Assembly (NCBI GenBank): GCA_948466735.1
Contig: CAOKBR010000004.1
Span: 1-50,334, forward strand
Direction of reading: 5' to 3'
Length of the DNA: 50,334 nucleotides
From: an uncultured Mycoplasmatota bacterium
Lineage (GTDB): Bacteria; Bacillota_I; Bacilli_A; RF39; UBA660
Shown: positions 1 to 50,334 of the stretch, piece by piece
Numbering within the stretch: position 1 is the stretch's first letter
Layout of the letters: the number at the start of each line of letters is the position of its first letter
Made by a program: the position numbers and the translations under genes
Notes under the pieces: model-generated
What the model was told of the DNA's origin: nothing
What the model saw: the letters and a program-made list of their open reading frames with translations, nothing else
Databases searched by the model: none

Positions 1-1
1 C

Positions 2-127
2 TTATTGCTTCTATCATGGAAAGTTATCATTTACACAGATTTTTGGACACACTCGCTTATAGTTTTCTTTCTTTCCATAACGGTATCCTTAATGGTTTAC
101 TTTATTGCTAAATGTCGTGATTTTTAA
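2..127 (+). CDS. C-terminal end of an unidentified membrane protein (partial)
   Basis: An open frame enters from the left edge and stops at TAA 125-127. Its last 41 codons are rich in Leu, Val, Ile and Phe, with one clear hydrophobic segment (roughly the middle 20 residues) followed by a short basic tail ending in KCRDF, as expected for the last membrane helix of an integral membrane protein. The gene converges on the LCP gene. Too little is present to name a family. The two other forward frames either stop earlier or read as less protein-like, which is why this frame was preferred. Confidence 0.45.
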   Translation, partial: LLLLSWKVIIYTDFWTHSLIVFFLSITVSLMVYFIAKCRDF

Positions 128-169
128 CCTTAGAAATAAAAGAATGATTGAATTTTAATAAGGATAAAT

Positions 170-203
170 AGTTTTAAAAAAAAGAAGCCGTCATGACTTC
201 TTT
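170..203 (-). terminator. Rho-independent terminator of the LCP gene
   Basis: On the minus strand a 9-bp stem (AAAGAAGUC / GGCUUCUUU, one U-G pair) with a 5-nt loop is followed by a U run. It begins right behind the LCP stop codon. Confidence 0.8.
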
Positions 204-204
204 A

Positions 205-2409
205 TTATTCATCATCCATAGATGGAGTAGTTCCTTCATCCTTTTCATCTTCTTTGTCTTTATCTGCATCCACTGGCGGTTTCTCCTCATTTTCATCATC
301 ATCTAGATTAGGAGCAGCAGCTTTAGTAATTTGTAAAGTAATCTTTTTTGTATCTTTTAAATGAGTTCCTGCTTGAACGTCTTGCGCAACAATAACACCA
401 ACAGCAACCCCAGGATATAATACTTCTTCATAAACAATGGTAACATTTTTTAATTTCGCTTCCCATGCATTGATTTGAACTTTTGTCATTTTTGAAAAAT
501 TAGGTACTATACATGCTTCATTTTTTTCATTTTCTTCTAAACTACAATCGATTTTTTTAGGAGTAGTACTTGTCACTTTTCCTAAAGTCAAGATAACCGT
601 TCCTGATAATTTATCTAATCTTTTTCTAAACGGTTGAGACTGTTCAATGACAATACCATTTTGACTAGCATCAGTTACTTCTCTTGTTTCGAAAGATACC
701 TTAACCCCATTATTATCAGCCCATTTTTGCGCTTGTTCTTTCGTATCTCCTGTAAAGTCAGGAAGTAATTTATATAAAGAGTTGCTGCTATAAGGCCCTT
801 TACCAATGATTGTTTTTTGATAATCTTCATTAATTGAAAATTTAAAGTCTTTAATTAACTCATGAGTAGAAATCTCTAAATTTACTTTCATTTCTTGAAC
901 AACATCGGCGATACTTTGCTTATTTGGAATATAGTTCCATAACGTCATGCGCATACCTTCATCATAAATCATTTGACCTGTTCCTTGCAAAAATAACTGT
1001 TGCATATTGACAATATCTTCATCACTTTTATTTAAACTGCGAATTAAGATATCTTTTCCAATGTTATAAAACGATAAAATTTGTTCAGTAGTGAAGTTGG
1101 TGTCCATATTTCTAGATACAGTATTTAAAATATCCATCACTTGAGTGACACTACTAATTTTTTTAGCACTATTGACTAATCCTTCAATTACAATTTGTTG
1201 ATTTAATCCTCTATCGATATCACCATTGGCTAAAGCTTTTCTATTTCTTGCTAAGACAAGAGCTTCTTCACCATTTAAATGTTGATATCCACCTTTAATA
1301 CAAATTTCTCCGCCACGGTTACTATCATCAGTACACAAATCTTGTGGAACATTAACATCGATTCCCCCTAAAGCATCTACTAAATGAACTAGTCCCTTAA
1401 AGTTAATTTTAGCATAATAATCAATAGGAATTCCTGTAAAGTTTTGAATGGTATTAATCATACAACTTTCTCCATACCATGCTGCATGAGTAATTTTATT
1501 TTCAATTTGGCCTTTAAAACAAGAAATAGGAACATAAGTATCCCGTGGAATACTTAGCATGGTAGCATTTAATGTTTTAGGATTAAACGTTACTAACATC
1601 AAAGCATCTCCATTAAAAGCACCATTTTTATCAAGTCCATCAACTTCTGAGTCAACACCCATTAGTAAAATGGTAAAAGGTTCAGTAACATTTTTATTTG
1701 TAGCAAGTGTACCAATGACATCTTGATGAGTAGTTTTCTTCATTTTCTTATCTAAAGTAGTAATAACTTTGGTTTCACTTTTAATATTTTCATATAATTC
1801 AATATTTTTAAACATGATTTCATAATTACTAGAGATAAATAAAGCATCAATCTCCCCATGATAAAGTCCTGCTATCATAGCTGAGAAATCATCATATTCT
1901 TCAAAATCATTTTTTTCGTTTAATCGATTAACCTTAATGATGTCTTGACTAATAATATATCCTTCAATGGATTCATGGTCATTAATAATACCAATTTTTT
2001 TATCTTTAAGGTCTTCTAATTTGTTTAATTCACTATTTTTTAAAGTAATTAAACTAGTAGAATAAGTAATATAATCTTTATTCATTCCTGAAATATTTTG
2101 ATAGATGGTATTAATAAAGTATCCACCAATAAGGGAGATAGTCATATAAATAAGACATAATACCATAAAGATAATATTGCTTTTTTGTTTTCTCTTTTTG
2201 TTTTTAAATATTCTAATGACTATTAAAATATCTAAAAGAATAAAAATAATCATTACAATATACCTTAATAATTTCTCAATGGGACCTAGAATAAAGATAT
2301 GATATATAAAATAGAAATTAGATACAATTGCCATAATTCCTATAATAAAACATAACAATTTCATTGGGTTTAATTGTTTTTTTGAAGTATTCTTATTTTC
2401 TTCCTTCAT
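205..2409 (-). CDS. LytR-CpsA-Psr (LCP) wall-polymer ligase with binding-protein-like insert and two PASTA repeats
   Basis: LCP enzymes transfer undecaprenyl-linked glycopolymers onto peptidoglycan at the outer face of the membrane. From the chosen start (ATG 2407-2409, GGAGG six bases upstream; the longer frame to 2451 lacks such a site) the order is: three membrane helices (about 17-40, 49-67, 78-102), an extracellular segment of about 120 residues resembling a type-3 solute-binding-protein lobe, the LCP domain (about 245-430) with LLMGVDS, GDALM, SIPRD, ARNRK and DIDRG motifs carrying the usual Asp and Arg residues, then two C-terminal PASTA-like repeats (about 555-620 and 640-705) and a very acidic Asp/Glu/Lys tail. 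LCP proteins are commonly 300-500 residues; the insert and PASTA repeats explain the 734. It has its own promoter and terminator. The family call is firm; the polymer substrate is unknown, but the nearby polysaccharide loci are obvious candidates. Confidence 0.9.
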   Translation of the reverse strand: MKEENKNTSKKQLNPMKLLCFIIGIMAIVSNFYFIYHIFILGPIEKLLRYIVMIIFILLDILIVIRIFKNKKRKQKSNIIFMVLCLIYMTISLIGGYFINTIYQNISGMNKDYITYSTSLITLKNSELNKLEDLKDKKIGIINDHESIEGYIISQDIIKVNRLNEKNDFEEYDDFSAMIAGLYHGEIDALFISSNYEIMFKNIELYENIKSETKVITTLDKKMKKTTHQDVIGTLATNKNVTEPFTILLMGVDSEVDGLDKNGAFNGDALMLVTFNPKTLNATMLSIPRDTYVPISCFKGQIENKITHAAWYGESCMINTIQNFTGIPIDYYAKINFKGLVHLVDALGGIDVNVPQDLCTDDSNRGGEICIKGGYQHLNGEEALVLARNRKALANGDIDRGLNQQIVIEGLVNSAKKISSVTQVMDILNTVSRNMDTNFTTEQILSFYNIGKDILIRSLNKSDEDIVNMQQLFLQGTGQMIYDEGMRMTLWNYIPNKQSIADVVQEMKVNLEISTHELIKDFKFSINEDYQKTIIGKGPYSSNSLYKLLPDFTGDTKEQAQKWADNNGVKVSFETREVTDASQNGIVIEQSQPFRKRLDKLSGTVILTLGKVTSTTPKKIDCSLEENEKNEACIVPNFSKMTKVQINAWEAKLKNVTIVYEEVLYPGVAVGVIVAQDVQAGTHLKDTKKITLQITKAAAPNLDDDENEEKPPVDADKDKEDEKDEGTTPSMDDE

Positions 2410-2433
2410 TTTCATCCTCCATTTACTATAATT

Positions 2434-2462
2434 ATTATAGCTTTTTTTCAATGAAAATACAA
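2434..2462 (-). promoter_or_regulatory. Promoter of the LCP gene
   Basis: Minus strand: TTGTAT at 2457-2462, a 17-bp spacer, TATAAT at 2434-2439, followed by GGAGG at 2416-2420 and ATG at 2409. Confidence 0.75.
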
Positions 2463-2657
2463 GAATTTCAAAATTTGTCTTATGTTTTTAGGAAATGTTA
2501 AGGTATAAACTTATAAAATTATCTTTTAACTTTTGAAAAGGCTACAAATAGCCGAATGAAAATTACATCAATAACTGAAAAATATTCTTACCTCTAGATT
2601 GGTATGTACTTTTTTGTCTTTTTTTGTTATAATCATTATAGAATTGGAGGTGTCTTC

Positions 2658-5600
2658 ATGCAAAAAATAGGAAAATTAGGAATTTTTTTATTGAGTTTTG
2701 TCATTTTGTTTTCTATTCCTCAAGTATTGGCCATGTCAAAAGAGGAAATAGCATCTAGAAATGCTTGTCAAGAAGAGAATATGGCTTATGAATTAGCCCT
2801 AGCAAAAGGGGATGGAAGCTTAGAAAAAAGATCCTGTTACCCTGATTATCATCAAGCAAAAGTAGCAATGGATGAAAGTGAAGAAATAGATTTAGTCATT
2901 TTAGAGCGAAATGGGGATTATACTTCCTTGATTGATGCTAAGTATGCCTTGATGGATTTAAATCGGGGAAATGTAGTAACCTATTATTATGCTGATGAAA
3001 AAGATGAGACACGTCCAAGTAATTATATGAACAATTCATCTTCTTATGGTGGAGTAGATGGAGCATTTATTAAAGTAAATTATCCCAATAAAGTAGCTAA
3101 CTTAAAAGTAGCAGGATACACAGGATGGATTAATCCTGGAGATTATGAAATTATTCCACTACCTTGGGTACGGTCAAAAAGTTTTTATGTCATTGGAAAT
3201 GGAAATAGTGATGATAATATTTGGCATTGTTACGCTAAAGATATTCAAAACGAATTAGCAAATCCTACTTGTCGAAACTTTGGAAGAAAACCTGAACATA
3301 TCAATCCAGGAACATATTATAGTTATGATGGAATTTATTTTTATTCTGATTTAGTGACCATGTTAAATGATTATAAAGCAAATACTTTTGAACATGCAGT
3401 AAACTTTGAACATCCATATTATAACTACTATTTATTCTTACCGCATCACTCTAAGACAACATACTCATCAAATAATATCGATGAATACTTTCGTTCTATA
3501 TTTAGTGAACATTTTGTAGGAACCCCTTATGCTAATCAAGCAAAATATGGTTATTCTAAATTATATGGACAAGGGGCTTTCTTCTATAATGCTCAACAAA
3601 TTTATGGAGCAAACGCTATTATGATGTTAGGTTTATCACAAAATGAAAGTGGTAATGGAAAAAGTAATATCGTAATTAATAACAATAATGGTTTTGGACA
3701 TAATGCTGTTGATAGTGATCCTGCAGGAAGTGCTGATGGATATGCAACTTTTGCCAATGGAATTTATACTCATGCTTATAAGTGGATTACCTATGGATAT
3801 AGTTACCCCTTTGATTCTAGATTTTTAGGAGGAATCTTTGGCCATAAAGCAATAGGGATGAACATCAAATACGCATCAGACCCTTTTTGGGCAGAAAAAG
3901 CCGCATCATTTTATTACGATTTTGACTTAGCAAACGGTGGTTATGATTATAATTATTATCAATTAGCCATTACTAATCGTGATTATGTAACGGTTAGAAC
4001 TGACCCTAGAAATAGTGCTAGAGAAGTCTATAGTTATAAAGCTAAAAATATTTCTATGATTATTCTAGAAGAAGTTGAAGGCGATGAGGTCGAAGGAAAC
4101 AAAATTTGGTATAAAATCATGAGTGATGTGAACTTAGATAGCAATAGGAATCCAATTTATCCAAATGATTCTCGTCCACATTATCAATGGGAGAATAGTT
4201 ATGTTTATATTCCTGCTAGCTATGTTAGTAAAATTAATCAAGCAAAAGATGGAATAAAAAATCCTAATGAAGTGTATGCTTATCAAGATAAAGATTACCA
4301 ATATAATATCTATACTGAAAATGGAGTACAAGCACCAAAGATTGCAATTGCTTTAAAAAATGCCTCTTTATATTATGATTCTACTTTACAAACAAAACGA
4401 GGAATTACCGTATCAAAAGATGCTTACTTAATGGTTTTTGTTGAAGTAAAGGATAAAGATGGAAAAGTAGTTGCTTACCAAGTAACGTCAGATTATAATA
4501 AAAATCAAGTCGAGTGGATTAGTGCTAGTGATATCAAGCTAGTAGAAAAAGATTTTGGAAAGTTGATAGTTGATCAAAAAGGAATAGGGGCTTTATTATA
4601 TGAGAGTCCTAGTGAAGAAGCAAATAGTGTGGGAATTGTTTATACAAAGACGTTTTTACCAATTTTAGGAATAAAAGAAGTAGAGGGTCGTACTTGGTTA
4701 AGAGTACAAAATAGTATTACAAGTAACACCAGTGGTTGGATTTTAGCTGTTGATGATGGGGCACATATGGAGTATTCAATAGAGCATCCGAATACGCCTC
4801 CAGTGATTGAAGCGAAGAATCAAGAAATTGTTTTAGGTGGTAAGTTTGATCCTTTATTAGGTGTAAAAGCCTATGATCAAGAAGATGGCGATATTACTAG
4901 TAAAATAAAAATTTTACAGAATAAAGTGGATACTTCTAAAGCAGGAAGTTATACAGTAGTTTATAGTGTTAGTGATAGTGAAGGGAAAACAACAGTGTTA
5001 ACCATTAAGGTAACGGTAAAAGGATACACGATAAAAGATGGATTATTTTACTATCAATCGTTAACACATAAGAGAAATGATTCCTTTGAAGTCAGTGGAT
5101 TCTTTGGTATTAGTGGTATGGATAATACTCTTGATCAAGAAATTAAGCATGTGTTGATTTTAAAAAATGTGGATACTTTAGAAGAATATCGTTTTGATAT
5201 AGCAAGATGGAAAAGTGGATATCCTTTTGAGATGAGTAATGTGGATGATGATAAGCCTTATCAGTATAATGGAGGATGGTTCAAAGGAACAATTGATTTA
5301 GAAAAGGTTCCAGAAGGTGATTACATTGCTGAAATTGAGGTTACAAATGGTATTTATCAAGCACGAACGATATTTAATAACCTAGCTTTTCAAGAAATGA
5401 CAAGAAGAGCAAGCAACAGTAAGGGTAGAGGTTATTATATAGAGATGAATTATTATGAAAAGACAACACCATTACATATTTCAATTCGTGATAAAGGATT
5501 AATTGCTAGTTCAATTCCATCGACAATTGATTTGATGTTTAATTATGTGGAAAAAGTGAATTTTTTAGGAAATTTTCTTCATATAAAAGGTACAAGTCAC

Positions 5601-5972
5601 AACGTTGGTGTTGATTATGGTAAGGATAAGACTGTAAATCGTCAAATTGTTTTTGAAAATATTAAAACGTTTGAGCGTTATACTTATTCGCTAGGCTCTA
5701 TTTTAAATGGAGATTATCCAATTGACTTAGCAGCACCTGATGGTTTAGATAAGACTCGTGGATGGTTTGATCAGTATATTAATGTTAGCAATATTCCAAA
5801 AGGAACTTATGCAATATATATTAGAACTGGTGTTTCAGGTTTTGCTGATTATGGGGAGTTACAAGATATTGCTTTCCTTGATATGAGTGGCAAGGCGACA
5901 ATGAATGGTAAAGAGTATTCCCTACAAAGAGTAGAAAACAAACGTTTTAGAATAGAATTAGTCATAAAGTAG
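2658..5972 (+). CDS. Large secreted SH3/glucosaminidase wall hydrolase with DUF5011-like and duplicated C-terminal domains
   Basis: Start ATG 2658 has GGAGG at 2646-2650 and a TATAAT at 2628-2633; it gives a classical signal peptide (KIGK, hydrophobic core, cut near VLA). An N-terminal region of about 250 residues is followed by a LytG/FlgJ-type glucosaminidase domain (about 273-422) whose catalytic Glu (about residue 330) sits in LSQNESGNGKS; this domain cleaves the glycan strand of peptidoglycan. Next come two or three SH3-like wall-binding modules (about 435-710), a DUF5011/bacterial Ig-like module (about 715-790, with AYDQEDGDIT and SYTVVYSVSDSEG), and two copies of a roughly 140-residue domain (about 795-930 and 965-1104) sharing a GWF....I....IPKG/VPEG.Y pattern. 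No LPXTG motif or C-terminal anchor is seen. It is divergent from the LCP gene, so envelope co-function is likely but not shown. Confidence 0.85.
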   Translation: MQKIGKLGIFLLSFVILFSIPQVLAMSKEEIASRNACQEENMAYELALAKGDGSLEKRSCYPDYHQAKVAMDESEEIDLVILERNGDYTSLIDAKYALMDLNRGNVVTYYYADEKDETRPSNYMNNSSSYGGVDGAFIKVNYPNKVANLKVAGYTGWINPGDYEIIPLPWVRSKSFYVIGNGNSDDNIWHCYAKDIQNELANPTCRNFGRKPEHINPGTYYSYDGIYFYSDLVTMLNDYKANTFEHAVNFEHPYYNYYLFLPHHSKTTYSSNNIDEYFRSIFSEHFVGTPYANQAKYGYSKLYGQGAFFYNAQQIYGANAIMMLGLSQNESGNGKSNIVINNNNGFGHNAVDSDPAGSADGYATFANGIYTHAYKWITYGYSYPFDSRFLGGIFGHKAIGMNIKYASDPFWAEKAASFYYDFDLANGGYDYNYYQLAITNRDYVTVRTDPRNSAREVYSYKAKNISMIILEEVEGDEVEGNKIWYKIMSDVNLDSNRNPIYPNDSRPHYQWENSYVYIPASYVSKINQAKDGIKNPNEVYAYQDKDYQYNIYTENGVQAPKIAIALKNASLYYDSTLQTKRGITVSKDAYLMVFVEVKDKDGKVVAYQVTSDYNKNQVEWISASDIKLVEKDFGKLIVDQKGIGALLYESPSEEANSVGIVYTKTFLPILGIKEVEGRTWLRVQNSITSNTSGWILAVDDGAHMEYSIEHPNTPPVIEAKNQEIVLGGKFDPLLGVKAYDQEDGDITSKIKILQNKVDTSKAGSYTVVYSVSDSEGKTTVLTIKVTVKGYTIKDGLFYYQSLTHKRNDSFEVSGFFGISGMDNTLDQEIKHVLILKNVDTLEEYRFDIARWKSGYPFEMSNVDDDKPYQYNGGWFKGTIDLEKVPEGDYIAEIEVTNGIYQARTIFNNLAFQEMTRRASNSKGRGYYIEMNYYEKTTPLHISIRDKGLIASSIPSTIDLMFNYVEKVNFLGNFLHIKGTSHNVGVDYGKDKTVNRQIVFENIKTFERYTYSLGSILNGDYPIDLAAPDGLDKTRGWFDQYINVSNIPKGTYAIYIRTGVSGFADYGELQDIAFLDMSGKATMNGKEYSLQRVENKRFRIELVIK

Positions 5973-6023
5973 AAAACTTTATCATAAGTATTAGTGTTGA
6001 GGTTAGTAGTATTAATCTTAACG

Positions 6024-6062
6024 AAAAGGAAGATACATAGTGTTTATGGTCTTCCTTTTTTA
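6024..6062 (+). terminator. Rho-independent terminator after the glucosaminidase gene
   Basis: A 10-bp stem, AAAAGGAAGA with TCTTCCTTTT, a 16-nt loop and a T run. Confidence 0.75.
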
Positions 6063-6136
6063 AATTTATATAATTTTTTATGCGTCTACTGATAATAAGT
6101 ACTTAACTAAAATACAATAAATGACAAAATCCTCTT

Positions 6137-6174
6137 AAAAAAGTGCTAAAAATAAACTATTTTAGTGCTTTTTT
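6137..6174. terminator. Hairpin between convergent genes
   Basis: Arms 6137-6151 and 6160-6174 pair over 15 positions. Two are G-U in the plus-strand RNA and A-C mismatches in the minus-strand RNA, so it works better on the plus strand as a second terminator. It also contains the TAA stop of the Fic-like gene. Confidence 0.5.
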
Positions 6175-7067
6175 GTTAATAATTTTTCTAAATTTTCTTC
6201 ATTGACATAAATTTGGTTTTGGAAACGACATAAGTTAAATCGAATCCAATTATTCCAATTTTCATTGTTTGCATCTTTTGCTAATTGACTAATATAATAA
6301 CGGTACTCATTTCGATAAGGAAAATAAGTTCTTGTTGCATATAAAAGGGGAGAGGTAAGTTTCATATCATAAATCTCATTCGTTAATTGCATCAATTTTA
6401 TATGTTGAAGAAGTCTTGCTAATCTAGTGTTTCCATCATCAAAAACTTGTAAAGAAGCAAGTAAGCCATGTGCAATAATAGGTTGTAAAAATAAGTTTTC
6501 TTCTTTTAAATTAGACTCATTATAATAATGAATAAAATAATTAATTAAAACAGGAATTTCTTTATAATCTGCTGGAAAATATTGAATATTTCGTATACCA
6601 TTTTTTATCGTTCCTACAAAGGTACGATTATAATGACGAAAGTCATAAGAATTTATCGATTTATGAGAGGTTCCTTCTAGTAAAATACCATGTGCACATT
6701 TTAATTGATCATCGTTTAACTCGTTAAAAGAAAGTAAGTAATCAATCGCATAATGGTTACAACTTTGTTGATATAAGGCAATAAGAAAAGAATTTTCTTT
6801 TTCTAGTCGTTGATTGTCAATAACATCGGCGGTTTTTAATAATTTAAGATAATATTCTCTAAAGGTTTTAGTTAATTTTTGAAATTTTATTAAGTGATTT
6901 TTATATAGAAATAAGGTTTCAGCATAAGCGTTTTTAGATTGTTCACTTAATTTAATATTAGATAACTGATTGAATAAATGAATATCTGCGATTGCGTAAT
7001 TTCCAGAGTCCATATATTCTTTTATTTCCTGTTCAATTTGTTTTAATAATTCTTCTTGTTTTGTCAT
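6162..7067 (-). CDS. Fic-domain protein lacking the catalytic histidine
   Basis: Start ATG 7065-7067 is preceded by AGGAG. The 302-residue protein has the Fic fold signature: an upstream SYDFRHYNRTFVG segment (the YR..qn.vG motif, about 139-151), a Pro-containing Y.P loop at about 163-165, and the active-site loop at 207-218. Canonical Fic enzymes read HPFxDGNGRxxR and use the His as general base for AMP transfer. Here the loop reads QVFDDGNTRLAR: Gln207 (codon 6447-6449) replaces His, Val replaces Pro and Thr replaces the second Gly, while His200 seven residues upstream, Asp211, Asn213, Arg215 and Arg218 are kept. No clear (S/T)xxxE(G/N) inhibitory helix is seen. This predicts loss of ordinary AMPylation, leaving either another nucleotide chemistry or a binding role. 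It appears monocistronic. Confidence 0.75.
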   Translation of the reverse strand: MTKQEELLKQIEQEIKEYMDSGNYAIADIHLFNQLSNIKLSEQSKNAYAETLFLYKNHLIKFQKLTKTFREYYLKLLKTADVIDNQRLEKENSFLIALYQQSCNHYAIDYLLSFNELNDDQLKCAHGILLEGTSHKSINSYDFRHYNRTFVGTIKNGIRNIQYFPADYKEIPVLINYFIHYYNESNLKEENLFLQPIIAHGLLASLQVFDDGNTRLARLLQHIKLMQLTNEIYDMKLTSPLLYATRTYFPYRNEYRYYISQLAKDANNENWNNWIRFNLCRFQNQIYVNEENLEKLLTKKH

Positions 7068-7137
7068 TTTCGATTCTCCTAATGCTTTAAATTTATCAAG
7101 AAAATAGCAAAAAAACAATAAAGTTTACGAAAATTTT

Positions 7138-7164
7138 ACAAAAAAAAGGTTTCCTAAGAAACCT
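7138..7164 (-). terminator. Rho-independent terminator of the small membrane protein gene
   Basis: A perfect 7-bp stem (AGGTTTC / GAAACCT, 4-nt loop) followed on the minus strand by at least seven U residues, immediately downstream of the stop at 7168. Confidence 0.85.
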
Positions 7165-7167
7165 GAC

Positions 7168-7515
7168 CTATTTTGCTTTTACTGCTCTTTTTGTTTGAGG
7201 TTTAATTCTTTTTTTATTTCCAGAATTAAATTCAATATTGTTAGTAATTAAATTATATGCAGTAATTAATAGTAATACTAAGAACAAGAATAAAATAAAA
7301 TATGCTTCTAAGTTAGCCGATTTTAATTGTTCAAAGAAATATTCAATTTCATTAACCCCATTTGTTTTATCCATGTAACGAAAGAAGGCATACCCTGGAG
7401 TAAATAAAGATAAAATCAAATTTGATAGTCCTAAAACATAATCTTTTTTAATTAACGTTGCCATACTAACTAATACGCATAGTAAAATAAAAGCCCAATA
7501 TAAAAGCCATACCAT
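7168..7515 (-). CDS. Small three-helix membrane protein of unknown function
   Basis: 115 residues from ATG 7513-7515, which lies ten bases from AGGAG (7526-7530); an upstream in-frame GTG at 7524 abuts the Shine-Dalgarno site and is less likely. Two hydrophobic segments lie in the first 45 residues, one at about 70-92, and the C-terminus is strongly basic (KKRIKPQTKR), so probably cytoplasmic. A TATAAT lies at 7543-7548 on the minus strand. No family recognised; the neighbours are unrelated single-gene units. Confidence 0.65.
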   Translation of the reverse strand: MVWLLYWAFILLCVLVSMATLIKKDYVLGLSNLILSLFTPGYAFFRYMDKTNGVNEIEYFFEQLKSANLEAYFILFLFLVLLLITAYNLITNNIEFNSGNKKRIKPQTKRAVKAK

Positions 7516-7598
7516 AAATGTCACTCTCCTTATTATAAATACATTATATCAAAAACGCTAAAGAAAGAAAAGTAAAAGTTAAAAATTCTTGCAGAATA

Positions 7599-7631
7599 GA
7601 AAAACACCACTAAATATTAAATAGCGATGCT
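7599..7631 (-). terminator. Terminator of the PASTA-repeat gene
   Basis: Minus-strand stem AGCATCGCTA / TAGTGGTGTT with three G-U pairs, loop of nine bases, then a U run. Confidence 0.6.
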
Positions 7632-7641
7632 TTTTAAAATA

Positions 7642-9618
7642 TTAATAACTACCAATGATGATGGTATAAGTTTTTCCTTGAATAAAGGTATTTGCTCCAA
7701 CTTTTGTTGGTGAATCTGGATGAATTAGTCCAGCGCCAGTGTTTACCGTTTTAAACTCAATGTTAAAGTTTACTCCAGGACATGCACTTTGTAACTTAGA
7801 TAATAAAGTCGATTTACTTTGCTCTGGATTACCTGCTGTGAAATAAGTTTGTTGAATAACCACGTTATACCTAGCAGCACCACCGTTACTTAAAGTAATA
7901 TTAATTGTTGTTCCAGCGTTTACTGTAGTATTCGCATTAATCGATTGACTAACAGCGTGATCTTTAGCAACATTATCATTAAATCCATTTTGATAACTAA
8001 AATTACATTTTAAATTATTGGCATTACATTGACTTTCAATTTCATTTCTACTTTTTCCTAAGAAATTTGGAACTTTTACTTTCTCTATAATACCACTACT
8101 TAAAGTAATCGAAATACTAGTTCCCCTCACAATATTTCCTCCAGCTGCTTTAGATTGATTGGTGGCAACATCTTTTTTAATACTATCGGTGTATCCTCCA
8201 TAGATAAATGTACAAGTAATTCCTAAATTATTACATTCCTTTTGAATATCGCTTTTTGTTTTTCCAATGAATTTAGGAACTGTGACAGGACTTCCTTGGG
8301 AAATTGTTACTGTAACGGTATCATCATTTTTAATTGTTTGTCCATTTTGGTGAGAAAACTTAATAATTTTTCCAATTTCATAATCTTGATTAAACTCATA
8401 ATTTTCTTGATAAGTGATATTATATTTCATTGCCCATTCTTTAAATTCTTGCAAGGAAGAAAAGTTTTGCATAACTAATTTACCCTTTGATACAACAACT
8501 TTAATCATTGTACCTTCTTCAATCACATCATCTTTATTCACATTAACTTCAAGTGGCATTCCAACATCTTTGCTATCATCATAGCGATCTTCAAACTGTA
8601 ACCTTAACTTATGATCACTTGCCCACTGGGTAATTTTTTCAATGCTCATCTGATACAAATCAGGAACCACAATCCTAGCACCCTTAGATACCGTTAACAA
8701 AACTTTAGTCTCAAATGGAATTACTGTTTCATTTTTGGCTACACTTTGACTAATAATATAATTTTTTTCAATCGTATCATGATAATCATAAGCTAGTTCA
8801 TAATCAATACCATGTCGTTTTAAATAAAATGTGGCTTCAAATAAACTAAGTTTGGATAAATCAGTCATCTTAATTGGCTCTAAATTTCCTTCTTCTCCTA
8901 GAGAAAATGTTAAAATAATTTTATCAGAACGCTTTAATTCTCCAGAACCTTCTTGATTAATTACCGTATCTTTAACTTGACTAGAATACTGAAAAACCAC
9001 CTCAACATTCGATAAATAGTTTTTCTTAATAAACATTAACACATCATCAGCATTCCATCCCACCATGTTAGGAATTAAAACATCTTTTTCTAAACTTGGA
9101 CCATTGGATACCACAACTGTCATTGTCTTCACATTTTTTAATAACGTTCCAGGCTCTACATCTTGATTAATGATATGATATGCTTCTACTGTATCACTAT
9201 TTTCAAACACTTGAACAAGTTCAATATTGTTACTTTTTGACCATTGTAATGCTTCCGTTAGTGTCTTATAAGTAAAGTTAGATACTACATCTTGACTAGG
9301 GAGCTTTAATATATTAGCACTAGTTAATAAATTGAAACTACTATAACTAGTTAACAAAAAACTAGCAATAATAATAAATTTATCTTGTTTTTTTTCCCCT
9401 TGTATACCAATAAATAAGAAGAATATGGCAAAAATACTAATTAATGCTACACCAATAATAGAAGTTAATTGCCCTACTATATTACTACTAGTCATAATTG
9501 TGTATACAAAGTAAATTAAAGTAGTAACTAAAGTAATTCCAAGAGCTATTTTAACAGCAATTCTCTTATCATTAGCAACTTTGTTACCTTTTTTTTCTTT
9601 AAATTTATTTTCTATCAT
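7642..9618 (-). CDS. Membrane-anchored protein with about seven PASTA-like repeats, no kinase domain
   Basis: 658 residues. The N-terminus has a basic stretch and three or four hydrophobic helices (about 20-105). The rest is a string of 60-70-residue PASTA-type units with the typical VP.F.G / helix / QS...G..V..GT.I.ITLS.G pattern, at about 110-172, 178-245, 250-313, 315-378, 380-440, 442-508 and 510-578, and a distinct C-terminal domain of about 78 residues (FTAGNPEQSK, NTFIQGKTYT). PASTA units in Ser/Thr kinases and PBPs sense muropeptides and lipid II; here no kinase or transpeptidase domain is attached, so it could act as a wall sensor, spacer or scaffold. Start ATG 9616-9618 has GAGGTGAT upstream and a TATAAT at 9648-9653. 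Confidence 0.8.
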   Translation of the reverse strand: MIENKFKEKKGNKVANDKRIAVKIALGITLVTTLIYFVYTIMTSSNIVGQLTSIIGVALISIFAIFFLFIGIQGEKKQDKFIIIASFLLTSYSSFNLLTSANILKLPSQDVVSNFTYKTLTEALQWSKSNNIELVQVFENSDTVEAYHIINQDVEPGTLLKNVKTMTVVVSNGPSLEKDVLIPNMVGWNADDVLMFIKKNYLSNVEVVFQYSSQVKDTVINQEGSGELKRSDKIILTFSLGEEGNLEPIKMTDLSKLSLFEATFYLKRHGIDYELAYDYHDTIEKNYIISQSVAKNETVIPFETKVLLTVSKGARIVVPDLYQMSIEKITQWASDHKLRLQFEDRYDDSKDVGMPLEVNVNKDDVIEEGTMIKVVVSKGKLVMQNFSSLQEFKEWAMKYNITYQENYEFNQDYEIGKIIKFSHQNGQTIKNDDTVTVTISQGSPVTVPKFIGKTKSDIQKECNNLGITCTFIYGGYTDSIKKDVATNQSKAAGGNIVRGTSISITLSSGIIEKVKVPNFLGKSRNEIESQCNANNLKCNFSYQNGFNDNVAKDHAVSQSINANTTVNAGTTINITLSNGGAARYNVVIQQTYFTAGNPEQSKSTLLSKLQSACPGVNFNIEFKTVNTGAGLIHPDSPTKVGANTFIQGKTYTIIIGSY

Positions 9619-9755
9619 TATGATATCACCTCTATCTTAATAACTTCATTATATAATAAAAAGGATAAAATAGGAATAGATTTTAAAAGATTATTTTAAG
9701 GAAAAATAAGGAATTTTAAAAGAAAAACAAGAAAAATCGAAAATGGTGTCTAAAA

Positions 9756-9774
9756 TTGTCATATCATACGACAA
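9756..9774. promoter_or_regulatory. Inverted repeat upstream of the polysaccharide operon
   Basis: TTGTCATA-TCA-TACGACAA: 8-bp arms matching at 7 of 8 positions around a 3-bp centre, ending 15 bp before the -35 box. This is the shape of a dimeric regulator's operator. No regulator gene is adjacent. Confidence 0.4.
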
Positions 9775-9789
9775 ATATGTGTCTTTTTC

Positions 9790-9818
9790 TTGTTCATATA
9801 AAAGGCATTTGGTATACT
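9790..9818 (+). promoter_or_regulatory. Promoter of the first polysaccharide operon
   Basis: TTGTTC (9790-9795), 17-bp spacer, TATACT (9813-9818), 35 bp ahead of the first glycosyltransferase start. Confidence 0.75.
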
Positions 9819-9853
9819 AGATTTAGATATAGGTAAATAGTAGGTGATATTTT

Positions 9854-10819
9854 ATGGTGAAAGTTAGTGTAATTGTTCCCATTTATCAAGTAGAATCTTA
9901 CTTAGAAAAGTGTTTAGATTCTATTGTTCACCAAACATTAAAGGAAATTGAAATTATTTTAGTGGATGATGGGTCGATGGATTCTTCAAGTGAAATTGCT
10001 AAATCTTATCAAAAAAAGGATAAGCGAATTTTATATATTAAACAAGAAAATCAGGGTTTAAGTGGTGCTAGAAATACTGGATTGACAAAAGCTAAGGGAG
10101 AATACGTTGCTTTTATTGATAGTGATGATTATATAGAAAAAAATATGCTTGATGAAATGTATCAATTGGCAAAGAGGAAAAATCTTGATTTAGTAGAGTG
10201 TGATTTTTATTGGGAGTATCCAAATAAGAAAAGAATTGACCATAGGAATTATCATGATGATTATTTTCATCAAATCCGTGTTGTATCATGGAACAAACTT
10301 TATAAAAGAGAAATTATTGAAAAAGAAAAGTTATCTTTTTATCTAGGCTTACGTTATGAGGATATTGGTTTTACTTATCAATTTCTTCCTTTTGTAAAGT
10401 CTTATGGATGTGTAGATAAGCCACTATATCATTATTTACAAAGAACTTTATCGATTACTAGTGTTCAAAATGAACGGGTAAAAGAAATCTTTATCATTTT
10501 AACAAAAGTGCTAGATTTTTATAAAGAAAAAGGATTATATGATAAGTATAAAGTAGAACTAGAATACTTATTTCTACACGTCATTTTAGGACGTTCAAGT
10601 TATCGTATTAGTCAAATAAAAGAAAAAAAGTTGCGAAAGAGTATTTTAAAAGAAGGTTGGAACTTATTAAATCAAGAGTTTCCAAATTGGAAGGAAAACC
10701 TTTATTTAAAAGAAAAAAAAGATAAAATGCACATGTACTTTCGTCATTTGACGTATTCTAGATATTTAATATCAAATGTAATATTACGTTATTTTGGAAA
10801 AAAAATCATCAAAGAGTAA
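9854..10819 (+). CDS. Family 2 glycosyltransferase
   Basis: GT-A fold transferase of 321 residues, expected to add a sugar from a nucleotide-sugar to a lipid-linked chain at the inner membrane face. The N-terminus shows SVIVPIYQVESYL, then ILVDDGSMD (nucleotide-binding Asp pair) near residue 40, GLSGARNTG near 70 and the metal-binding DSDD near 92; DIGF near 160 fits the acceptor-side acidic motif. The C-terminal third is basic and amphipathic, typical of membrane-associated GT2s. ATG 9854 follows GGTGAT. First gene of a five-gene coupled operon; donor and acceptor cannot be read from the sequence. Confidence 0.9.
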   Translation: MVKVSVIVPIYQVESYLEKCLDSIVHQTLKEIEIILVDDGSMDSSSEIAKSYQKKDKRILYIKQENQGLSGARNTGLTKAKGEYVAFIDSDDYIEKNMLDEMYQLAKRKNLDLVECDFYWEYPNKKRIDHRNYHDDYFHQIRVVSWNKLYKREIIEKEKLSFYLGLRYEDIGFTYQFLPFVKSYGCVDKPLYHYLQRTLSITSVQNERVKEIFIILTKVLDFYKEKGLYDKYKVELEYLFLHVILGRSSYRISQIKEKKLRKSILKEGWNLLNQEFPNWKENLYLKEKKDKMHMYFRHLTYSRYLISNVILRYFGKKIIKE

Positions 10820-10831
10820 GGAGGAAAAAGC

Positions 10832-11785
10832 ATGGAGTTTTCAATTATTGTACCAATTTATAATGTCGAAGCTTATTTAAAACGTTGTCTAAATAGTATT
10901 AAAGATCAAACCTTTACTTCCTTTGAAGTCATCATGGTCGATGATGGAAGTAGTGACTCTTCATCATTAATTATGGCTTCTTACCATAAAAAAGATGAAC
11001 GCTTTAAACCTTATTTTAAAAAAAATGGAGGATTGAGCGATGCTAGAAATTATGGTGTAAAAAAAGCAAGTGGCAAATACATTATATTTTTAGATAGTGA
11101 TGATTATTTAGGGAAAAATCTTTTAGCAGAGTTACATGATGTATTAATCAAAGACCACGATCCTGATGTGATACGTTATCGTTTAGCAAAACTAGAAAAA
11201 GAAAATAAATTAACGTACTTTGGAAGTGTATTTTCTAATCGAAGTAGTGAAGTAGCTTTTCCTATTTTAATTCGTGAACCTTATTTTGAACCCGCTTGGA
11301 TATATGCCTATAATAGAGAATTTTTTATTAATCATCACTTTACTTATAAAGTTGGAGCATATCATGAGGATTTTGGACTAACACCATATATTATTTTAAA
11401 AGCGAAAACGATTAGTTCTATTTCATACATTGGTTATTATTATTGTATTAGAGAAAATAGTATTACGACATTAACCGATAGTAAGAAGTTAAGAAAAAGA
11501 GCATATGATGTATTAGAGCAGTATCATGATTTATTATCTAGTATTAAAGTAGATGATGAAATTTCAAATTCTCTAAAGGAATGTGCCTTTAGTTATTTAG
11601 CAAATGCTGTGTATTTGAAAGCTAATATTTTAAAAGGAAAAGATAGACATGAATATTTAGCTAAATTAAAAGAGGAAGGAGTCTATCAATATTTACAAAG
11701 TAACACTGTTTCAAGAAAACTTAAGAAATGTTTAATTAAGGTGTGTCCAAAGATATATTTAATGATATGGGGTAGACATTCATGA
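10832..11785 (+). CDS. Family 2 glycosyltransferase
   Basis: 317 residues, a GT-A enzyme related to the preceding gene: FSIIVPIYNVEAYLKRC at the start, MVDDGSSDSS near 40, GLSDARNYG near 70, LDSDD near 91, and HEDFG near 168. GGAGG lies eight bases before ATG 10832 and its last four bases (ATGA) overlap the next start, so translation is coupled. Likely a tandem duplicate of the previous gene that has since diverged. Confidence 0.9.
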   Translation: MEFSIIVPIYNVEAYLKRCLNSIKDQTFTSFEVIMVDDGSSDSSSLIMASYHKKDERFKPYFKKNGGLSDARNYGVKKASGKYIIFLDSDDYLGKNLLAELHDVLIKDHDPDVIRYRLAKLEKENKLTYFGSVFSNRSSEVAFPILIREPYFEPAWIYAYNREFFINHHFTYKVGAYHEDFGLTPYIILKAKTISSISYIGYYYCIRENSITTLTDSKKLRKRAYDVLEQYHDLLSSIKVDDEISNSLKECAFSYLANAVYLKANILKGKDRHEYLAKLKEEGVYQYLQSNTVSRKLKKCLIKVCPKIYLMIWGRHS

Positions 11786-13185
11786 GAAAAGTAAATTTTA
11801 AGATGGAATATTTAATTTATGCTTTTTTTGTGCTATCTCCTTTTTTAGATGCCTTTAGTTTTCTTTTCCGTCAAGATGTAGCAAACGCCATAATCTCACC
11901 AACGACACTAATTCGTCCCATTATTCCTTGTATTTTGTTTCTTTATTTATGGATTAAGGAAAAACCACTTCAAAAAAAAATGGTATTTGGTGTTTTCGTT
12001 TATGGATTGTATGCTTTTATTCATTTAATATTATTTTCAAAGTTAAAAAGGGAAAGTAGTTATGGCTCTATTTTTCATGAAATGCAGTATTTATTAAACT
12101 ATAGTTATATGATGATGATGTTATTTATTGTTAGCTATTTTCGATATAAAAATCGTTTAGGGGAAATTAAACGTTATGTGTTTTTTTACTTGATGGGCTA
12201 TATGATGATTATTTATGCTTCAATACTAAGTAATACTTCTTCGCCTACTTATATTGATGGAATAGGTTTTAAAGGTTACTTTGCCTCAGGTAATTCCTTA
12301 GGATCCATCATTTTACTTAGTCTATTACTTTTATTTCCTTATATTTTTAATGGAAAGAAAAATAAGAAAAAATGGATACTTGTCTTATTTGTAGGGATTT
12401 ATTTACTGTTTTTCTTAGGTACAAAAACGGGATTATTAGGTTTTCCTTTGGTATGTTTGGTTTATTTATCTTATTTTTTAATTCAAAAATTCCAAAAGAA
12501 GACATACAAGTTATCTAAAAAATTTTTTCTTTTGACCTTGGTAGGAGTTGCCATTGTTAGTATTAGTGTGTTTTTCCTTGGTACAACGACCTTAAAAAGA
12601 CTTTCTCACATGAAAGATGAAGCAAATCAAGTGATTGACCCAATGACAGGAGACATTTCTCATGTTACTGGGGATTCATTGAAGTTTATTGAAGCAATTA
12701 AAAAAGGAGAAATGAAAGATGAGGTAATGAGTAAAGAAGTGCAACAGTCCTTTTTAGATATGTACGAAATTGCCAATCGTTATCAAATTTCTAATGGCTC
12801 TAGAAGAACGTTACAATTTATTTATCAAACATCATTAATCAAAAATCAACATAATTTCTTCTATCTTTTAGTTGGAAATGGTCACTTAACGAATTATTCG
12901 GAAATGACTTTTGAAATGGAATTACTTGCCATACTTTATAATTTTGGAATTTTGGGCTTTTTCCTTTATGCCTTTTCCTTTGTTAAGGAATTCTTCTTAG
13001 GAATAGTTATGTTTTTTAAAAAGTTTAAACAGATTAATATGGAATATTATATTTCCTTAGCAACACTAGGACTTGGTTTAGCGTTTTCTCTTTTAGCTGG
13101 GTATACGTTTTTTAATGTTTCTTCAATGCTGATGATTATTTTAGCTACGGTTTTATTAAAAGAAGAAAGGAGTAAATTAAAATGA
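11782..13185 (+). CDS. O-antigen ligase/polymerase-like (Wzy/WaaL superfamily) membrane protein
   Basis: 467 residues with about ten to eleven hydrophobic helices and one long non-membrane loop (about 275-365) in the C-terminal half, the layout of O-antigen polymerases and ligases, where the large loop faces outside. The segment LLVGNGH followed by FEMELLAILYNFGILGF matches the conserved region after the big loop. It would join repeat units on undecaprenyl diphosphate or transfer them to an acceptor. Start and stop overlap both neighbours by four bases. Polymerase versus ligase cannot be decided here; no Wzx flippase lies in this operon. Confidence 0.75.
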   Translation: MRKVNFKMEYLIYAFFVLSPFLDAFSFLFRQDVANAIISPTTLIRPIIPCILFLYLWIKEKPLQKKMVFGVFVYGLYAFIHLILFSKLKRESSYGSIFHEMQYLLNYSYMMMMLFIVSYFRYKNRLGEIKRYVFFYLMGYMMIIYASILSNTSSPTYIDGIGFKGYFASGNSLGSIILLSLLLLFPYIFNGKKNKKKWILVLFVGIYLLFFLGTKTGLLGFPLVCLVYLSYFLIQKFQKKTYKLSKKFFLLTLVGVAIVSISVFFLGTTTLKRLSHMKDEANQVIDPMTGDISHVTGDSLKFIEAIKKGEMKDEVMSKEVQQSFLDMYEIANRYQISNGSRRTLQFIYQTSLIKNQHNFFYLLVGNGHLTNYSEMTFEMELLAILYNFGILGFFLYAFSFVKEFFLGIVMFFKKFKQINMEYYISLATLGLGLAFSLLAGYTFFNVSSMLMIILATVLLKEERSKLK

Positions 13186-14285
13186 AAAAGATAATTTTTG
13201 GAATTACCAGCTTATCTTTGGGAGGAGCAGAGAGAATTTTAGTCGATTTAGCCAACGCGTTAAGTGGTATTAAGGACTATGACATTACCATTTTTACTCT
13301 TTATGGTGAAGGAGAATTTGAAAAAGAACTAGATAAAAAAGTTCATTTAGTAAAATATTATCAAAGTAGTTTTTTACATACTTCGTTTTTTAAAAGGAAA
13401 CTGTTATCACTAAAAATTTTAAATCAATATTTTAGAGAAAAAATGGCAAAGCGTTATTTTGAAGGGTATGATGTGAAAATTGCCTTTTTAGAAGGGCCAG
13501 TTACGATGTTAATGTCAAGGATAGCTGATGTGGCATGGGTTCATAATGATATAGAAAAAGTTTTTGGGAATGATAATATAGCAAGGAAAAAGTATCAATT
13601 ATATGAAAAAATTTACTCGATGTATAAAAAAATAGTGTTTGTTTCCGTTGATAATTTGAATTCTTTTAACAAATTTTATCAAAATGATAGTGAAAAAATG
13701 GTAATTTATAATTATTTAGATGAAAAAAAGGTAAAAGAAAAGTCCTTTGAGAAAATTGAATTTCAAGTGGATAAGGAAAAGTTAAATTTTGTTGTTGTTG
13801 CTAGGTTGACGAAGCAAAAAGGACTTGAGCGCTTGCTTGATGTACATAATGAATTAATAAAACAGGGATTAAAGCATCATATTTATGTTATTGGTGATGG
13901 TCCATTAAAGATGGTACTAAAGGAAAAAATAGAAAATCTTCGTGTAAAAGACACGTTTCATTTGTTAGGAAAAAAGGAAAATCCTTATCCTTATATGAGA
14001 TGTGCTGATGTATTTATGCTTCCTTCTTTATATGAGGGGTATCCTATGGTGTTAGTAGAAGCAAAAATTTTAGGAAAATTTATTTTGGTTACGAACACTG
14101 CTGCTAAGGAAGTGGTTGAAGGTTATCAAAGAAGTTTATTAGTGGAAAATTCGGCTTTAGGCATTAAAAAAGGAATGGAAAAATTAATTAAAGAGGGATT
14201 TTTAGATGAGGATTTGGAAGGGGAATGTTATTCTAGTAGAAAATCACTTGATGAGGTGATAAGATTAATTGAAGAGGTGAAATGA
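13182..14285 (+). CDS. Family 4 glycosyltransferase
   Basis: 367 residues with two Rossmann halves (GT-B). The N-terminal GITSLSLGGAERILVDLA loop binds the acceptor; the C-terminal half has VVARLTKQKGLERLL, YVIGDGPL, HLLGKKENP and the E(x7)E donor motif within PSLYEGYPMVLVEA, all standard for GT4 retaining enzymes such as CapM/EpsD-type capsule transferases. Coupled by ATGA overlaps on both sides. Confidence 0.9.
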   Translation: MKKIIFGITSLSLGGAERILVDLANALSGIKDYDITIFTLYGEGEFEKELDKKVHLVKYYQSSFLHTSFFKRKLLSLKILNQYFREKMAKRYFEGYDVKIAFLEGPVTMLMSRIADVAWVHNDIEKVFGNDNIARKKYQLYEKIYSMYKKIVFVSVDNLNSFNKFYQNDSEKMVIYNYLDEKKVKEKSFEKIEFQVDKEKLNFVVVARLTKQKGLERLLDVHNELIKQGLKHHIYVIGDGPLKMVLKEKIENLRVKDTFHLLGKKENPYPYMRCADVFMLPSLYEGYPMVLVEAKILGKFILVTNTAAKEVVEGYQRSLLVENSALGIKKGMEKLIKEGFLDEDLEGECYSSRKSLDEVIRLIEEVK

Positions 14286-15187
14286 TGTTAAGTGTGGTTA
14301 CAGCGACATATAATCGATCAAAGTTATTGCCAAATTTGTACGCAAGTATTTTAAAAAACAGGAAGAAGAAAGGGGATATTGAATGGGTTATCATTGATGA
14401 TGGGTCAATGGATGATACTAAGTATCTTGTCAAAAAGTGGCAACAAGAAAAAAAAATTAATATTACTTATTTGTATCAAGAAAATCAAGGAAAGATGCAG
14501 GCGTTAAATAAAGGAATTCCACTTTGTCAAGGGGACTATATTATTGAGGTGGACTCCGATGATTATTTATTAGAAGATGTATTGGAGAAGATCGATAGCT
14601 ATAATGGTTTATTAACTAAAAATAAAGGAACGTATGCCCTTGGTTTTTTAAGAAAAGTGGATAATGGGGTATCGACAAACTTTTCTCAAAATGGAATGAT
14701 TAGCTCGATGTATGAGTTGTATATGAAACATAATTATCAAGGTGAAATTGCTTTAGTGTTTAAGCAAAGCATAAGAAAAAAGTTTAAGCATAAGTTGGAA
14801 AATGGGGAAAAGTTTATTACAGAAGCTAGGATGTATCATGAGATGGATAAAAAATATCAAGGGATTATATGCGTTAATGAGTATTTGGTAGGGGGAGTAT
14901 ATGAGCAAGATGGTTATACCAAAAATATAGCAGGTCTTTTTAAGAAAAATCCAAAAGGATATTATCAATATTTTTTAGAGATATTAAATTTTCCCAATCG
15001 TAAAGTTTCATTAAAAAAATATTGGTATGTGATAAAACAATATTTACTTTTTACACACTTGTTAAAGATGTCTAAAAAAGAATGTAAGCAAAACTTAGAA
15101 AAGTGGTATGATCGTTTGCTTGTTGGATGTTGTTATTTTGTGGCAAAGAAAAAGACAAAACAAGTTTTTTCAGATTCTATAGACTAA
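14282..15187 (+). CDS. Family 2 glycosyltransferase
   Basis: 301 residues: SVVTATYNRSKLLPNL at the N-terminus, VIIDDGSMDDT near 37-47, QENQGKMQALNKGI near 63-76 and VDSDDYL near 92. The pattern is closest to the group-A GT2s that decorate teichoic-type polymers. It starts at ATG 14282 overlapping the GT4 stop and is last in the operon; a strong terminator follows. Confidence 0.88.
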   Translation: MMLSVVTATYNRSKLLPNLYASILKNRKKKGDIEWVIIDDGSMDDTKYLVKKWQQEKKINITYLYQENQGKMQALNKGIPLCQGDYIIEVDSDDYLLEDVLEKIDSYNGLLTKNKGTYALGFLRKVDNGVSTNFSQNGMISSMYELYMKHNYQGEIALVFKQSIRKKFKHKLENGEKFITEARMYHEMDKKYQGIICVNEYLVGGVYEQDGYTKNIAGLFKKNPKGYYQYFLEILNFPNRKVSLKKYWYVIKQYLLFTHLLKMSKKECKQNLEKWYDRLLVGCCYFVAKKKTKQVFSDSID

Positions 15188-15249
15188 GAATATGATTTAA
15201 AAACTAATTTGAAAAAAAATAAAAAGATAAGAATTCCCTTTTTAAGAAG

Positions 15250-15310
15250 AAAAGAGCACAAATTTAAAGAAATTCCTCTAAGGAAAAAGATAAATTGGTG
15301 CTTTTTTGTT
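15250..15310 (+). terminator. Terminator of the first polysaccharide operon
   Basis: Arms 15250-15265 and 15292-15307 pair over 16 positions (one G-U, one mismatch). The loop holds a smaller TTCCT/AGGAA hairpin. The descending arm ends in six T residues. Confidence 0.75.
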
Positions 15311-15333
15311 GGAAAATTTACTAAAAGTACTGT

Positions 15334-15362
15334 TTTACAAAGGAAGTAAAGTTTAGTATGAT
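15334..15362 (+). promoter_or_regulatory. Intact promoter ahead of a gutted gene
   Basis: TTTACA (15334-15339), 17-bp spacer, TATGAT (15357-15362), then AAGGAGG at 15382-15388 and ATG-AAG-TAA at 15396-15404: expression signals that now lead into a three-codon frame. Confidence 0.6.
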
Positions 15363-15373
15363 AGCCACATTAA

Positions 15374-15814
15374 TTTAAAAAAAGGAGGCGTATCGATGAA
15401 GTAAACTGCAATGATGATGGAATCTTGTTAAGTAATAAGCTAGTATTTATTCAAATCTATGTTCCCAATTTATGGAAAAAATGGTATACTTTAGGCATCG
15501 ATTGTTTAAGTGAGGAAGAAAAATATATTTTAACACTAGTGGAACCAAAGCTAGGGGTTTCACTTGAACTAGGGAAGGGTGATAAATTCATGGAAGAATA
15601 TATCAATAAAGCAGTTGAAGTAATGAATGATTTTTCATTTGGAGAAGCATACGATAAAGAGTGGGCATTAAAAGACCAAGGACATCGTGAAGGAAAAGCT
15701 GAAGCTAATTAAAAAATGATAAAACATATGAGGGCAAATTATGATGTGGACTCTATTGTTAATATTACAGGAATTCCTAAAAATGGGGTTTTGTCTTATT
15801 TAGAAAACAAATAA
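15374..15814 (+). pseudogene. Remnant of an Rpn-family (PD-(D/E)XK) recombination-promoting nuclease/transposase
   Basis: One frame runs from after a TAA at 15371 to TAA 15812-15814, interrupted by an in-frame TAA at 15710-15712. The upstream part reads as the second half of Rpn-type proteins (IQIYVPNLWKK, LSEEEKYILTLVEP, AYDKEWALKDQG.REG). The part after the stop (MIKHMRANYDVDSIVNITG, then a short tail) is the family's usual C-terminal helix-turn-helix-like end, so the stop split a formerly continuous gene. The N-terminal nuclease core is gone. The promoter, Shine-Dalgarno site and a first ATG survive upstream, followed at once by a stop, consistent with an internal deletion. The family call is from remembered family motifs. 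Confidence 0.7.
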
Positions 15815-15883
15815 AATATTTTATTAAGTTCTATTCATCAGATTAAAAATTTGCTATAATGTGAAAAGTAGAGGAGGATGAAT

Positions 15884-16372
15884 ATGGATCTCATCATCGG
15901 AATAGTGGTTTTTTCACTCGGCTTAGGTAGTGTCATTATTTTATTAATTAGAAAAGGAAAAAATAAAAAAATAGAAAACAATTTAGAAATAGTTCAAATG
16001 GATTATCAACAACTAAATGAAATGACGCCATTACAAGATATCAGTGATGTACCACTTTCTAATTTAGATAATCAAACAAAAGATAAAGTATATGATTTTA
16101 CTAATCCCGAAGAATATAACTATTTAGAATCAGTAAAACAGCAAAACGTTGTACAAGAACAATCTCAAGTAAACCAAGATAGTAACCAAAGTATATCAAA
16201 TCAGGTACAAGCTCCTGCAGTAAAGGGAAACAATTTTGCTATTCCTGATCAATTTGTTGGAGAATCACAAAATATTTATGAGGAACGAACATATAAAGAT
16301 TGTCCAAAATGTGGAAATAAAGTAGATTCAAAAAGTGAATATTGTTTTCTCTGTGGACATAAATTTGAATAG
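15884..16372 (+). CDS. Single-helix membrane protein with C-terminal zinc ribbon
   Basis: 162 residues. ATG 15884 lies six bases after GGAGG (15873-15877); the ATG at 15878 abuts the site. TATAAT lies at 15855-15860. Residues 2-22 form one membrane helix, followed by a basic KGKNKK stop-transfer, a Gln/Asn/Ser-rich linker of about 100 residues that is probably disordered, and a C-terminal ribbon with CPKCG and CFLCG (four Cys, spacing CxxC-13-CxxC). Zinc-ribbon plus helix proteins of this type are common in Firmicutes but mostly unassigned. With the N-terminal helix and basic flank the ribbon should be cytoplasmic. No operon partner. Confidence 0.7.
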   Translation: MDLIIGIVVFSLGLGSVIILLIRKGKNKKIENNLEIVQMDYQQLNEMTPLQDISDVPLSNLDNQTKDKVYDFTNPEEYNYLESVKQQNVVQEQSQVNQDSNQSISNQVQAPAVKGNNFAIPDQFVGESQNIYEERTYKDCPKCGNKVDSKSEYCFLCGHKFE

Positions 16373-16418
16373 CATCATTTTATTCATTATGTAAAATTAT
16401 GTGATATTAAAAAAAGCG

Positions 16419-16446
16419 TTAACAGAATTTGGCAGTATGCTATAAT
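16419..16446 (+). promoter_or_regulatory. Promoter of the ABC transporter gene
   Basis: TTAACA (16419-16424), 16-bp spacer, TATAAT (16441-16446); AGGAGG follows just before ATG 16472. Confidence 0.75.
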
Positions 16447-16471
16447 ATAGTGTGTAAACAAGGAGGAAAAT

Positions 16472-18784
16472 ATGTTACAGTTAAAAAACATTAAAAAAAG
16501 CTATAAAACTGGTGAGTTTATTCAGCATGCCCTAACTGGAATTAGTCTTGATTTTGAACAAAACGAATTTGTGGCTATTCTAGGAGCTAGTGGAAGCGGA
16601 AAAACAACCCTTTTAAATATTATTGGAGGTCTAGATCGTTATGATGAAGGAGACCTTATTATCAATGGAAAATCGACAAAAGAATTTAAAGATAGTGATT
16701 GGGATGCCTATCGAAATAATTGTATAGGTTTTATTTTTCAAAGTTATAACTTAATCGGACATATTAGTGTCTTAGATAATGTAGAAATGGGAATGACTCT
16801 TAGTGGAGTAAGCAGTAAAGAGAAAAAAGAAAGAGCTCTTGCTGTATTAAAACGTGTCGGATTAGAAGAACATGCGAATAAAAAACCTAATCAATTATCT
16901 GGAGGACAAATGCAGCGTGTGGCAATTGCTAGAGCCCTAGCTAATGATCCAGATATTATCTTAGCTGATGAACCAACGGGGGCATTAGATACTGAAACTA
17001 GTATCCAAATCATGGAATTAATTAAAGAAATATCTAAAGATAAATTGGTTATCATGGTTACGCATAACCCTGATTTAGCAGAAAAATATGCCAATCGAAT
17101 TGTAAGAATGCAAGATGGAGAGTTAATTGATGATAGTGATAAGGAAAAACATACATCAAAGAAGATAGAATCATTTAAAATTAAAAAAACTGCCATGTCC
17201 TTTCTTACTGCTTTAAAATTATCTTTTCATAATATTGTTACTAAAAAGGGTAGAACTTTAATTACCGCTTTTGCATCAAGTATTGGAATTATTGGTATCG
17301 CTTTAATTTTAGCTTTATCTAACGGATTTGATATTCAAATTGATAAATTTGAGCAAGATACTTTATCCAGTATGCCGATTATGATTAGTGAGCAATCGAT
17401 GGAAATGGATGAAGAAACCATGAAGAAAATGCAACCAAGCATGGGAGTAGAAGACGATGATTATCCAAGTGAAAAATTTGTCTATCCACAAGTTCCTATC
17501 ACCGAATTAATTACTCATAAAAATAATTTAACTAAAGAATACATGGAATATATTGAAAAATTAGATGCCAATTTAATTGCTGGGATTAGTTATTATCGTG
17601 CAACAGGAATGAATTTAATTACTAAAGTAGGTGATCAATATAAACCGCTTGATGTAAATAGCCTAGGTTTAGTATCTATTCCTAAAAAATTAGATGAAAC
17701 TTCTACTAGCGGAGTAGTTGAAGATAATTATGATATTTTAGCAGGAAAAGTTGCCACCAAAAAAGAAGAATTAATGTTAGTTGTCGATTCTAAAAATCAT
17801 TTAGATACTACTTTATTAGAAGCATTAGGAGTTGATGCATCAAAGAAGCAAATTTCCTTTGATGATTTATTGAATATTGAAATAAAATTAATATTAAATG
17901 ATGATTATTATCGTAATTTAGGAACTTACTTTACAATTAATTCTAATTTTCAAGAATTATATGAAAGTGAAAATGCTCTTACTTTAAAAATAGTTGGAAT
18001 TGTACGTGGTAAGGAAGATAAAAAGTTAATGACTTCTGGTTCAGGACTTACTTATACAGAGAGTCTAGTTGATTATATTATTGAACAAAATAGTAATTCA
18101 AATATTGTTTTATATCAAAAAGATCAAAATTATAATGTTTTAACAGGCCAACCTTTTACTAATGATGAAGAAGGAGCAACGATGAAAGAAAACATCTTAG
18201 CCTATCTTGGTGCTGATACTACCCCTTTAGCCATTAGTATATATCCAAAAGATTTTGAAACTAAAGGTAAAATTTTAAATTACTTAGATAAATATAATGA
18301 AGGAAAAGAGTTAGAAGATAGTATTCAATATATGGATTTAGCAGCTGCTATATCTTCTTTATCAGAAAACATTATGGATGCGATTACTATCGTTTTAATT
18401 GCTTTTTCTGCGATTTCCTTAGTTGTATCATCGATTATGATTGGTATTATTACCTATATTTCCGTATTAGAGCGAACAAAAGAAATTGGTGTATTAAGAT
18501 CCCTTGGTGCAAGAAAAAAGGATATTCGCCGTGTATTTAATGCGGAAACCTTTATTATTGGTGTTACCTCAGGTGCTTTAGGTATTATTATTGCAAGAAT
18601 TCTAGTTATTCCAACAAATATTATTATTGAAAATATTACTGACTTAGGGAATGTTGCTAAATTAAATCCACTTCATGCTTTAGCCTTAATTACCATTAGT
18701 GTCATTTTAACGGTAATTGGCGGATATTTACCAGCTAGAATGGCTAGTAAAAAAGACCCAGTAATTGCCCTTAGAACGGAATAA
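16472..18784 (+). CDS. MacB/FtsX-type ABC transporter, ATPase-permease fusion
   Basis: 770 residues. Residues 1-225 are the LolD/MacB-class ATPase: Walker A GASGSGKTT near 36-44, signature LSGGQMQRVAIARAL near 139-153, Walker B IILADEPTGALD near 160-171, and the H-switch THNPD near 193. A membrane helix follows at about 262-285, then an extracellular region of about 350 residues and three helices at about 630-765 in an FtsX-like arrangement ending in ARMASKKDPVIALRTE, the conserved coupling end of this family. Such mechanotransmission-type ABCs move lipoproteins, peptides or antibiotics or drive wall hydrolases. In Gram-positives a separate permease is usual; here both are in one chain, and no membrane-fusion or two-component partner is adjacent. 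Confidence 0.88.
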   Translation: MLQLKNIKKSYKTGEFIQHALTGISLDFEQNEFVAILGASGSGKTTLLNIIGGLDRYDEGDLIINGKSTKEFKDSDWDAYRNNCIGFIFQSYNLIGHISVLDNVEMGMTLSGVSSKEKKERALAVLKRVGLEEHANKKPNQLSGGQMQRVAIARALANDPDIILADEPTGALDTETSIQIMELIKEISKDKLVIMVTHNPDLAEKYANRIVRMQDGELIDDSDKEKHTSKKIESFKIKKTAMSFLTALKLSFHNIVTKKGRTLITAFASSIGIIGIALILALSNGFDIQIDKFEQDTLSSMPIMISEQSMEMDEETMKKMQPSMGVEDDDYPSEKFVYPQVPITELITHKNNLTKEYMEYIEKLDANLIAGISYYRATGMNLITKVGDQYKPLDVNSLGLVSIPKKLDETSTSGVVEDNYDILAGKVATKKEELMLVVDSKNHLDTTLLEALGVDASKKQISFDDLLNIEIKLILNDDYYRNLGTYFTINSNFQELYESENALTLKIVGIVRGKEDKKLMTSGSGLTYTESLVDYIIEQNSNSNIVLYQKDQNYNVLTGQPFTNDEEGATMKENILAYLGADTTPLAISIYPKDFETKGKILNYLDKYNEGKELEDSIQYMDLAAAISSLSENIMDAITIVLIAFSAISLVVSSIMIGIITYISVLERTKEIGVLRSLGARKKDIRRVFNAETFIIGVTSGALGIIIARILVIPTNIIIENITDLGNVAKLNPLHALALITISVILTVIGGYLPARMASKKDPVIALRTE

Positions 18785-18817
18785 AAATAGAGAATATAAA
18801 AAAGGATTTAGCAAGAC

Positions 18818-18883
18818 GTCGTTAAATTAGGAATGTAAGCAATATTACTATGTCTTTTAATTAATGACGATTAGCGACTTTTT
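18818..18883 (+). terminator. Probable terminator with an alternative fold
   Basis: GTCGTTAA (18818-18825) can pair with TTAGCGAC (18871-18878) next to TTTTT, or, over a longer stretch, with AATTAATGAC just upstream of it. The two pairings are mutually exclusive. Confidence 0.4.
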
Positions 18884-18896
18884 GAGGTATAAAATA

Positions 18897-18925
18897 TTTA
18901 CAAATTATCATAATTTAGTTATAAT
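18897..18925 (+). promoter_or_regulatory. Promoter of the tandem-repeat protein gene
   Basis: TTTACA (18897-18902), 17-bp spacer, TATAAT (18920-18925). Confidence 0.75.
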
Positions 18926-18951
18926 AATAAAAGAATAGGAGAATAAAGAAT

Positions 18952-19533
18952 ATGGAAGATATAAATATTAAAAATGGTGCCCCGAGTTATGCGAGCCCTC
19001 AGGATATTGCGGATCAATTATTTAGGGAAGTAAATGCTACGAAACCAATTAACCCTTTAGATGTAGACATAAAAGAAGCTGCCCCAAGTTACGCAAGTCC
19101 TCAGGATATTGCAGATCAGTTATTTAGGGAAGTAAATGCTACGAAACCAATTAACCCTTTAGATGTAGACATAAAAGAAGCTGCCCCAAGTTACGCAAGT
19201 CCTCAGGATATTGCAGATCAGTTATTTAGGGAAGTAAATGCTACGAAACCAATTAACCCTTTAGATGTAGACATAAAAGAAGCTGCCCCAAGTTATGCTA
19301 GCCCACAAGATATTGCTGATCGAGCAATGCGTGAAGTAAACATAAATGATATAGAATCAACTTCTACAATAAAAAAAAGCGATGGTTTATCTCTTGGCCA
19401 ACCATTTGATGTGAATCAAAATACTATTAAACGACCGACTTCTCAGGATGTTATTGATAGAATGATTAGAGAAATGGAACGAACAGACTTAGTAGAAAAT
19501 AATCAGTTAGAAAATCAATCTATTCGAAGATAA
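18952..19533 (+). CDS. Cytosolic protein built from 34-residue tandem repeats, unknown function
   Basis: 193 residues with no membrane helix or signal peptide; AGGAG precedes ATG 18952. Three full repeats of a 34-residue unit (core PSYASPQDIADQLFREVN plus an ATKPINPLDVDIKEA linker) and a fourth core occupy residues 10-130. A fifth, diverged core (SQDVIDRMIREM) lies at about 164-175. Each core would be an amphipathic helix of about 12 residues capped by Ser-Pro, separated by a Pro-rich linker, which looks like a multivalent docking peptide rather than a globular enzyme. It has its own promoter and terminator. No family recognised. Confidence 0.7.
   Translation: MEDINIKNGAPSYASPQDIADQLFREVNATKPINPLDVDIKEAAPSYASPQDIADQLFREVNATKPINPLDVDIKEAAPSYASPQDIADQLFREVNATKPINPLDVDIKEAAPSYASPQDIADRAMREVNINDIESTSTIKKSDGLSLGQPFDVNQNTIKRPTSQDVIDRMIREMERTDLVENNQLENQSIRR
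18979..19341 (+). repeat. 102-bp in-frame tandem repeat, 3.6 units
   Basis: Units begin at 18979, 19081, 19183 and 19285. Units 2 and 3 are identical base for base. Unit 1 differs from them only in its first half, mostly at codon third positions. Unit 4 keeps only the core. This indicates a very recent duplication of one unit and possible copy-number variation. Confidence 0.9.
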
Positions 19534-19543
19534 AATAAAATGA

Positions 19544-19573
19544 GTAAACACTGAAAATGGTGTTTACTTTTTC
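19544..19573 (+). terminator. Rho-independent terminator of the repeat-protein gene
   Basis: Perfect 8-bp stem GTAAACAC / GTGTTTAC with an 8-nt loop, followed by TTTTT. Confidence 0.85.
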
Positions 19574-19663
19574 ATTCTTACTTACTTTTGTCTTTATTTT
19601 GCCCTTTTCAACCTCATCAAGAATATGCTATAATGAATTAGAAGATGATGAGGAGGCATGAAG

Positions 19664-21448
19664 ATGGATGTAGATACAAGTAATATACAAACTCATATTC
19701 AAAATATAGTACGCAAGTATGGAGAAGATAAAATTAATCATATCGTTATGTTACTAGAGAATTATTATACCTTATCTTACGATATCAAACGTTTGGGAAA
19801 CGAAAAAATATCGAATTTGCCTATTCGCACTAGTCAAGCGATACAACAAATTTTTGATAAAGAACAAGAAAAACAAGAAATCATGAAACAAATTACAGCG
19901 TTGTCTAGTCAGCTGTCTATGTTTAATGAATTAGTCCAATTGTGTCAAATTAACCCGACTTATTATAAACAAATGACACCAGCATTTATTGAAGGAAAAT
20001 TAATGGATTGTGGATTAGATCAAGAAAGTGCAGAACTGTGTTCTATGGGACTCATTTACCATCATTTATTAAAAGATCCAGTTTTAGTTGCTAATCCTAA
20101 GAAAATTATTGAAATTTCTACTGAATTAGAACGAGAATATCAAGCTAAATTAGGAGATCATTTGTCTCCAATGCCTCGTTTAATGAGCATATCTAAAGAA
20201 GAAGAAAAAGAAATTGAGCATTCCCTAGATCAAAAATTAATTATGCAAAATATTTTAGCACAATACGGCTTATCTATTGAAAACTTTAAAGATAGTTTTA
20301 AAGGAGGAAGGCGTCGTAATTACAAAGAAATATTTTATGATTTTTGTGATAGTCAAAGCTTAGATGCTATGTTATCCTTTTTAAGCTTGCATAATATTTC
20401 TCCTGAAATTGTATACCATTACGTCGATTTAATTAGCAAACGGGTAAATATTAAACATGTTGAAGAGGTATATGAAGCACTTACTAAAGTCAATAGAAAA
20501 TTAGATGATTTACCTCTTAATGCACTTGTATTATTACAGGCAAATCCTAGTGATATTTACGATTATGAAAAAATATGTAAAAATTATGAAGTCTCTATTG
20601 ATGAAATTCATTTTTCCACATTCTGTTATAATGCCAATACTGTGTTTAATAATTTAGATTTATTAAGCAGATATGATGTCACTTATATTTTAGAAAATAA
20701 TCAAAGTATATTACTTAGCAGTAGCGAATTATTAGAAGCAAAACTAGAAGTGTTAAAAAACTATGGTTATCATCAATTACACGATCAGGTAAATTCTAGC
20801 AAATATTCTTATCGTATCCTAGGTTACACTTATGGTATGTTAGTTAGCATTTTAGATAAAATTATTGAAAAAAATCGCTCTTTCTATTTTCAACAAAATC
20901 CGTCATTATTATTACAAAATATTGAATTAGTACTACAATTAATGGACTATTTTGAAGAAGAAAATTTAAGCTTTTACGATGATACTGGTTCATTAAATCC
21001 AATTTTTTATCAAACAAATTACGAAAATTCTTCTTATCAAGAAATTTATCAAACCATTCGTAAGACTGGTTTTAGAAAAGAAGAATATTTACATATTATT
21101 GAGCAACAGCATAATTTAAGTCGCTATTTTAAAAAGCTAGATGAATTTTACAAAAAATATGATCAATATTTTGATGAAATCACTTTAAATAAAGATCATA
21201 TGAATCAACATCAAAAATGTATGTTAAGAATGGATGAACAATATTTAAGTGATGAAGTGGATCAAGTTTATATCATTAATGGTGTGCGAGTATCTAAAGA
21301 AAAACTATCTCGCAATTTAATGATTTTACTAGATATGGCGAACGCTAAATTAGATACTGCATTATTTTCATCAATTTTATATGAAGGAATGTATGATATC
21401 AATCAAATGCAAAAACTTCAAGAAAAAATTTTTGGATTAGAAGGGTAG
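19664..21448 (+). CDS. Large all-helical protein with mTERF-like repeats, unknown function
   Basis: 595 residues from ATG 19664 (AGGAGG at 19651-19656, seven bases away; ATG 19658 is only one base from it). TATAAT lies at 19629-19634. No signal peptide or membrane helix. The sequence is rich in short amphipathic helices with Leu/Ile/Asn/Tyr. Several stretches read like 30-residue helical units, for example LENNQSILLSSSELLEAKLEVLKNYG (about 343-368, written in parts: LENNQSILL, then SELLEAKLEVLKNYG), which has the P/N-x-LL...L..KL..L...G spacing of mTERF-type nucleic-acid-binding repeats. A basic GGRRRNYKE patch near 216-224 could touch nucleic acid. The family assignment is my reading of the pattern only. 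The next small gene follows after three bases and has the same style, so the two probably act together. Confidence 0.6.
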   Translation: MDVDTSNIQTHIQNIVRKYGEDKINHIVMLLENYYTLSYDIKRLGNEKISNLPIRTSQAIQQIFDKEQEKQEIMKQITALSSQLSMFNELVQLCQINPTYYKQMTPAFIEGKLMDCGLDQESAELCSMGLIYHHLLKDPVLVANPKKIIEISTELEREYQAKLGDHLSPMPRLMSISKEEEKEIEHSLDQKLIMQNILAQYGLSIENFKDSFKGGRRRNYKEIFYDFCDSQSLDAMLSFLSLHNISPEIVYHYVDLISKRVNIKHVEEVYEALTKVNRKLDDLPLNALVLLQANPSDIYDYEKICKNYEVSIDEIHFSTFCYNANTVFNNLDLLSRYDVTYILENNQSILLSSSELLEAKLEVLKNYGYHQLHDQVNSSKYSYRILGYTYGMLVSILDKIIEKNRSFYFQQNPSLLLQNIELVLQLMDYFEEENLSFYDDTGSLNPIFYQTNYENSSYQEIYQTIRKTGFRKEEYLHIIEQQHNLSRYFKKLDEFYKKYDQYFDEITLNKDHMNQHQKCMLRMDEQYLSDEVDQVYIINGVRVSKEKLSRNLMILLDMANAKLDTALFSSILYEGMYDINQMQKLQEKIFGLEG

Positions 21449-21451
21449 GAA

Positions 21452-21739
21452 ATGATGATAAATTTAAAGAAGTTGAACTTTACTAATGAAGAGTTAAGAC
21501 AATTACAACAATATCTACCTTCGACCATTGACTTAATTATGGATTATCGATTAAACGTCATTGAAAATTTACAATATTTAAAAGAAGTTGGTGTTACGCG
21601 TTATAAAGAAGTATTATTTTCATTTCCTGATGTACTTTTCCAAGATAATGTAAAATTGCAAGAAAAATTTGGAAAATATCAAATGGAACCACTTTTAGAG
21701 TTACTAGCACAAGATATTTCCTTAATTGAAAAATTATAA
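21452..21739 (+). CDS. Small helical protein with one mTERF-like unit, partner of the upstream gene
   Basis: 95 residues starting three bases after the upstream stop (GGGTAGGAA precedes ATG 21452; ATG 21455 is an alternative). The middle reads ENLQYLKEVGVTRYKEVLFS followed by FPDVLFQDNVKLQEKF, close to the L.YL.E.GV...I...P.LL...KL pattern of mTERF repeats and similar to units in the larger neighbour. It could be a separate subunit or the detached last repeats of the big protein. Confidence 0.6.
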   Translation: MMINLKKLNFTNEELRQLQQYLPSTIDLIMDYRLNVIENLQYLKEVGVTRYKEVLFSFPDVLFQDNVKLQEKFGKYQMEPLLELLAQDISLIEKL

Positions 21740-21811
21740 AAAAGAATTTTAAGTAACATTACAAACTATTTTCTCAATAGAACTTACATAATTGAATAAA
21801 TTTTTACAAAT

Positions 21812-21837
21812 AACAGGAAGTTTTTCTTGTTTTTTTA
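21812..21837 (+). terminator. Terminator after the helical-repeat pair
   Basis: AACAGG pairs with CTTGTT (one G-U), 8-nt loop, then six or seven T residues. Confidence 0.55.
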
Positions 21838-21859
21838 GATAAAATGTGTCGTAAAAATT

Positions 21860-21888
21860 TTGAAAAATTAAATTATTTTATGTATAAT
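21860..21888 (+). promoter_or_regulatory. Promoter of the UGA-interrupted gene
   Basis: TTGAAA (21860-21865), 17-bp spacer, TATAAT (21883-21888). Confidence 0.75.
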
Positions 21889-21930
21889 ATTTACTACTTA
21901 AGAAATCCATTTAAATAGGGAGTGATTTTA

Positions 21931-22254
21931 GTGAAGCAATTAGAATATGAGTTGTGGGTACAATATCATTGACCATTAACAAAAGAAGAATATTCTATAC
22001 TAGATGAGTGTGATTTAGCAATGCACTTACTTGTGCCAACTTCTACTTTATTAAAAATGTTAAGAAGCTTAGGAGTTGAAAAATTAAAAAAATTAGCGCT
22101 TTCTTATGATGATCTTTTAATGCTAGCAGAAACCTTTAGAGTACCAGTAGAAGTAATGAAAATAAAACTTGATTATATAAAAGAAAACTCAAAGGAAGCC
22201 ATTAAGGAAAAGTTTTTAAAAAAAGGTAATGTAATATTTGTAGACTTTAGATAA
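21931..22254 (+). pseudogene. Short gene with in-frame UGA, probable C-terminal part of an ImmA/IrrE-type protein
   Basis: GTG 21931 with GGGAG upstream opens a frame of 13 codons (MKQLEYELWVQYH) stopped by TGA at 21970-21972. The same frame then continues for 93 codons to TAG 22252-22254. The downstream part has AMHLLVPTSTLLK followed about 30 residues later by LAETFRVPVEVMKIKL, resembling the F(A)..LL.P ... LA..F.V....M.IRL end of ImmA/IrrE metallopeptidases found in mobile elements. The HExxH part is absent, so even without the stop it would not be an active peptidase. TGA terminates other genes here, so this is read as a nonsense mutation. An internal start at ATG 22021 has no convincing Shine-Dalgarno site. 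Confidence 0.5.
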
Positions 22255-22420
22255 TCATACTAAAAATACGTCCGTTATAGAAAAATAATTCAAATATAAT
22301 GTAATTTTCTTTCTTTTTTTTAATAATAATTATTGAGAACCTTGTATAAAAACAAAGACAATTTATCAATATGTATATGGGAAAAAGAGTTTCCTAGAAA
22401 GAAAAATAAAACGGCGAAAT

Positions 22421-22449
22421 TTGACAAATGTGTGATTTTATAGTAAAAT
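22421..22449 (+). promoter_or_regulatory. Promoter of the ankyrin gene
   Basis: Consensus TTGACA (22421-22426), 17-bp spacer, TAAAAT (22444-22449). The rest of the 229-bp gap before the gene (22255-22483) shows only AT-rich sequence and a T run near 22310-22320. Confidence 0.8.
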
Positions 22450-22483
22450 ACATACTTGTCACGTTAATAAAGAGGTGTTTAAA

Positions 22484-23173
22484 ATGTTTTACAATGAAGA
22501 ACAAGCAATAAAAGCGTGCGAAGAGGCACCCTCGTTAATTTTTGAATTATTAAAAGAGGGGCATATCGAATTACTAGATAAGATTTTATCTATGAAGTTA
22601 GTAGATATTAATACTTGTGATGATATGGGTAATGATATTGTTACACGATTATTAAAAGCAAAACAATATTCATTAGTGTTAAAACATATGAAAAATAAAA
22701 ACTGGGATATCAATCATCAAAACCAAGATGGAGATACCTTTGCACATATCTTGGCATCCATTCATTATGTTAATGTCATAGAAATCATTAATCAATTAAA
22801 AATGAATCCAAATTTTATGCCAAATATCAAGAATAATAAGGGGGAAACAATTCTTGACAAATCTATTAACGATCATTACATTTATACGACCGTTAAAATC
22901 CTTGAGGATGAGAGATTTACAAACATTGATTTGCTATCCTTTAAGAATTTATACGAAACGTATATAAAAAGTAGTAATTACGGAAAATATTCTAAGTTAA
23001 CGAACTTAGAAGTTATTCTAGAACGCTTGGAAGAAAAAGCATTGCTTCCTAAGATGTCTAAGTTGTTATTTTATATTAAAAATAATTTAGAATTAATCAA
23101 AGAAGAAATTATGGGAAATAATCCAAGCCAAATGGATCAATTGATTCATAGTTTACTAGAAGAAAATGAATAA
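22484..23173 (+). CDS. Ankyrin-repeat protein
   Basis: 229 residues from ATG 22484 (AGAGGTG upstream; the GTG inside that site is not a likely start). Residues about 15-135 form four ankyrin-type units: LIFELLKEGHIELLDKIL, then DINTCDDMGNDIVTRLL, DINHQNQDGDTFAHILAS and PNIKNNKGETILDKSI, each with the D/G turn and paired helices. The last 90 residues are helical and unassigned. Ankyrin proteins bind other proteins. It is a stand-alone cytosolic gene with its own promoter and terminator. Confidence 0.8.
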   Translation: MFYNEEQAIKACEEAPSLIFELLKEGHIELLDKILSMKLVDINTCDDMGNDIVTRLLKAKQYSLVLKHMKNKNWDINHQNQDGDTFAHILASIHYVNVIEIINQLKMNPNFMPNIKNNKGETILDKSINDHYIYTTVKILEDERFTNIDLLSFKNLYETYIKSSNYGKYSKLTNLEVILERLEEKALLPKMSKLLFYIKNNLELIKEEIMGNNPSQMDQLIHSLLEENE

Positions 23174-23191
23174 TAAGGATACACTTTAAGT

Positions 23192-23220
23192 AAGATACTT
23201 AGGCGTATCTTTTATTTTTT
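23192..23220 (+). terminator. Rho-independent terminator after the ankyrin gene
   Basis: Perfect 7-bp stem AAGATAC / GTATCTT, 6-nt loop, then a T-rich tail. Confidence 0.8.
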
Positions 23221-23250
23221 GTCATCTTTCGCTAGAAAAGTTAAAAATTC

Positions 23251-23279
23251 TTGTGTTTCTATTACTTTTGGGGTATATT
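23251..23279 (+). promoter_or_regulatory. Promoter of miaB
   Basis: TTGTGT (23251-23256), 17-bp spacer, TATATT (23274-23279), 23 bp before the start codon. Confidence 0.6.
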
Positions 23280-23302
23280 ATTAAAGAAACGGATGTGATA
23301 AT

Positions 23303-24718
23303 ATGCATTTACCTACTTATCAAGAAGCAAAAACGATGGATAAAAAAAATTATGAGAAAAAAGAATTTTTCTTAAATCCAAAATTAGTTCATCGATACCA
23401 TGGAACTTATCATTTAAAAACTTATGGATGTCAAATGAATGAACATGATAGCGAAAATATTAAAGCAATGCTAGAAGAATTAGGATTTACTCAAGTAGAT
23501 GATTATGAAAAAGCAGATGTAGTATTATTAAACACATGTTCAATTAGGGAAAACGCTAACAACAAAGCTTTTGGTATGTTAGGAAGATTAAAACATCTAA
23601 AAGATGAAAACAAAGATATAGTCGTGGGACTTTGTGGTTGTATGGCTCAAGAAGAAAAAGTGATTCATGATATTTTAGAAAAGTATCAGTGGATTAATTT
23701 TGTTGTAGGAACGCATAACTTATATCAATTACCAGAAATTATTGCTAAAGTACTAGAATCAAAAGAACAACAAATAGAAGTATTTTCACGAGAACAAGAC
23801 TTAGTGGAATCACTTCCTGTTAAAAGAGATAATCCCTATAGTGCATATGTAAATATCATTTATGGCTGTGATAAATTTTGTACTTATTGCATCGTTCCTT
23901 ACACTCGAGGTCGCCAACGCAGTAGAGCCAAAGAAGATATTTTAAAAGAAGTTCATCAATTAATAAAAGATGGGTATCAAGAAGTAATCTTATTAGGACA
24001 AAACGTGAATGCTTACGGAAAAGATTTAAATGATAATTATGATTTAGCTACGTTACTAGAAGAAATTGCTAAAACAACGATTCCAAGAATTCGCTTTGTG
24101 ACTAGTCATCCGTGGGATTTTACTAAAGAAATGATTGAAGTCATTAGTAAGTATGATAATATTTGTCCAAGTATTCATTTACCCGTTCAATCAGGAAGCA
24201 ATAAAGTTTTAAAATTAATGGGTAGACGTTATACTAAGGAACAATACATTGCATTATTTGATGAATTAAAAAAGAAAAAGAAAAATTGTGCGATTTCTAC
24301 TGATATTATTGTAGGATTTCCTAATGAAAGTGATGAAGAATTTCAAGATACTCTAGACTTAGTAGACTATTGTCAGTTTGATAATGCTTTTACGTTTATT
24401 TATTCCCCTCGTTATGGAACTCCTGCTGCTAAAATGAAAGATAATATTTCAAAAGAAGTAAAAGAAGCACGGCTTCAAAAGTTAAATGAAAAAGTAAATC
24501 AATATTTCCTAAAAAATAATCAAGCTTTAATTGGAAAAACAGTAGATGTTTTGGTAATGGGAAAGTCAGAGAAAAAGGACGGATTATTTTACGGATATAC
24601 CGATACAATGAAACTGATTAATTTTAAAGGAGAAAATGAAAATATTGGAAAAATCGTCTCTGTTAAAGTATTAGATGCTAAAACATGGAGTTTAGACGGA
24701 GAAATAGCAAATGGATGA
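23303..24718 (+). CDS. miaB: tRNA-2-methylthio-N6-dimethylallyladenosine synthase MiaB
   Basis: Radical-SAM methylthiotransferase that adds the 2-methylthio group to i6A37 of tRNAs reading UNN codons. 471 residues: the N-terminal UPF0004 domain carries the three auxiliary-cluster cysteines (TYGCQMNEHDSE near 44, NTCSIRENA near 80, GLCGCMAQ near 115). The radical-SAM motif GCDKFCTYCIVPYTRGR (CxxxCxxC) lies near 188-204. A C-terminal TRAM domain (about 405-468) binds tRNA. The N-terminal extension of about 35 residues before the domain is as in Bacillus YmcB. It overlaps the next gene by eight bases, and the miaB-ymcA-cotE order matches Bacillus subtilis. Confidence 0.97.
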   Translation: MHLPTYQEAKTMDKKNYEKKEFFLNPKLVHRYHGTYHLKTYGCQMNEHDSENIKAMLEELGFTQVDDYEKADVVLLNTCSIRENANNKAFGMLGRLKHLKDENKDIVVGLCGCMAQEEKVIHDILEKYQWINFVVGTHNLYQLPEIIAKVLESKEQQIEVFSREQDLVESLPVKRDNPYSAYVNIIYGCDKFCTYCIVPYTRGRQRSRAKEDILKEVHQLIKDGYQEVILLGQNVNAYGKDLNDNYDLATLLEEIAKTTIPRIRFVTSHPWDFTKEMIEVISKYDNICPSIHLPVQSGSNKVLKLMGRRYTKEQYIALFDELKKKKKNCAISTDIIVGFPNESDEEFQDTLDLVDYCQFDNAFTFIYSPRYGTPAAKMKDNISKEVKEARLQKLNEKVNQYFLKNNQALIGKTVDVLVMGKSEKKDGLFYGYTDTMKLINFKGENENIGKIVSVKVLDAKTWSLDGEIANG

Positions 24719-25067
24719 GTTATTAAAAGAGTTTGATAAGTTAGTAGAATATATAAAAAATTCAGATTGTTATTTAGAATATCAAAAATGGAGGGGTGTT
24801 ATTAGTAAGGAAGATGAACTCATTTGTTTAATCGAGAAGATTAAAAAGTCACAAAAAAAATTAGTAAATAATGTATATTATCATCGCGAAAATGTAGAAA
24901 AAGCCAAAGAAGAATTGAGTAATCTTAACCATCAATTAGAAAACAATCCAAGTTATCAAAATTATCTTTCTTCATTAGATGAATTAAATCAATTAGTATA
25001 TGCCATAAAATATCAATTAGAAATGGTACTAGATAAAGTAAATATTAATCTCTTAGACGAGCTTTAA
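24711..25067 (+). CDS. ymcA: YlbF/YmcA (RicA-type) family protein
   Basis: 118 residues, nearly all helical, with the family pattern of an early YLEYQKWRGVI motif and a closing LNQLVYAIKYQLEMVLDKV helix. In Bacillus YmcA joins YlbF and YaaT in the Fe-S containing Y-complex that aids RNase Y processing and, indirectly, sporulation and competence. The gene overlaps miaB, as in Bacillus, and cotE follows. The position decides YmcA over YlbF, although the symbol is by synteny. Confidence 0.8.
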   Translation: MDELLKEFDKLVEYIKNSDCYLEYQKWRGVISKEDELICLIEKIKKSQKKLVNNVYYHRENVEKAKEELSNLNHQLENNPSYQNYLSSLDELNQLVYAIKYQLEMVLDKVNINLLDEL

Positions 25068-25086
25068 CATAAGTTTCGTCTTTTTA
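25055..25086 (+). terminator. Terminator of miaB-ymcA
   Basis: AGACGAGCTT pairs with AAGTTTCGTCT (one bulge) followed by five T residues. The ascending arm lies in the last ymcA codons. Confidence 0.75.
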
Positions 25087-25163
25087 AATAAAAAATTAAC
25101 AACCTTTCAATTTTTAGCACAATTGTATAAGAAAAAGCATAAAGTAGATTGAGGAGGGATAAG

Positions 25164-25697
25164 ATGGCTAATTATAAAGAAATTGTTACAAAAGCTGTTA
25201 TTGGAAAAGGAAAAAAGGTATTTACGACAACACATTCGATAACGGTAGATCCTGTTCCTACAACGATACTTGGCTGTTGGGTAATTAATCATAACTTTAA
25301 AGGAAATAAAATTGGTGATTTAGTGACAATCGATGGTAGCTATGATATTAATATTTGGTATTCTTATGATAGCGATACCAAAACGGAAGTAGTACGCCAA
25401 ACGAATACATATCAAGAAACAGTAAATGTAAAAAAACGTGAAGATGATGATATTTCAAATGAAGAAATTATTGTTCGTAGCTTAAAACAACCAAGTTGTA
25501 CCAAAGTTGAAATCAATAATGGAGCAATTCATTATACAATTGAGAAGGAACTAGGAATTGAATTAGTTGGTGATACAAAGGTAAAAATTGCAATCGACCC
25601 AGAAGAAGATCCGTGGGATGATATTATTGATGATAACGACTTAAAAAATATCGAACAACAAATTGATAATGAAGTAACGGAAGATTTTTTGGAATAG
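25164..25697 (+). CDS. cotE: CotE-family spore coat morphogenetic protein
   Basis: 177 residues from ATG 25164 (GAGGAGG six bases upstream; the upstream TTG overlaps that site). The sequence follows Bacillus CotE along its length: YKEIVTKAVIGKGKK at the start, a PTTILGCWVINHNFKG segment, the hallmark YDINIWYSYDSDTKTEVV, IIVRSLKQPSCTKVEI, VGDTKVKIAI and an acidic Asp/Glu tail with DPWDD. CotE organises the outer coat of endospores and is placed at the forespore surface by SpoIVA and SpoVM. Its place directly after miaB-ymcA is the same as in Bacillus. No other sporulation gene lies in this window, so whether the organism makes spores is open. Confidence 0.88.
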   Translation: MANYKEIVTKAVIGKGKKVFTTTHSITVDPVPTTILGCWVINHNFKGNKIGDLVTIDGSYDINIWYSYDSDTKTEVVRQTNTYQETVNVKKREDDDISNEEIIVRSLKQPSCTKVEINNGAIHYTIEKELGIELVGDTKVKIAIDPEEDPWDDIIDDNDLKNIEQQIDNEVTEDFLE

Positions 25698-25713
25698 TGT
25701 TAGCAAAAAATAC

Positions 25714-25742
25714 TTGACAGACCTTGCTCAGACGGTTATAAT
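25714..25742 (+). promoter_or_regulatory. Consensus promoter of rpsP-khpA
   Basis: TTGACA (25714-25719), exactly 17 bp, TATAAT (25737-25742): a perfect sigma-A consensus, fitting a ribosomal-protein operon. Confidence 0.92.
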
Positions 25743-25774
25743 GTTAGTCATAGAAATGAAATGGAGGAATTATC

Positions 25775-26041
25775 ATGGCAGTTAAAATTCGTTTAACAAG
25801 AATGGGTGCGAAAAAACATCCAAGTTATCGTATTGTTGCAACTGATTCAAGACGTAAAAGAGATGGAGAGTATCTAGAGCAAATTGGTTTTTATGATCCG
25901 ATTAAAAACGAAGTACGTGTTGATCAAGAATTAGCATTAAAATGGTTAAATGACGGAGCTAAACCTAGTGATACTGTTCGTAATATTTTCAGTCAAAATG
26001 GTATTATGAGTAAGTACGCTTCATCAAAGCAAGGTAAATAA
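25775..26041 (+). CDS. rpsP: 30S ribosomal protein S16
   Basis: 88 residues, the normal length, with [18 protein letters not shown] at the N-terminus and the GFYDP and NGA.PSDTV..IF motifs of bS16, which binds helix 15/17 of 16S rRNA during small-subunit assembly. GGAGG precedes ATG 25775. The stop shares one base with the khpA start (TAATG). Confidence 0.98.
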
Positions 26042-26289
26042 TGAGTAATCATTTAATTGAATTTACAGAATTTATTGTTAAGTCCTTAGTAGACTCCAAA
26101 GATTTGGTATCTGTTAAGGAATTTCCTACTAGTGAAGATAACACCATATTGCTAGAAGTTATGGTATCTAATAGTGATATGGGAAAAATTATTGGTAAAA
26201 AGGGAAAAACAGCTAACGCAATTCGTAATTTAGTTCAAATTGCTAGTAAGGAAAATAAAAAGGTAAAATTAAATTTTGATGCCTTTTAA
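26041..26289 (+). CDS. khpA: KH-domain RNA-binding protein KhpA
   Basis: 82 residues with one type-II KH domain: the GKIIGKKGKTANAIRNLV loop (about 54-71) is the GxxG RNA-binding motif. In Firmicutes KhpA pairs with KhpB/EloR and affects division and elongation. Immediately behind rpsP, as usual; the rimM, trmD and rplS genes that commonly follow are absent and a terminator closes the operon. Confidence 0.95.
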   Translation: MSNHLIEFTEFIVKSLVDSKDLVSVKEFPTSEDNTILLEVMVSNSDMGKIIGKKGKTANAIRNLVQIASKENKKVKLNFDAF

Positions 26290-26315
26290 GCTAAACAAAG
26301 TTGTTTGGCTTTTTT
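26288..26315 (+). terminator. Rho-independent terminator of rpsP-khpA
   Basis: AAGCTAAACAA pairs with TTGTTTGGCTT (11 bp, one G-U) around a 2-nt gap, then T5. The first two bases are within the khpA stop. Confidence 0.85.
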
Positions 26316-26415
26316 TATGATATGAAGCAACCAATTTTTTACAAAAAACAACTAAAAAGTGATGGATTGCTACTAGTAGAAAATTATAAAATACTACTAA
26401 AGGAAAGAAAAAAAT

Positions 26416-26652
26416 ATGAATAATAAATTTTCACAAAATTTAAAAAAACTTAGGAAAGATTATCATCTATCCCAGGAACAATTAGCAGATGAAATTGGTG
26501 TTTCTAGACAAGCAATTTCTAAATGGGAATCCTCACTAGCTTATCCTGAAATGGATAAAATCATTATATTATGTGATAAGTTTCACGTAAATATTGATGA
26601 TTTACTTCATAAAGATATTAGAGAAATTAATGGAGAAGAAGAAAGAAATTGA
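26416..26652 (+). CDS. XRE/Cro-type HTH regulator
   Basis: 78 residues. An HTH_XRE domain fills residues 5-62: LKKLRKDYHLSQEQLADEIG then SRQAISKWESSLAYPEMD, with the usual recognition helix. The short C-terminal tail has no second domain. This type of small regulator usually represses its own operon; the following membrane gene starts inside its stop codon, so the two are translationally coupled. Confidence 0.9.
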   Translation: MNNKFSQNLKKLRKDYHLSQEQLADEIGVSRQAISKWESSLAYPEMDKIIILCDKFHVNIDDLLHKDIREINGEEERN

Positions 26653-27380
26653 ATCAGTCCATTAATGACTTTTTAACTTATATCACTAATACCATTAATT
26701 TATTTAGTAGTATGAACTTAAAAAGTAAGTTAAAATGTTGTTTTGAACAATTTATCATCGTCATCATCTTATTGATTATCTCGTTGATCGTTGTTGTATT
26801 TGCTAGTTCTTTTAGCTATCACTTATTTAGTGCATTACCTAACCAAACATATCAATTTTTAGATCATTTGTTTCAATTTGTTTTTATCTTATTTTGTACT
26901 ATTTTCTCAGTGATTATTTGGACACATATTTTTAAAACAAGGTATTTAGATTATTATAATCAGTTAAAAAATCAAATGAATGAAGAAGAAAGTCGGAAAA
27001 ATGAATGGATAAAACCATCAAATACGATTATCGAAAATTCTAAAAAGTCAATAAGGGAAGAAGAAAATCTTATAAAACAGAAAAAGGAAAATAAAATTAT
27101 CATTCGTGATCCTAGGCATAGTGAATATCGATTTATTAATAGTTTATTTAAAGTGATGATTGGAATCATTAAATTCTTTATGTTATTCTTTTGTCTATTC
27201 TTAAGTTTTGCTTTAGTCTTTTTCGTAATATTATTAATACTTTCTTTTCTAATTAGCAAAACAGGTTTAGTTTTTCTAGGAGCATTATTGATGATTTCAT
27301 CTTCTATCATCGTTGATATTATCTTTCTTTTGGGATTATTAACTTTGTGTTTAATCGAAAAAATGATAAGAAAAAAATGA
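26649..27380 (+). CDS. Membrane protein coupled to the XRE regulator, unknown function
   Basis: 243 residues with TTG start at 26649 overlapping the regulator's TGA (a later ATG at 26712 is the alternative). Two hydrophobic helices at about 33-55 and 72-97, a charged cytoplasmic segment of about 65 residues with many Lys/Glu and a probable coiled coil, then two long hydrophobic stretches (about 170-200 and 205-235). HTH plus multi-helix membrane protein pairs of this layout are frequent in Firmicutes as sensing modules, but I do not recognise the family. Confidence 0.6.
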   Translation: MNQSINDFLTYITNTINLFSSMNLKSKLKCCFEQFIIVIILLIISLIVVVFASSFSYHLFSALPNQTYQFLDHLFQFVFILFCTIFSVIIWTHIFKTRYLDYYNQLKNQMNEEESRKNEWIKPSNTIIENSKKSIREEENLIKQKKENKIIIRDPRHSEYRFINSLFKVMIGIIKFFMLFFCLFLSFALVFFVILLILSFLISKTGLVFLGALLMISSSIIVDIIFLLGLLTLCLIEKMIRKK

Positions 27381-27823
27381 TTTGGGGATTTCTTTTTTCT
27401 TTAGTTGCCTTTGGAATGGGGTGTGGACTAGGTTTTATTGGTACACTTGATTTTGAAATGTTAACCAATAATGAAGGAATGCTAAAAAAAGAGGTAAGAG
27501 AATATCAAATGAGAGATGATTTATTTTTTTACTTACATGAGAAAATAGATTTTGTTTATGTAGAAATGCCGATAGAACAAGTTAAAATTGAGTATACCAT
27601 CAACCAATTTTGTAATTTAGGAGATTATTCAATGGAACAAGGTGGAATTCATCTTTTTACTTCTTGCGAAAATGCAATGAAAATGATAAGAGAATGGTTA
27701 AGAGAATTCAACGAAAAAAGAATTATTCCTATGAATAATGATATCAACCAAATTGTTGTTTATGCTTCTAGCGAGAATATTGAGAAAATTCAAAATAATT
27801 TAAGAAAATATCACTATTATTAA
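27377..27823 (+). CDS. Membrane-anchored protein of the XRE module, unknown function
   Basis: 148 residues if started at ATG 27377, which overlaps the previous stop as ATGA; an in-frame GTG at 27347 would add ten residues. One N-terminal helix (MIWGFLFSLVAFGMGCGLGF) without a clear cleavage site, then about 125 residues, probably outside the membrane, with a repeated I/V-E-x-I pattern. Third gene of the coupled set. No family recognised. Confidence 0.55.
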   Translation: MIWGFLFSLVAFGMGCGLGFIGTLDFEMLTNNEGMLKKEVREYQMRDDLFFYLHEKIDFVYVEMPIEQVKIEYTINQFCNLGDYSMEQGGIHLFTSCENAMKMIREWLREFNEKRIIPMNNDINQIVVYASSENIEKIQNNLRKYHYY

Positions 27824-27851
27824 AAAAATCAACCCTTTTATTAATGAAGTC

Positions 27852-27880
27852 TTGACAGGTTAAGATAGCCTTATTATAAT
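27852..27880 (+). promoter_or_regulatory. Consensus promoter of the HExxH gene
   Basis: TTGACA (27852-27857), 17-bp spacer, TATAAT (27875-27880): perfect consensus. Confidence 0.9.
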
Positions 27881-27902
27881 AATTCAAAAAGGTGAGAAAA
27901 TT

Positions 27903-28949
27903 ATGCTAGATGTAGAAAAAGAAATAGAGAATATTTTCTTTGAAAAAAGTTTTCCCATTTTGGAAAAAGAGTTATTAAAAAAGACCCTTTTATTAATTGA
28001 TGAATGTTATCAGGAGCAATTAGCAGGCGAAAAGGAAAGCTACGTTAGAAGGTATATAGATATAGTAAAAAACTTAAAAGGGTGTGCAGTTATTCAATTG
28101 GAAGAGTTAAATGATTTGTTCGAGATTGCTGAAATTTTTAAAAAGGGAATAAGAAAGCAAGAAAAAGGGAATTTAGAATATAAAAATGGATTATATTTAC
28201 CAAAGAAAGATGGAAATTACGTGGCAACTTTTACTGGTTTTGCCTGGAATAAAGAGAAGATGATTTTCTTATTGGATGAGAAAAATACCTTAAAACTTTT
28301 ACTTACTTGTTACCACGAATTATCTCATTTACAAGAAGGATGTTATCCCTTTTTTCTACCTTTAGATTTTCCTTTAAGAAACGTGTTATTAAAAATGTTT
28401 TCTGAAGGGCGCGTTGGATTAAAAGAAGAAATCTTAAATATTGAGCGACCTTATTATTTAGAGCAAATCGAAGATGACGAATGCCTTTTATCGATCAAAG
28501 CGGTTCATCATTATCCCTTATATAGTTTATTGTATCAATTTTTAACTTTAATTTTTGATTATCAAGTACTAGAAAAATTAAGCTCTAATAATGATATAAA
28601 TTTAGATATGAGAAAAGAATTAAAAATAAATTTTAAACAGATTCCTGTGGATAAAATTTTTGGGTATTTACTTTATCTATTAAGTTGTTATCATCGTATT
28701 TCCAAAAAAACTTTACTATTATATTTAACTAGACAATCATGTGATTTATCTATTTTATCTACCGTAAAAGATGCATCAATTTTAAAAGCGATTATTTTTT
28801 TAGAACAACTTGCAATAAAATTATCAAGGGAAGACCTAGGAAAAAAAGTACACCTAGAAAAACTGCAAGATAATTATTTTATTGAAAGAAAAGAATGCCT
28901 TTACATATTAAGCGGTAATAAAAATAAGGAATTACTAAAGCGTAAATGA
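27903..28949 (+). CDS. Unrecognised protein with HExxH zinc-protease-like motif
   Basis: 348 residues, cytosolic (no signal peptide or strong membrane helix). The centre has CYHELSHLQEG with His138-Glu139-x-x-His142, the zinc-binding and catalytic signature of metallopeptidases, and 26 residues after His142 a Glu168 in FSEGR, the right kind of distance for the third zinc ligand of a gluzincin. The N-terminal 130 residues are mostly helical, as is the C-terminal 180, which holds several Leu-rich helices. I do not recognise the family, so peptidase activity is inference from the motif. It has its own consensus promoter upstream of uppS, but there is no clear terminator before uppS. Confidence 0.6.
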   Translation: MLDVEKEIENIFFEKSFPILEKELLKKTLLLIDECYQEQLAGEKESYVRRYIDIVKNLKGCAVIQLEELNDLFEIAEIFKKGIRKQEKGNLEYKNGLYLPKKDGNYVATFTGFAWNKEKMIFLLDEKNTLKLLLTCYHELSHLQEGCYPFFLPLDFPLRNVLLKMFSEGRVGLKEEILNIERPYYLEQIEDDECLLSIKAVHHYPLYSLLYQFLTLIFDYQVLEKLSSNNDINLDMRKELKINFKQIPVDKIFGYLLYLLSCYHRISKKTLLLYLTRQSCDLSILSTVKDASILKAIIFLEQLAIKLSREDLGKKVHLEKLQDNYFIERKECLYILSGNKNKELLKRK

Positions 28950-28984
28950 TTAAACTATCCATTAAAAAGTTTTTATAATATAAA

Positions 28985-29013
28985 TTGTCAAGTAAAGATA
29001 AATGTATTATAAT
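28985..29013 (+). promoter_or_regulatory. Promoter of uppS-cdsA-rseP
   Basis: TTGTCA (28985-28990), 17-bp spacer, TATAAT (29008-29013). Confidence 0.8.
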
Positions 29014-29035
29014 TAAATAAGTTAGGTGGTGTTAT

Positions 29036-29752
29036 ATGGCAGCGTTAGAGAAGAATATTCCTTATCATGTAGGGATTATTATGGATGGAAACGGTAGATG
29101 GGCAACAAAACGTGGTTTAAAACGTAGTATGGGACACAAAGAAGGAGCTAAAAACTTAAAAACTTTAGTCGAACATATTTTTAAATCTGGGGTAAAGGTT
29201 CTTAGTTTATATGCCTTATCATCAGAAAACTTTAAACGAGATAGTGAAGAAGTGAATGATTTAATGAATTTATTCATGGAAAATTTTAAAAAAGAGTTTT
29301 CTTATTTAAAAGAGCAAAATATAAAGGTTGTGTTTTCTGGTCGACGTGAACCTTTAAGAGAAGATGTTTTAGCAAGCATGGATAAAATTACTAAAGAAAC
29401 AAAAAATGGAAACTTGGCTATTTTAAACATTTGCCTAAATTATTCAGGACAAGATGAAATTGTCGATGCAACAAAAAAAATTGCTAATTTAGTTGTCAAT
29501 AAAGAACTTGCTATTAATGAAATCAATAAGGATACAATATATCATTATCTTTATCAGGATTTACCTCCAGTAGATTTCATTATTCGTACCAGCGGAGAAT
29601 ATCGAATTAGTAATTTTTTACTTTATCAAGCATCTTATGCTGAATACTATTTTCCTAAAGTCTACTTTCCAGATTTCAATCAAAAAGAGTTTGACATGGC
29701 TCTAATGGAATATCAAAAACGCAATCGTCGTTTTGGAGGTAATGCAAAATGA
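29036..29752 (+). CDS. uppS: Undecaprenyl diphosphate synthase (cis-prenyltransferase)
   Basis: Condenses eight isopentenyl units onto farnesyl diphosphate to make the C55 carrier for peptidoglycan and surface polymers. 238 residues: HVGIIMDGNGRWA near 11-23 (catalytic Asp), GHKEGAKNLK near 37, SLYALSSENF near 63, and IIRTSGEYRISNFLLYQ near 182-198. All conserved regions are present. It overlaps cdsA by four bases. Confidence 0.97.
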   Translation: MAALEKNIPYHVGIIMDGNGRWATKRGLKRSMGHKEGAKNLKTLVEHIFKSGVKVLSLYALSSENFKRDSEEVNDLMNLFMENFKKEFSYLKEQNIKVVFSGRREPLREDVLASMDKITKETKNGNLAILNICLNYSGQDEIVDATKKIANLVVNKELAINEINKDTIYHYLYQDLPPVDFIIRTSGEYRISNFLLYQASYAEYYFPKVYFPDFNQKEFDMALMEYQKRNRRFGGNAK

Positions 29753-30546
29753 CTAGAATCATTAGTTCAGTCTTATTGATATTAATTTTTTTCCCCATTC
29801 TTTTTCTCGGTGGGAATGCCTATGCTATTTTAATGACTATCATCGGATTAATGGGACTATTTGAACTATTACACATTCGAGAAAAAAAAAGAGAGTTTCC
29901 CTTTTTAATTAAAATATTTGCTTACTTGCTAACTGCTTTCTTCATTTTATCTAATCATCAAACAAAAGCATTTATCTATCAGTTAGATTATCGCGTAATG
30001 AGCTTTATTATGTTTGCCCTTTTAACCCCTTTAGTATTAATTAACGATCAAAAAAAATATAATGTTAGTGATAGCTTATTCCTAATTGGCTCGGTGTTAT
30101 TTATAGGATTATCTTTTAATCTATTGATTTTAACTAGAAATATGGGGTTATATTACGCCTTATATTTGTTTATTATTACAATTATTACAGATACCTTTGC
30201 TTATTTTGTTGGGAAAATGGTAGGAAAACATCCGCTTTCATCAAAAATATCACCAAAAAAGACTGTTGAAGGACTAATTGGCGGTGTAGTAATGGCAACA
30301 ATTTTATCAACGATTTTCTATATAACAACAATTGATCCTAATATTTCCCTTTTAAAAATTGGAGCAGTTAGTTTATTCTTAGCACTCATCGGGCAATTAG
30401 GGGACTTGGTATTCTCATCAATTAAGCGTTATTTTGAACAAAAGGATTTCTCAAGTATTATTCCAGGACACGGAGGAATACTTGATCGCTTAGATAGCAT
30501 GATTTTTGTGATTTTAGCCTTTATTGTTGTCTTATCAATTTTATAG
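29749..30546 (+). CDS. cdsA: Phosphatidate cytidylyltransferase
   Basis: Makes CDP-diacylglycerol from phosphatidic acid and CTP for phospholipid synthesis. 265 residues with about seven or eight membrane helices; the C-terminal signature is SSIKRYFEQKDFSSIIPGHG followed by GILDRLDSM, as in the family. In most Firmicutes dxr follows; here rseP comes next, eleven bases downstream. Confidence 0.96.
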   Translation: MTRIISSVLLILIFFPILFLGGNAYAILMTIIGLMGLFELLHIREKKREFPFLIKIFAYLLTAFFILSNHQTKAFIYQLDYRVMSFIMFALLTPLVLINDQKKYNVSDSLFLIGSVLFIGLSFNLLILTRNMGLYYALYLFIITIITDTFAYFVGKMVGKHPLSSKISPKKTVEGLIGGVVMATILSTIFYITTIDPNISLLKIGAVSLFLALIGQLGDLVFSSIKRYFEQKDFSSIIPGHGGILDRLDSMIFVILAFIVVLSIL

Positions 30547-30556
30547 GAGGAATGTT

Positions 30557-31591
30557 ATGACAATCATTTATTTTATTTTAATTTTAGGAGTAGTTATTTT
30601 AGTTCATGAATTTGGACATTTTCTATTTGCAAAACTTTGTGGCATCTATGTTTATGAGTTTTCCATTGGTATGGGGCCTAGATTACTTCATAAAAAAATT
30701 GGGGAAACAGAGTACTGTCTACGCTTGATTCCTATTGGAGGATTTGTTCAACTAGCAGGAGAAGAAGTAGAAGATGATGATAAAGTTCCTAAGAATAGAA
30801 AATTACAAGCAAAAAAACCTTGGCAAAGATTTGTAACGATGTTTTTTGGAGCAGGATTTAACTTTATTTTTGCGATTATCCTTTTATTCTTCGTTGGTCT
30901 AATTTGGGGAGCCCCTAAGATGGATCCAATTATTTCAAACGTTGAAGCTAATTATCCAGCAAGTGAAGCGGGAATAGAAAAAGGGGATAGGATTATAAAA
31001 ATCAACAAGAAAAAAGTGAGTACTATGGATGATGTTTCTATTTACTTAACCTTAGCTAATCCTGAAAAAGCAACTGAAATCGTAGTAAAAAAACCTAGTG
31101 GAAATACAGTAGTTTATCAAGTAAAACCAAAAAAAGAAAAAGTAGATGATAATGAAGTATATCGTTATGGCATTGGTTTAGTCACAGAAAAAGAACACGG
31201 ATTTTTAGCATCCATTAACTACATGGGAAGAAAGACAGTATCCTTATTTAAGCAAATGTTCATTACTGTTAAAGGTCTATTTACTGGAGGTGTAAAGGTA
31301 AATCAATTATCTGGGCCAGTGGGAATTTATACCATCGTTGGAGAGCAAACAAAAGCAGGACTTGCTAATGCTTTATACTTGATAGCATATTTAAGTATAA
31401 ATGTTGGATTTATTAATTTACTTCCATTACCTGCCTTTGATGGAGGAAGAATTTTATTCTTAGCGATTGAAAAAATAAAAGGAAGTCCAGTGAAACCTGA
31501 GACGGAAAATATGGTACATACGATTGGATTTTTCTTATTGATGGCCTTAATGGTATATATTACGTTAAATGATATTTTAAGATTATTTTAA
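30557..31591 (+). CDS. rseP: Site-2 intramembrane zinc protease RseP/RasP
   Basis: 344 residues from ATG 30557 (AGGAGG six bases upstream). HEFGH near 19-23 in the first helix gives two zinc ligands; NLLPLPAFDGGR near 292 supplies the third Asp. A PDZ domain sits between (about 120-200, with YPASEAGIEKGD). The protease trims remnant signal peptides and clips anti-sigma factors within the membrane. Last gene of the lipid/polyprenol operon, closed by a terminator. Confidence 0.95.
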   Translation: MTIIYFILILGVVILVHEFGHFLFAKLCGIYVYEFSIGMGPRLLHKKIGETEYCLRLIPIGGFVQLAGEEVEDDDKVPKNRKLQAKKPWQRFVTMFFGAGFNFIFAIILLFFVGLIWGAPKMDPIISNVEANYPASEAGIEKGDRIIKINKKKVSTMDDVSIYLTLANPEKATEIVVKKPSGNTVVYQVKPKKEKVDDNEVYRYGIGLVTEKEHGFLASINYMGRKTVSLFKQMFITVKGLFTGGVKVNQLSGPVGIYTIVGEQTKAGLANALYLIAYLSINVGFINLLPLPAFDGGRILFLAIEKIKGSPVKPETENMVHTIGFFLLMALMVYITLNDILRLF

Positions 31592-31619
31592 GGATAGATG
31601 ATTAATGTCTATTCTTTTT
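31591..31619 (+). terminator. Rho-independent terminator of the uppS operon
   Basis: AGGATAGA pairs with TCTATTCT (one G-U), 9-nt loop, T run. Confidence 0.75.
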
Positions 31620-31736
31620 AAATATTTTAAAATATTGATGTAGTTTTTGATTTTGTAGACAATTATAATAATAGTGAGGTTTATCTAGAGAAATTTTCAA
31701 ATTTATGTTAAGATAATAACCAAAAGGAGACTCGTC

Positions 31737-33914
31737 ATGGTAGTAAGTGTTTTAGTAGAAATTACAAGTAGAAATACCGATAAGATGTTTGATTACGTGG
31801 TACCTGAAAATTTATTAGAAAAAATCAAAGTAGGCGTTCGTGTAGCGGTTCCTTTTGCTAGTCGTATCATCCAAGGATTTATTTTAGAAATGAAAGAAGA
31901 ATCAGAATATCAAGAATTAAAAGAACTTATTGAAGTAATTGATAAAGATGTTGTTTTAACAAGTGAATTATTAAATCTTGGACAGTATATCAAAGAAACG
32001 ACCTTGGCTACTTTGATACAATCTTATCAAGTAATGCTACCTAAAGCATTAAAAGCAAGTAAAAAAAGGAAGACCACCATTAAGTATGAACGATGGTTTC
32101 ATCTTGCTATGGATAAAGAAAGTGCTCTTAACTTAGCAAAAAATGAACAACAAAAAGAAATAATTTTAAAAGTGGATGAGGAAGGGGAGGTGCTATATCA
32201 AAATTTAGTGATGATTTCACCTTCTTCTGTTAAGACTTTAGTAAATAATGGTATTTTAAAAGAGGAAAAAAAAGAATGCTACCGCTTAGCTCATTCTAAT
32301 TTAGAATCTTCTTTTACTCACCTTTTAACCCAAGAACAAAAGCAAGTAGTAGAAAAGGTTTTAACTAATAGCAAAAGGACGTATCTTCTTCATGGGGTAA
32401 CGGGAAGTGGGAAGACTGAAGTTTATATGGCTTTAATTGATGAAGTATTAAAACTAGGAAAAACAGCAATCGTTTTAGTACCAGAAATCTCGTTAACACC
32501 TCAAATTATTGCGCGTTTTAGGTCGCATTTTGGAGAAATTATTGCTATTTTACATAGTGGATTAAGTGATGGAGAAAAATATGATGAATGGAGAAAAATT
32601 AGTCGCGGGGAAGTGAAAATTGTCATTGGAGCTAGAAGTGCTATTTTTGCTCCTTTAGAAAATATTGGTATAATCATTATTGATGAAGAACACTCCACTA
32701 CCTATAAACAAGAAAATAACCCAAGGTATAATGCAATAGATATTGCATTAAAAAGAGCTAAAACGCATCAATGCCCCGTTGTTTTAGGAAGTGCTACCCC
32801 ATCATTAGAGTCTTACGCTAGAGCAAAAAAAGGAGTTTATCAACTTTTAGAGTTACCGCATCGCGTAAATGGAAAACAAATGCCCAAGGTTCACCTTATT
32901 GATAAAGGAAAAATTAATAGTAAGGCATCCCTTTATTTTTCTACTATATTGATTGATGCTATAAAGCTTCGATTAGAAAAGGGTGAACAAAGTATTCTCT
33001 TTTTAAATAAGCGAGGATATTCTTCTTATGTTACTTGTCAAAACTGTGGTTATACCGAAAAATGCCCACATTGTGATATTACTTTAACCTATCATAAATC
33101 ATCAATGATGTTAAGATGTCATTACTGTGGTTATGCCATAAATAAAAAACGAAAGTGCCCAGTATGTCATCAAGATTCTTTTCGAGACTTAGGTACTGGA
33201 ACCGAACGCTTGGAAGAAGAAATAAAAAAGTTATTTCCTACTGCTAGAGTAGTCCGCATGGATTTAGATACAACAACATCTAAAGGAGCCCACGAAAAAA
33301 TGATTTATGCCTTTTCAAAACATGAGTATGATATTTTAATTGGAACCCAAATGATTGCTAAGGGACTAGATTTTCCGTTAGTGACTTTAGTTGGTGTGAT
33401 TAATGCAGATACTTCACTAAATATTCCAGATTTTAGAAGCGGAGAGTACACTTTTCAATTATTAAACCAAGTAGCAGGTAGATGTGGTAGAAAGGATTTA
33501 GAAGGAGAAGTCTATATTCAAACCTTCAATATAGACCATTATGCCATTAAATTTGCATCCATTTCTGATTATCAAAATTTTTATCTTTATGAAATGAATT
33601 TTAGACGTCAATTAAAATATCCGCCATTTTACTATTTGACACTGGTGAAAGTGTTAAGTAAAAATGAACAAAAAGCACTTGAAATTTCGACAATTATTGC
33701 TAAAATTTTAAGACGGGACTGTAGAGAATGTAATGTTTTAGGACCTTCCATGAGTAATGTTTTTCGTATCAATAATGTCTATCGTTACTTGGTATTAATC
33801 AAATATAAAAGTGAACCAAAGCTATATGAAACATTAGAAAAAATTTTAAATCATTATAAAACGCAAGCTGAATTTAGTATCGAAGTAGATTTTAATCCTT
33901 TGTTTGTGTCTTAG
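31737..33914 (+). CDS. priA: Primosomal replication helicase PriA
   Basis: Restarts stalled replication forks by loading the primosome. 725 residues: N-terminal 3'-DNA-binding domain (about 1-105), helicase core with Walker A HGVTGSGKTEVY near 219-230, DEEH box near 316, GSATPSLES near 352, and QVAGRCGRK near 575; eight zinc-binding cysteines in CQNCGYTEKCPHC and CHYCG...CPVC. AAGGAG lies six bases before ATG 31737. In Bacilli def and fmt usually follow; here an unrelated gene and a repeat element intervene. Confidence 0.97.
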   Translation: MVVSVLVEITSRNTDKMFDYVVPENLLEKIKVGVRVAVPFASRIIQGFILEMKEESEYQELKELIEVIDKDVVLTSELLNLGQYIKETTLATLIQSYQVMLPKALKASKKRKTTIKYERWFHLAMDKESALNLAKNEQQKEIILKVDEEGEVLYQNLVMISPSSVKTLVNNGILKEEKKECYRLAHSNLESSFTHLLTQEQKQVVEKVLTNSKRTYLLHGVTGSGKTEVYMALIDEVLKLGKTAIVLVPEISLTPQIIARFRSHFGEIIAILHSGLSDGEKYDEWRKISRGEVKIVIGARSAIFAPLENIGIIIIDEEHSTTYKQENNPRYNAIDIALKRAKTHQCPVVLGSATPSLESYARAKKGVYQLLELPHRVNGKQMPKVHLIDKGKINSKASLYFSTILIDAIKLRLEKGEQSILFLNKRGYSSYVTCQNCGYTEKCPHCDITLTYHKSSMMLRCHYCGYAINKKRKCPVCHQDSFRDLGTGTERLEEEIKKLFPTARVVRMDLDTTTSKGAHEKMIYAFSKHEYDILIGTQMIAKGLDFPLVTLVGVINADTSLNIPDFRSGEYTFQLLNQVAGRCGRKDLEGEVYIQTFNIDHYAIKFASISDYQNFYLYEMNFRRQLKYPPFYYLTLVKVLSKNEQKALEISTIIAKILRRDCRECNVLGPSMSNVFRINNVYRYLVLIKYKSEPKLYETLEKILNHYKTQAEFSIEVDFNPLFVS

Positions 33915-33928
33915 AAAATAAAGGAGTA

Positions 33929-33957
33929 GAAGTATATCATATGATACTTCTTTTTTG
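33929..33957 (+). terminator. Terminator of priA
   Basis: GAAGTAT pairs with ATACTTC, 8-nt loop, T6. The same TACTTCTTTTT descending arm recurs behind serS at the other repeat copy. Confidence 0.8.
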
Positions 33958-34092
33958 TCTAAAAATGTCAATAAAAATTTTTTTTCTAAATCCGTGTAGA
34001 TAATTAAATTACTTTCCAAGGATATAAATGGTGGGAAAAATCCGTCAAAAATATTTGCTAAGGAGGAATTGATGATGAATAGAAAATAAATA
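33944..34092 (+). repeat. Dispersed element, copy 1
   Basis: Aligned by eye to the minus strand of 48721-48879. The core 33991-34070 matches 48814-48735 at 74 of 80 positions without a gap; flanking parts match with small gaps, including the descending arm of the terminator on the left and about 20 bases on the right. In one frame both copies read LSKDI(N/S)GGKNPSKIFAKEEL. In this copy an AAGGAGG followed by ATGATG leads straight into a TAA after five codons. The rest of the 316-bp gap (34093-34230) holds only AT-rich DNA and the promoter of the next gene. Confidence 0.8.
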
Positions 34093-34174
34093 AAGCATTT
34101 TATAATAAGAAATAAGAGTATAGTTTAGATTATTATTTTTGTAAAATTTTACGTAAATTTTATCAAGTAAGCAA

Positions 34175-34203
34175 TTGTATTTTTAAAAATTGTTTGCTAT
34201 AAT
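34175..34203 (+). promoter_or_regulatory. Promoter of the anchored ART-like gene
   Basis: TTGTAT (34175-34180), 17-bp spacer, TATAAT (34198-34203). The two boxes lie in an imperfect inverted repeat (GCAATT ... AATTGTTTGC). Confidence 0.75.
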
Positions 34204-34230
34204 TATTTTAAGATAGAGTAGGTGATTGTG

Positions 34231-35532
34231 GTGAATATTAAAAATATTCTGCAAGATGATTTTGTTGTTAGCTTTCTTCATGAAGTATTAACTGATGAAA
34301 AAACGGCTAATGAACCATCTGTTGTTGCACCTAGTGGAGAGTTATATCGGACGAATCAATATATGATGTTAACCGTAATTGAATCATTAATTCGGTATCA
34401 AATTATCATGAAAGAAGATCAAGATACAAAACGTTTTTTAACTAATTTAAAACGTCAGTTTCATTATGTGCGTAATTATAAAGATATTATTTTACTTGCT
34501 AATTACTTAATTGCAGAAGAAGTTAGGAACAAATTGAATTTAAAAGAGATGGAAAGCAAGGAGAGCATTAGAAAAATTGTAGATTTCATTTATCATAATT
34601 ATATTGAAGAAGGATATTGTTTCCATGCTTTTCCTTCAACCTTTGTAATGGCTATTAATGAAGAGGGATTGTATCCTGAGAGAAGTTATGGTTCACTAGA
34701 TTTAATGAGGCAAGTCAATCAAATTTTTAAAGGATATCACTATAGCTTTTTTACTCAATTAGACCAACCTATTGCACCAGCGATATATATTACTGATAGC
34801 CCAGCAATGGCTTACTTTTATGGAATGCAAACACCTGAATATTTTTCTAAATTACTGGCAACATCCAATGCTTATCATGACGCTGAAAAATATGATTTTA
34901 ACGCTTATTATCGAAAAGATAAGCGTGCTTGTATGAAAAATGTGGAAAATTTTTGTAATGAATTAGCACTTCCTGTTAAAGAGAAAAGCGTGGTTATGCG
35001 TTATGTAATTGAAGAGTGGAATAATTTGGACGCTAGTATGATGGAACCTTGTGTTGCCTTTATTAAGCGAAGTGCCATTGGACGGAATCAATTAAAAGAA
35101 TACGATGTGATTTTAGAACAAGCGGGTAGTGAAGATATCGTTTATACAATTTCAAAAATTACCGAAAGTCGTTTTCCAAGAGATAAGCGATATACCAAAA
35201 TTTTACCATTTGAGTTTGACATTGTAAAAATGCCTAGTTATAATAAGATACTAAAACAAGAAGTTATTTTAGATACAATTGAAGAAGTAGTAAGTGTACA
35301 AGAAGAAGTGACATTAGAGAACTTAGTAGAAGATAATTTAGAGGTAAAAGAAAATCAACTTGTTGTTGAAAACGTTTCTAATAAAGTAGAAGAAGACTAT
35401 CAAAAGAATCAAAAGGTCAATTTAGGAAAAGCAAAGCCGCAAGCAGGATATGCTGATATTGTTGCCTTAACAGGATTATTTTGTATTACTTTAGGATTAA
35501 CCATTACTATTATTGTCAACTACTTTCATTGA
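34231..35532 (+). CDS. C-terminally anchored protein with ADP-ribosyltransferase-like pattern, unknown function
   Basis: About 433 residues; GTG 34231 (AGGTGAT upstream) is preferred, with GTG at 34222 and 34228 as alternatives. Residues 1-120 are helical. Residues 128-200 contain YCFHAFPS, then INEEGLYP, and IYITDSPAMAYFYG. This H... / ..I..EGL.. / ..IY(L/I)T(D)S..A..Y order resembles the His and Tyr strands of the KptA/PARP type (H-Y-E) ADP-ribosyltransferases; the third catalytic residue could not be fixed. A Glu/Val-rich linker (about 345-400) is followed by one hydrophobic helix at the extreme C-terminus (LTGLFCITLGLTITIIV), suggesting a tail anchor with the body in the cytosol. It sits between priA and fmt, where def is normally found. 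Confidence 0.6.
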   Translation: MNIKNILQDDFVVSFLHEVLTDEKTANEPSVVAPSGELYRTNQYMMLTVIESLIRYQIIMKEDQDTKRFLTNLKRQFHYVRNYKDIILLANYLIAEEVRNKLNLKEMESKESIRKIVDFIYHNYIEEGYCFHAFPSTFVMAINEEGLYPERSYGSLDLMRQVNQIFKGYHYSFFTQLDQPIAPAIYITDSPAMAYFYGMQTPEYFSKLLATSNAYHDAEKYDFNAYYRKDKRACMKNVENFCNELALPVKEKSVVMRYVIEEWNNLDASMMEPCVAFIKRSAIGRNQLKEYDVILEQAGSEDIVYTISKITESRFPRDKRYTKILPFEFDIVKMPSYNKILKQEVILDTIEEVVSVQEEVTLENLVEDNLEVKENQLVVENVSNKVEEDYQKNQKVNLGKAKPQAGYADIVALTGLFCITLGLTITIIVNYFH

Positions 35533-35547
35533 TAGAGGGGGTAAAAC

Positions 35548-36483
35548 ATGAATTTACGTATTGTATTTATGGGAACACCAGATTTTAGTGTTCCTGTTTT
35601 AAAAGGATTAATTGCTAATTACGAAGTAGCAATGGTTGTTTGTCAACCAGATAAAAAGGTTGGAAGAAAACAAGAAATTGTATATCCTCCAGTAAAAAAA
35701 ATAGCTCTTAGTCATCAAATTGAAGTGTTTCAACCAGAAAAGATTAGGAAAGATTACCAAAAAATTATTGATTGCAAACCAGATATTATTATCACTTGTG
35801 CCTATGGTCAAATTATTCCAAAAATTTTATTAGATGCACCAAAGTACAGATGTGTTAATGTCCACGCTTCTCTTTTGCCAAAGTTAAGGGGTGGAGCTCC
35901 TATTCATCATGCAATTATGGATGGATTAGAAAAAACAGGAATTACCATTATGTATATGGAAGAAAAGATGGATGCTGGGGATATTTTAGCGCAAAGAGAA
36001 ACAGAAATTATGGATAGTGATACCCTAGAAACACTACATGATCGTCTAAGTGTGATGGGATGTAGTCTTTTACTTGATACTTTGCCCGATTTAATTTTGG
36101 GAAAAATCACCCCGATTAAACAAGACGAAGAACAAGTGAGTTTTGGATATAATATAAAAAGAGAAGAGGAATTCATTGATTTTAATCGTCCAACAAGAGA
36201 GGTGTTTAATCATATTCGCGGACTTAACCCACATCCATCTTCTTACGCCCTACTAGAGGGGAAAGAAGTGAAACTATTTGAGGTGAAAATTTCACAAAAT
36301 CAAAGTAGAGGCATTCCAGGAGAGATTATTGATATTACCAAAAAATTTATGACGATTAAAACATTAGATGGTGCCATTGATTTATTTATCTTACAAAAAG
36401 AAGGTAAGAAAAAGATGAGTGTATTAGAATTTTTTAATGGAAATAAAAAAGAGGATTATATAGGAAAAGTATTTAATCAGTAG
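35548..36483 (+). CDS. fmt: Methionyl-tRNA formyltransferase
   Basis: Formylates initiator Met-tRNA using 10-formyl-tetrahydrofolate. 311 residues, normal length: RIVFMGTPDFSVPVL at the N-terminus, NVHASLLPKLRGGAPIHHAI near 108-127 containing the catalytic Asn-His, MDAGDIL near 145, and the C-terminal OB-like domain (about 205-305) with GLNPHPSSYA. GAGGGGG precedes ATG 35548. It is followed after ten bases by the SDR gene. Confidence 0.97.
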   Translation: MNLRIVFMGTPDFSVPVLKGLIANYEVAMVVCQPDKKVGRKQEIVYPPVKKIALSHQIEVFQPEKIRKDYQKIIDCKPDIIITCAYGQIIPKILLDAPKYRCVNVHASLLPKLRGGAPIHHAIMDGLEKTGITIMYMEEKMDAGDILAQRETEIMDSDTLETLHDRLSVMGCSLLLDTLPDLILGKITPIKQDEEQVSFGYNIKREEEFIDFNRPTREVFNHIRGLNPHPSSYALLEGKEVKLFEVKISQNQSRGIPGEIIDITKKFMTIKTLDGAIDLFILQKEGKKKMSVLEFFNGNKKEDYIGKVFNQ

Positions 36484-36493
36484 GGAGAGTTGT

Positions 36494-37294
36494 ATGCAAA
36501 CAGTAGTAATCACAGGTAGTGCTAGAGGCTTTGGGTTAGAAATGCTAAAATTATTTCGAAAAGAAAACTATCATGTTGTATTGTGCGATGTTTCTAATGA
36601 GCATTTAAACAATGCAAAAGTAGAGTTAGATAGGATTGATGGTAAGGGAAAGGTATTAGCTTATTTAGTTGATGTAACAAAGGAAGTACAAATTAGAGAT
36701 TGTATTCAAAAGACCTTAAGTGAAACGGGAAGTATTGATATATGGATTAATAATGCGGGTGTGAATCAACCAAATGTAGCGTTATTTGAATTAGAAGAGT
36801 CTACCATTGATTGCGTAATTGATGTTAATTTAAAAGGAACGATTCTATGTTCTAAGTTAGTAATCCCAGTAATGCTAAAACAAAAACATGGACAAATTTA
36901 TAATGTAGAAGGACATGGAAGTAATAATGCTAAGATTACGGGATTATCCTTATATGGTACGACAAAACGAGCGGTAACTTATTTTACAGAAGCTCTAGCA
37001 TATGAAGCTAAGGAGTTAGAATTACCCATTCAAGTAGGAAAAATTGCACCTGGAATTATGATTACTAATTTTATTCATACAGCTTTAGGGGATGGAAGTA
37101 GTATTGAATTAGATGAAAAAACGAAGCGGGTTTATAATATTTTGGGAGATTATCCTTCTACCGTAGCAAAATTTATGGTAAGGAAAATCATCAACAACGA
37201 TAAAAATAAAGTAAAATTTACATGGTTAACAAATAAAAAAGCAGCATGGCGCTTTATGACATCGTGGTGCAAAAGAAGAAATTTCTTTAAATAG
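36494..37294 (+). CDS. Short-chain dehydrogenase/reductase
   Basis: 266 residues: TGSARGFG (NAD(P)-binding TGxxxGxG) at 7-14, CDVSNEH acidic turn near 32, NNAGVNQPN near 93-101, and the catalytic YGTTK (Tyr-x-x-x-Lys) near 155-159. The Ser usually about 13 residues before the Tyr falls in EGHGSNNAKITGLSLYG, so the active-site triad is plausible. The substrate is unknown; the position between fmt and the Wzt/Wzm genes allows a role in sugar or lipid precursor synthesis, but a terminator separates it from the ABC genes. Confidence 0.88.
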   Translation: MQTVVITGSARGFGLEMLKLFRKENYHVVLCDVSNEHLNNAKVELDRIDGKGKVLAYLVDVTKEVQIRDCIQKTLSETGSIDIWINNAGVNQPNVALFELEESTIDCVIDVNLKGTILCSKLVIPVMLKQKHGQIYNVEGHGSNNAKITGLSLYGTTKRAVTYFTEALAYEAKELELPIQVGKIAPGIMITNFIHTALGDGSSIELDEKTKRVYNILGDYPSTVAKFMVRKIINNDKNKVKFTWLTNKKAAWRFMTSWCKRRNFFK

Positions 37295-37411
37295 GCGAAA
37301 ATATCGGTATTAAAAACGTGTAATTTCTAGAGGAAAATACTAGAAAAATTAAAAATTAGTGAATTTAGTATTGATTTTTTGTATCTTGTTTTAAATTAAA
37401 TAGTTACCATG

Positions 37412-37438
37412 GGCTGTTAAAAATTTACACAGCCTTTT
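37412..37438 (+). terminator. Rho-independent terminator after the SDR gene
   Basis: GGCTGT pairs with ACAGCC, 11-nt loop, then TTTT. Confidence 0.75.
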
Positions 37439-37455
37439 AAATGTATCAATCTTTT

Positions 37456-37484
37456 TTGCAATTTTATATGAATTTTGCTATAAT
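37456..37484 (+). promoter_or_regulatory. Promoter of the second polysaccharide locus
   Basis: TTGCAA (37456-37461), 17-bp spacer, TATAAT (37479-37484), 20 bp before the chosen start. Confidence 0.78.
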
Positions 37485-37503
37485 GACCTTGGAAGGTGTA
37501 GCA

Positions 37504-38247
37504 ATGAAAAAAACGAATGAATTAGCAATTGAAGTAAGTCATGTTTATAAAACATTTAAGCAATATTATGATAAAGCCAATACCCTAAAAGAAAAATTGT
37601 TGTTCTTTAAAAAAAGAAGTGGAAATGATTGCTTAAAAATATTAAATGATATCAATATTACCATTAGTAAAGGTGAATCTGTGGCATTAATTGGTACTAA
37701 TGGTAGTGGAAAAAGTACACTATTAAAATTGATGACTAAGATAATTTATCCTAATTCTGGAAAGATAATTGTCAATGGAAAAGTAGCTTCCTTACTAGAG
37801 TTAGGAGCAGGGTTTCATCCTGATTTCTCAGGGCGAGAAAACATTTATTTTAATGCATCTATTTTTGGTATGACAAAACAACAAATTGATAATAGAATTG
37901 ATGATATTATTGCTTTTTCAGAGCTAGAAGATTTTATTGATAATCCCGTTAGGACTTATTCATCAGGAATGTACATGCGCCTAGCATTTGCAGTAGCGAT
38001 TAATGTTTCAGCTGATATTTTATTAATTGATGAAATTTTAGCTGTAGGGGATCAACACTTTCAAGAAAAATGTTTTGCTAAGATTAAGCAGTTAAAAAAG
38101 GAAGGAAAAACCATTGTTTTTGTATCCCATTCGATGGAACAAGTCAACGAATTTTGTGATCGAGCAGTATGGTTATATAAAGGTAGTGTAAAAAAAATTG
38201 GCGCAACAAAAGAAGTATGCGATGAATATTTGAAAGTATGTGGGTGA
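37504..38247 (+). CDS. Polysaccharide ABC exporter, ATP-binding subunit (Wzt/TagH type)
   Basis: 247 residues from ATG 37504 (GGAAGGTG upstream; the longer frame to 37441 starts inside the promoter). Walker A ALIGTNGSGKSTLL near 61-74, Q-loop region with ASLLELGAGFHPDFSGREN, the hallmark of polysaccharide and teichoic-acid exporters, signature YSSGMYMRLAFAVA near 157-170, Walker B ILLIDEILAVGD near 177. It powers export of undecaprenyl-linked polymer across the membrane together with the next gene. The C-terminal chain-length domain of some Wzt proteins is absent. Confidence 0.93.
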   Translation: MKKTNELAIEVSHVYKTFKQYYDKANTLKEKLLFFKKRSGNDCLKILNDINITISKGESVALIGTNGSGKSTLLKLMTKIIYPNSGKIIVNGKVASLLELGAGFHPDFSGRENIYFNASIFGMTKQQIDNRIDDIIAFSELEDFIDNPVRTYSSGMYMRLAFAVAINVSADILLIDEILAVGDQHFQEKCFAKIKQLKKEGKTIVFVSHSMEQVNEFCDRAVWLYKGSVKKIGATKEVCDEYLKVCG

Positions 38248-38253
38248 TGGACT

Positions 38254-39027
38254 TTGAAATTAATAAAAGATTTGTATCAATATCGAGAATTATTAAAAAC
38301 GAATATAAAAAAGGAAATTCGGGGAAAATATAAAGGAGCATGGTTAGGGGTTTTATGGTCATTTCTAAATCCTTTATTGATGCTTGCTGTATATGCGATT
38401 ATCTTTCCTTTAATTTTAAAAAATGATATTCCCCATTACACGATGTTTTTGTTTACTGCCATGATGCCATGGAACTTCTTTACTTCAACTGTTAATGGAT
38501 GTTCTTATTCGATTATTGCATCAGGAAATATTATTAAAAAAGTATATTTTCCAAGAGAGATTCTTCCCATTTCGATAGTATTATCCAATACGGTAAATTT
38601 TTTAATTACTTGTATCATCATGGTCGTGTTTCTTCTATTATCAGGAGTAGGAATTACACCTTATATTTTGCTATTTCCAGTAATTTTAATTATTCAAGAA
38701 GTATTACTTTTTGGAATATCTTTTATCTTATCAGCAGTAACAGTGTATGCTAGAGATGTAGAACACATTGTAAATGTTGGTTTAATGGCTCTATTTTATG
38801 GAACACCTATAGTATACTCTTTATCGATGATTCCAATAGAGTTTAGAAAATTTATCTTTTTAAATCCAATGACATCGATTATCGAAGGATATCGTTCGAT
38901 TTTGTTTTATCATACATGGCCAAACTTTATGCATTTAGGAATCGTATTTATCGTATCTATTTTAATCTTTATTGTAGGACTATTTATTTTTAGAAAATTA
39001 GAAAAAGGATTTGCGGAAGAACTATAA
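38254..39027 (+). CDS. Polysaccharide ABC exporter, permease subunit (Wzm/TagG type)
   Basis: 257 residues, TTG start at 38254 six bases after the ATPase gene. N-terminal YRELLKTNIKKEIRGKYKGAWLGVLW is the conserved amphipathic start of ABC-2 polysaccharide permeases, followed by six membrane helices (about 33-55, 63-85, 104-130, 140-162, 168-190, 225-247) and the LNPMTSIIEGYRSI motif near 205. It forms the channel with the Wzt subunit. Confidence 0.93.
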   Translation: MKLIKDLYQYRELLKTNIKKEIRGKYKGAWLGVLWSFLNPLLMLAVYAIIFPLILKNDIPHYTMFLFTAMMPWNFFTSTVNGCSYSIIASGNIIKKVYFPREILPISIVLSNTVNFLITCIIMVVFLLLSGVGITPYILLFPVILIIQEVLLFGISFILSAVTVYARDVEHIVNVGLMALFYGTPIVYSLSMIPIEFRKFIFLNPMTSIIEGYRSILFYHTWPNFMHLGIVFIVSILIFIVGLFIFRKLEKGFAEEL

Positions 39028-39051
39028 TAAAAAAGAGGAAAGGAGTATTAT

Positions 39052-40206
39052 ATGAACTATTTTGTGAAGCTGGGAGAATCTTATAGTTATTTATTGTACG
39101 ATTTTGCAAGATGGTTAATCGATGAACAAATTCGCCTTGGGAATGATACACTATATTTTTGTACACGTGAAGGAGAATTTTTTAAACAAGTTGTAGATTC
39201 TATTAATACAACATCATTGAAAACGGTATTACTTGAAGTTAGTAGAATGTCTACGTTTGCAGCTTCATTGGAAACTCCTTCCATAAAATCATTTGAGCGA
39301 CTTTGGAGACAGTATACTCAAACAATGGAAGCATTTTTTAAGACATTAGATTTTTCAATAGAAAAAGTAGAAAAAATTTTAAACAAGTATAACTTAAATC
39401 GATATACTGTTATACAACTAGAAAACGATTCTATTAGACAATTTTTTTTAGATAAAACATTAGAAAATTTGTTAACACAGCACATTATAAAGAAAAAAGG
39501 GGAGCTTTTAACATACTTAGATAGTGTTGGTATTAATCAAAACAACAAGACAATAGCAATCGTTGACATTGGATGGAGAGGGAGTATTCAAGATAATTTA
39601 GCCCATCTATTATCCAAAACTACTATTTTAGGATATTATTTTGGATTAGCAAAGTTTATAAATGAACAACCACCTAATACAAAAAAAATAGGATATCTAA
39701 ACCAATTATCGTGTGGGGTAAAATTTTTAACTTATGTGCCTATATGGGAAATGCTATTTAATAGTCCAAATGGTAGCGTTATTTCTTATCAAATATCTCC
39801 GTTAAAAGTTAACAAAAAAATAAAAATAGAAGAAAATGCAGTATTTGAAAAATGTACTAGATATGTCCAGCAAGGAATATTAAAAAAAGTGAATTTATAT
39901 CAAAATGAAGAGAAAAATCCAAAAAGAATTATTAAAATATTAAAAAAAATTTATTTACATCCCAACAAAAAACTTGTACGGATGTACTTTACCTTAGTTC
40001 ATAATGAAGAATTTGGTAAAGGTAAAGACTTGGAAATATCTTTAGAAAAAATCCCGCTAAAATTAGTTCTTAGCAGCGTCATTTTTAAAAAAAAGCGAAT
40101 ATTATTAAAAAATATTTTATTTCAGTCTACTTGGCTATATGGGTTGTTAACAAATGAAAATTTATCTTTTGTTAATTACTATTTTGATTATAGATTATTT
40201 AAATAA
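39052..40206 (+). CDS. Stand-alone copy of the C-terminal domain of COG5610-type proteins
   Basis: 384 residues, no membrane helix. The first 180 residues match, in order and spacing, the C-terminal domain of the next gene: YFCTREGEF with Arg39-Glu40, VSR with Arg65, and VDIGWRGS with Asp172, against LARDAYL, VSR and FDIGYSGR there (Arg-to-SR spacing 26 versus 28, Arg-to-Asp 133 versus 134). The charged residues at fixed distances suggest an active site. Such domains occur in polysaccharide loci of many bacteria, usually fused to a HAD or glycosyltransferase; their reaction is not known to me. The C-terminal 200 residues are basic and helical. AGGAG precedes ATG 39052. Confidence 0.65.
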   Translation: MNYFVKLGESYSYLLYDFARWLIDEQIRLGNDTLYFCTREGEFFKQVVDSINTTSLKTVLLEVSRMSTFAASLETPSIKSFERLWRQYTQTMEAFFKTLDFSIEKVEKILNKYNLNRYTVIQLENDSIRQFFLDKTLENLLTQHIIKKKGELLTYLDSVGINQNNKTIAIVDIGWRGSIQDNLAHLLSKTTILGYYFGLAKFINEQPPNTKKIGYLNQLSCGVKFLTYVPIWEMLFNSPNGSVISYQISPLKVNKKIKIEENAVFEKCTRYVQQGILKKVNLYQNEEKNPKRIIKILKKIYLHPNKKLVRMYFTLVHNEEFGKGKDLEISLEKIPLKLVLSSVIFKKKRILLKNILFQSTWLYGLLTNENLSFVNYYFDYRLFK

Positions 40207-40255
40207 TATTGTAAAGAAAGAAGAAACAACTTAAGTTTTGAAGAGGAAATTTAAA

Positions 40256-43200
40256 ATGTTAAAGAAAATATCTATTATTATCCCTGTTTATAACACGGAA
40301 AAATATATCCGTAAGTGTTTAGAAAGTATAATACAGCAAACTTATTCGAATTTAGAAATTATTGTAGTAGATGATTGTACTAAGGATCATGCGATTGAAA
40401 TTGTAGAAGAGTATCGGAAAAATGATAATCGTATAAAAATAATTCACAATGCTAAAAATTTAGGATTATTTCATACTAGAATAGAAGGAATAAAACAAGC
40501 GACAGGAGATTATATTGCTTTTGTGGATAGTGATGATTTTCTTAATTTAGATTATTATCGTATTTTAATAGATAAAATGGAAGATACTAATGCTGATATT
40601 GTCTATTCTACTACAGTTATAACATATGAACACAAACGTTATATTCATCAATTAGCAGAAGAAAATTTACCAAATCAGTTAGAAAATGAAAAAATTTTTG
40701 AATCATTATTAAAACAAAATGGTTTGAATTTTTCCTGGCATACTGTTTGGAACAAATTATATAAAATGGATTTATGGAAAAAAACATTGAATGAATATGA
40801 AAAAATACAAGGTCATCTTATTCAAACGGAAGATATAGCATTTACTATTCCCATTTTCTATTTTGCAAAAAAAATTGTAAAAGCAGAACATGCGTATCAC
40901 TTTTATGTAAAAAATGAGAATGCTTCTACAAATAATACGACTAGTGAAAAGATATATAAAAATTTATCAGATATTATCAAAGTATTCAATTTTATAAATG
41001 AATTTATAAAAGAAAAAGGTTTAGATAAGTATTTAAATGATATAGAAGCTTGGAAAAAGCAATTATCGATAAGTTATTATAAGCAAATAAAAAAAATAAA
41101 AGATAATGCTAATGCATATAAAAAACTAGAGGAGTTAGACAAGGATTATAAAAATCAGGAACGACCTATGGATCAATATTACTATAGTATACAAGTCCCA
41201 TTTAATGATACTTTAGATAAAGTGAAAAATAAAATTATTGATTCAGGTTGTAAAGTGGTAAGTTTTGATATTTTTGATACTTTATTATTACGTCCTTTTG
41301 CGAGTCCTACTGATTTATTTATTTTAATGAATGACTATTTTCGTCAATTGTTAAAACAAAACACACCAACACGTTTTTCTACAATTAGAGTAGAAGCAGA
41401 ACAATTGGCAAGAGATAAGGCTTATAAAGAGAATAAAGAAGAAATTACTATTGATGAAATTTATCAGCAGTTACACGAAAAATATTCAATTGATGAAAAA
41501 ATTTGTAAACAATTAAAGGAAAAAGAAATAAACTTAGAAATTAAATATAGTAAACCACGAAAAACAGCAAGAGAATTATACCAATTAGCAAAATACTTAA
41601 ATAAACAAGTGTGCTTTACTTCAGATATGTATTTAACTGAAGATACAATTAGAAAAATGCTTTCTAAAAATGGTTATGCTATGGACAATTTGTATTTATC
41701 TTGTGTACAGCAAAAAACAAAATCAAAAGGAACGTTGTATGATTTAGTTGTTAAAGATTTAAATGTTTCTTATAAAGAAATAGTGCATATTGGAGATAAT
41801 TATCAAAGTGATTATACAATGTCTAACAAAAAGGGAATGATAGGAATCTACTTTCCAAAAACGTATGATGTTTTTCGCAATCAAACAGAGGTTGAGACCA
41901 ATGATTGTGGAAATATTTTACATGACATTTATTTTACACCTCATGATAGCAATATGTCTTATTCATTTTTAGGTATTAGGACAATGGAAGCAATGGTTGC
42001 TAATAAATTTTTTGATAATCCATATGTTTCTTTTCACCCAGAAAGTGATTTTAATGGAAACCCTTATTTTATTGGATATTATGCTTTAGGAATGCATGTT
42101 TATGGCGTGGTGGAGTATTTAAACAAGTTAGTAGAAGAAAATAATTATGATACTATTGCTTTTTTAGCAAGAGATGCTTATTTAATAAAAAATTGTTTTG
42201 ATTTATATCAAAAAGATAATAAAAAATTGAATAGTGTTTATAGTTATGTATCAAGAAAATCATTGATGCCGTTGGTAATTCAAAATGAATTAGATTGGTT
42301 TAGAGTTCCTTACTGTGGTATAACGATTCAAAAATATAATCCTATTAGAATGTATAAAATGTTTGAAGTTATACTAGATGAATTGGATATTGCAACTACG
42401 TGTAAAAAGTTAAAGATAGATGCTAATGCCTATTTTTCTAATTCGTTAGAGTATGAATCTTTTGTAAGAAAGGTATTGATTCCTCATACTAATATAGATA
42501 AATTAAAAGATTATAGAAAAAGAATGAGGCAATACTTTATGGGAGAATATAAAGGGAATACTTTAGCTTTCGATATTGGATATAGTGGTAGACCTGAGTA
42601 TATTCTCTCAAAATTATTAGAGAAACCAATATCAGCTTGTTTTATTCATATTAATGATGATCAGGCAATGGAATTTGAAAAACTTGGAAATTTTAAGATA
42701 CATTCTTTTTATGATTTTAAGCCAACTATTACAGGAGGAATAAGAGAACACTATTTTTCTTCAACAGACGGTAGTTGTACTGGATATGACTTAGGGGAAA
42801 AAGAAATAAAACCAATTTTTAGAGAAAATAATATGGATTATACACAATTGCAAGTAATTCATTTATTACAGAAAGGCTGTATTGATTTTATGCAAGATAT
42901 GGTAAATACTTTTGAAAAAATAAATTTGCCATATCGAAGAAGTGATATATCTTTACCATTAGAATATTATACACATTATTCAAAACCAGTAGATAAACAA
43001 ATTTTTTCTACAACAAGTTTTGAAGATGATATGAATATTGGTGTTGATAGTATTGAAAAATGGTGGCCAACTTACGTGGTGAATGGAAGAAAAGATTTGT
43101 TACAAGATAAAATTAAAATTAAATCGCGTTATAAGCGAGCATTATATTATTTATTGTTTGAGCCATATCAATTTAAAGATAAGGTATATAATAACTTGGA

Positions 43201-43297
43201 TCATAACGGAATATGCTTTAAATTGACTAAGAGAACATATAGAATATGTCGAGGAATAAAGGAATTTTTTATAAGAGGAAACAAAGATGAAAGGTAG
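40256..43297 (+). CDS. Three-domain protein: GT2 glycosyltransferase, HAD hydrolase and COG5610 C-terminal domain
   Basis: 1013 residues from ATG 40256 (GAGG nine bases upstream; the TTG at 40238 lacks a site). Residues 3-225: GT2 with IIIPVYNTEKYIRKC, VDDCTKD near 38 and VDSDD near 90. Residues about 332-550: HAD fold with the nucleophile motif SFDIFDTLLL (Asp338), FTSDMYL near 454 (motif II) and GDNYQSDY near 513 (motif IV). Residues about 570-860: the domain shared with the previous gene, with LARDAYL, VSRKS and FDIGYSGR. The tail is basic. A sugar transferase joined to a phosphatase-like enzyme suggests synthesis of a modified polymer unit, for example phosphate-containing teichoic material (inference). 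It overlaps the next gene by eleven bases. Confidence 0.85.
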   Translation: MLKKISIIIPVYNTEKYIRKCLESIIQQTYSNLEIIVVDDCTKDHAIEIVEEYRKNDNRIKIIHNAKNLGLFHTRIEGIKQATGDYIAFVDSDDFLNLDYYRILIDKMEDTNADIVYSTTVITYEHKRYIHQLAEENLPNQLENEKIFESLLKQNGLNFSWHTVWNKLYKMDLWKKTLNEYEKIQGHLIQTEDIAFTIPIFYFAKKIVKAEHAYHFYVKNENASTNNTTSEKIYKNLSDIIKVFNFINEFIKEKGLDKYLNDIEAWKKQLSISYYKQIKKIKDNANAYKKLEELDKDYKNQERPMDQYYYSIQVPFNDTLDKVKNKIIDSGCKVVSFDIFDTLLLRPFASPTDLFILMNDYFRQLLKQNTPTRFSTIRVEAEQLARDKAYKENKEEITIDEIYQQLHEKYSIDEKICKQLKEKEINLEIKYSKPRKTARELYQLAKYLNKQVCFTSDMYLTEDTIRKMLSKNGYAMDNLYLSCVQQKTKSKGTLYDLVVKDLNVSYKEIVHIGDNYQSDYTMSNKKGMIGIYFPKTYDVFRNQTEVETNDCGNILHDIYFTPHDSNMSYSFLGIRTMEAMVANKFFDNPYVSFHPESDFNGNPYFIGYYALGMHVYGVVEYLNKLVEENNYDTIAFLARDAYLIKNCFDLYQKDNKKLNSVYSYVSRKSLMPLVIQNELDWFRVPYCGITIQKYNPIRMYKMFEVILDELDIATTCKKLKIDANAYFSNSLEYESFVRKVLIPHTNIDKLKDYRKRMRQYFMGEYKGNTLAFDIGYSGRPEYILSKLLEKPISACFIHINDDQAMEFEKLGNFKIHSFYDFKPTITGGIREHYFSSTDGSCTGYDLGEKEIKPIFRENNMDYTQLQVIHLLQKGCIDFMQDMVNTFEKINLPYRRSDISLPLEYYTHYSKPVDKQIFSTTSFEDDMNIGVDSIEKWWPTYVVNGRKDLLQDKIKIKSRYKRALYYLLFEPYQFKDKVYNNLDHNGICFKLTKRTYRICRGIKEFFIRGNKDER

Positions 43298-44765
43298 TAC
43301 AAAGCGCCATTTAATTGTATATATTATGCTGTTAATGGTATATTTAATTATTTGTTCTAATTTTTTAAGATTACATTATGCACAAGATACTTATAGTTTG
43401 ATTGAAAATGGTTATCAAGTATATGCGAAACATTTCTTAGTTTCTGGAAGACTAATATCAGCTTCATATTTATATTTATCTTCATTTTTAAATTTATCGA
43501 TAGAAACAAATTTGCGTATTTCCTATTTCTTGGGTGTTATCTTTATGTCAACAGCAGTATTTGTTTTATATTATTCAATTAAATCAAGAATGGAAAAATT
43601 GCCATTTTTTAAAGAGATTTTCTTGCTTTTTGCATCAAGTTTAGTAGTATATCAATTTTGTTCTATTGAGCTACTTTTGTTTGCAGAAAGTGCATCTATG
43701 GCTTTTGCTATGCTTATGCTTGTTCTTAGTGCAACATTATTTACTTCAAAAAAGAAATATCATTATTTATTCTCTTTTTTTACTGTTATATTAGCGGGAA
43801 TTGGGTATCAAGGTGTTCTTAGCTTATTTGTTCCTTTAGTGTTTGTATTGTTACTTTTAGATAAGGAAAGAAATTTTAAAAAGACATTTATAAAATTATT
43901 TACTTCAGGAGTATTTTATGCTGTTTCATATTTGATTGTTTTGCTAATGATTAAGTTTTTTAGTAATTATTTCAATATCATTGGACGTGAGGTTTTTGTA
44001 CCAAATTTATTGTATATAATTAAAACATATTTACATTATGGAAAGATATTATTAATTGATGGTATTTACGTTTTGCCTAAGTATTGGTATTCTATTGTAC
44101 TAGTCATTGTTTCTTTAATACTATGTTTGTCGTATTATAAAAATAGAAAATGGTATATTGGAATTTGGAATGTTGCATTTTTAATTGGTATGTGTATCTT
44201 TTTTTCAATATTTCCTCTTATTTCTATGAAAGAAGGAACACAATATGTAGAACCTAGAATTGTCATTTCTTATGGTTCTTGTTTTGGATTGTTGTTTCTT
44301 TATTGGTTAATCAATAGTAAAATTTCTTCTAAAATATTTACATCAATAATGACTAGCATAATGTTTATTGTATTTATTTCTAATGCTATATATTATGTTT
44401 ATGGTTCTTCTCAAATGTTATTAACTAACGCTATAGATGAAATAGAAGCTAATTTAATCATTAAAGAGGTAGAAAGGTATGAAAATCTAAATAATACAAG
44501 AGTGGAAAATATTGTCATTCTTTTTGACAAAAATCCTTGTTATTATGCAAAAAATGTTTCACATTTTAAGGGTTTGACTTATCGTTCGTTAGCACAAAAT
44601 TGGGCTGTACCTGGTGTGCTTATTCAATATACGGGTAGAAAATTTAACTGGATTTCGACAAAAGAAGAAGATAAATTATTATTTATGGGTCAAGACGAGG
44701 GTTATTTTAATCCCTCTACACAGTTGAAAATGGTAGGTAACACTTTGTATTATTTAGTATATTAA
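43287..44765 (+). CDS. GtrII-like multi-helix glycosyl transferase (GT-C)
   Basis: 492 residues, about 11 hydrophobic helices. The first extracellular loop has AQDTYSLIENGYQVYAKHF and then VSGRL, the D...SGR pattern of the GtrII/GT-C group that adds sugars outside the membrane from polyprenyl-phosphate donors. The C-terminal 110 residues form a soluble domain outside (RYENLNNTRVENIV onwards). ATG 43287 follows AGAGGAA and lies inside the previous gene. It likely decorates the exported polymer; the sugar is unknown. Confidence 0.7.
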   Translation: MKGSTKRHLIVYIMLLMVYLIICSNFLRLHYAQDTYSLIENGYQVYAKHFLVSGRLISASYLYLSSFLNLSIETNLRISYFLGVIFMSTAVFVLYYSIKSRMEKLPFFKEIFLLFASSLVVYQFCSIELLLFAESASMAFAMLMLVLSATLFTSKKKYHYLFSFFTVILAGIGYQGVLSLFVPLVFVLLLLDKERNFKKTFIKLFTSGVFYAVSYLIVLLMIKFFSNYFNIIGREVFVPNLLYIIKTYLHYGKILLIDGIYVLPKYWYSIVLVIVSLILCLSYYKNRKWYIGIWNVAFLIGMCIFFSIFPLISMKEGTQYVEPRIVISYGSCFGLLFLYWLINSKISSKIFTSIMTSIMFIVFISNAIYYVYGSSQMLLTNAIDEIEANLIIKEVERYENLNNTRVENIVILFDKNPCYYAKNVSHFKGLTYRSLAQNWAVPGVLIQYTGRKFNWISTKEEDKLLFMGQDEGYFNPSTQLKMVGNTLYYLVY

Positions 44766-44779
44766 AGGAAGTGAAAAAA

Positions 44780-46015
44780 ATGAAACGTAAATTTTTAATA
44801 AGCACAATTTTTATTGTAAGTGTGTTAATTTTTATTGCATCAGTTGTTATAAAGCAGGAGGAAAAATTTAAAATTCAGAAAATGAAAGAAAAAGAAAAAC
44901 ATTTAATAACATTAAAAGAAAAATATCAACCATATGTAAAAACACTTAAGAATGCTAAACTTTATCAAAAAGATGGAGAAACTTATCAAGAAAAGGGATT
45001 ATTAAGTACTTTATGGGAATTATCTTTAGAACAAGATTTTATTTATGATGAAAATACTTTATATTTTCCATTAAAAGATCTTCCTTATTATATTTCATAC
45101 CAGGACATTGAGCCAATAGAAAATATGACATTAGTTGATCAAAGATATAAAAATTACATTCCTTTTGATTACAATATAGTAACTGATAACAAAACAACTT
45201 TTTATCAAGATAATCAAGTTGTTTTGGAAATTAGTGAAGGAATAAATTTACCTTTAATTATTAATGATGATGATTATTATTATGTAGAGTATGCTAATCA
45301 CTTATTAGGAATTAAAAAAGATGAAGCTAAACAAGTAGAGCATCATAATAGTGATTTAGAAAAAGCAACAGCAATTGCAACGTTAAATTATCATTTCTTT
45401 TATAATGATACTAGTGAAGCATGTAATCAATCGATTTGTATTCATACTGATTTATTTAAAGCACACTTAGATTATTTAAAAAATAATAACTTTTATGATA
45501 TGAAAATGCGTGACATGGAACTATTTGTAGAAGGGAAGATTAATTTACCAAAAAAGTCAGTTTTAATTACTATTGATGATGGTTGGTTATCTGATTTAGG
45601 TAGGCAAGTTTTAACTGAATATAAAATGCACGCTACAATGTTTTTAATTACGCTAACTTATGAAATGGAATGGTTTGAAAATGAGTATATTGAAGTGCAT
45701 TCTCACAGTGATAATTTACATTACACAGGAGAGTGTTCTGGAGGACAAGGTGGTCCTATTCGTTGCTTACCTCGTGAAATGATTTTAGCGGATTTAAAAA
45801 CAACTAGAGAAAAGTTAAAACAAACGACTTACTTTTGTTATCCGTTTTATGAATATAATCAATATGCGGTAGATTTATTAAAAGAAGCAGGATTTACGAT
45901 GGCATTTATTGGTGGAGGTAGAAAGGTAAAAATTGGAGATAATAAAATGTTACTACCACGATATGCAATTCAAAATTATACTTCTGTAAATGCATTAGCT
46001 AATATGGTAAATTAG
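44780..46015 (+). CDS. Membrane-anchored polysaccharide deacetylase (NodB homology)
   Basis: 411 residues from ATG 44780 (GGAAG upstream; GTG at 44771 is less likely). One N-terminal helix (about 6-25), a coiled-coil-like Lys/Glu stretch, an SH3-like region (about 50-190), then the NodB domain (about 195-405): VLITIDDGW (Asp pair), a metal-binding HSHSDNLH, YFCYPFYEY and LLPRYAI motifs. These enzymes remove N-acetyl groups from extracellular glycans in a divalent-metal-dependent reaction. The anchor places the domain outside. Within the locus it probably modifies the exported polymer or peptidoglycan. Confidence 0.88.
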   Translation: MKRKFLISTIFIVSVLIFIASVVIKQEEKFKIQKMKEKEKHLITLKEKYQPYVKTLKNAKLYQKDGETYQEKGLLSTLWELSLEQDFIYDENTLYFPLKDLPYYISYQDIEPIENMTLVDQRYKNYIPFDYNIVTDNKTTFYQDNQVVLEISEGINLPLIINDDDYYYVEYANHLLGIKKDEAKQVEHHNSDLEKATAIATLNYHFFYNDTSEACNQSICIHTDLFKAHLDYLKNNNFYDMKMRDMELFVEGKINLPKKSVLITIDDGWLSDLGRQVLTEYKMHATMFLITLTYEMEWFENEYIEVHSHSDNLHYTGECSGGQGGPIRCLPREMILADLKTTREKLKQTTYFCYPFYEYNQYAVDLLKEAGFTMAFIGGGRKVKIGDNKMLLPRYAIQNYTSVNALANMVN

Positions 46016-46055
46016 TGATTAATACTTTAAATGATTTGCTTTTTCTATCATATTT

Positions 46056-46077
46056 AAAGAGTTCAACTCTTTTTTTA
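46056..46077 (+). terminator. Rho-independent terminator after the deacetylase
   Basis: Perfect 7-bp stem AAAGAGT / ACTCTTT with a TCA loop and a T7 tail. Confidence 0.85.
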
Positions 46078-46123
46078 TTTAATAGATTATGTTAAACTAT
46101 TAATTGAAAGATGAGGGTTTGTT

Positions 46124-47125
46124 ATGAAAGAATTATCCTTAATTGCGTTGCAAGGTGCAAATTCATTGGGAAAGTCAATAAAATTAGTTTTGGATAGGGA
46201 ACAAATTTTATCCAATTTGGTATTACCGATAGAAACTCGTTTTGGAAATGGTGAAGGGAAAGTCATTTTAAAGGATGACGTTAGAAATAAAGATGTTTTT
46301 ATTCTTTGCGATATTGGTAATTATGATTGTACTTATGATTTGTATGGAGAAAAGAATCATATGAGTCCAGATGATCATTATATGAATTTAAAAAGAACAA
46401 TATCTGCTATGAGAGGGAATGCAAAAAAAATTCACGTTATTATGCCTTTATTATACGCTTCTAGACAGCATAAAAGAAAAGGAAACGAGTCATTGGATTG
46501 TGCAATGGCTCTACAAGAATTACGTAACTTAGGAGTAAATAGAATTATTACAATTGATGCACATGATCCAGGTGTGCAAAATGCAATTCCATGTATGTCT
46601 TTTGAAAATTATTATCCGACTAAGATTATGCTAGAAGAAGTACTAAAAAATCACAATTTTGATTTGCCGCAATTGCTAGTAATTAGTCCAGATACTGGGG
46701 CTATGGATCGTGCTAGATACTATGCAGACTTATTGAAATGTGATGTTGGAATGTTTTATAAACGTAGAGATTTGAGTAAAGTTGTCAATGGAAAAAATCC
46801 TATTGTTGCACATGAATACTTAGGAAAAGAAGTTAACGGGAAAAGTGTGTTAGTGGTTGATGATATGATAGCATCGGGAGAATCTATGTTGGAAGTTGCT
46901 AAAGAATTAAAGAAAAAAGGTTGTAAAGAAGTATATTTAATAGCAACTTTTGGTTTGTTTACAAAAGGTATTGCTGTTTTTGAAAAAGCTTACCAAGATA
47001 AGATTTTTGATGGTCTTTATATTACGAATTTAACTTACATAAAAAAGAAGTTTATGAATTTGTCTTGGTTACATGTAGTAGATTGTAGTAGTTTTTTAAA
47101 AGACATCATTATGGAACTAATATAA
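46124..47125 (+). CDS. prs: Ribose-phosphate diphosphokinase (PRPP synthetase)
   Basis: 333 residues. Two phosphoribosyl folds: N-terminal half with DDHYMNLKRTISAMRGNAKK and MPLLYASRQHKR (ATP/ribose-5-phosphate side), RIITIDAHDPGVQNAI (the VTVDLHA-type metal-binding region, Asp-Ala-His), ISPDTGAMDRA and the PRPP loop VLVVDDMIASGES near 245-257. It makes PRPP from ribose 5-phosphate and ATP. The sequence is divergent from the usual bacterial Prs (the N-terminal GSxSxxLA motif is replaced by QGANSLGKS), which suggests a specialised or second copy; its place in a polysaccharide locus may mean PRPP supply for a ribosyl or phosphoribosyl donor. Confidence 0.85.
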   Translation: MKELSLIALQGANSLGKSIKLVLDREQILSNLVLPIETRFGNGEGKVILKDDVRNKDVFILCDIGNYDCTYDLYGEKNHMSPDDHYMNLKRTISAMRGNAKKIHVIMPLLYASRQHKRKGNESLDCAMALQELRNLGVNRIITIDAHDPGVQNAIPCMSFENYYPTKIMLEEVLKNHNFDLPQLLVISPDTGAMDRARYYADLLKCDVGMFYKRRDLSKVVNGKNPIVAHEYLGKEVNGKSVLVVDDMIASGESMLEVAKELKKKGCKEVYLIATFGLFTKGIAVFEKAYQDKIFDGLYITNLTYIKKKFMNLSWLHVVDCSSFLKDIIMELI

Positions 47126-47140
47126 GAGGAGCCTTAGTTT

Positions 47141-47614
47141 ATGAAAAAAAAGGTAATGTTTATCTCTTCTACTGGAGGACATTTTTCAGAAATTATGCAA
47201 TTAAGTCCAATGTTTAAAGATTATGATTATTCTATTGTGACAGAAAAGACGAAAATATCAGCTTCATTAAAAGAAAAGTATCAAAATAAAATTGACTTTC
47301 TATTTTATGGTACGAAAGATCATGTGTTAGTGTATCCTTTTAAATTAATATTAAATTGTTTTAAAAGTCTATTTCTATTTTTTAAAATTCGTCCTAGTTA
47401 TATTATTACAACAGGAGCTCATACCGCTGGACCGATGTGTTGTATTGGAAAACTACTAGGAGCAAAAATTATTTATATTGAAACATTTGCCAATATTGAA
47501 ACTAAGACCATAACTGGACGCTTAATTTATAAATTTGCTGATTTATTTTTAGTGCAGTGGGAGAGTATGTTAACACTTTATCCAAAGGCAATTTGCAAAG
47601 GTTGGATTTATTGA
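47141..47614 (+). CDS. Alg14/PssD-like membrane subunit of a UDP-sugar glycosyltransferase
   Basis: 157 residues with the family start VMFISSTGGHFSEIMQLSP, a hydrophobic membrane-binding stretch (about 68-86), ITTGAHTAGPMC near 90 and the typical end VQWESMLTLYPKAICKGWIY. Alg14-type proteins anchor and activate a catalytic Alg13/PssE partner to add a sugar to a lipid-linked acceptor. The partner gene that normally follows directly is not present; the next gene is unrelated. AGAGGAG lies upstream of ATG 47141, 15 bases after prs, so the two are probably cotranscribed. Confidence 0.88.
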   Translation: MKKKVMFISSTGGHFSEIMQLSPMFKDYDYSIVTEKTKISASLKEKYQNKIDFLFYGTKDHVLVYPFKLILNCFKSLFLFFKIRPSYIITTGAHTAGPMCCIGKLLGAKIIYIETFANIETKTITGRLIYKFADLFLVQWESMLTLYPKAICKGWIY

Positions 47615-47635
47615 CTTTTCTAAATAGAAATTGTG

Positions 47636-47644
47636 TGATATGAT
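47636..47644 (+). promoter_or_regulatory. Extended -10 promoter of the anchored surface protein
   Basis: TGATATGAT fits an extended -10 (TGn plus TATGAT). A TTGACT at 47611-47616 is five bases too far for this box but is 17 bp from an overlapping TGTGAT (47634-47639), so either arrangement is possible. Confidence 0.45.
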
Positions 47645-47666
47645 AAATATAGAGTAGGAGGAAAAC

Positions 47667-48356
47667 ATGAAAGAGTCTAAATCAATGAATGATAAATATG
47701 TAGACGAATATATTACAGAAGGACAAGAAGAAAAAGAAAAAAATAGAATATGGTTATTATTAATGTTTTTTGTCATCATGTTAGTAGTAGCAACCATTGG
47801 TTGTAGTTACTCTATCTATATTTATACAAAAGAAGGAGGTAATAGCGATGTTGAAACAGGAACGGTATCTTTAACGTATACTGAAGGAAATACAGGTATT
47901 GCCTTAACAGATGCGAAACCAATGAACGATGAAGTAGGAAAAAATTTAATGGGAACCAATCAAAAATTTGATTTTACCATCCAAGCAACGCTATCTACTA
48001 AAATGAATGTCGATTATGAAATCTCAGCAGTAAAACAAAATGGGAATAGTTCACTACCTCAGTTAAGAGAAGATGAGGTAAAACTTTATTTAGAGCGGGC
48101 GATTGATCCAGATAATTCTTATCATGCGACACTTAATCCAACACATTTTACTCCTTTAGATAATCCATCTGATATAGGAACTCCTGGTGGCTCTATGATA
48201 TTAGAAAAAGGACAATTTACCGAAGAGGGAACTACGATTCATCGATATCGCTTAAGAATGTGGATTGATGAAAATGCTTATGTTGATTCTACACCAAAAC
48301 GTTTTGCTGTAAGAGTAAATGTATATGCTAAACATGTACCAAAAGAGGAAGTTTAA
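47667..48356 (+). CDS. Membrane-anchored beta-rich surface protein, unknown function
   Basis: 229 residues. A charged cytoplasmic head of about 27 residues, one membrane helix (about 28-52, WLLLMFFVIMLVVATIGCSY), then about 175 extracellular residues, beta-strand-like and rich in Thr/Asn/Asp (ETGTVSLTYTEGN, then QKFDFTIQATLST, RYRLRMWIDENAY). The GTVSLTYTEG...PM.DEVG order right after the helix is faintly like TasA/camelysin matrix proteins, but the family is not recognised with confidence. GGAGG lies five bases before ATG 47667. Single gene with its own terminator. Confidence 0.6.
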   Translation: MKESKSMNDKYVDEYITEGQEEKEKNRIWLLLMFFVIMLVVATIGCSYSIYIYTKEGGNSDVETGTVSLTYTEGNTGIALTDAKPMNDEVGKNLMGTNQKFDFTIQATLSTKMNVDYEISAVKQNGNSSLPQLREDEVKLYLERAIDPDNSYHATLNPTHFTPLDNPSDIGTPGGSMILEKGQFTEEGTTIHRYRLRMWIDENAYVDSTPKRFAVRVNVYAKHVPKEEV

Positions 48357-48367
48357 TCCTCTTTTTT
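48343..48367 (+). terminator. Rho-independent terminator of the surface protein gene
   Basis: AAGAGGA pairs with TCCTCTT, 7-nt loop spanning the stop codon, T run. Confidence 0.85.
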
Positions 48368-48385
48368 CGTTATCCATTGATTATA

Positions 48386-48478
48386 CTATCTTTTAAATCT
48401 TTTCATTAAGGCGTTTTGTGATTGTCTATTTTCTTCAAAACTTTTTCGATATACTAAGACATATTCATAACAAAGAGG
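48386..48478 (-). pseudogene. Orphan 30-codon open frame resembling a protein C-terminus
   Basis: On the minus strand a frame free of stops from 48478 down to TAG 48386-48388 reads YEYVLVYRKSFEENRQSQNA then LMKRFKR. It has no start codon of its own, follows directly on the BRO-N remnant in another frame, and looks like a genuine charged C-terminal helix. It may be the end of the BRO-N gene after a frameshift or of another deleted gene. Confidence 0.35.
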
Positions 48479-48712
48479 CTAACCACATTTTAAATGTTTC
48501 TGCTTTAGAACTTGGAACGGATTCAATTAATCTTAAAATTGCTTTCGTATCCAAGGTATCTGTTTCCATAAGTTTTCCATCTGATGCTTTCATTTTCAAT
48601 TGCACAATATTTTCGTGCAGTTGACTTTCTTCTAAAATCAATTTTCTTTTTAAGTCACTCCAGTATCCCAAATACTTCTAAATTATACTCCTTCAAATAA
48701 ATTAGTAATCAT
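48465..48712 (-). pseudogene. BRO-N family (phage antirepressor-like) gene remnant
   Basis: Read on the minus strand, ATG 48712 begins MITNLFEGV, then a stop, then FRSIWD, and, after a frame change, YWSDLKRKL, SQLHENIVQLKM and DTLDTKAILRLIESVPSSKA followed by FKMWLAS before stopping at 48465. The pieces are in the order of the N-terminal half of BRO-N/DinD-like proteins (LFE...RSIWD, then YWSDLK..L, QLKM.A.DGK, TDTLDTKGILRLIESVPS, FKMWLA). The stretch between RSIWD and YWSD that normally holds the VVDV strand is missing, so an internal deletion and frameshift have occurred. BRO-N proteins are typical of phages and integrative elements. Family call from remembered motifs. Confidence 0.6.
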
Positions 48713-48720
48713 ATCTAATT

Positions 48721-48879
48721 TGCTATTTATCCTTAATTCTTCCTTAGCAAATATTTTTGATGGATTTTTCCCACCACTTATATCCTTAGAAAGGAATTTA
48801 ATTATCTACACGAATTTAAGAAAAATAGTTAAAAAAATTTTTGTTGACACTTTTGGACAAAGAAAAAGAAGTATCATCA
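48721..48879 (-). repeat. Dispersed element, copy 2
   Basis: Minus-strand counterpart of 33944-34092; core 48735-48814. It lies directly between the serS terminator and the BRO-N remnant, and its possible reading frame (LSKDISGGKNPSKIFAKEEL) runs without a stop into the MITNLFEGV start of that remnant. Confidence 0.8.
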
Positions 48880-48886
48880 TACCTCT
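48862..48886 (-). terminator. Terminator of serS
   Basis: Minus strand: AGAGGTA pairs with TACTTCT (one G-U), 6-nt loop, U5. The descending arm and tail are part of the dispersed element's shared edge. Confidence 0.7.
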
Positions 48887-48912
48887 TTGTCATTTGGATA
48901 TAAAACAAGCTT

Positions 48913-50196
48913 TTATTTTATATCTATTTTGCTAGTACCACCCATGTATGGTTGTAATGCTTTTGGAACTTTAATAGAACCATCCTTTTGATAGTTGTTT
49001 TCAATAACCGCGATTAATCCTCGTGGAGTAGCAACAACGGTGTTATTTAATGTACTAACATAATAAGTACCTTTTTCTCCTTTTGTTCTAATTCCTAAAC
49101 GTCTAGCTTGTGCATCTCCTAAAGTAGAACAAGAACCAACTTCAAAATATTTCTTTTGTCTAGGGCTCCATGCTTCAACATCACAAGACTTTACTTTTAA
49201 ATTAGCCAAATCTCCAGAACAGCATTCAAGCGTTCTAACAGGGACATCTAAACTTCTAAAGAATTCTACCGTATATGACCACATTTTGTTATACCAGTCC
49301 ATAGCATCTTCCTTCTTACATAAAACAATCATCTCTTGCTTTTCAAATTGATGAACTCGATATAAACCTCGCTCTTCAATACCATGAGCACCTTTTTCTT
49401 TTCTAAAACAAGGAGAGTATGATGTTAACGTAATTGGAAGAGTCTCTTCTTTGACCATTTGTCCTTGGAATCTACCAATCATAGAGTGTTCACTTGTTCC
49501 AATTAAGAATAGATCTTCACCCTCAATTTTATACATCATCGCATCCATTTCTTCAAAACTCATGACTCCAGTTACGACATCAGACCTTATCATAAAAGGG
49601 GGAATACAATAAGTAAATCCTTTGTTAATCATAAAGTCTCTAGCATAAGATAACATTGCCGAATGAAGTCTTGCAATATCTCCTGTTAAATAATAAAATC
49701 CATTTCCTGTCGTTCTTCCAGCAGCCTCTTTATCTAACCCATTTAATTTTTCAATAATATCTGCGTGATAGGGAATCTCAAAATCAGGAACAATTGGCTC
49801 TCCAAATTTTTCAATTTCCACATTTTCACTATCATCTTTTCCAATTGGAACACTAGGATCCATGATTTGAGGAATCATCATCATTTTTTCTTTAATTTCT
49901 TTTTCAAGAGTAGCTTCTTCTTCCTCAAGGGTTTCTAATTGTTGATTAATATTCACTACTTCTATTTTTTTCTTTTCTGCTTCATCCTTTTTTCCATCAC
50001 GCATTAAATTTCCAATTTCACCACTAATTTGATTACGATTCATTCTTAGTTCATCGCCATTTTTCTTTAATTCCCTAACGCGAATATCTAAGTTCTCCAC
50101 TTCATCTACTAAAGGTATTTTCTCATCTTGAAATTTGTTTTTAATATTTTGCTTTACTAAATCTTTGTTTTTACGAATTAATTCAATATCAATCAT
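48913..50196 (-). CDS. serS: Seryl-tRNA synthetase
   Basis: Charges tRNA-Ser in two steps via seryl-adenylate. 427 residues from ATG 50194-50196 (GGAGG eight bases upstream; the frame's TTG at 50211 overlaps that site), the usual family length. An N-terminal antiparallel coiled coil (about 25-105) grips the tRNA long arm; class II motifs follow: motif 2 in FRKEKGAHGIEERGLYRVHQ near 271-290, motif 3 region with STLGDAQARRLGIR near 342, and NTVVATPRGLIAVIENNYQ, where most bacterial enzymes read NGSGLAVGRTLVA. That substitution at motif 3 (the Arg is kept) is as in the source sequence and worth noting. A T-box lies upstream. Confidence 0.95.
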   Translation of the reverse strand: MIDIELIRKNKDLVKQNIKNKFQDEKIPLVDEVENLDIRVRELKKNGDELRMNRNQISGEIGNLMRDGKKDEAEKKKIEVVNINQQLETLEEEEATLEKEIKEKMMMIPQIMDPSVPIGKDDSENVEIEKFGEPIVPDFEIPYHADIIEKLNGLDKEAAGRTTGNGFYYLTGDIARLHSAMLSYARDFMINKGFTYCIPPFMIRSDVVTGVMSFEEMDAMMYKIEGEDLFLIGTSEHSMIGRFQGQMVKEETLPITLTSYSPCFRKEKGAHGIEERGLYRVHQFEKQEMIVLCKKEDAMDWYNKMWSYTVEFFRSLDVPVRTLECCSGDLANLKVKSCDVEAWSPRQKKYFEVGSCSTLGDAQARRLGIRTKGEKGTYYVSTLNNTVVATPRGLIAVIENNYQKDGSIKVPKALQPYMGGTSKIDIK

Positions 50197-50213
50197 TTTC
50201 TCTTCCTCCAAAT

Positions 50214-50334
50214 AAAAAGAATGATACTAAGGAGTCAAACTAAAAAGTTAGACGGTACCATCCTTTATTTTTCTTCATTTTGATAACGGTCATCTTCCGG
50301 AGTTGATTAGACTCATCTATAGAGTAGATTAAAT
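50214..50334 (-). promoter_or_regulatory. Serine T-box riboswitch, 3' part (cut by the window edge)
   Basis: Minus strand: the conserved T-box GGATGGTACCGTC lies at 50251-50263. The terminator is formed by GGAUGGUAC (50255-50263) pairing with GUAUCAUUC (50219-50227) plus an inner GUCUAACU/AGUUUGAC stem, followed by U5 at 50214-50218. Uncharged tRNA-Ser would favour the antiterminator and allow serS transcription. The stem-I specifier codon lies outside the window; serine is assigned from the downstream gene. Confidence 0.9.

What the first reader, a model, noticed from the sequence alone, without database searches (positions are those of the whole stretch)
33944..34092. A ~150-bp element occurs twice, 14.7 kb apart, in opposite orientation, each time directly behind a housekeeping gene
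Seen by eye: 33991-34070 and the reverse complement of 48735-48814 agree at 74 of 80 positions, and the similarity continues into both flanks. It takes in the descending arm of the priA and serS terminators on one side and runs towards the BRO-N remnant on the other. Four of the six core mismatches fall on the third codon position of one frame (LSKDI.GGKNPSKIFAKEEL), hinting that it once coded. Both copies sit behind a strong terminator. This could be the leader or edge of a mobile BRO-N-bearing element that inserts at terminators, with copy 1 reduced to its leader, or a structured RNA.
Basis: seen in the sequence. Interest (0 to 1): 0.65.

Follow-up and report, generated by a model that had tools for sequence, protein, structure and literature searches.

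The report
Promoter-leader of decayed BRO-N gene copies
The repeated 150 bases are the start (5' leader, ribosome-binding site and start codon) of an accessory DNA-binding-type gene that was copied to at least three places in this small bacterial genome, each right behind a housekeeping gene, and has since decayed; this is an ordinary footprint of gene gain and loss, with one weak hint of an RNA hairpin over the ribosome-binding site.

Summary
The repeat is real (74/80 identical, as stated; BLAST E about 1e-43), but there are three copies in the genome, not two: behind priA (c1), serS (c2) and murI (c3, another contig). c3 explains it. The conserved block runs into AAGGAGG-8 nt-ATG and then, without a break, into a BRO-N (phage-antirepressor/DinD-like) gene. 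So the block is the 5' region of a BRO-N gene, not a separate element and not coding. The sister species holds the priA copy at the same place, still followed by a BRO-N remnant. All copies are pseudogenes. The leader was found in no other genome, phage or plasmid searched. Similarity starts where the terminator T-run ends, but I found no terminal repeats, no integrase and no orientation bias above background, so a terminator-targeting mobile element is not supported. The leader RNA can fold into a hairpin that hides the Shine-Dalgarno sequence; this is suggestive only (no two-sided covariation, four sequences). Other BRO-N leaders in the family are mostly unrelated and do not hide it as a class. 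Ordinary, low interest.

The parts
33915..33955 (+). intergenic end of priA with its terminator (stem GAAGTAT/ATACTTC plus T-run); marks the left edge of the repeat
   Evidence: fold -7.7 kcal/mol
33956..34085 (+). copy 1 (c1): leader of the BRO-N unit; from GTCTAAAA through the conserved GTGTAGATAATT block, a hairpin-forming segment, the AAGGAGG Shine-Dalgarno and ATG; only a few codons of the gene remain (MMNRK-stop)
   Evidence: orthologue with BRO-N remnant in G001
34029..34047 (+). predicted inner hairpin TGGTGGG-AAAAA-TCCGTCA of the leader RNA (structure not proven; coordinates approximate by a base)
34060..34066 (+). Shine-Dalgarno AAGGAGG of the lost gene (coordinates approximate by a base or two)
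48722..48859 (-). copy 2 (c2): same leader behind serS; Shine-Dalgarno mutated to AAGGAAG and the ATG to ATA
48471..48724 (-). decayed BRO-N coding remnant continuing from c2 (residues about 4-113 of a 284-aa homologue, with stops and frameshifts)
   Evidence: Bro-N profile hit at 48474-48677; tblastn

Best explanation
The 150-bp repeat is the 5' region (probable promoter, untranslated leader, Shine-Dalgarno and start codon) of a BRO-N-family accessory gene (phage antirepressor/DinD-like). Whole leader-plus-gene units were copied into at least three intergenic sites of this genome, behind priA, serS and murI, and all have decayed: c1 kept only the leader, c2 the leader plus an N-terminal remnant, c3 the leader plus a gene with a large internal deletion and frameshifts. 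The priA insertion predates the split from the sister species. The leader looks well conserved because the copies are paralogues and because it once held the expression signals. Shown: three copies, continuity into BRO-N, orthology at priA, decay, an insertion-free murI-hydrolase junction in a relative. Inferred: the promoter (conserved TGTAGATAAT) and spread by duplication or by a passing mobile element whose own recombination genes are gone. Least certain: that the leader RNA folds to hide the Shine-Dalgarno and dampen translation.
For: c3 runs from the leader through AAGGAGG-8 nt-ATG into MNSNLDTITNLFEGVEIRSIWDSEKE..., which matches BRO-N proteins from their first residues; c2 continues into a Bro-N profile match. 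The intact homologue L101 is Bro-N in Pfam and begins at the same point. In sister species G001 the leader sits between the same two genes, priA and the 34222 gene, with a BRO-N remnant after it. Leader sites group c1 with G001 and c2 with c3 (6 sites against 0 and 2). In G015 murI is followed directly by the same hydrolase with no BRO-N unit. Outside the genus the leader was not recovered: 291 family genomes gave only ribosome-site-plus-coding or AT-rich matches, genome contigs gave only G001 besides unrelated pattern hits, viral contigs only unrelated hits, phage and plasmid records nothing; an RNA model finds only these four copies.
Against: Three of three copies start at the end of a terminator T-run, which simple random insertion would not require; CTTCTTTTT-type tails are common in the window (22 near-matches to ACTTCTTTTTT against 9.7 expected), which weakens this point but does not remove it. 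The right end of the unit could not be defined. No intact copy with this leader was found, so the promoter and the function of the leader are inferred.
Confidence: 0.85

Rival explanations
1. A small mobile element (BRO-N unit with defined ends) that inserts specifically at the T-run of transcription terminators, in the sense orientation.
For: All three copies and the G001 orthologue begin directly after the terminator T-run of a housekeeping gene and point the same way as that gene. In G001 another BRO-N pseudogene lies behind a topA-like gene and a strong terminator.
Against: No inverted repeat between left and right ends above shuffled sequence (13/60, 33/60 and 57/60 shuffles as good). No recombinase at the sites. 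BRO-N genes are co-directional with their upstream neighbour in 47/51 cases, against 41/43 downstream and 214/245 background pairs. In fewer than half of 53 BRO-N loci did a simple scan see a terminator-like hairpin after the upstream gene. No group II intron or other Rfam family matches in the window.
Confidence: 0.1
2. A cis-regulatory structured RNA: a leader hairpin that masks the Shine-Dalgarno and keeps the gene off, for example under read-through from the upstream gene. (Compatible with the best explanation; a claim about what the leader does.)
For: Predicted long hairpin pairing AATTCCTTT with GGAGGAATT. Shine-Dalgarno unpaired probability is 0.16 (c2) and 0.22 (c3), against 0.64 and 0.57 in shuffles (rank 1/60 and 3/60). 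Folding z -2.76 (c2) and -1.89 (c3). In the two inner helices all four substitutions keep pairing.
Against: No two-sided covariation and no better than shuffling partners; the outer stem has four unpaired cells; c1 and G001 do not fold better than shuffles. Across the other BRO-N leaders there is no general masking.
Confidence: 0.25
3. The block once encoded protein (LSKDI.GGKNPSKIFAKEEL), as an N-terminal extension or a separate peptide.
For: The frame is open from a TAG stop onward and is in frame with the BRO-N start; 4 of 6 c1-c2 mismatches are at third positions.
Against: No ATG, GTG or TTG in frame after the TAG stop. A near-perfect Shine-Dalgarno and ATG lie at its 3' end, where homologous proteins start. 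Frame-shifted in G001. 4 of 6 is unremarkable.
Confidence: 0.03
4. Segmental duplication carrying the housekeeping gene ends and the leader together.
For: The shared ACTTCTTTTT tail on the left.
Against: No similarity upstream beyond the terminator tail (44-57% including the T-run); three unrelated upstream genes.
Confidence: 0.02

Closest known systems
BRO family N-terminal domain genes (Pfam PF02498, phage antirepressor-like)
   Same: c2 and c3 continue into this gene family; an intact 284-aa relative scores 40.8 bits, over the 25.6 cut-off, and PHROG 15286 at E=5e-109
   Different: All copies with this leader are pseudogenes, and this leader sequence was found only in this genus
DinD (DNA damage-inducible protein D, NF008573)
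   Same: The C-terminal part of relative L102 weakly matches it (E=4.4e-05, 23 bits against a cut-off of 242), and some family members have LexA-like boxes
   Different: Far below the equivalog cut-off; no LexA-like box found in the leader studied
Group IIC introns (insert behind terminators; from general knowledge)
   Same: Position directly behind terminator hairpins
   Different: No intron RNA match in Rfam, no reverse transcriptase in the inserts

Membership tests
BRO-N accessory gene (PF02498) with its 5' leader | Leader continues into a BRO-N reading frame at a ribosome-binding site and start codon | tested here: met
   c3: AAGGAGG and ATG, then BRO-N residues 4-27 and 163-281; c2: residues 4-113; the Bro-N profile hit for c2 is below the curated cut-off at 20.1 bits
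BRO-N accessory gene (PF02498) with its 5' leader | Copy 1 once carried the gene | tested here: met
   Orthologous priA copy in G001 has a decayed BRO-N-like stretch after the leader (read by eye, not by a profile hit)
Autonomous insertion element targeting terminators | Terminal inverted repeats or other defined ends | tested here: not met
   left edge defined, right edge not; a target duplication could not be tested without an exact empty site
Autonomous insertion element targeting terminators | Encodes or sits beside a recombinase/transposase | tested here: not met
   None in the three inserts; some relatives of the BRO-N gene elsewhere follow serine recombinase-like genes
Structured cis-regulatory RNA | Compensatory base changes supporting the stems | tested here: inconclusive
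   0 pairs with a two-sided change, a few one-sided changes that keep pairing, 4 cells unpaired in the outer stem; four sequences only
Structured cis-regulatory RNA | Match to a described RNA family | tested here: not met
   No Rfam match in the window; in L029 and L036 only one weak match, elsewhere in L036

The most novel reading that the evidence does not exclude
A compact mobile gene unit that inserts precisely behind transcription terminators in sense orientation and protects the host from read-through expression by a leader hairpin that hides its own ribosome-binding site.
Probability: 0.07. Interest if true: 0.5.

Novelty: new member of a known kind. Interest (0 to 1): 0.2.

Why it matters
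It shows how a puzzling repeat behind housekeeping genes in a reduced genome can be the fossil leader of an accessory gene family, and it warns against reading such repeats as new RNAs or elements before further copies and a sister genome are checked. If the terminator-edge placement were shown to be a rule, it would be of wider interest as a safe-harbour insertion strategy.

Tried and rejected
Rfam: nothing in the window; one weak, unrelated match in L036. DNA pattern of the hairpin in viral and genome collections: apart from the sister genome, the hits have unrelated surroundings. Covariance model of the leader over 84 loci and both genus genomes: only the four known copies. Terminal inverted repeats in c3 looked plausible by eye (GTCT...AGAC) but are no better than shuffles. 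The promoter scan found no consensus sigma-70 promoter inside the leaders reading into the gene; the conserved TGTAGATAAT is only a -10-like guess. Shine-Dalgarno masking as a general trait of BRO-N leaders: rejected. Orientation bias: at background. Exact empty sites: the G001 serS contig ends about 40 bases after the gene and G001 murI has different downstream content; G015 gives an insertion-free murI-hydrolase junction, too divergent to fix the ends. A first LexA-box scan used a wrong spacing and was redone. Paper searches gave nothing on this leader or on BRO-N genes behind terminators; no paper was read in full.

Full report
Observation. A search of the whole genome (1.06 Mb, 58 contigs) with the region finds both copies and one more, on contig 25, at E=1.4e-42. 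The three copies lie behind priA (c1, window +), serS (c2, window -) and murI (c3, L029 -), genes identified by Pfam. Aligned from the last base of the terminator T-run, c1-c3 are 81-93% identical; upstream of that point identity falls to 44-57% even with the T-runs counted. The match is far beyond chance.

What it is. The third copy settles the nature of the block. In c3 the conserved sequence ends in TTAAGGAGGAATTAAGGATGAATAGC: a perfect Shine-Dalgarno, eight bases, then ATG, followed by MNSNLDTITNLFEGVEIRSIWDSEKE. BRO-N proteins of relatives start at the same residue, and an intact 284-aa relative matches Pfam Bro-N. c3 keeps residues 4-27 and 163-281 of that protein, with a large internal deletion and later frameshifts; c2 keeps residues 4-113, with its ATG changed to ATA and with stops. 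c1 stops after MMNRK. So the repeat is the 5' region of a BRO-N gene.

History. The sister species G001 (contig CASRZP010000004.1, uncultured Bacilli) has the same leader between the same two genes, priA and the homologue of the 34222 gene (92.5% identical), and after it a longer decayed stretch that still reads like the BRO-N N-terminus (by eye). Informative sites group c1 with G001 and c2 with c3 (6 against 0 and 2), and c1 and G001 share a shorter T-rich stretch. The priA insertion therefore predates the species split, and c1 has lost its gene. In G015, murI is followed directly by the same alpha/beta hydrolase, with no BRO-N unit, so c3 is an insertion in this lineage or a loss in the other; the former is simpler because no other murI neighbourhood looked at has it.

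Distribution. Outside the genus the leader was not recovered: in 291 genomes of the family the other matches cover the ribosome-binding site plus the BRO-N coding start, or AT-rich runs. Pattern scans of genome and viral collections return only G001 and hits with unrelated surroundings, phage and plasmid records nothing, and a covariance model only the four copies. BRO-N genes themselves are common (30 of 60 relatives searched), with many unrelated leaders.

Coding. The quoted peptide lies between a TAG stop and the ATG, has no ATG/GTG/TTG start, and is frame-shifted in G001. Four of six third-position mismatches is not remarkable. It is untranslated leader.

Mobile element at terminators. The left edge is shared and abuts the T-run in all copies. 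Against a dedicated mechanism: no inverted repeats above shuffles, no recombinase at the sites, orientation at background (47/51 upstream against 214/245 background pairs), and CTTCTTTTT tails are over-represented in this window anyway. Some BRO-N relatives elsewhere sit behind serine recombinase-like genes, so passage on such elements is a reasonable but unproven route.

RNA structure. The leader can fold so that AATTCCTTT pairs with GGAGGAATT over the Shine-Dalgarno, with two inner helices. In c2 and c3 the Shine-Dalgarno is less accessible than in nearly all shuffles, and the inner helices keep pairing through four one-sided changes, but no pair changes on both sides, the outer stem has four broken cells, and c1 and G001 do not fold unusually well. 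With four decaying sequences this stays a suggestion.

Verdict. It is an ordinary product of gain and decay of an accessory gene family.

Noticed in passing
upstream of BRO-N genes in L082, L092, L179, L189, L190, L102, L075, L086, L202, L187, L101: LexA-like boxes ([GA]AAC-N4-GTT[CT]), often overlapping a promoter-like sequence, in 11 of 59 BRO-N upstream regions against 0.95 expected (largest of 200 shuffle sets: 4); suggests that part of this DinD-like family is SOS-controlled.
   Followed up: partly
L174 (G000 contig 24), L210, L214, L094, L186, L081: A different upstream module, up to about 200-270 bp, shared by BRO-N genes of several genera, with a motif like TGATTACGA..TTTAACCCC repeated in it; roughly 66-86% identical between genomes. 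Could be a recombination site or cassette boundary.
   Followed up: no
L101 1-2368, L102 1-2426, L178, L088: BRO-N genes directly downstream of serine recombinase-like genes in viral contigs and relatives (recognised by eye from the sequences), and so plausible cargo.
   Followed up: no
L074, L091, L168, L181: BRO-N gene overlapping or abutting a small helix-turn-helix-like gene (by eye), arranged like a two-gene operon.
   Followed up: no
L171 (G001 contig 30): A BRO-N pseudogene directly behind a topA-like gene and a strong terminator (-14.5 kcal/mol), with an unrelated leader.
   Followed up: partly
L104 (G001, downstream of murI): The 3' side of murI in the sister species holds other accessory remnants (a DUF1016-like fragment and an HD-domain-like gene, recognised by eye), so murI's 3' side may be a recurrent insertion spot.
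   Followed up: no
window 48356-48500: After the c2 BRO-N remnant, a short open stretch (YEYVLVYRKSFEENRQSQNALMKRFKR) ends before the convergent gene; origin not identified.
   Followed up: no

What the first reader, a model, noticed from the sequence alone, without database searches (positions are those of the whole stretch)
39052..43297. Two adjacent genes share an uncharacterised domain with fixed R / SR / DIG spacing
The stand-alone 384-residue protein and the C-terminal part of the 1013-residue GT2-HAD protein carry the same motif series: (T/A)R(E/D), VSR and DIG(W/Y)xG, with spacings of 26/28 and 133/134 residues. Conserved Arg and Asp residues at constant distance in otherwise diverged sequences suggest a catalytic site of unknown chemistry, acting in a locus with an ABC polymer exporter. 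The stand-alone copy lacks the HAD domain, so the shared domain can work without it.
Basis: partly seen in the sequence, partly recalled or inferred. Interest (0 to 1): 0.6.

Follow-up and report, generated by a model that had tools for sequence, protein, structure and literature searches.

The report
Paired ribose-adding enzymes for surface sugar
The two genes carry a known but thinly annotated enzyme domain that very probably takes ribose from the cell's nucleotide precursor PRPP and adds it to an exported surface sugar chain; what is less usual is that one copy lacks the phosphatase that the reaction needs and probably borrows its neighbour's.

Summary
The motif series is real. A profile built without either protein family still finds both window proteins (E 2.5e-63 and 3.3e-25; 0 of 1000 shuffles). 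The domain is not of unknown chemistry. It is the glycan phosphoribosyltransferase domain (gPRT, called CriT in H. influenzae) of PRPP-dependent ribofuranosyltransferases. The stand-alone model superposes on the T. composti enzyme 7shg (Z 30.4, rmsd 2.5, 311 residues) and on Bcs3 (Z 24.4); the second domain does so too (Z 26.3 and 24.4). The named residues coincide with Bcs3's PRPP site (R679/D680, S707/R708, E818; plus E874). The second protein is GT2-phosphatase-gPRT; its HAD matches the Bcs3 phosphatase (E 2.4e-17). The gene cluster encodes the genome's only detected PRPP synthetase. Fixed spacing is not a family trait. New here: of 98 loci, 11 of 15 with a stand-alone gPRT also hold a phosphatase-bearing gPRT, against 3 of 83 others with two such (p 4e-9), suggesting that two transferases share one phosphatase in trans. 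Against tight PRPP coupling: several gPRT-bearing relatives show no PRPP synthetase. Chemistry is inferred, not assayed. Known kind, moderately interesting.

The parts
39052..40206 (+). stand-alone gPRT (384 aa): predicted PRPP-dependent glycan phosphoribosyltransferase without a phosphatase domain; R39, E40, S64, R65, Y155, D172, G174, E233 conserved
   Evidence: phmmer to 7shg E 1.5e-15; AF2 model pLDDT 85.3; 7shg Z 30.4, Bcs3 Z 24.4; residues
40256..43297 (+). three-domain protein GT2 - HAD phosphatase (PRP) - gPRT (1013 aa from ATG; open frame from TTG 40238 gives 1019)
   Evidence: Pfam GT2 at residues 12-149 and Hydrolase 339-528 of the 1019-aa frame; gPRT 592-1011
41228..41917 (+). stretch holding the HAD/PRP domain (profile match to residues 331-553); D344 nucleophile, S462, K495, D520, D525
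   Evidence: Bcs3 CrpP E 2.4e-17, 7shg E 7e-07; motif residues
41900..43294 (+). C-terminal gPRT domain of the three-domain protein; R645, D646, S672, R673, D779, E837
   Evidence: AF2 model pLDDT 74.5; 7shg Z 26.3, Bcs3 8a0m Z 24.4; profile without its family E 3.3e-25
46124..47125 (+). PRPP synthetase gene in the same run of genes; presumed donor supply
   Evidence: NF005299 438.6 bits over cut-off 327; only PF13793 and only PF00156 match in the genome assembly
37441..38247 (+). ABC transporter ATPase (Wzt/TagH-like)
   Evidence: PF00005 3e-22; PRK13545 7.8e-68, below its equivalog cut-off
38254..39027 (+). ABC-2 polysaccharide exporter permease (Wzm/TagG-like)
   Evidence: PF01061 5.8e-19
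43287..44765 (+). GtrII-like membrane glycosyltransferase (492 aa)
   Evidence: PF14264 2.1e-19
44771..46015 (+). polysaccharide deacetylase-family protein (414 aa)
   Evidence: PF01522 1.1e-11
47141..47614 (+). PssD/Cps14F (Alg14-like) glycosyltransferase subunit
   Evidence: NF041549 167.9 bits over cut-off 110; PF08660 7.9e-17

Best explanation
Both genes encode PRPP-dependent ribofuranosyl transfer to a glycan that is then exported by the ABC transporter encoded just upstream. Each gPRT domain binds PRPP with the loop-1 R-E/D and the loop-2 S-R, holds the ribose with an acid pair (E40 and D172 in the stand-alone; D646 and D779 in the fused copy), activates an acceptor hydroxyl with the conserved glutamate (E233; E837), and transfers 5-phospho-ribofuranose, expected to be beta-linked, to the growing chain with loss of pyrophosphate. 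The HAD domain of the three-domain protein then removes the 5-phosphate (nucleophile D344), and its GT2 domain adds the alternating sugar. The two gPRTs come from different branches of the family, so they probably make two different ribosyl linkages, and the single phosphatase probably serves both, in trans for the stand-alone enzyme. Shown by computation: homology, fold, active-site residues, gene order, co-occurrence. Inferred: donor, linkage, acceptors, sharing of the phosphatase, link to the local PRPP synthetase.
For: Sequence to 7shg E 1.5e-15 for the stand-alone alone; profile to 7shg 9.1e-66 and Bcs3 5.6e-20. Folds: Z 30.4/24.4 and 26.3/24.4. Residue mapping to Bcs3 R679/D680, S707/R708, E818, E874 (counted by hand from the printed alignments); D680A and E818A reduce Bcs3 activity, R708 is placed at the ribose ring, E874 is the hypothesised base (PMC10299916, passages). 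All 116 gPRT ORFs of the survey keep R, E/D, S, R, Y, D, G, E where they are aligned. HAD to CrpP 2.4e-17, with catalytic residues in place. Cj1432 of C. jejuni has the same order GT - phosphatase - gPRT and was assayed with PRPP (PMC12096443, passages). Partner rule 11 of 15 versus 3 of 83. Bcs3 pieces complement in trans. PRPP synthetase in the cluster is the only one in the assembly.
Against: No biochemistry and no glycan structure. Sharing of the phosphatase is inferred from gene neighbourhood; 4 of 15 stand-alone loci (Chromatiaceae) show no phosphatase-bearing gPRT. Co-location of gPRT and PRPP synthetase was seen only in this genus and in one Saccharibacteria locus. Over the family, gPRT and PRPP synthetase do not co-occur more than chance (8 of 15 versus 55 of 130, p 0.43), and 9 gPRT-bearing relatives have no PRPP synthetase over cut-off. 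The model of the fused domain is of middling confidence, with most of its C-terminal 90 residues under pLDDT 50.
Confidence: 0.8

Rival explanations
1. The stand-alone gPRT is a priming or transition transferase: it puts a single ribose on the lipid-linked start of the chain, and the three-domain protein alone polymerises.
For: Transition transferases separate from the polymerase are known in capsule systems (PMC11666461, abstract and passages; there they are glycerol-phosphate enzymes). The two gPRTs lie in distant branches of the tree, which fits two acceptors. A single-domain enzyme beside a multi-domain polymerase is the layout expected for a primer enzyme.
Against: No direct evidence. In L062, L067, L075 and L136 the stand-alone copy lies 0.9-4.5 kb from its partner. 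A primer residue also needs its 5-phosphate removed if the chain grows from O5.
Confidence: 0.3
2. The stand-alone gPRT leaves its ribose phosphorylated: it adds 5-phosphoribosyl groups as a charged decoration or cap, so it needs no phosphatase.
For: It has no HAD domain; 4 of 15 stand-alone loci have no phosphatase-bearing gPRT in the stretch examined.
Against: 11 of 15 do have one, 7 of them directly downstream within 50 bases or overlapping on the same strand. The phosphatase is an independent catalytic unit that works in trans in Bcs3.
Confidence: 0.15
3. The domain has a new catalytic chemistry.
For: No Pfam or NCBIfam model covers it at a meaningful score.
Against: Fold and every named residue match solved and assayed PRPP-dependent ribosyl transferases.
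Confidence: 0.03
4. The fold and site are kept but the donor is not PRPP in this lineage; another ribose donor is used.
For: Nine relatives with gPRT genes have no PRPP synthetase over cut-off, no PhnN over cut-off, and gPRT presence does not track PRPP synthetase presence.
Against: The window's own genome has a PRPP synthetase inside the cluster, and the PRPP-site residues are intact.
Confidence: 0.1

Closest known systems
Thermobacillus composti dual-domain ribofuranosyltransferase (PDB 7shg; Kelly et al. 2022, not held, known here through citing papers and recall)
   Same: gPRT fold (Z 30.4 and 26.3), R-E/D, S-R and D-I/V-G sites, HAD phosphatase partner
   Different: 7shg is phosphatase-gPRT in one chain; here one gPRT stands alone and the other is fused behind GT2 and phosphatase
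Bcs3 of H. influenzae type b (CroT-CrpP-CriT; PDB 8a0c, 8a0m; PMC10299916)
   Same: phosphatase then gPRT in one multi-enzyme polymerase, ABC-exported polymer, same active-site residues
   Different: Bcs3 has a TagF-like ribitol-phosphate transferase and an SH3b domain; the window protein has a GT2 domain instead, and a second, separate gPRT
Cj1432 of Campylobacter jejuni HS:2 (PMC12096443)
   Same: order GT - HAD phosphatase - gPRT, about 1030 residues, PRPP donor shown by assay
   Different: its N-terminal GT is family GT4 (glucuronic acid), not GT2; no stand-alone partner is mentioned in the passages read
Klebsiella O4 and O7 ribofuranosyltransferases (PMC11231755)
   Same: gPRT plus PRP, ABC-transporter-dependent glycan
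   Different: dual-domain only; PRPP synthetase is chromosomal and not in the locus
PPPRS/DPPRS of Citrobacter ORF15 and M. tuberculosis Rv3806c (PMC11127046)
   Same: PRPP as donor, HAD-type PRP in ORF15
   Different: UbiA-type membrane prenyl-phosphate ribosyltransferase, unrelated fold; no UbiA match here

Membership tests
PRPP-dependent glycan phosphoribosyltransferase (gPRT/CriT) | gPRT fold: PRTase-like sheet with helical bundles | tested here: met
   7shg Z 30.4 rmsd 2.5 over 311 and Bcs3 Z 24.4 rmsd 4.9 over 332 for the stand-alone; 7shg Z 26.3 rmsd 3.0 over 324 and 8a0m Z 24.4 rmsd 3.8 over 359 for the fused domain
PRPP-dependent glycan phosphoribosyltransferase (gPRT/CriT) | PRPP-site residues equivalent to Bcs3 R679, D680, R708, E818, and base E874 | tested here: met
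   alignments; 116 survey ORFs; E818 is D in the window proteins, an acid in both cases
PRPP-dependent glycan phosphoribosyltransferase (gPRT/CriT) | HAD-type phosphoribosyl phosphatase (PRP) in the same protein | tested here: met
   three-domain protein only. The stand-alone protein does not have it in cis; the partner gene follows 31 bases downstream
PRPP-dependent glycan phosphoribosyltransferase (gPRT/CriT) | transfer of beta-ribofuranose-5-phosphate from PRPP to a glycan | not testable with these tools
   needs an assay
PRPP-dependent glycan phosphoribosyltransferase (gPRT/CriT) | encoded in a surface-glycan locus | tested here: met
   wzm and wzt directly upstream, GT and deacetylase genes downstream; Wzm relatives in 45 of 100 other survey loci, two of them duplicates
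Classical type I phosphoribosyltransferase (PF00156) | match to the Pribosyltran profile | tested here: not met
   no PF00156 match for either protein; only distant structural likeness to purine PRTases, Z about 5
UbiA-type PPPRS/DPPRS | UbiA prenyltransferase membrane domain | tested here: not met
   no such Pfam match; soluble gPRT fold

The most novel reading that the evidence does not exclude
Stand-alone gPRTs are a recurrent subclass in which several acceptor-specific ribosyl transferases share one phosphatase in trans; and because at least nine relatives that carry gPRT genes show no PRPP synthetase, some of these enzymes draw on an unrecognised PRPP source or use another ribose donor.
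Probability: 0.15. Interest if true: 0.6.

Novelty: new member of a known kind. Interest (0 to 1): 0.33.

Why it matters
It gives a function to a domain that Pfam and NCBIfam leave blank, so ribofuranose-containing surface glycans can be predicted in uncultured small-genome Bacilli and elsewhere. The repeated split of gPRT from its phosphatase makes one question directly testable: can one phosphatase serve two transferases with different acceptors? The genome links the nucleotide precursor PRPP to surface-sugar making in a cell where no other PRPP user of the tested classes was found.

Tried and rejected
Direct BLASTP of the two domains gave nothing significant, so homology was argued through intermediates and leave-out profiles. 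phmmer of the fused domain alone against PDB sequences gave only chance hits. Pfam and NCBIfam gave no usable name for the stand-alone protein (weak hits such as RNA_pol_Rpb4 and ribosomal S1 judged chance). 'Fixed spacing' as a family feature was tested and dropped.

A tight gPRT-PRPP synthetase link was tested and not supported across the family. PhnN as another PRPP route: 0 of 10 genomes over cut-off; the sub-threshold hits are probably guanylate kinases (inference). A degenerate partner gPRT that the stand-alone copy would replace was tested and rejected: partner gPRTs keep their residues. Four Chromatiaceae loci were read for a HAD motif near the stand-alone gene; none was seen by a simple pattern. 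That pattern also missed the HAD of L136, so it is weak evidence. The only RNA and tRNA searches of the window were empty. Consensus promoter and terminator scans were at chance level.

Rows dropped before counts: L057 and L099 (duplicates of L037 and L038), L053 (no gPRT ORF by profile), L068's second ORF (cut by the contig end), L081 (probable frameshift of a fused gene), L117 (left out of the tree only).
Full report
OBSERVATION. The window carries a stand-alone ORF at 39052-40206 (384 aa) and, 31-49 bases downstream, an ORF at 40238-43297 (1019 aa from TTG; 1013 aa from the ATG at 40256). In 40,000 residue shuffles the series never appears.

The kinship of the two domains cannot be seen by pairwise BLASTP (best E 0.02), but each finds the same third-party proteins. 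Both queries hit, for instance, gPRT ORFs of L042, L044, L045, L047 and L049. A profile realigned and built from 14 domains without either window family finds the stand-alone protein at E 2.5e-63 and the fused one at E 3.3e-25; 0 of 1000 shuffled copies score E<=10. The spacing itself is not conserved in the family (R-R 25-36, R-D 124-163 in 115 domains).

IDENTITY. The stand-alone protein alone finds PDB 7shg, the T. composti ribofuranosyl transferase, at E 1.5e-15, and Bcs3 of H. influenzae at 0.0017. A 20-row profile finds them at 9.1e-66 and 5.6e-20 and a second profile led by the fused domain at 5.5e-65 and 5.8e-17. AlphaFold2 models (pLDDT 85.3 and 74.5) match the same two enzymes and nothing else strongly: stand-alone Z 30.4 (rmsd 2.5, 311 residues) to 7shg and 24.4 (rmsd 4.9, 332) to 8a0c; fused domain Z 26.3 (rmsd 3.0, 324) and 24.4 (rmsd 3.8, 359, 8a0m). 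The next rows are at Z about 5-6, some of them purine phosphoribosyltransferases for the stand-alone model.

RESIDUES. Seven columns are invariant in 20 diverse domains: R39, S64, R65, Y155, D172, G174, E233. In the printed alignments R39, S64, R65, D172 and E233 fall on Bcs3 R679 (next to D680), S707, R708, E818 and E874 (positions counted by hand with the construct offset). The Bcs3 paper places loop 1 at 678-680 and R708 at the ribose ring, names D680 and E818 as the functional equivalent of the PRTase acid pair with reduced activity on alanine exchange, and proposes E874 as base (PMC10299916, passages). In the survey of 116 gPRT ORFs the eight positions R, E/D, S, R, Y, D, G, E hold in every aligned case. 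For the 80 genome-contig loci the D and G are partly selected by the search pattern, which contained DIG; the other positions are not.

THE PARTNER PROTEIN. It reads GT2 (12-149), HAD (331-553), gPRT (592-1011). Its HAD matches the phosphatase of Bcs3 at 2.4e-17 and of 7shg at 7e-07, with nucleophile D344 on Bcs3 D386 and K495 on motif III. As in CrpP, the second motif-I acid is missing (F346). These positions are near-invariant in 99 HAD-gPRT proteins. C. jejuni Cj1432 has the same order with a GT4 domain and was assayed: PRPP-dependent ribose-5-phosphate transfer by the C-terminal domain, then dephosphorylation by the middle domain (PMC12096443, passages). Klebsiella O4/O7 enzymes work likewise (PMC11231755, passages). 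An E. coli capsule typing paper also reports a GT99-like Kdo transferase fused to a dual-domain ribofuranosyltransferase-phosphatase (PMC13171606, passages).

SETTING. Upstream are Wzt- and Wzm-like ABC exporter genes; downstream a GtrII-like membrane protein, a deacetylase-family protein, a PRPP synthetase (over its NCBIfam cut-off) and a PssD-type GT subunit. priA- and fmt-type housekeeping genes precede the cluster. The PRPP synthetase is the only PF13793 match and the only PF00156 match in the genome assembly (92.8% complete). No NAPRTase match was found, and the only UPRTase-profile match is a sub-threshold cross-hit on the same PRPP synthetase. So of the PRPP-using classes tested, only the two gPRTs remain. 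Other classes (for example NadC, TrpD, HisG) were not tested, and the assembly is incomplete. The same-genus genome G104 keeps the pair and the PRPP synthetase but shows no relative of the GtrII-like gene.

SURVEY OF ARCHITECTURE. 98 distinct loci with a gPRT ORF were examined: the window, family relatives, and the best 80 of 287 confirmed genome contigs matches. They hold 116 gPRT ORFs, 99 fused to a HAD and 17 not. Dropping one ORF cut by a contig end (L068) and one probable frameshift (L081) leaves 15 loci with a stand-alone gPRT. 11 of these 15 also hold a HAD-bearing gPRT, while 3 of the 83 other loci hold two HAD-bearing gPRTs (Fisher p 3.9e-9; loci are not phylogenetically independent and flanks differ). 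In 7 of the 11 (window, L037, L042, L049, L063, L117, L128) the partner follows directly, within 50 bases or overlapping, on the same strand.

On a tree of 114 rows the stand-alone state needs 8 changes, 6 forced by supported branches; two of the rows are the doubtful L068 and L081, so about four to six independent origins remain. Stand-alone and partner of the window lie in different supported branches, and the window's partner groups with partners from Clostridiaceae and Eubacterium loci. Partner gPRTs are intact, so the stand-alone copy does not replace a dead domain. This favours two linkages served by one phosphatase. In Bcs3, separated phosphatase and transferase pieces were inactive alone and active in trans, and in the dimer the phosphatase faces the other protomer's transferase (PMC10299916, passages). 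That the PRP is tolerant of acceptors is recalled from the abstract of Kelly et al. 2022, which is not held.

RESULTS AGAINST. Four stand-alone genes (L091, L104, L115, L134, all Chromatiaceae) have no HAD-gPRT nearby. Across 145 family genomes only 63 have a PRPP synthetase. Of 15 gPRT-bearing genomes among them 8 have one (one of the 15, G102, was not confirmed by profile, and the match of another, G100, is a short broken piece), against 55 of 130 others (p 0.43). Nine gPRT-bearing genomes, seven of that set and two outside it, have no TIGR01251 match over cut-off. Hence the PRPP link is sound for the window's own genome but unexplained in relatives.

PRINT. Seven searches of the held library listed the papers above and none whose listing describes stand-alone gPRTs paired with a phosphatase-bearing gPRT. 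The Bcs3 paper notes that in E. coli loci domains can be separate polypeptides. The founding paper was not available, so absence from print is not claimed.

VERDICT. A known enzyme family in a new host and a slightly unusual arrangement. Domain identity about 0.95; PRPP-dependent ribosyl transfer about 0.85; shared phosphatase in trans about 0.5.

Noticed in passing
window 46124-47125: The only PRPP synthetase and only PF00156 protein detected in the genome lies in the glycan cluster; no NAPRTase, and no UPRTase beyond a cross-hit on this gene, so PRPP may be made here mainly for the glycan.
   Followed up: partly
family relatives G138, G041, G071, G098, G100, G132, G137, G206, G239: Genomes that carry gPRT genes but no PRPP synthetase over cut-off and no PhnN over cut-off; 82 of 145 family genomes lack PF13793.
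   Followed up: partly
L091, L115, L134, L136 (Chromatiaceae): Stand-alone gPRT genes of 458-499 aa lie near what look like ferritin-type, tRNA nucleotidyltransferase-type and gyrase-type genes (by eye from N-termini) rather than in an obvious glycan locus in L091 and L134.
   Followed up: no
L058 480-1484 and 1563-5129: A Saccharibacteria contig has a 1188-aa HAD-gPRT fusion next to a divergent PRPP synthetase gene; its gPRT groups with that of family relative G251 (99% SH-aLRT), hinting at transfer between phyla.
   Followed up: no
window 43287-44765: GtrII-like gene overlaps the end of the three-domain gene, but no relative was found in the same-genus locus L037 or any other survey locus.
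   Followed up: no
L081 7135-9194: A HAD ORF and a gPRT ORF overlap in different frames while the near-identical L078 is one fused gene; probably a frameshift or sequencing error.
   Followed up: no
window 48341-48365: Terminator-like hairpin at the end of the last gene of the run (47667-48356); the number of such sites in the region is at chance level.
   Followed up: no
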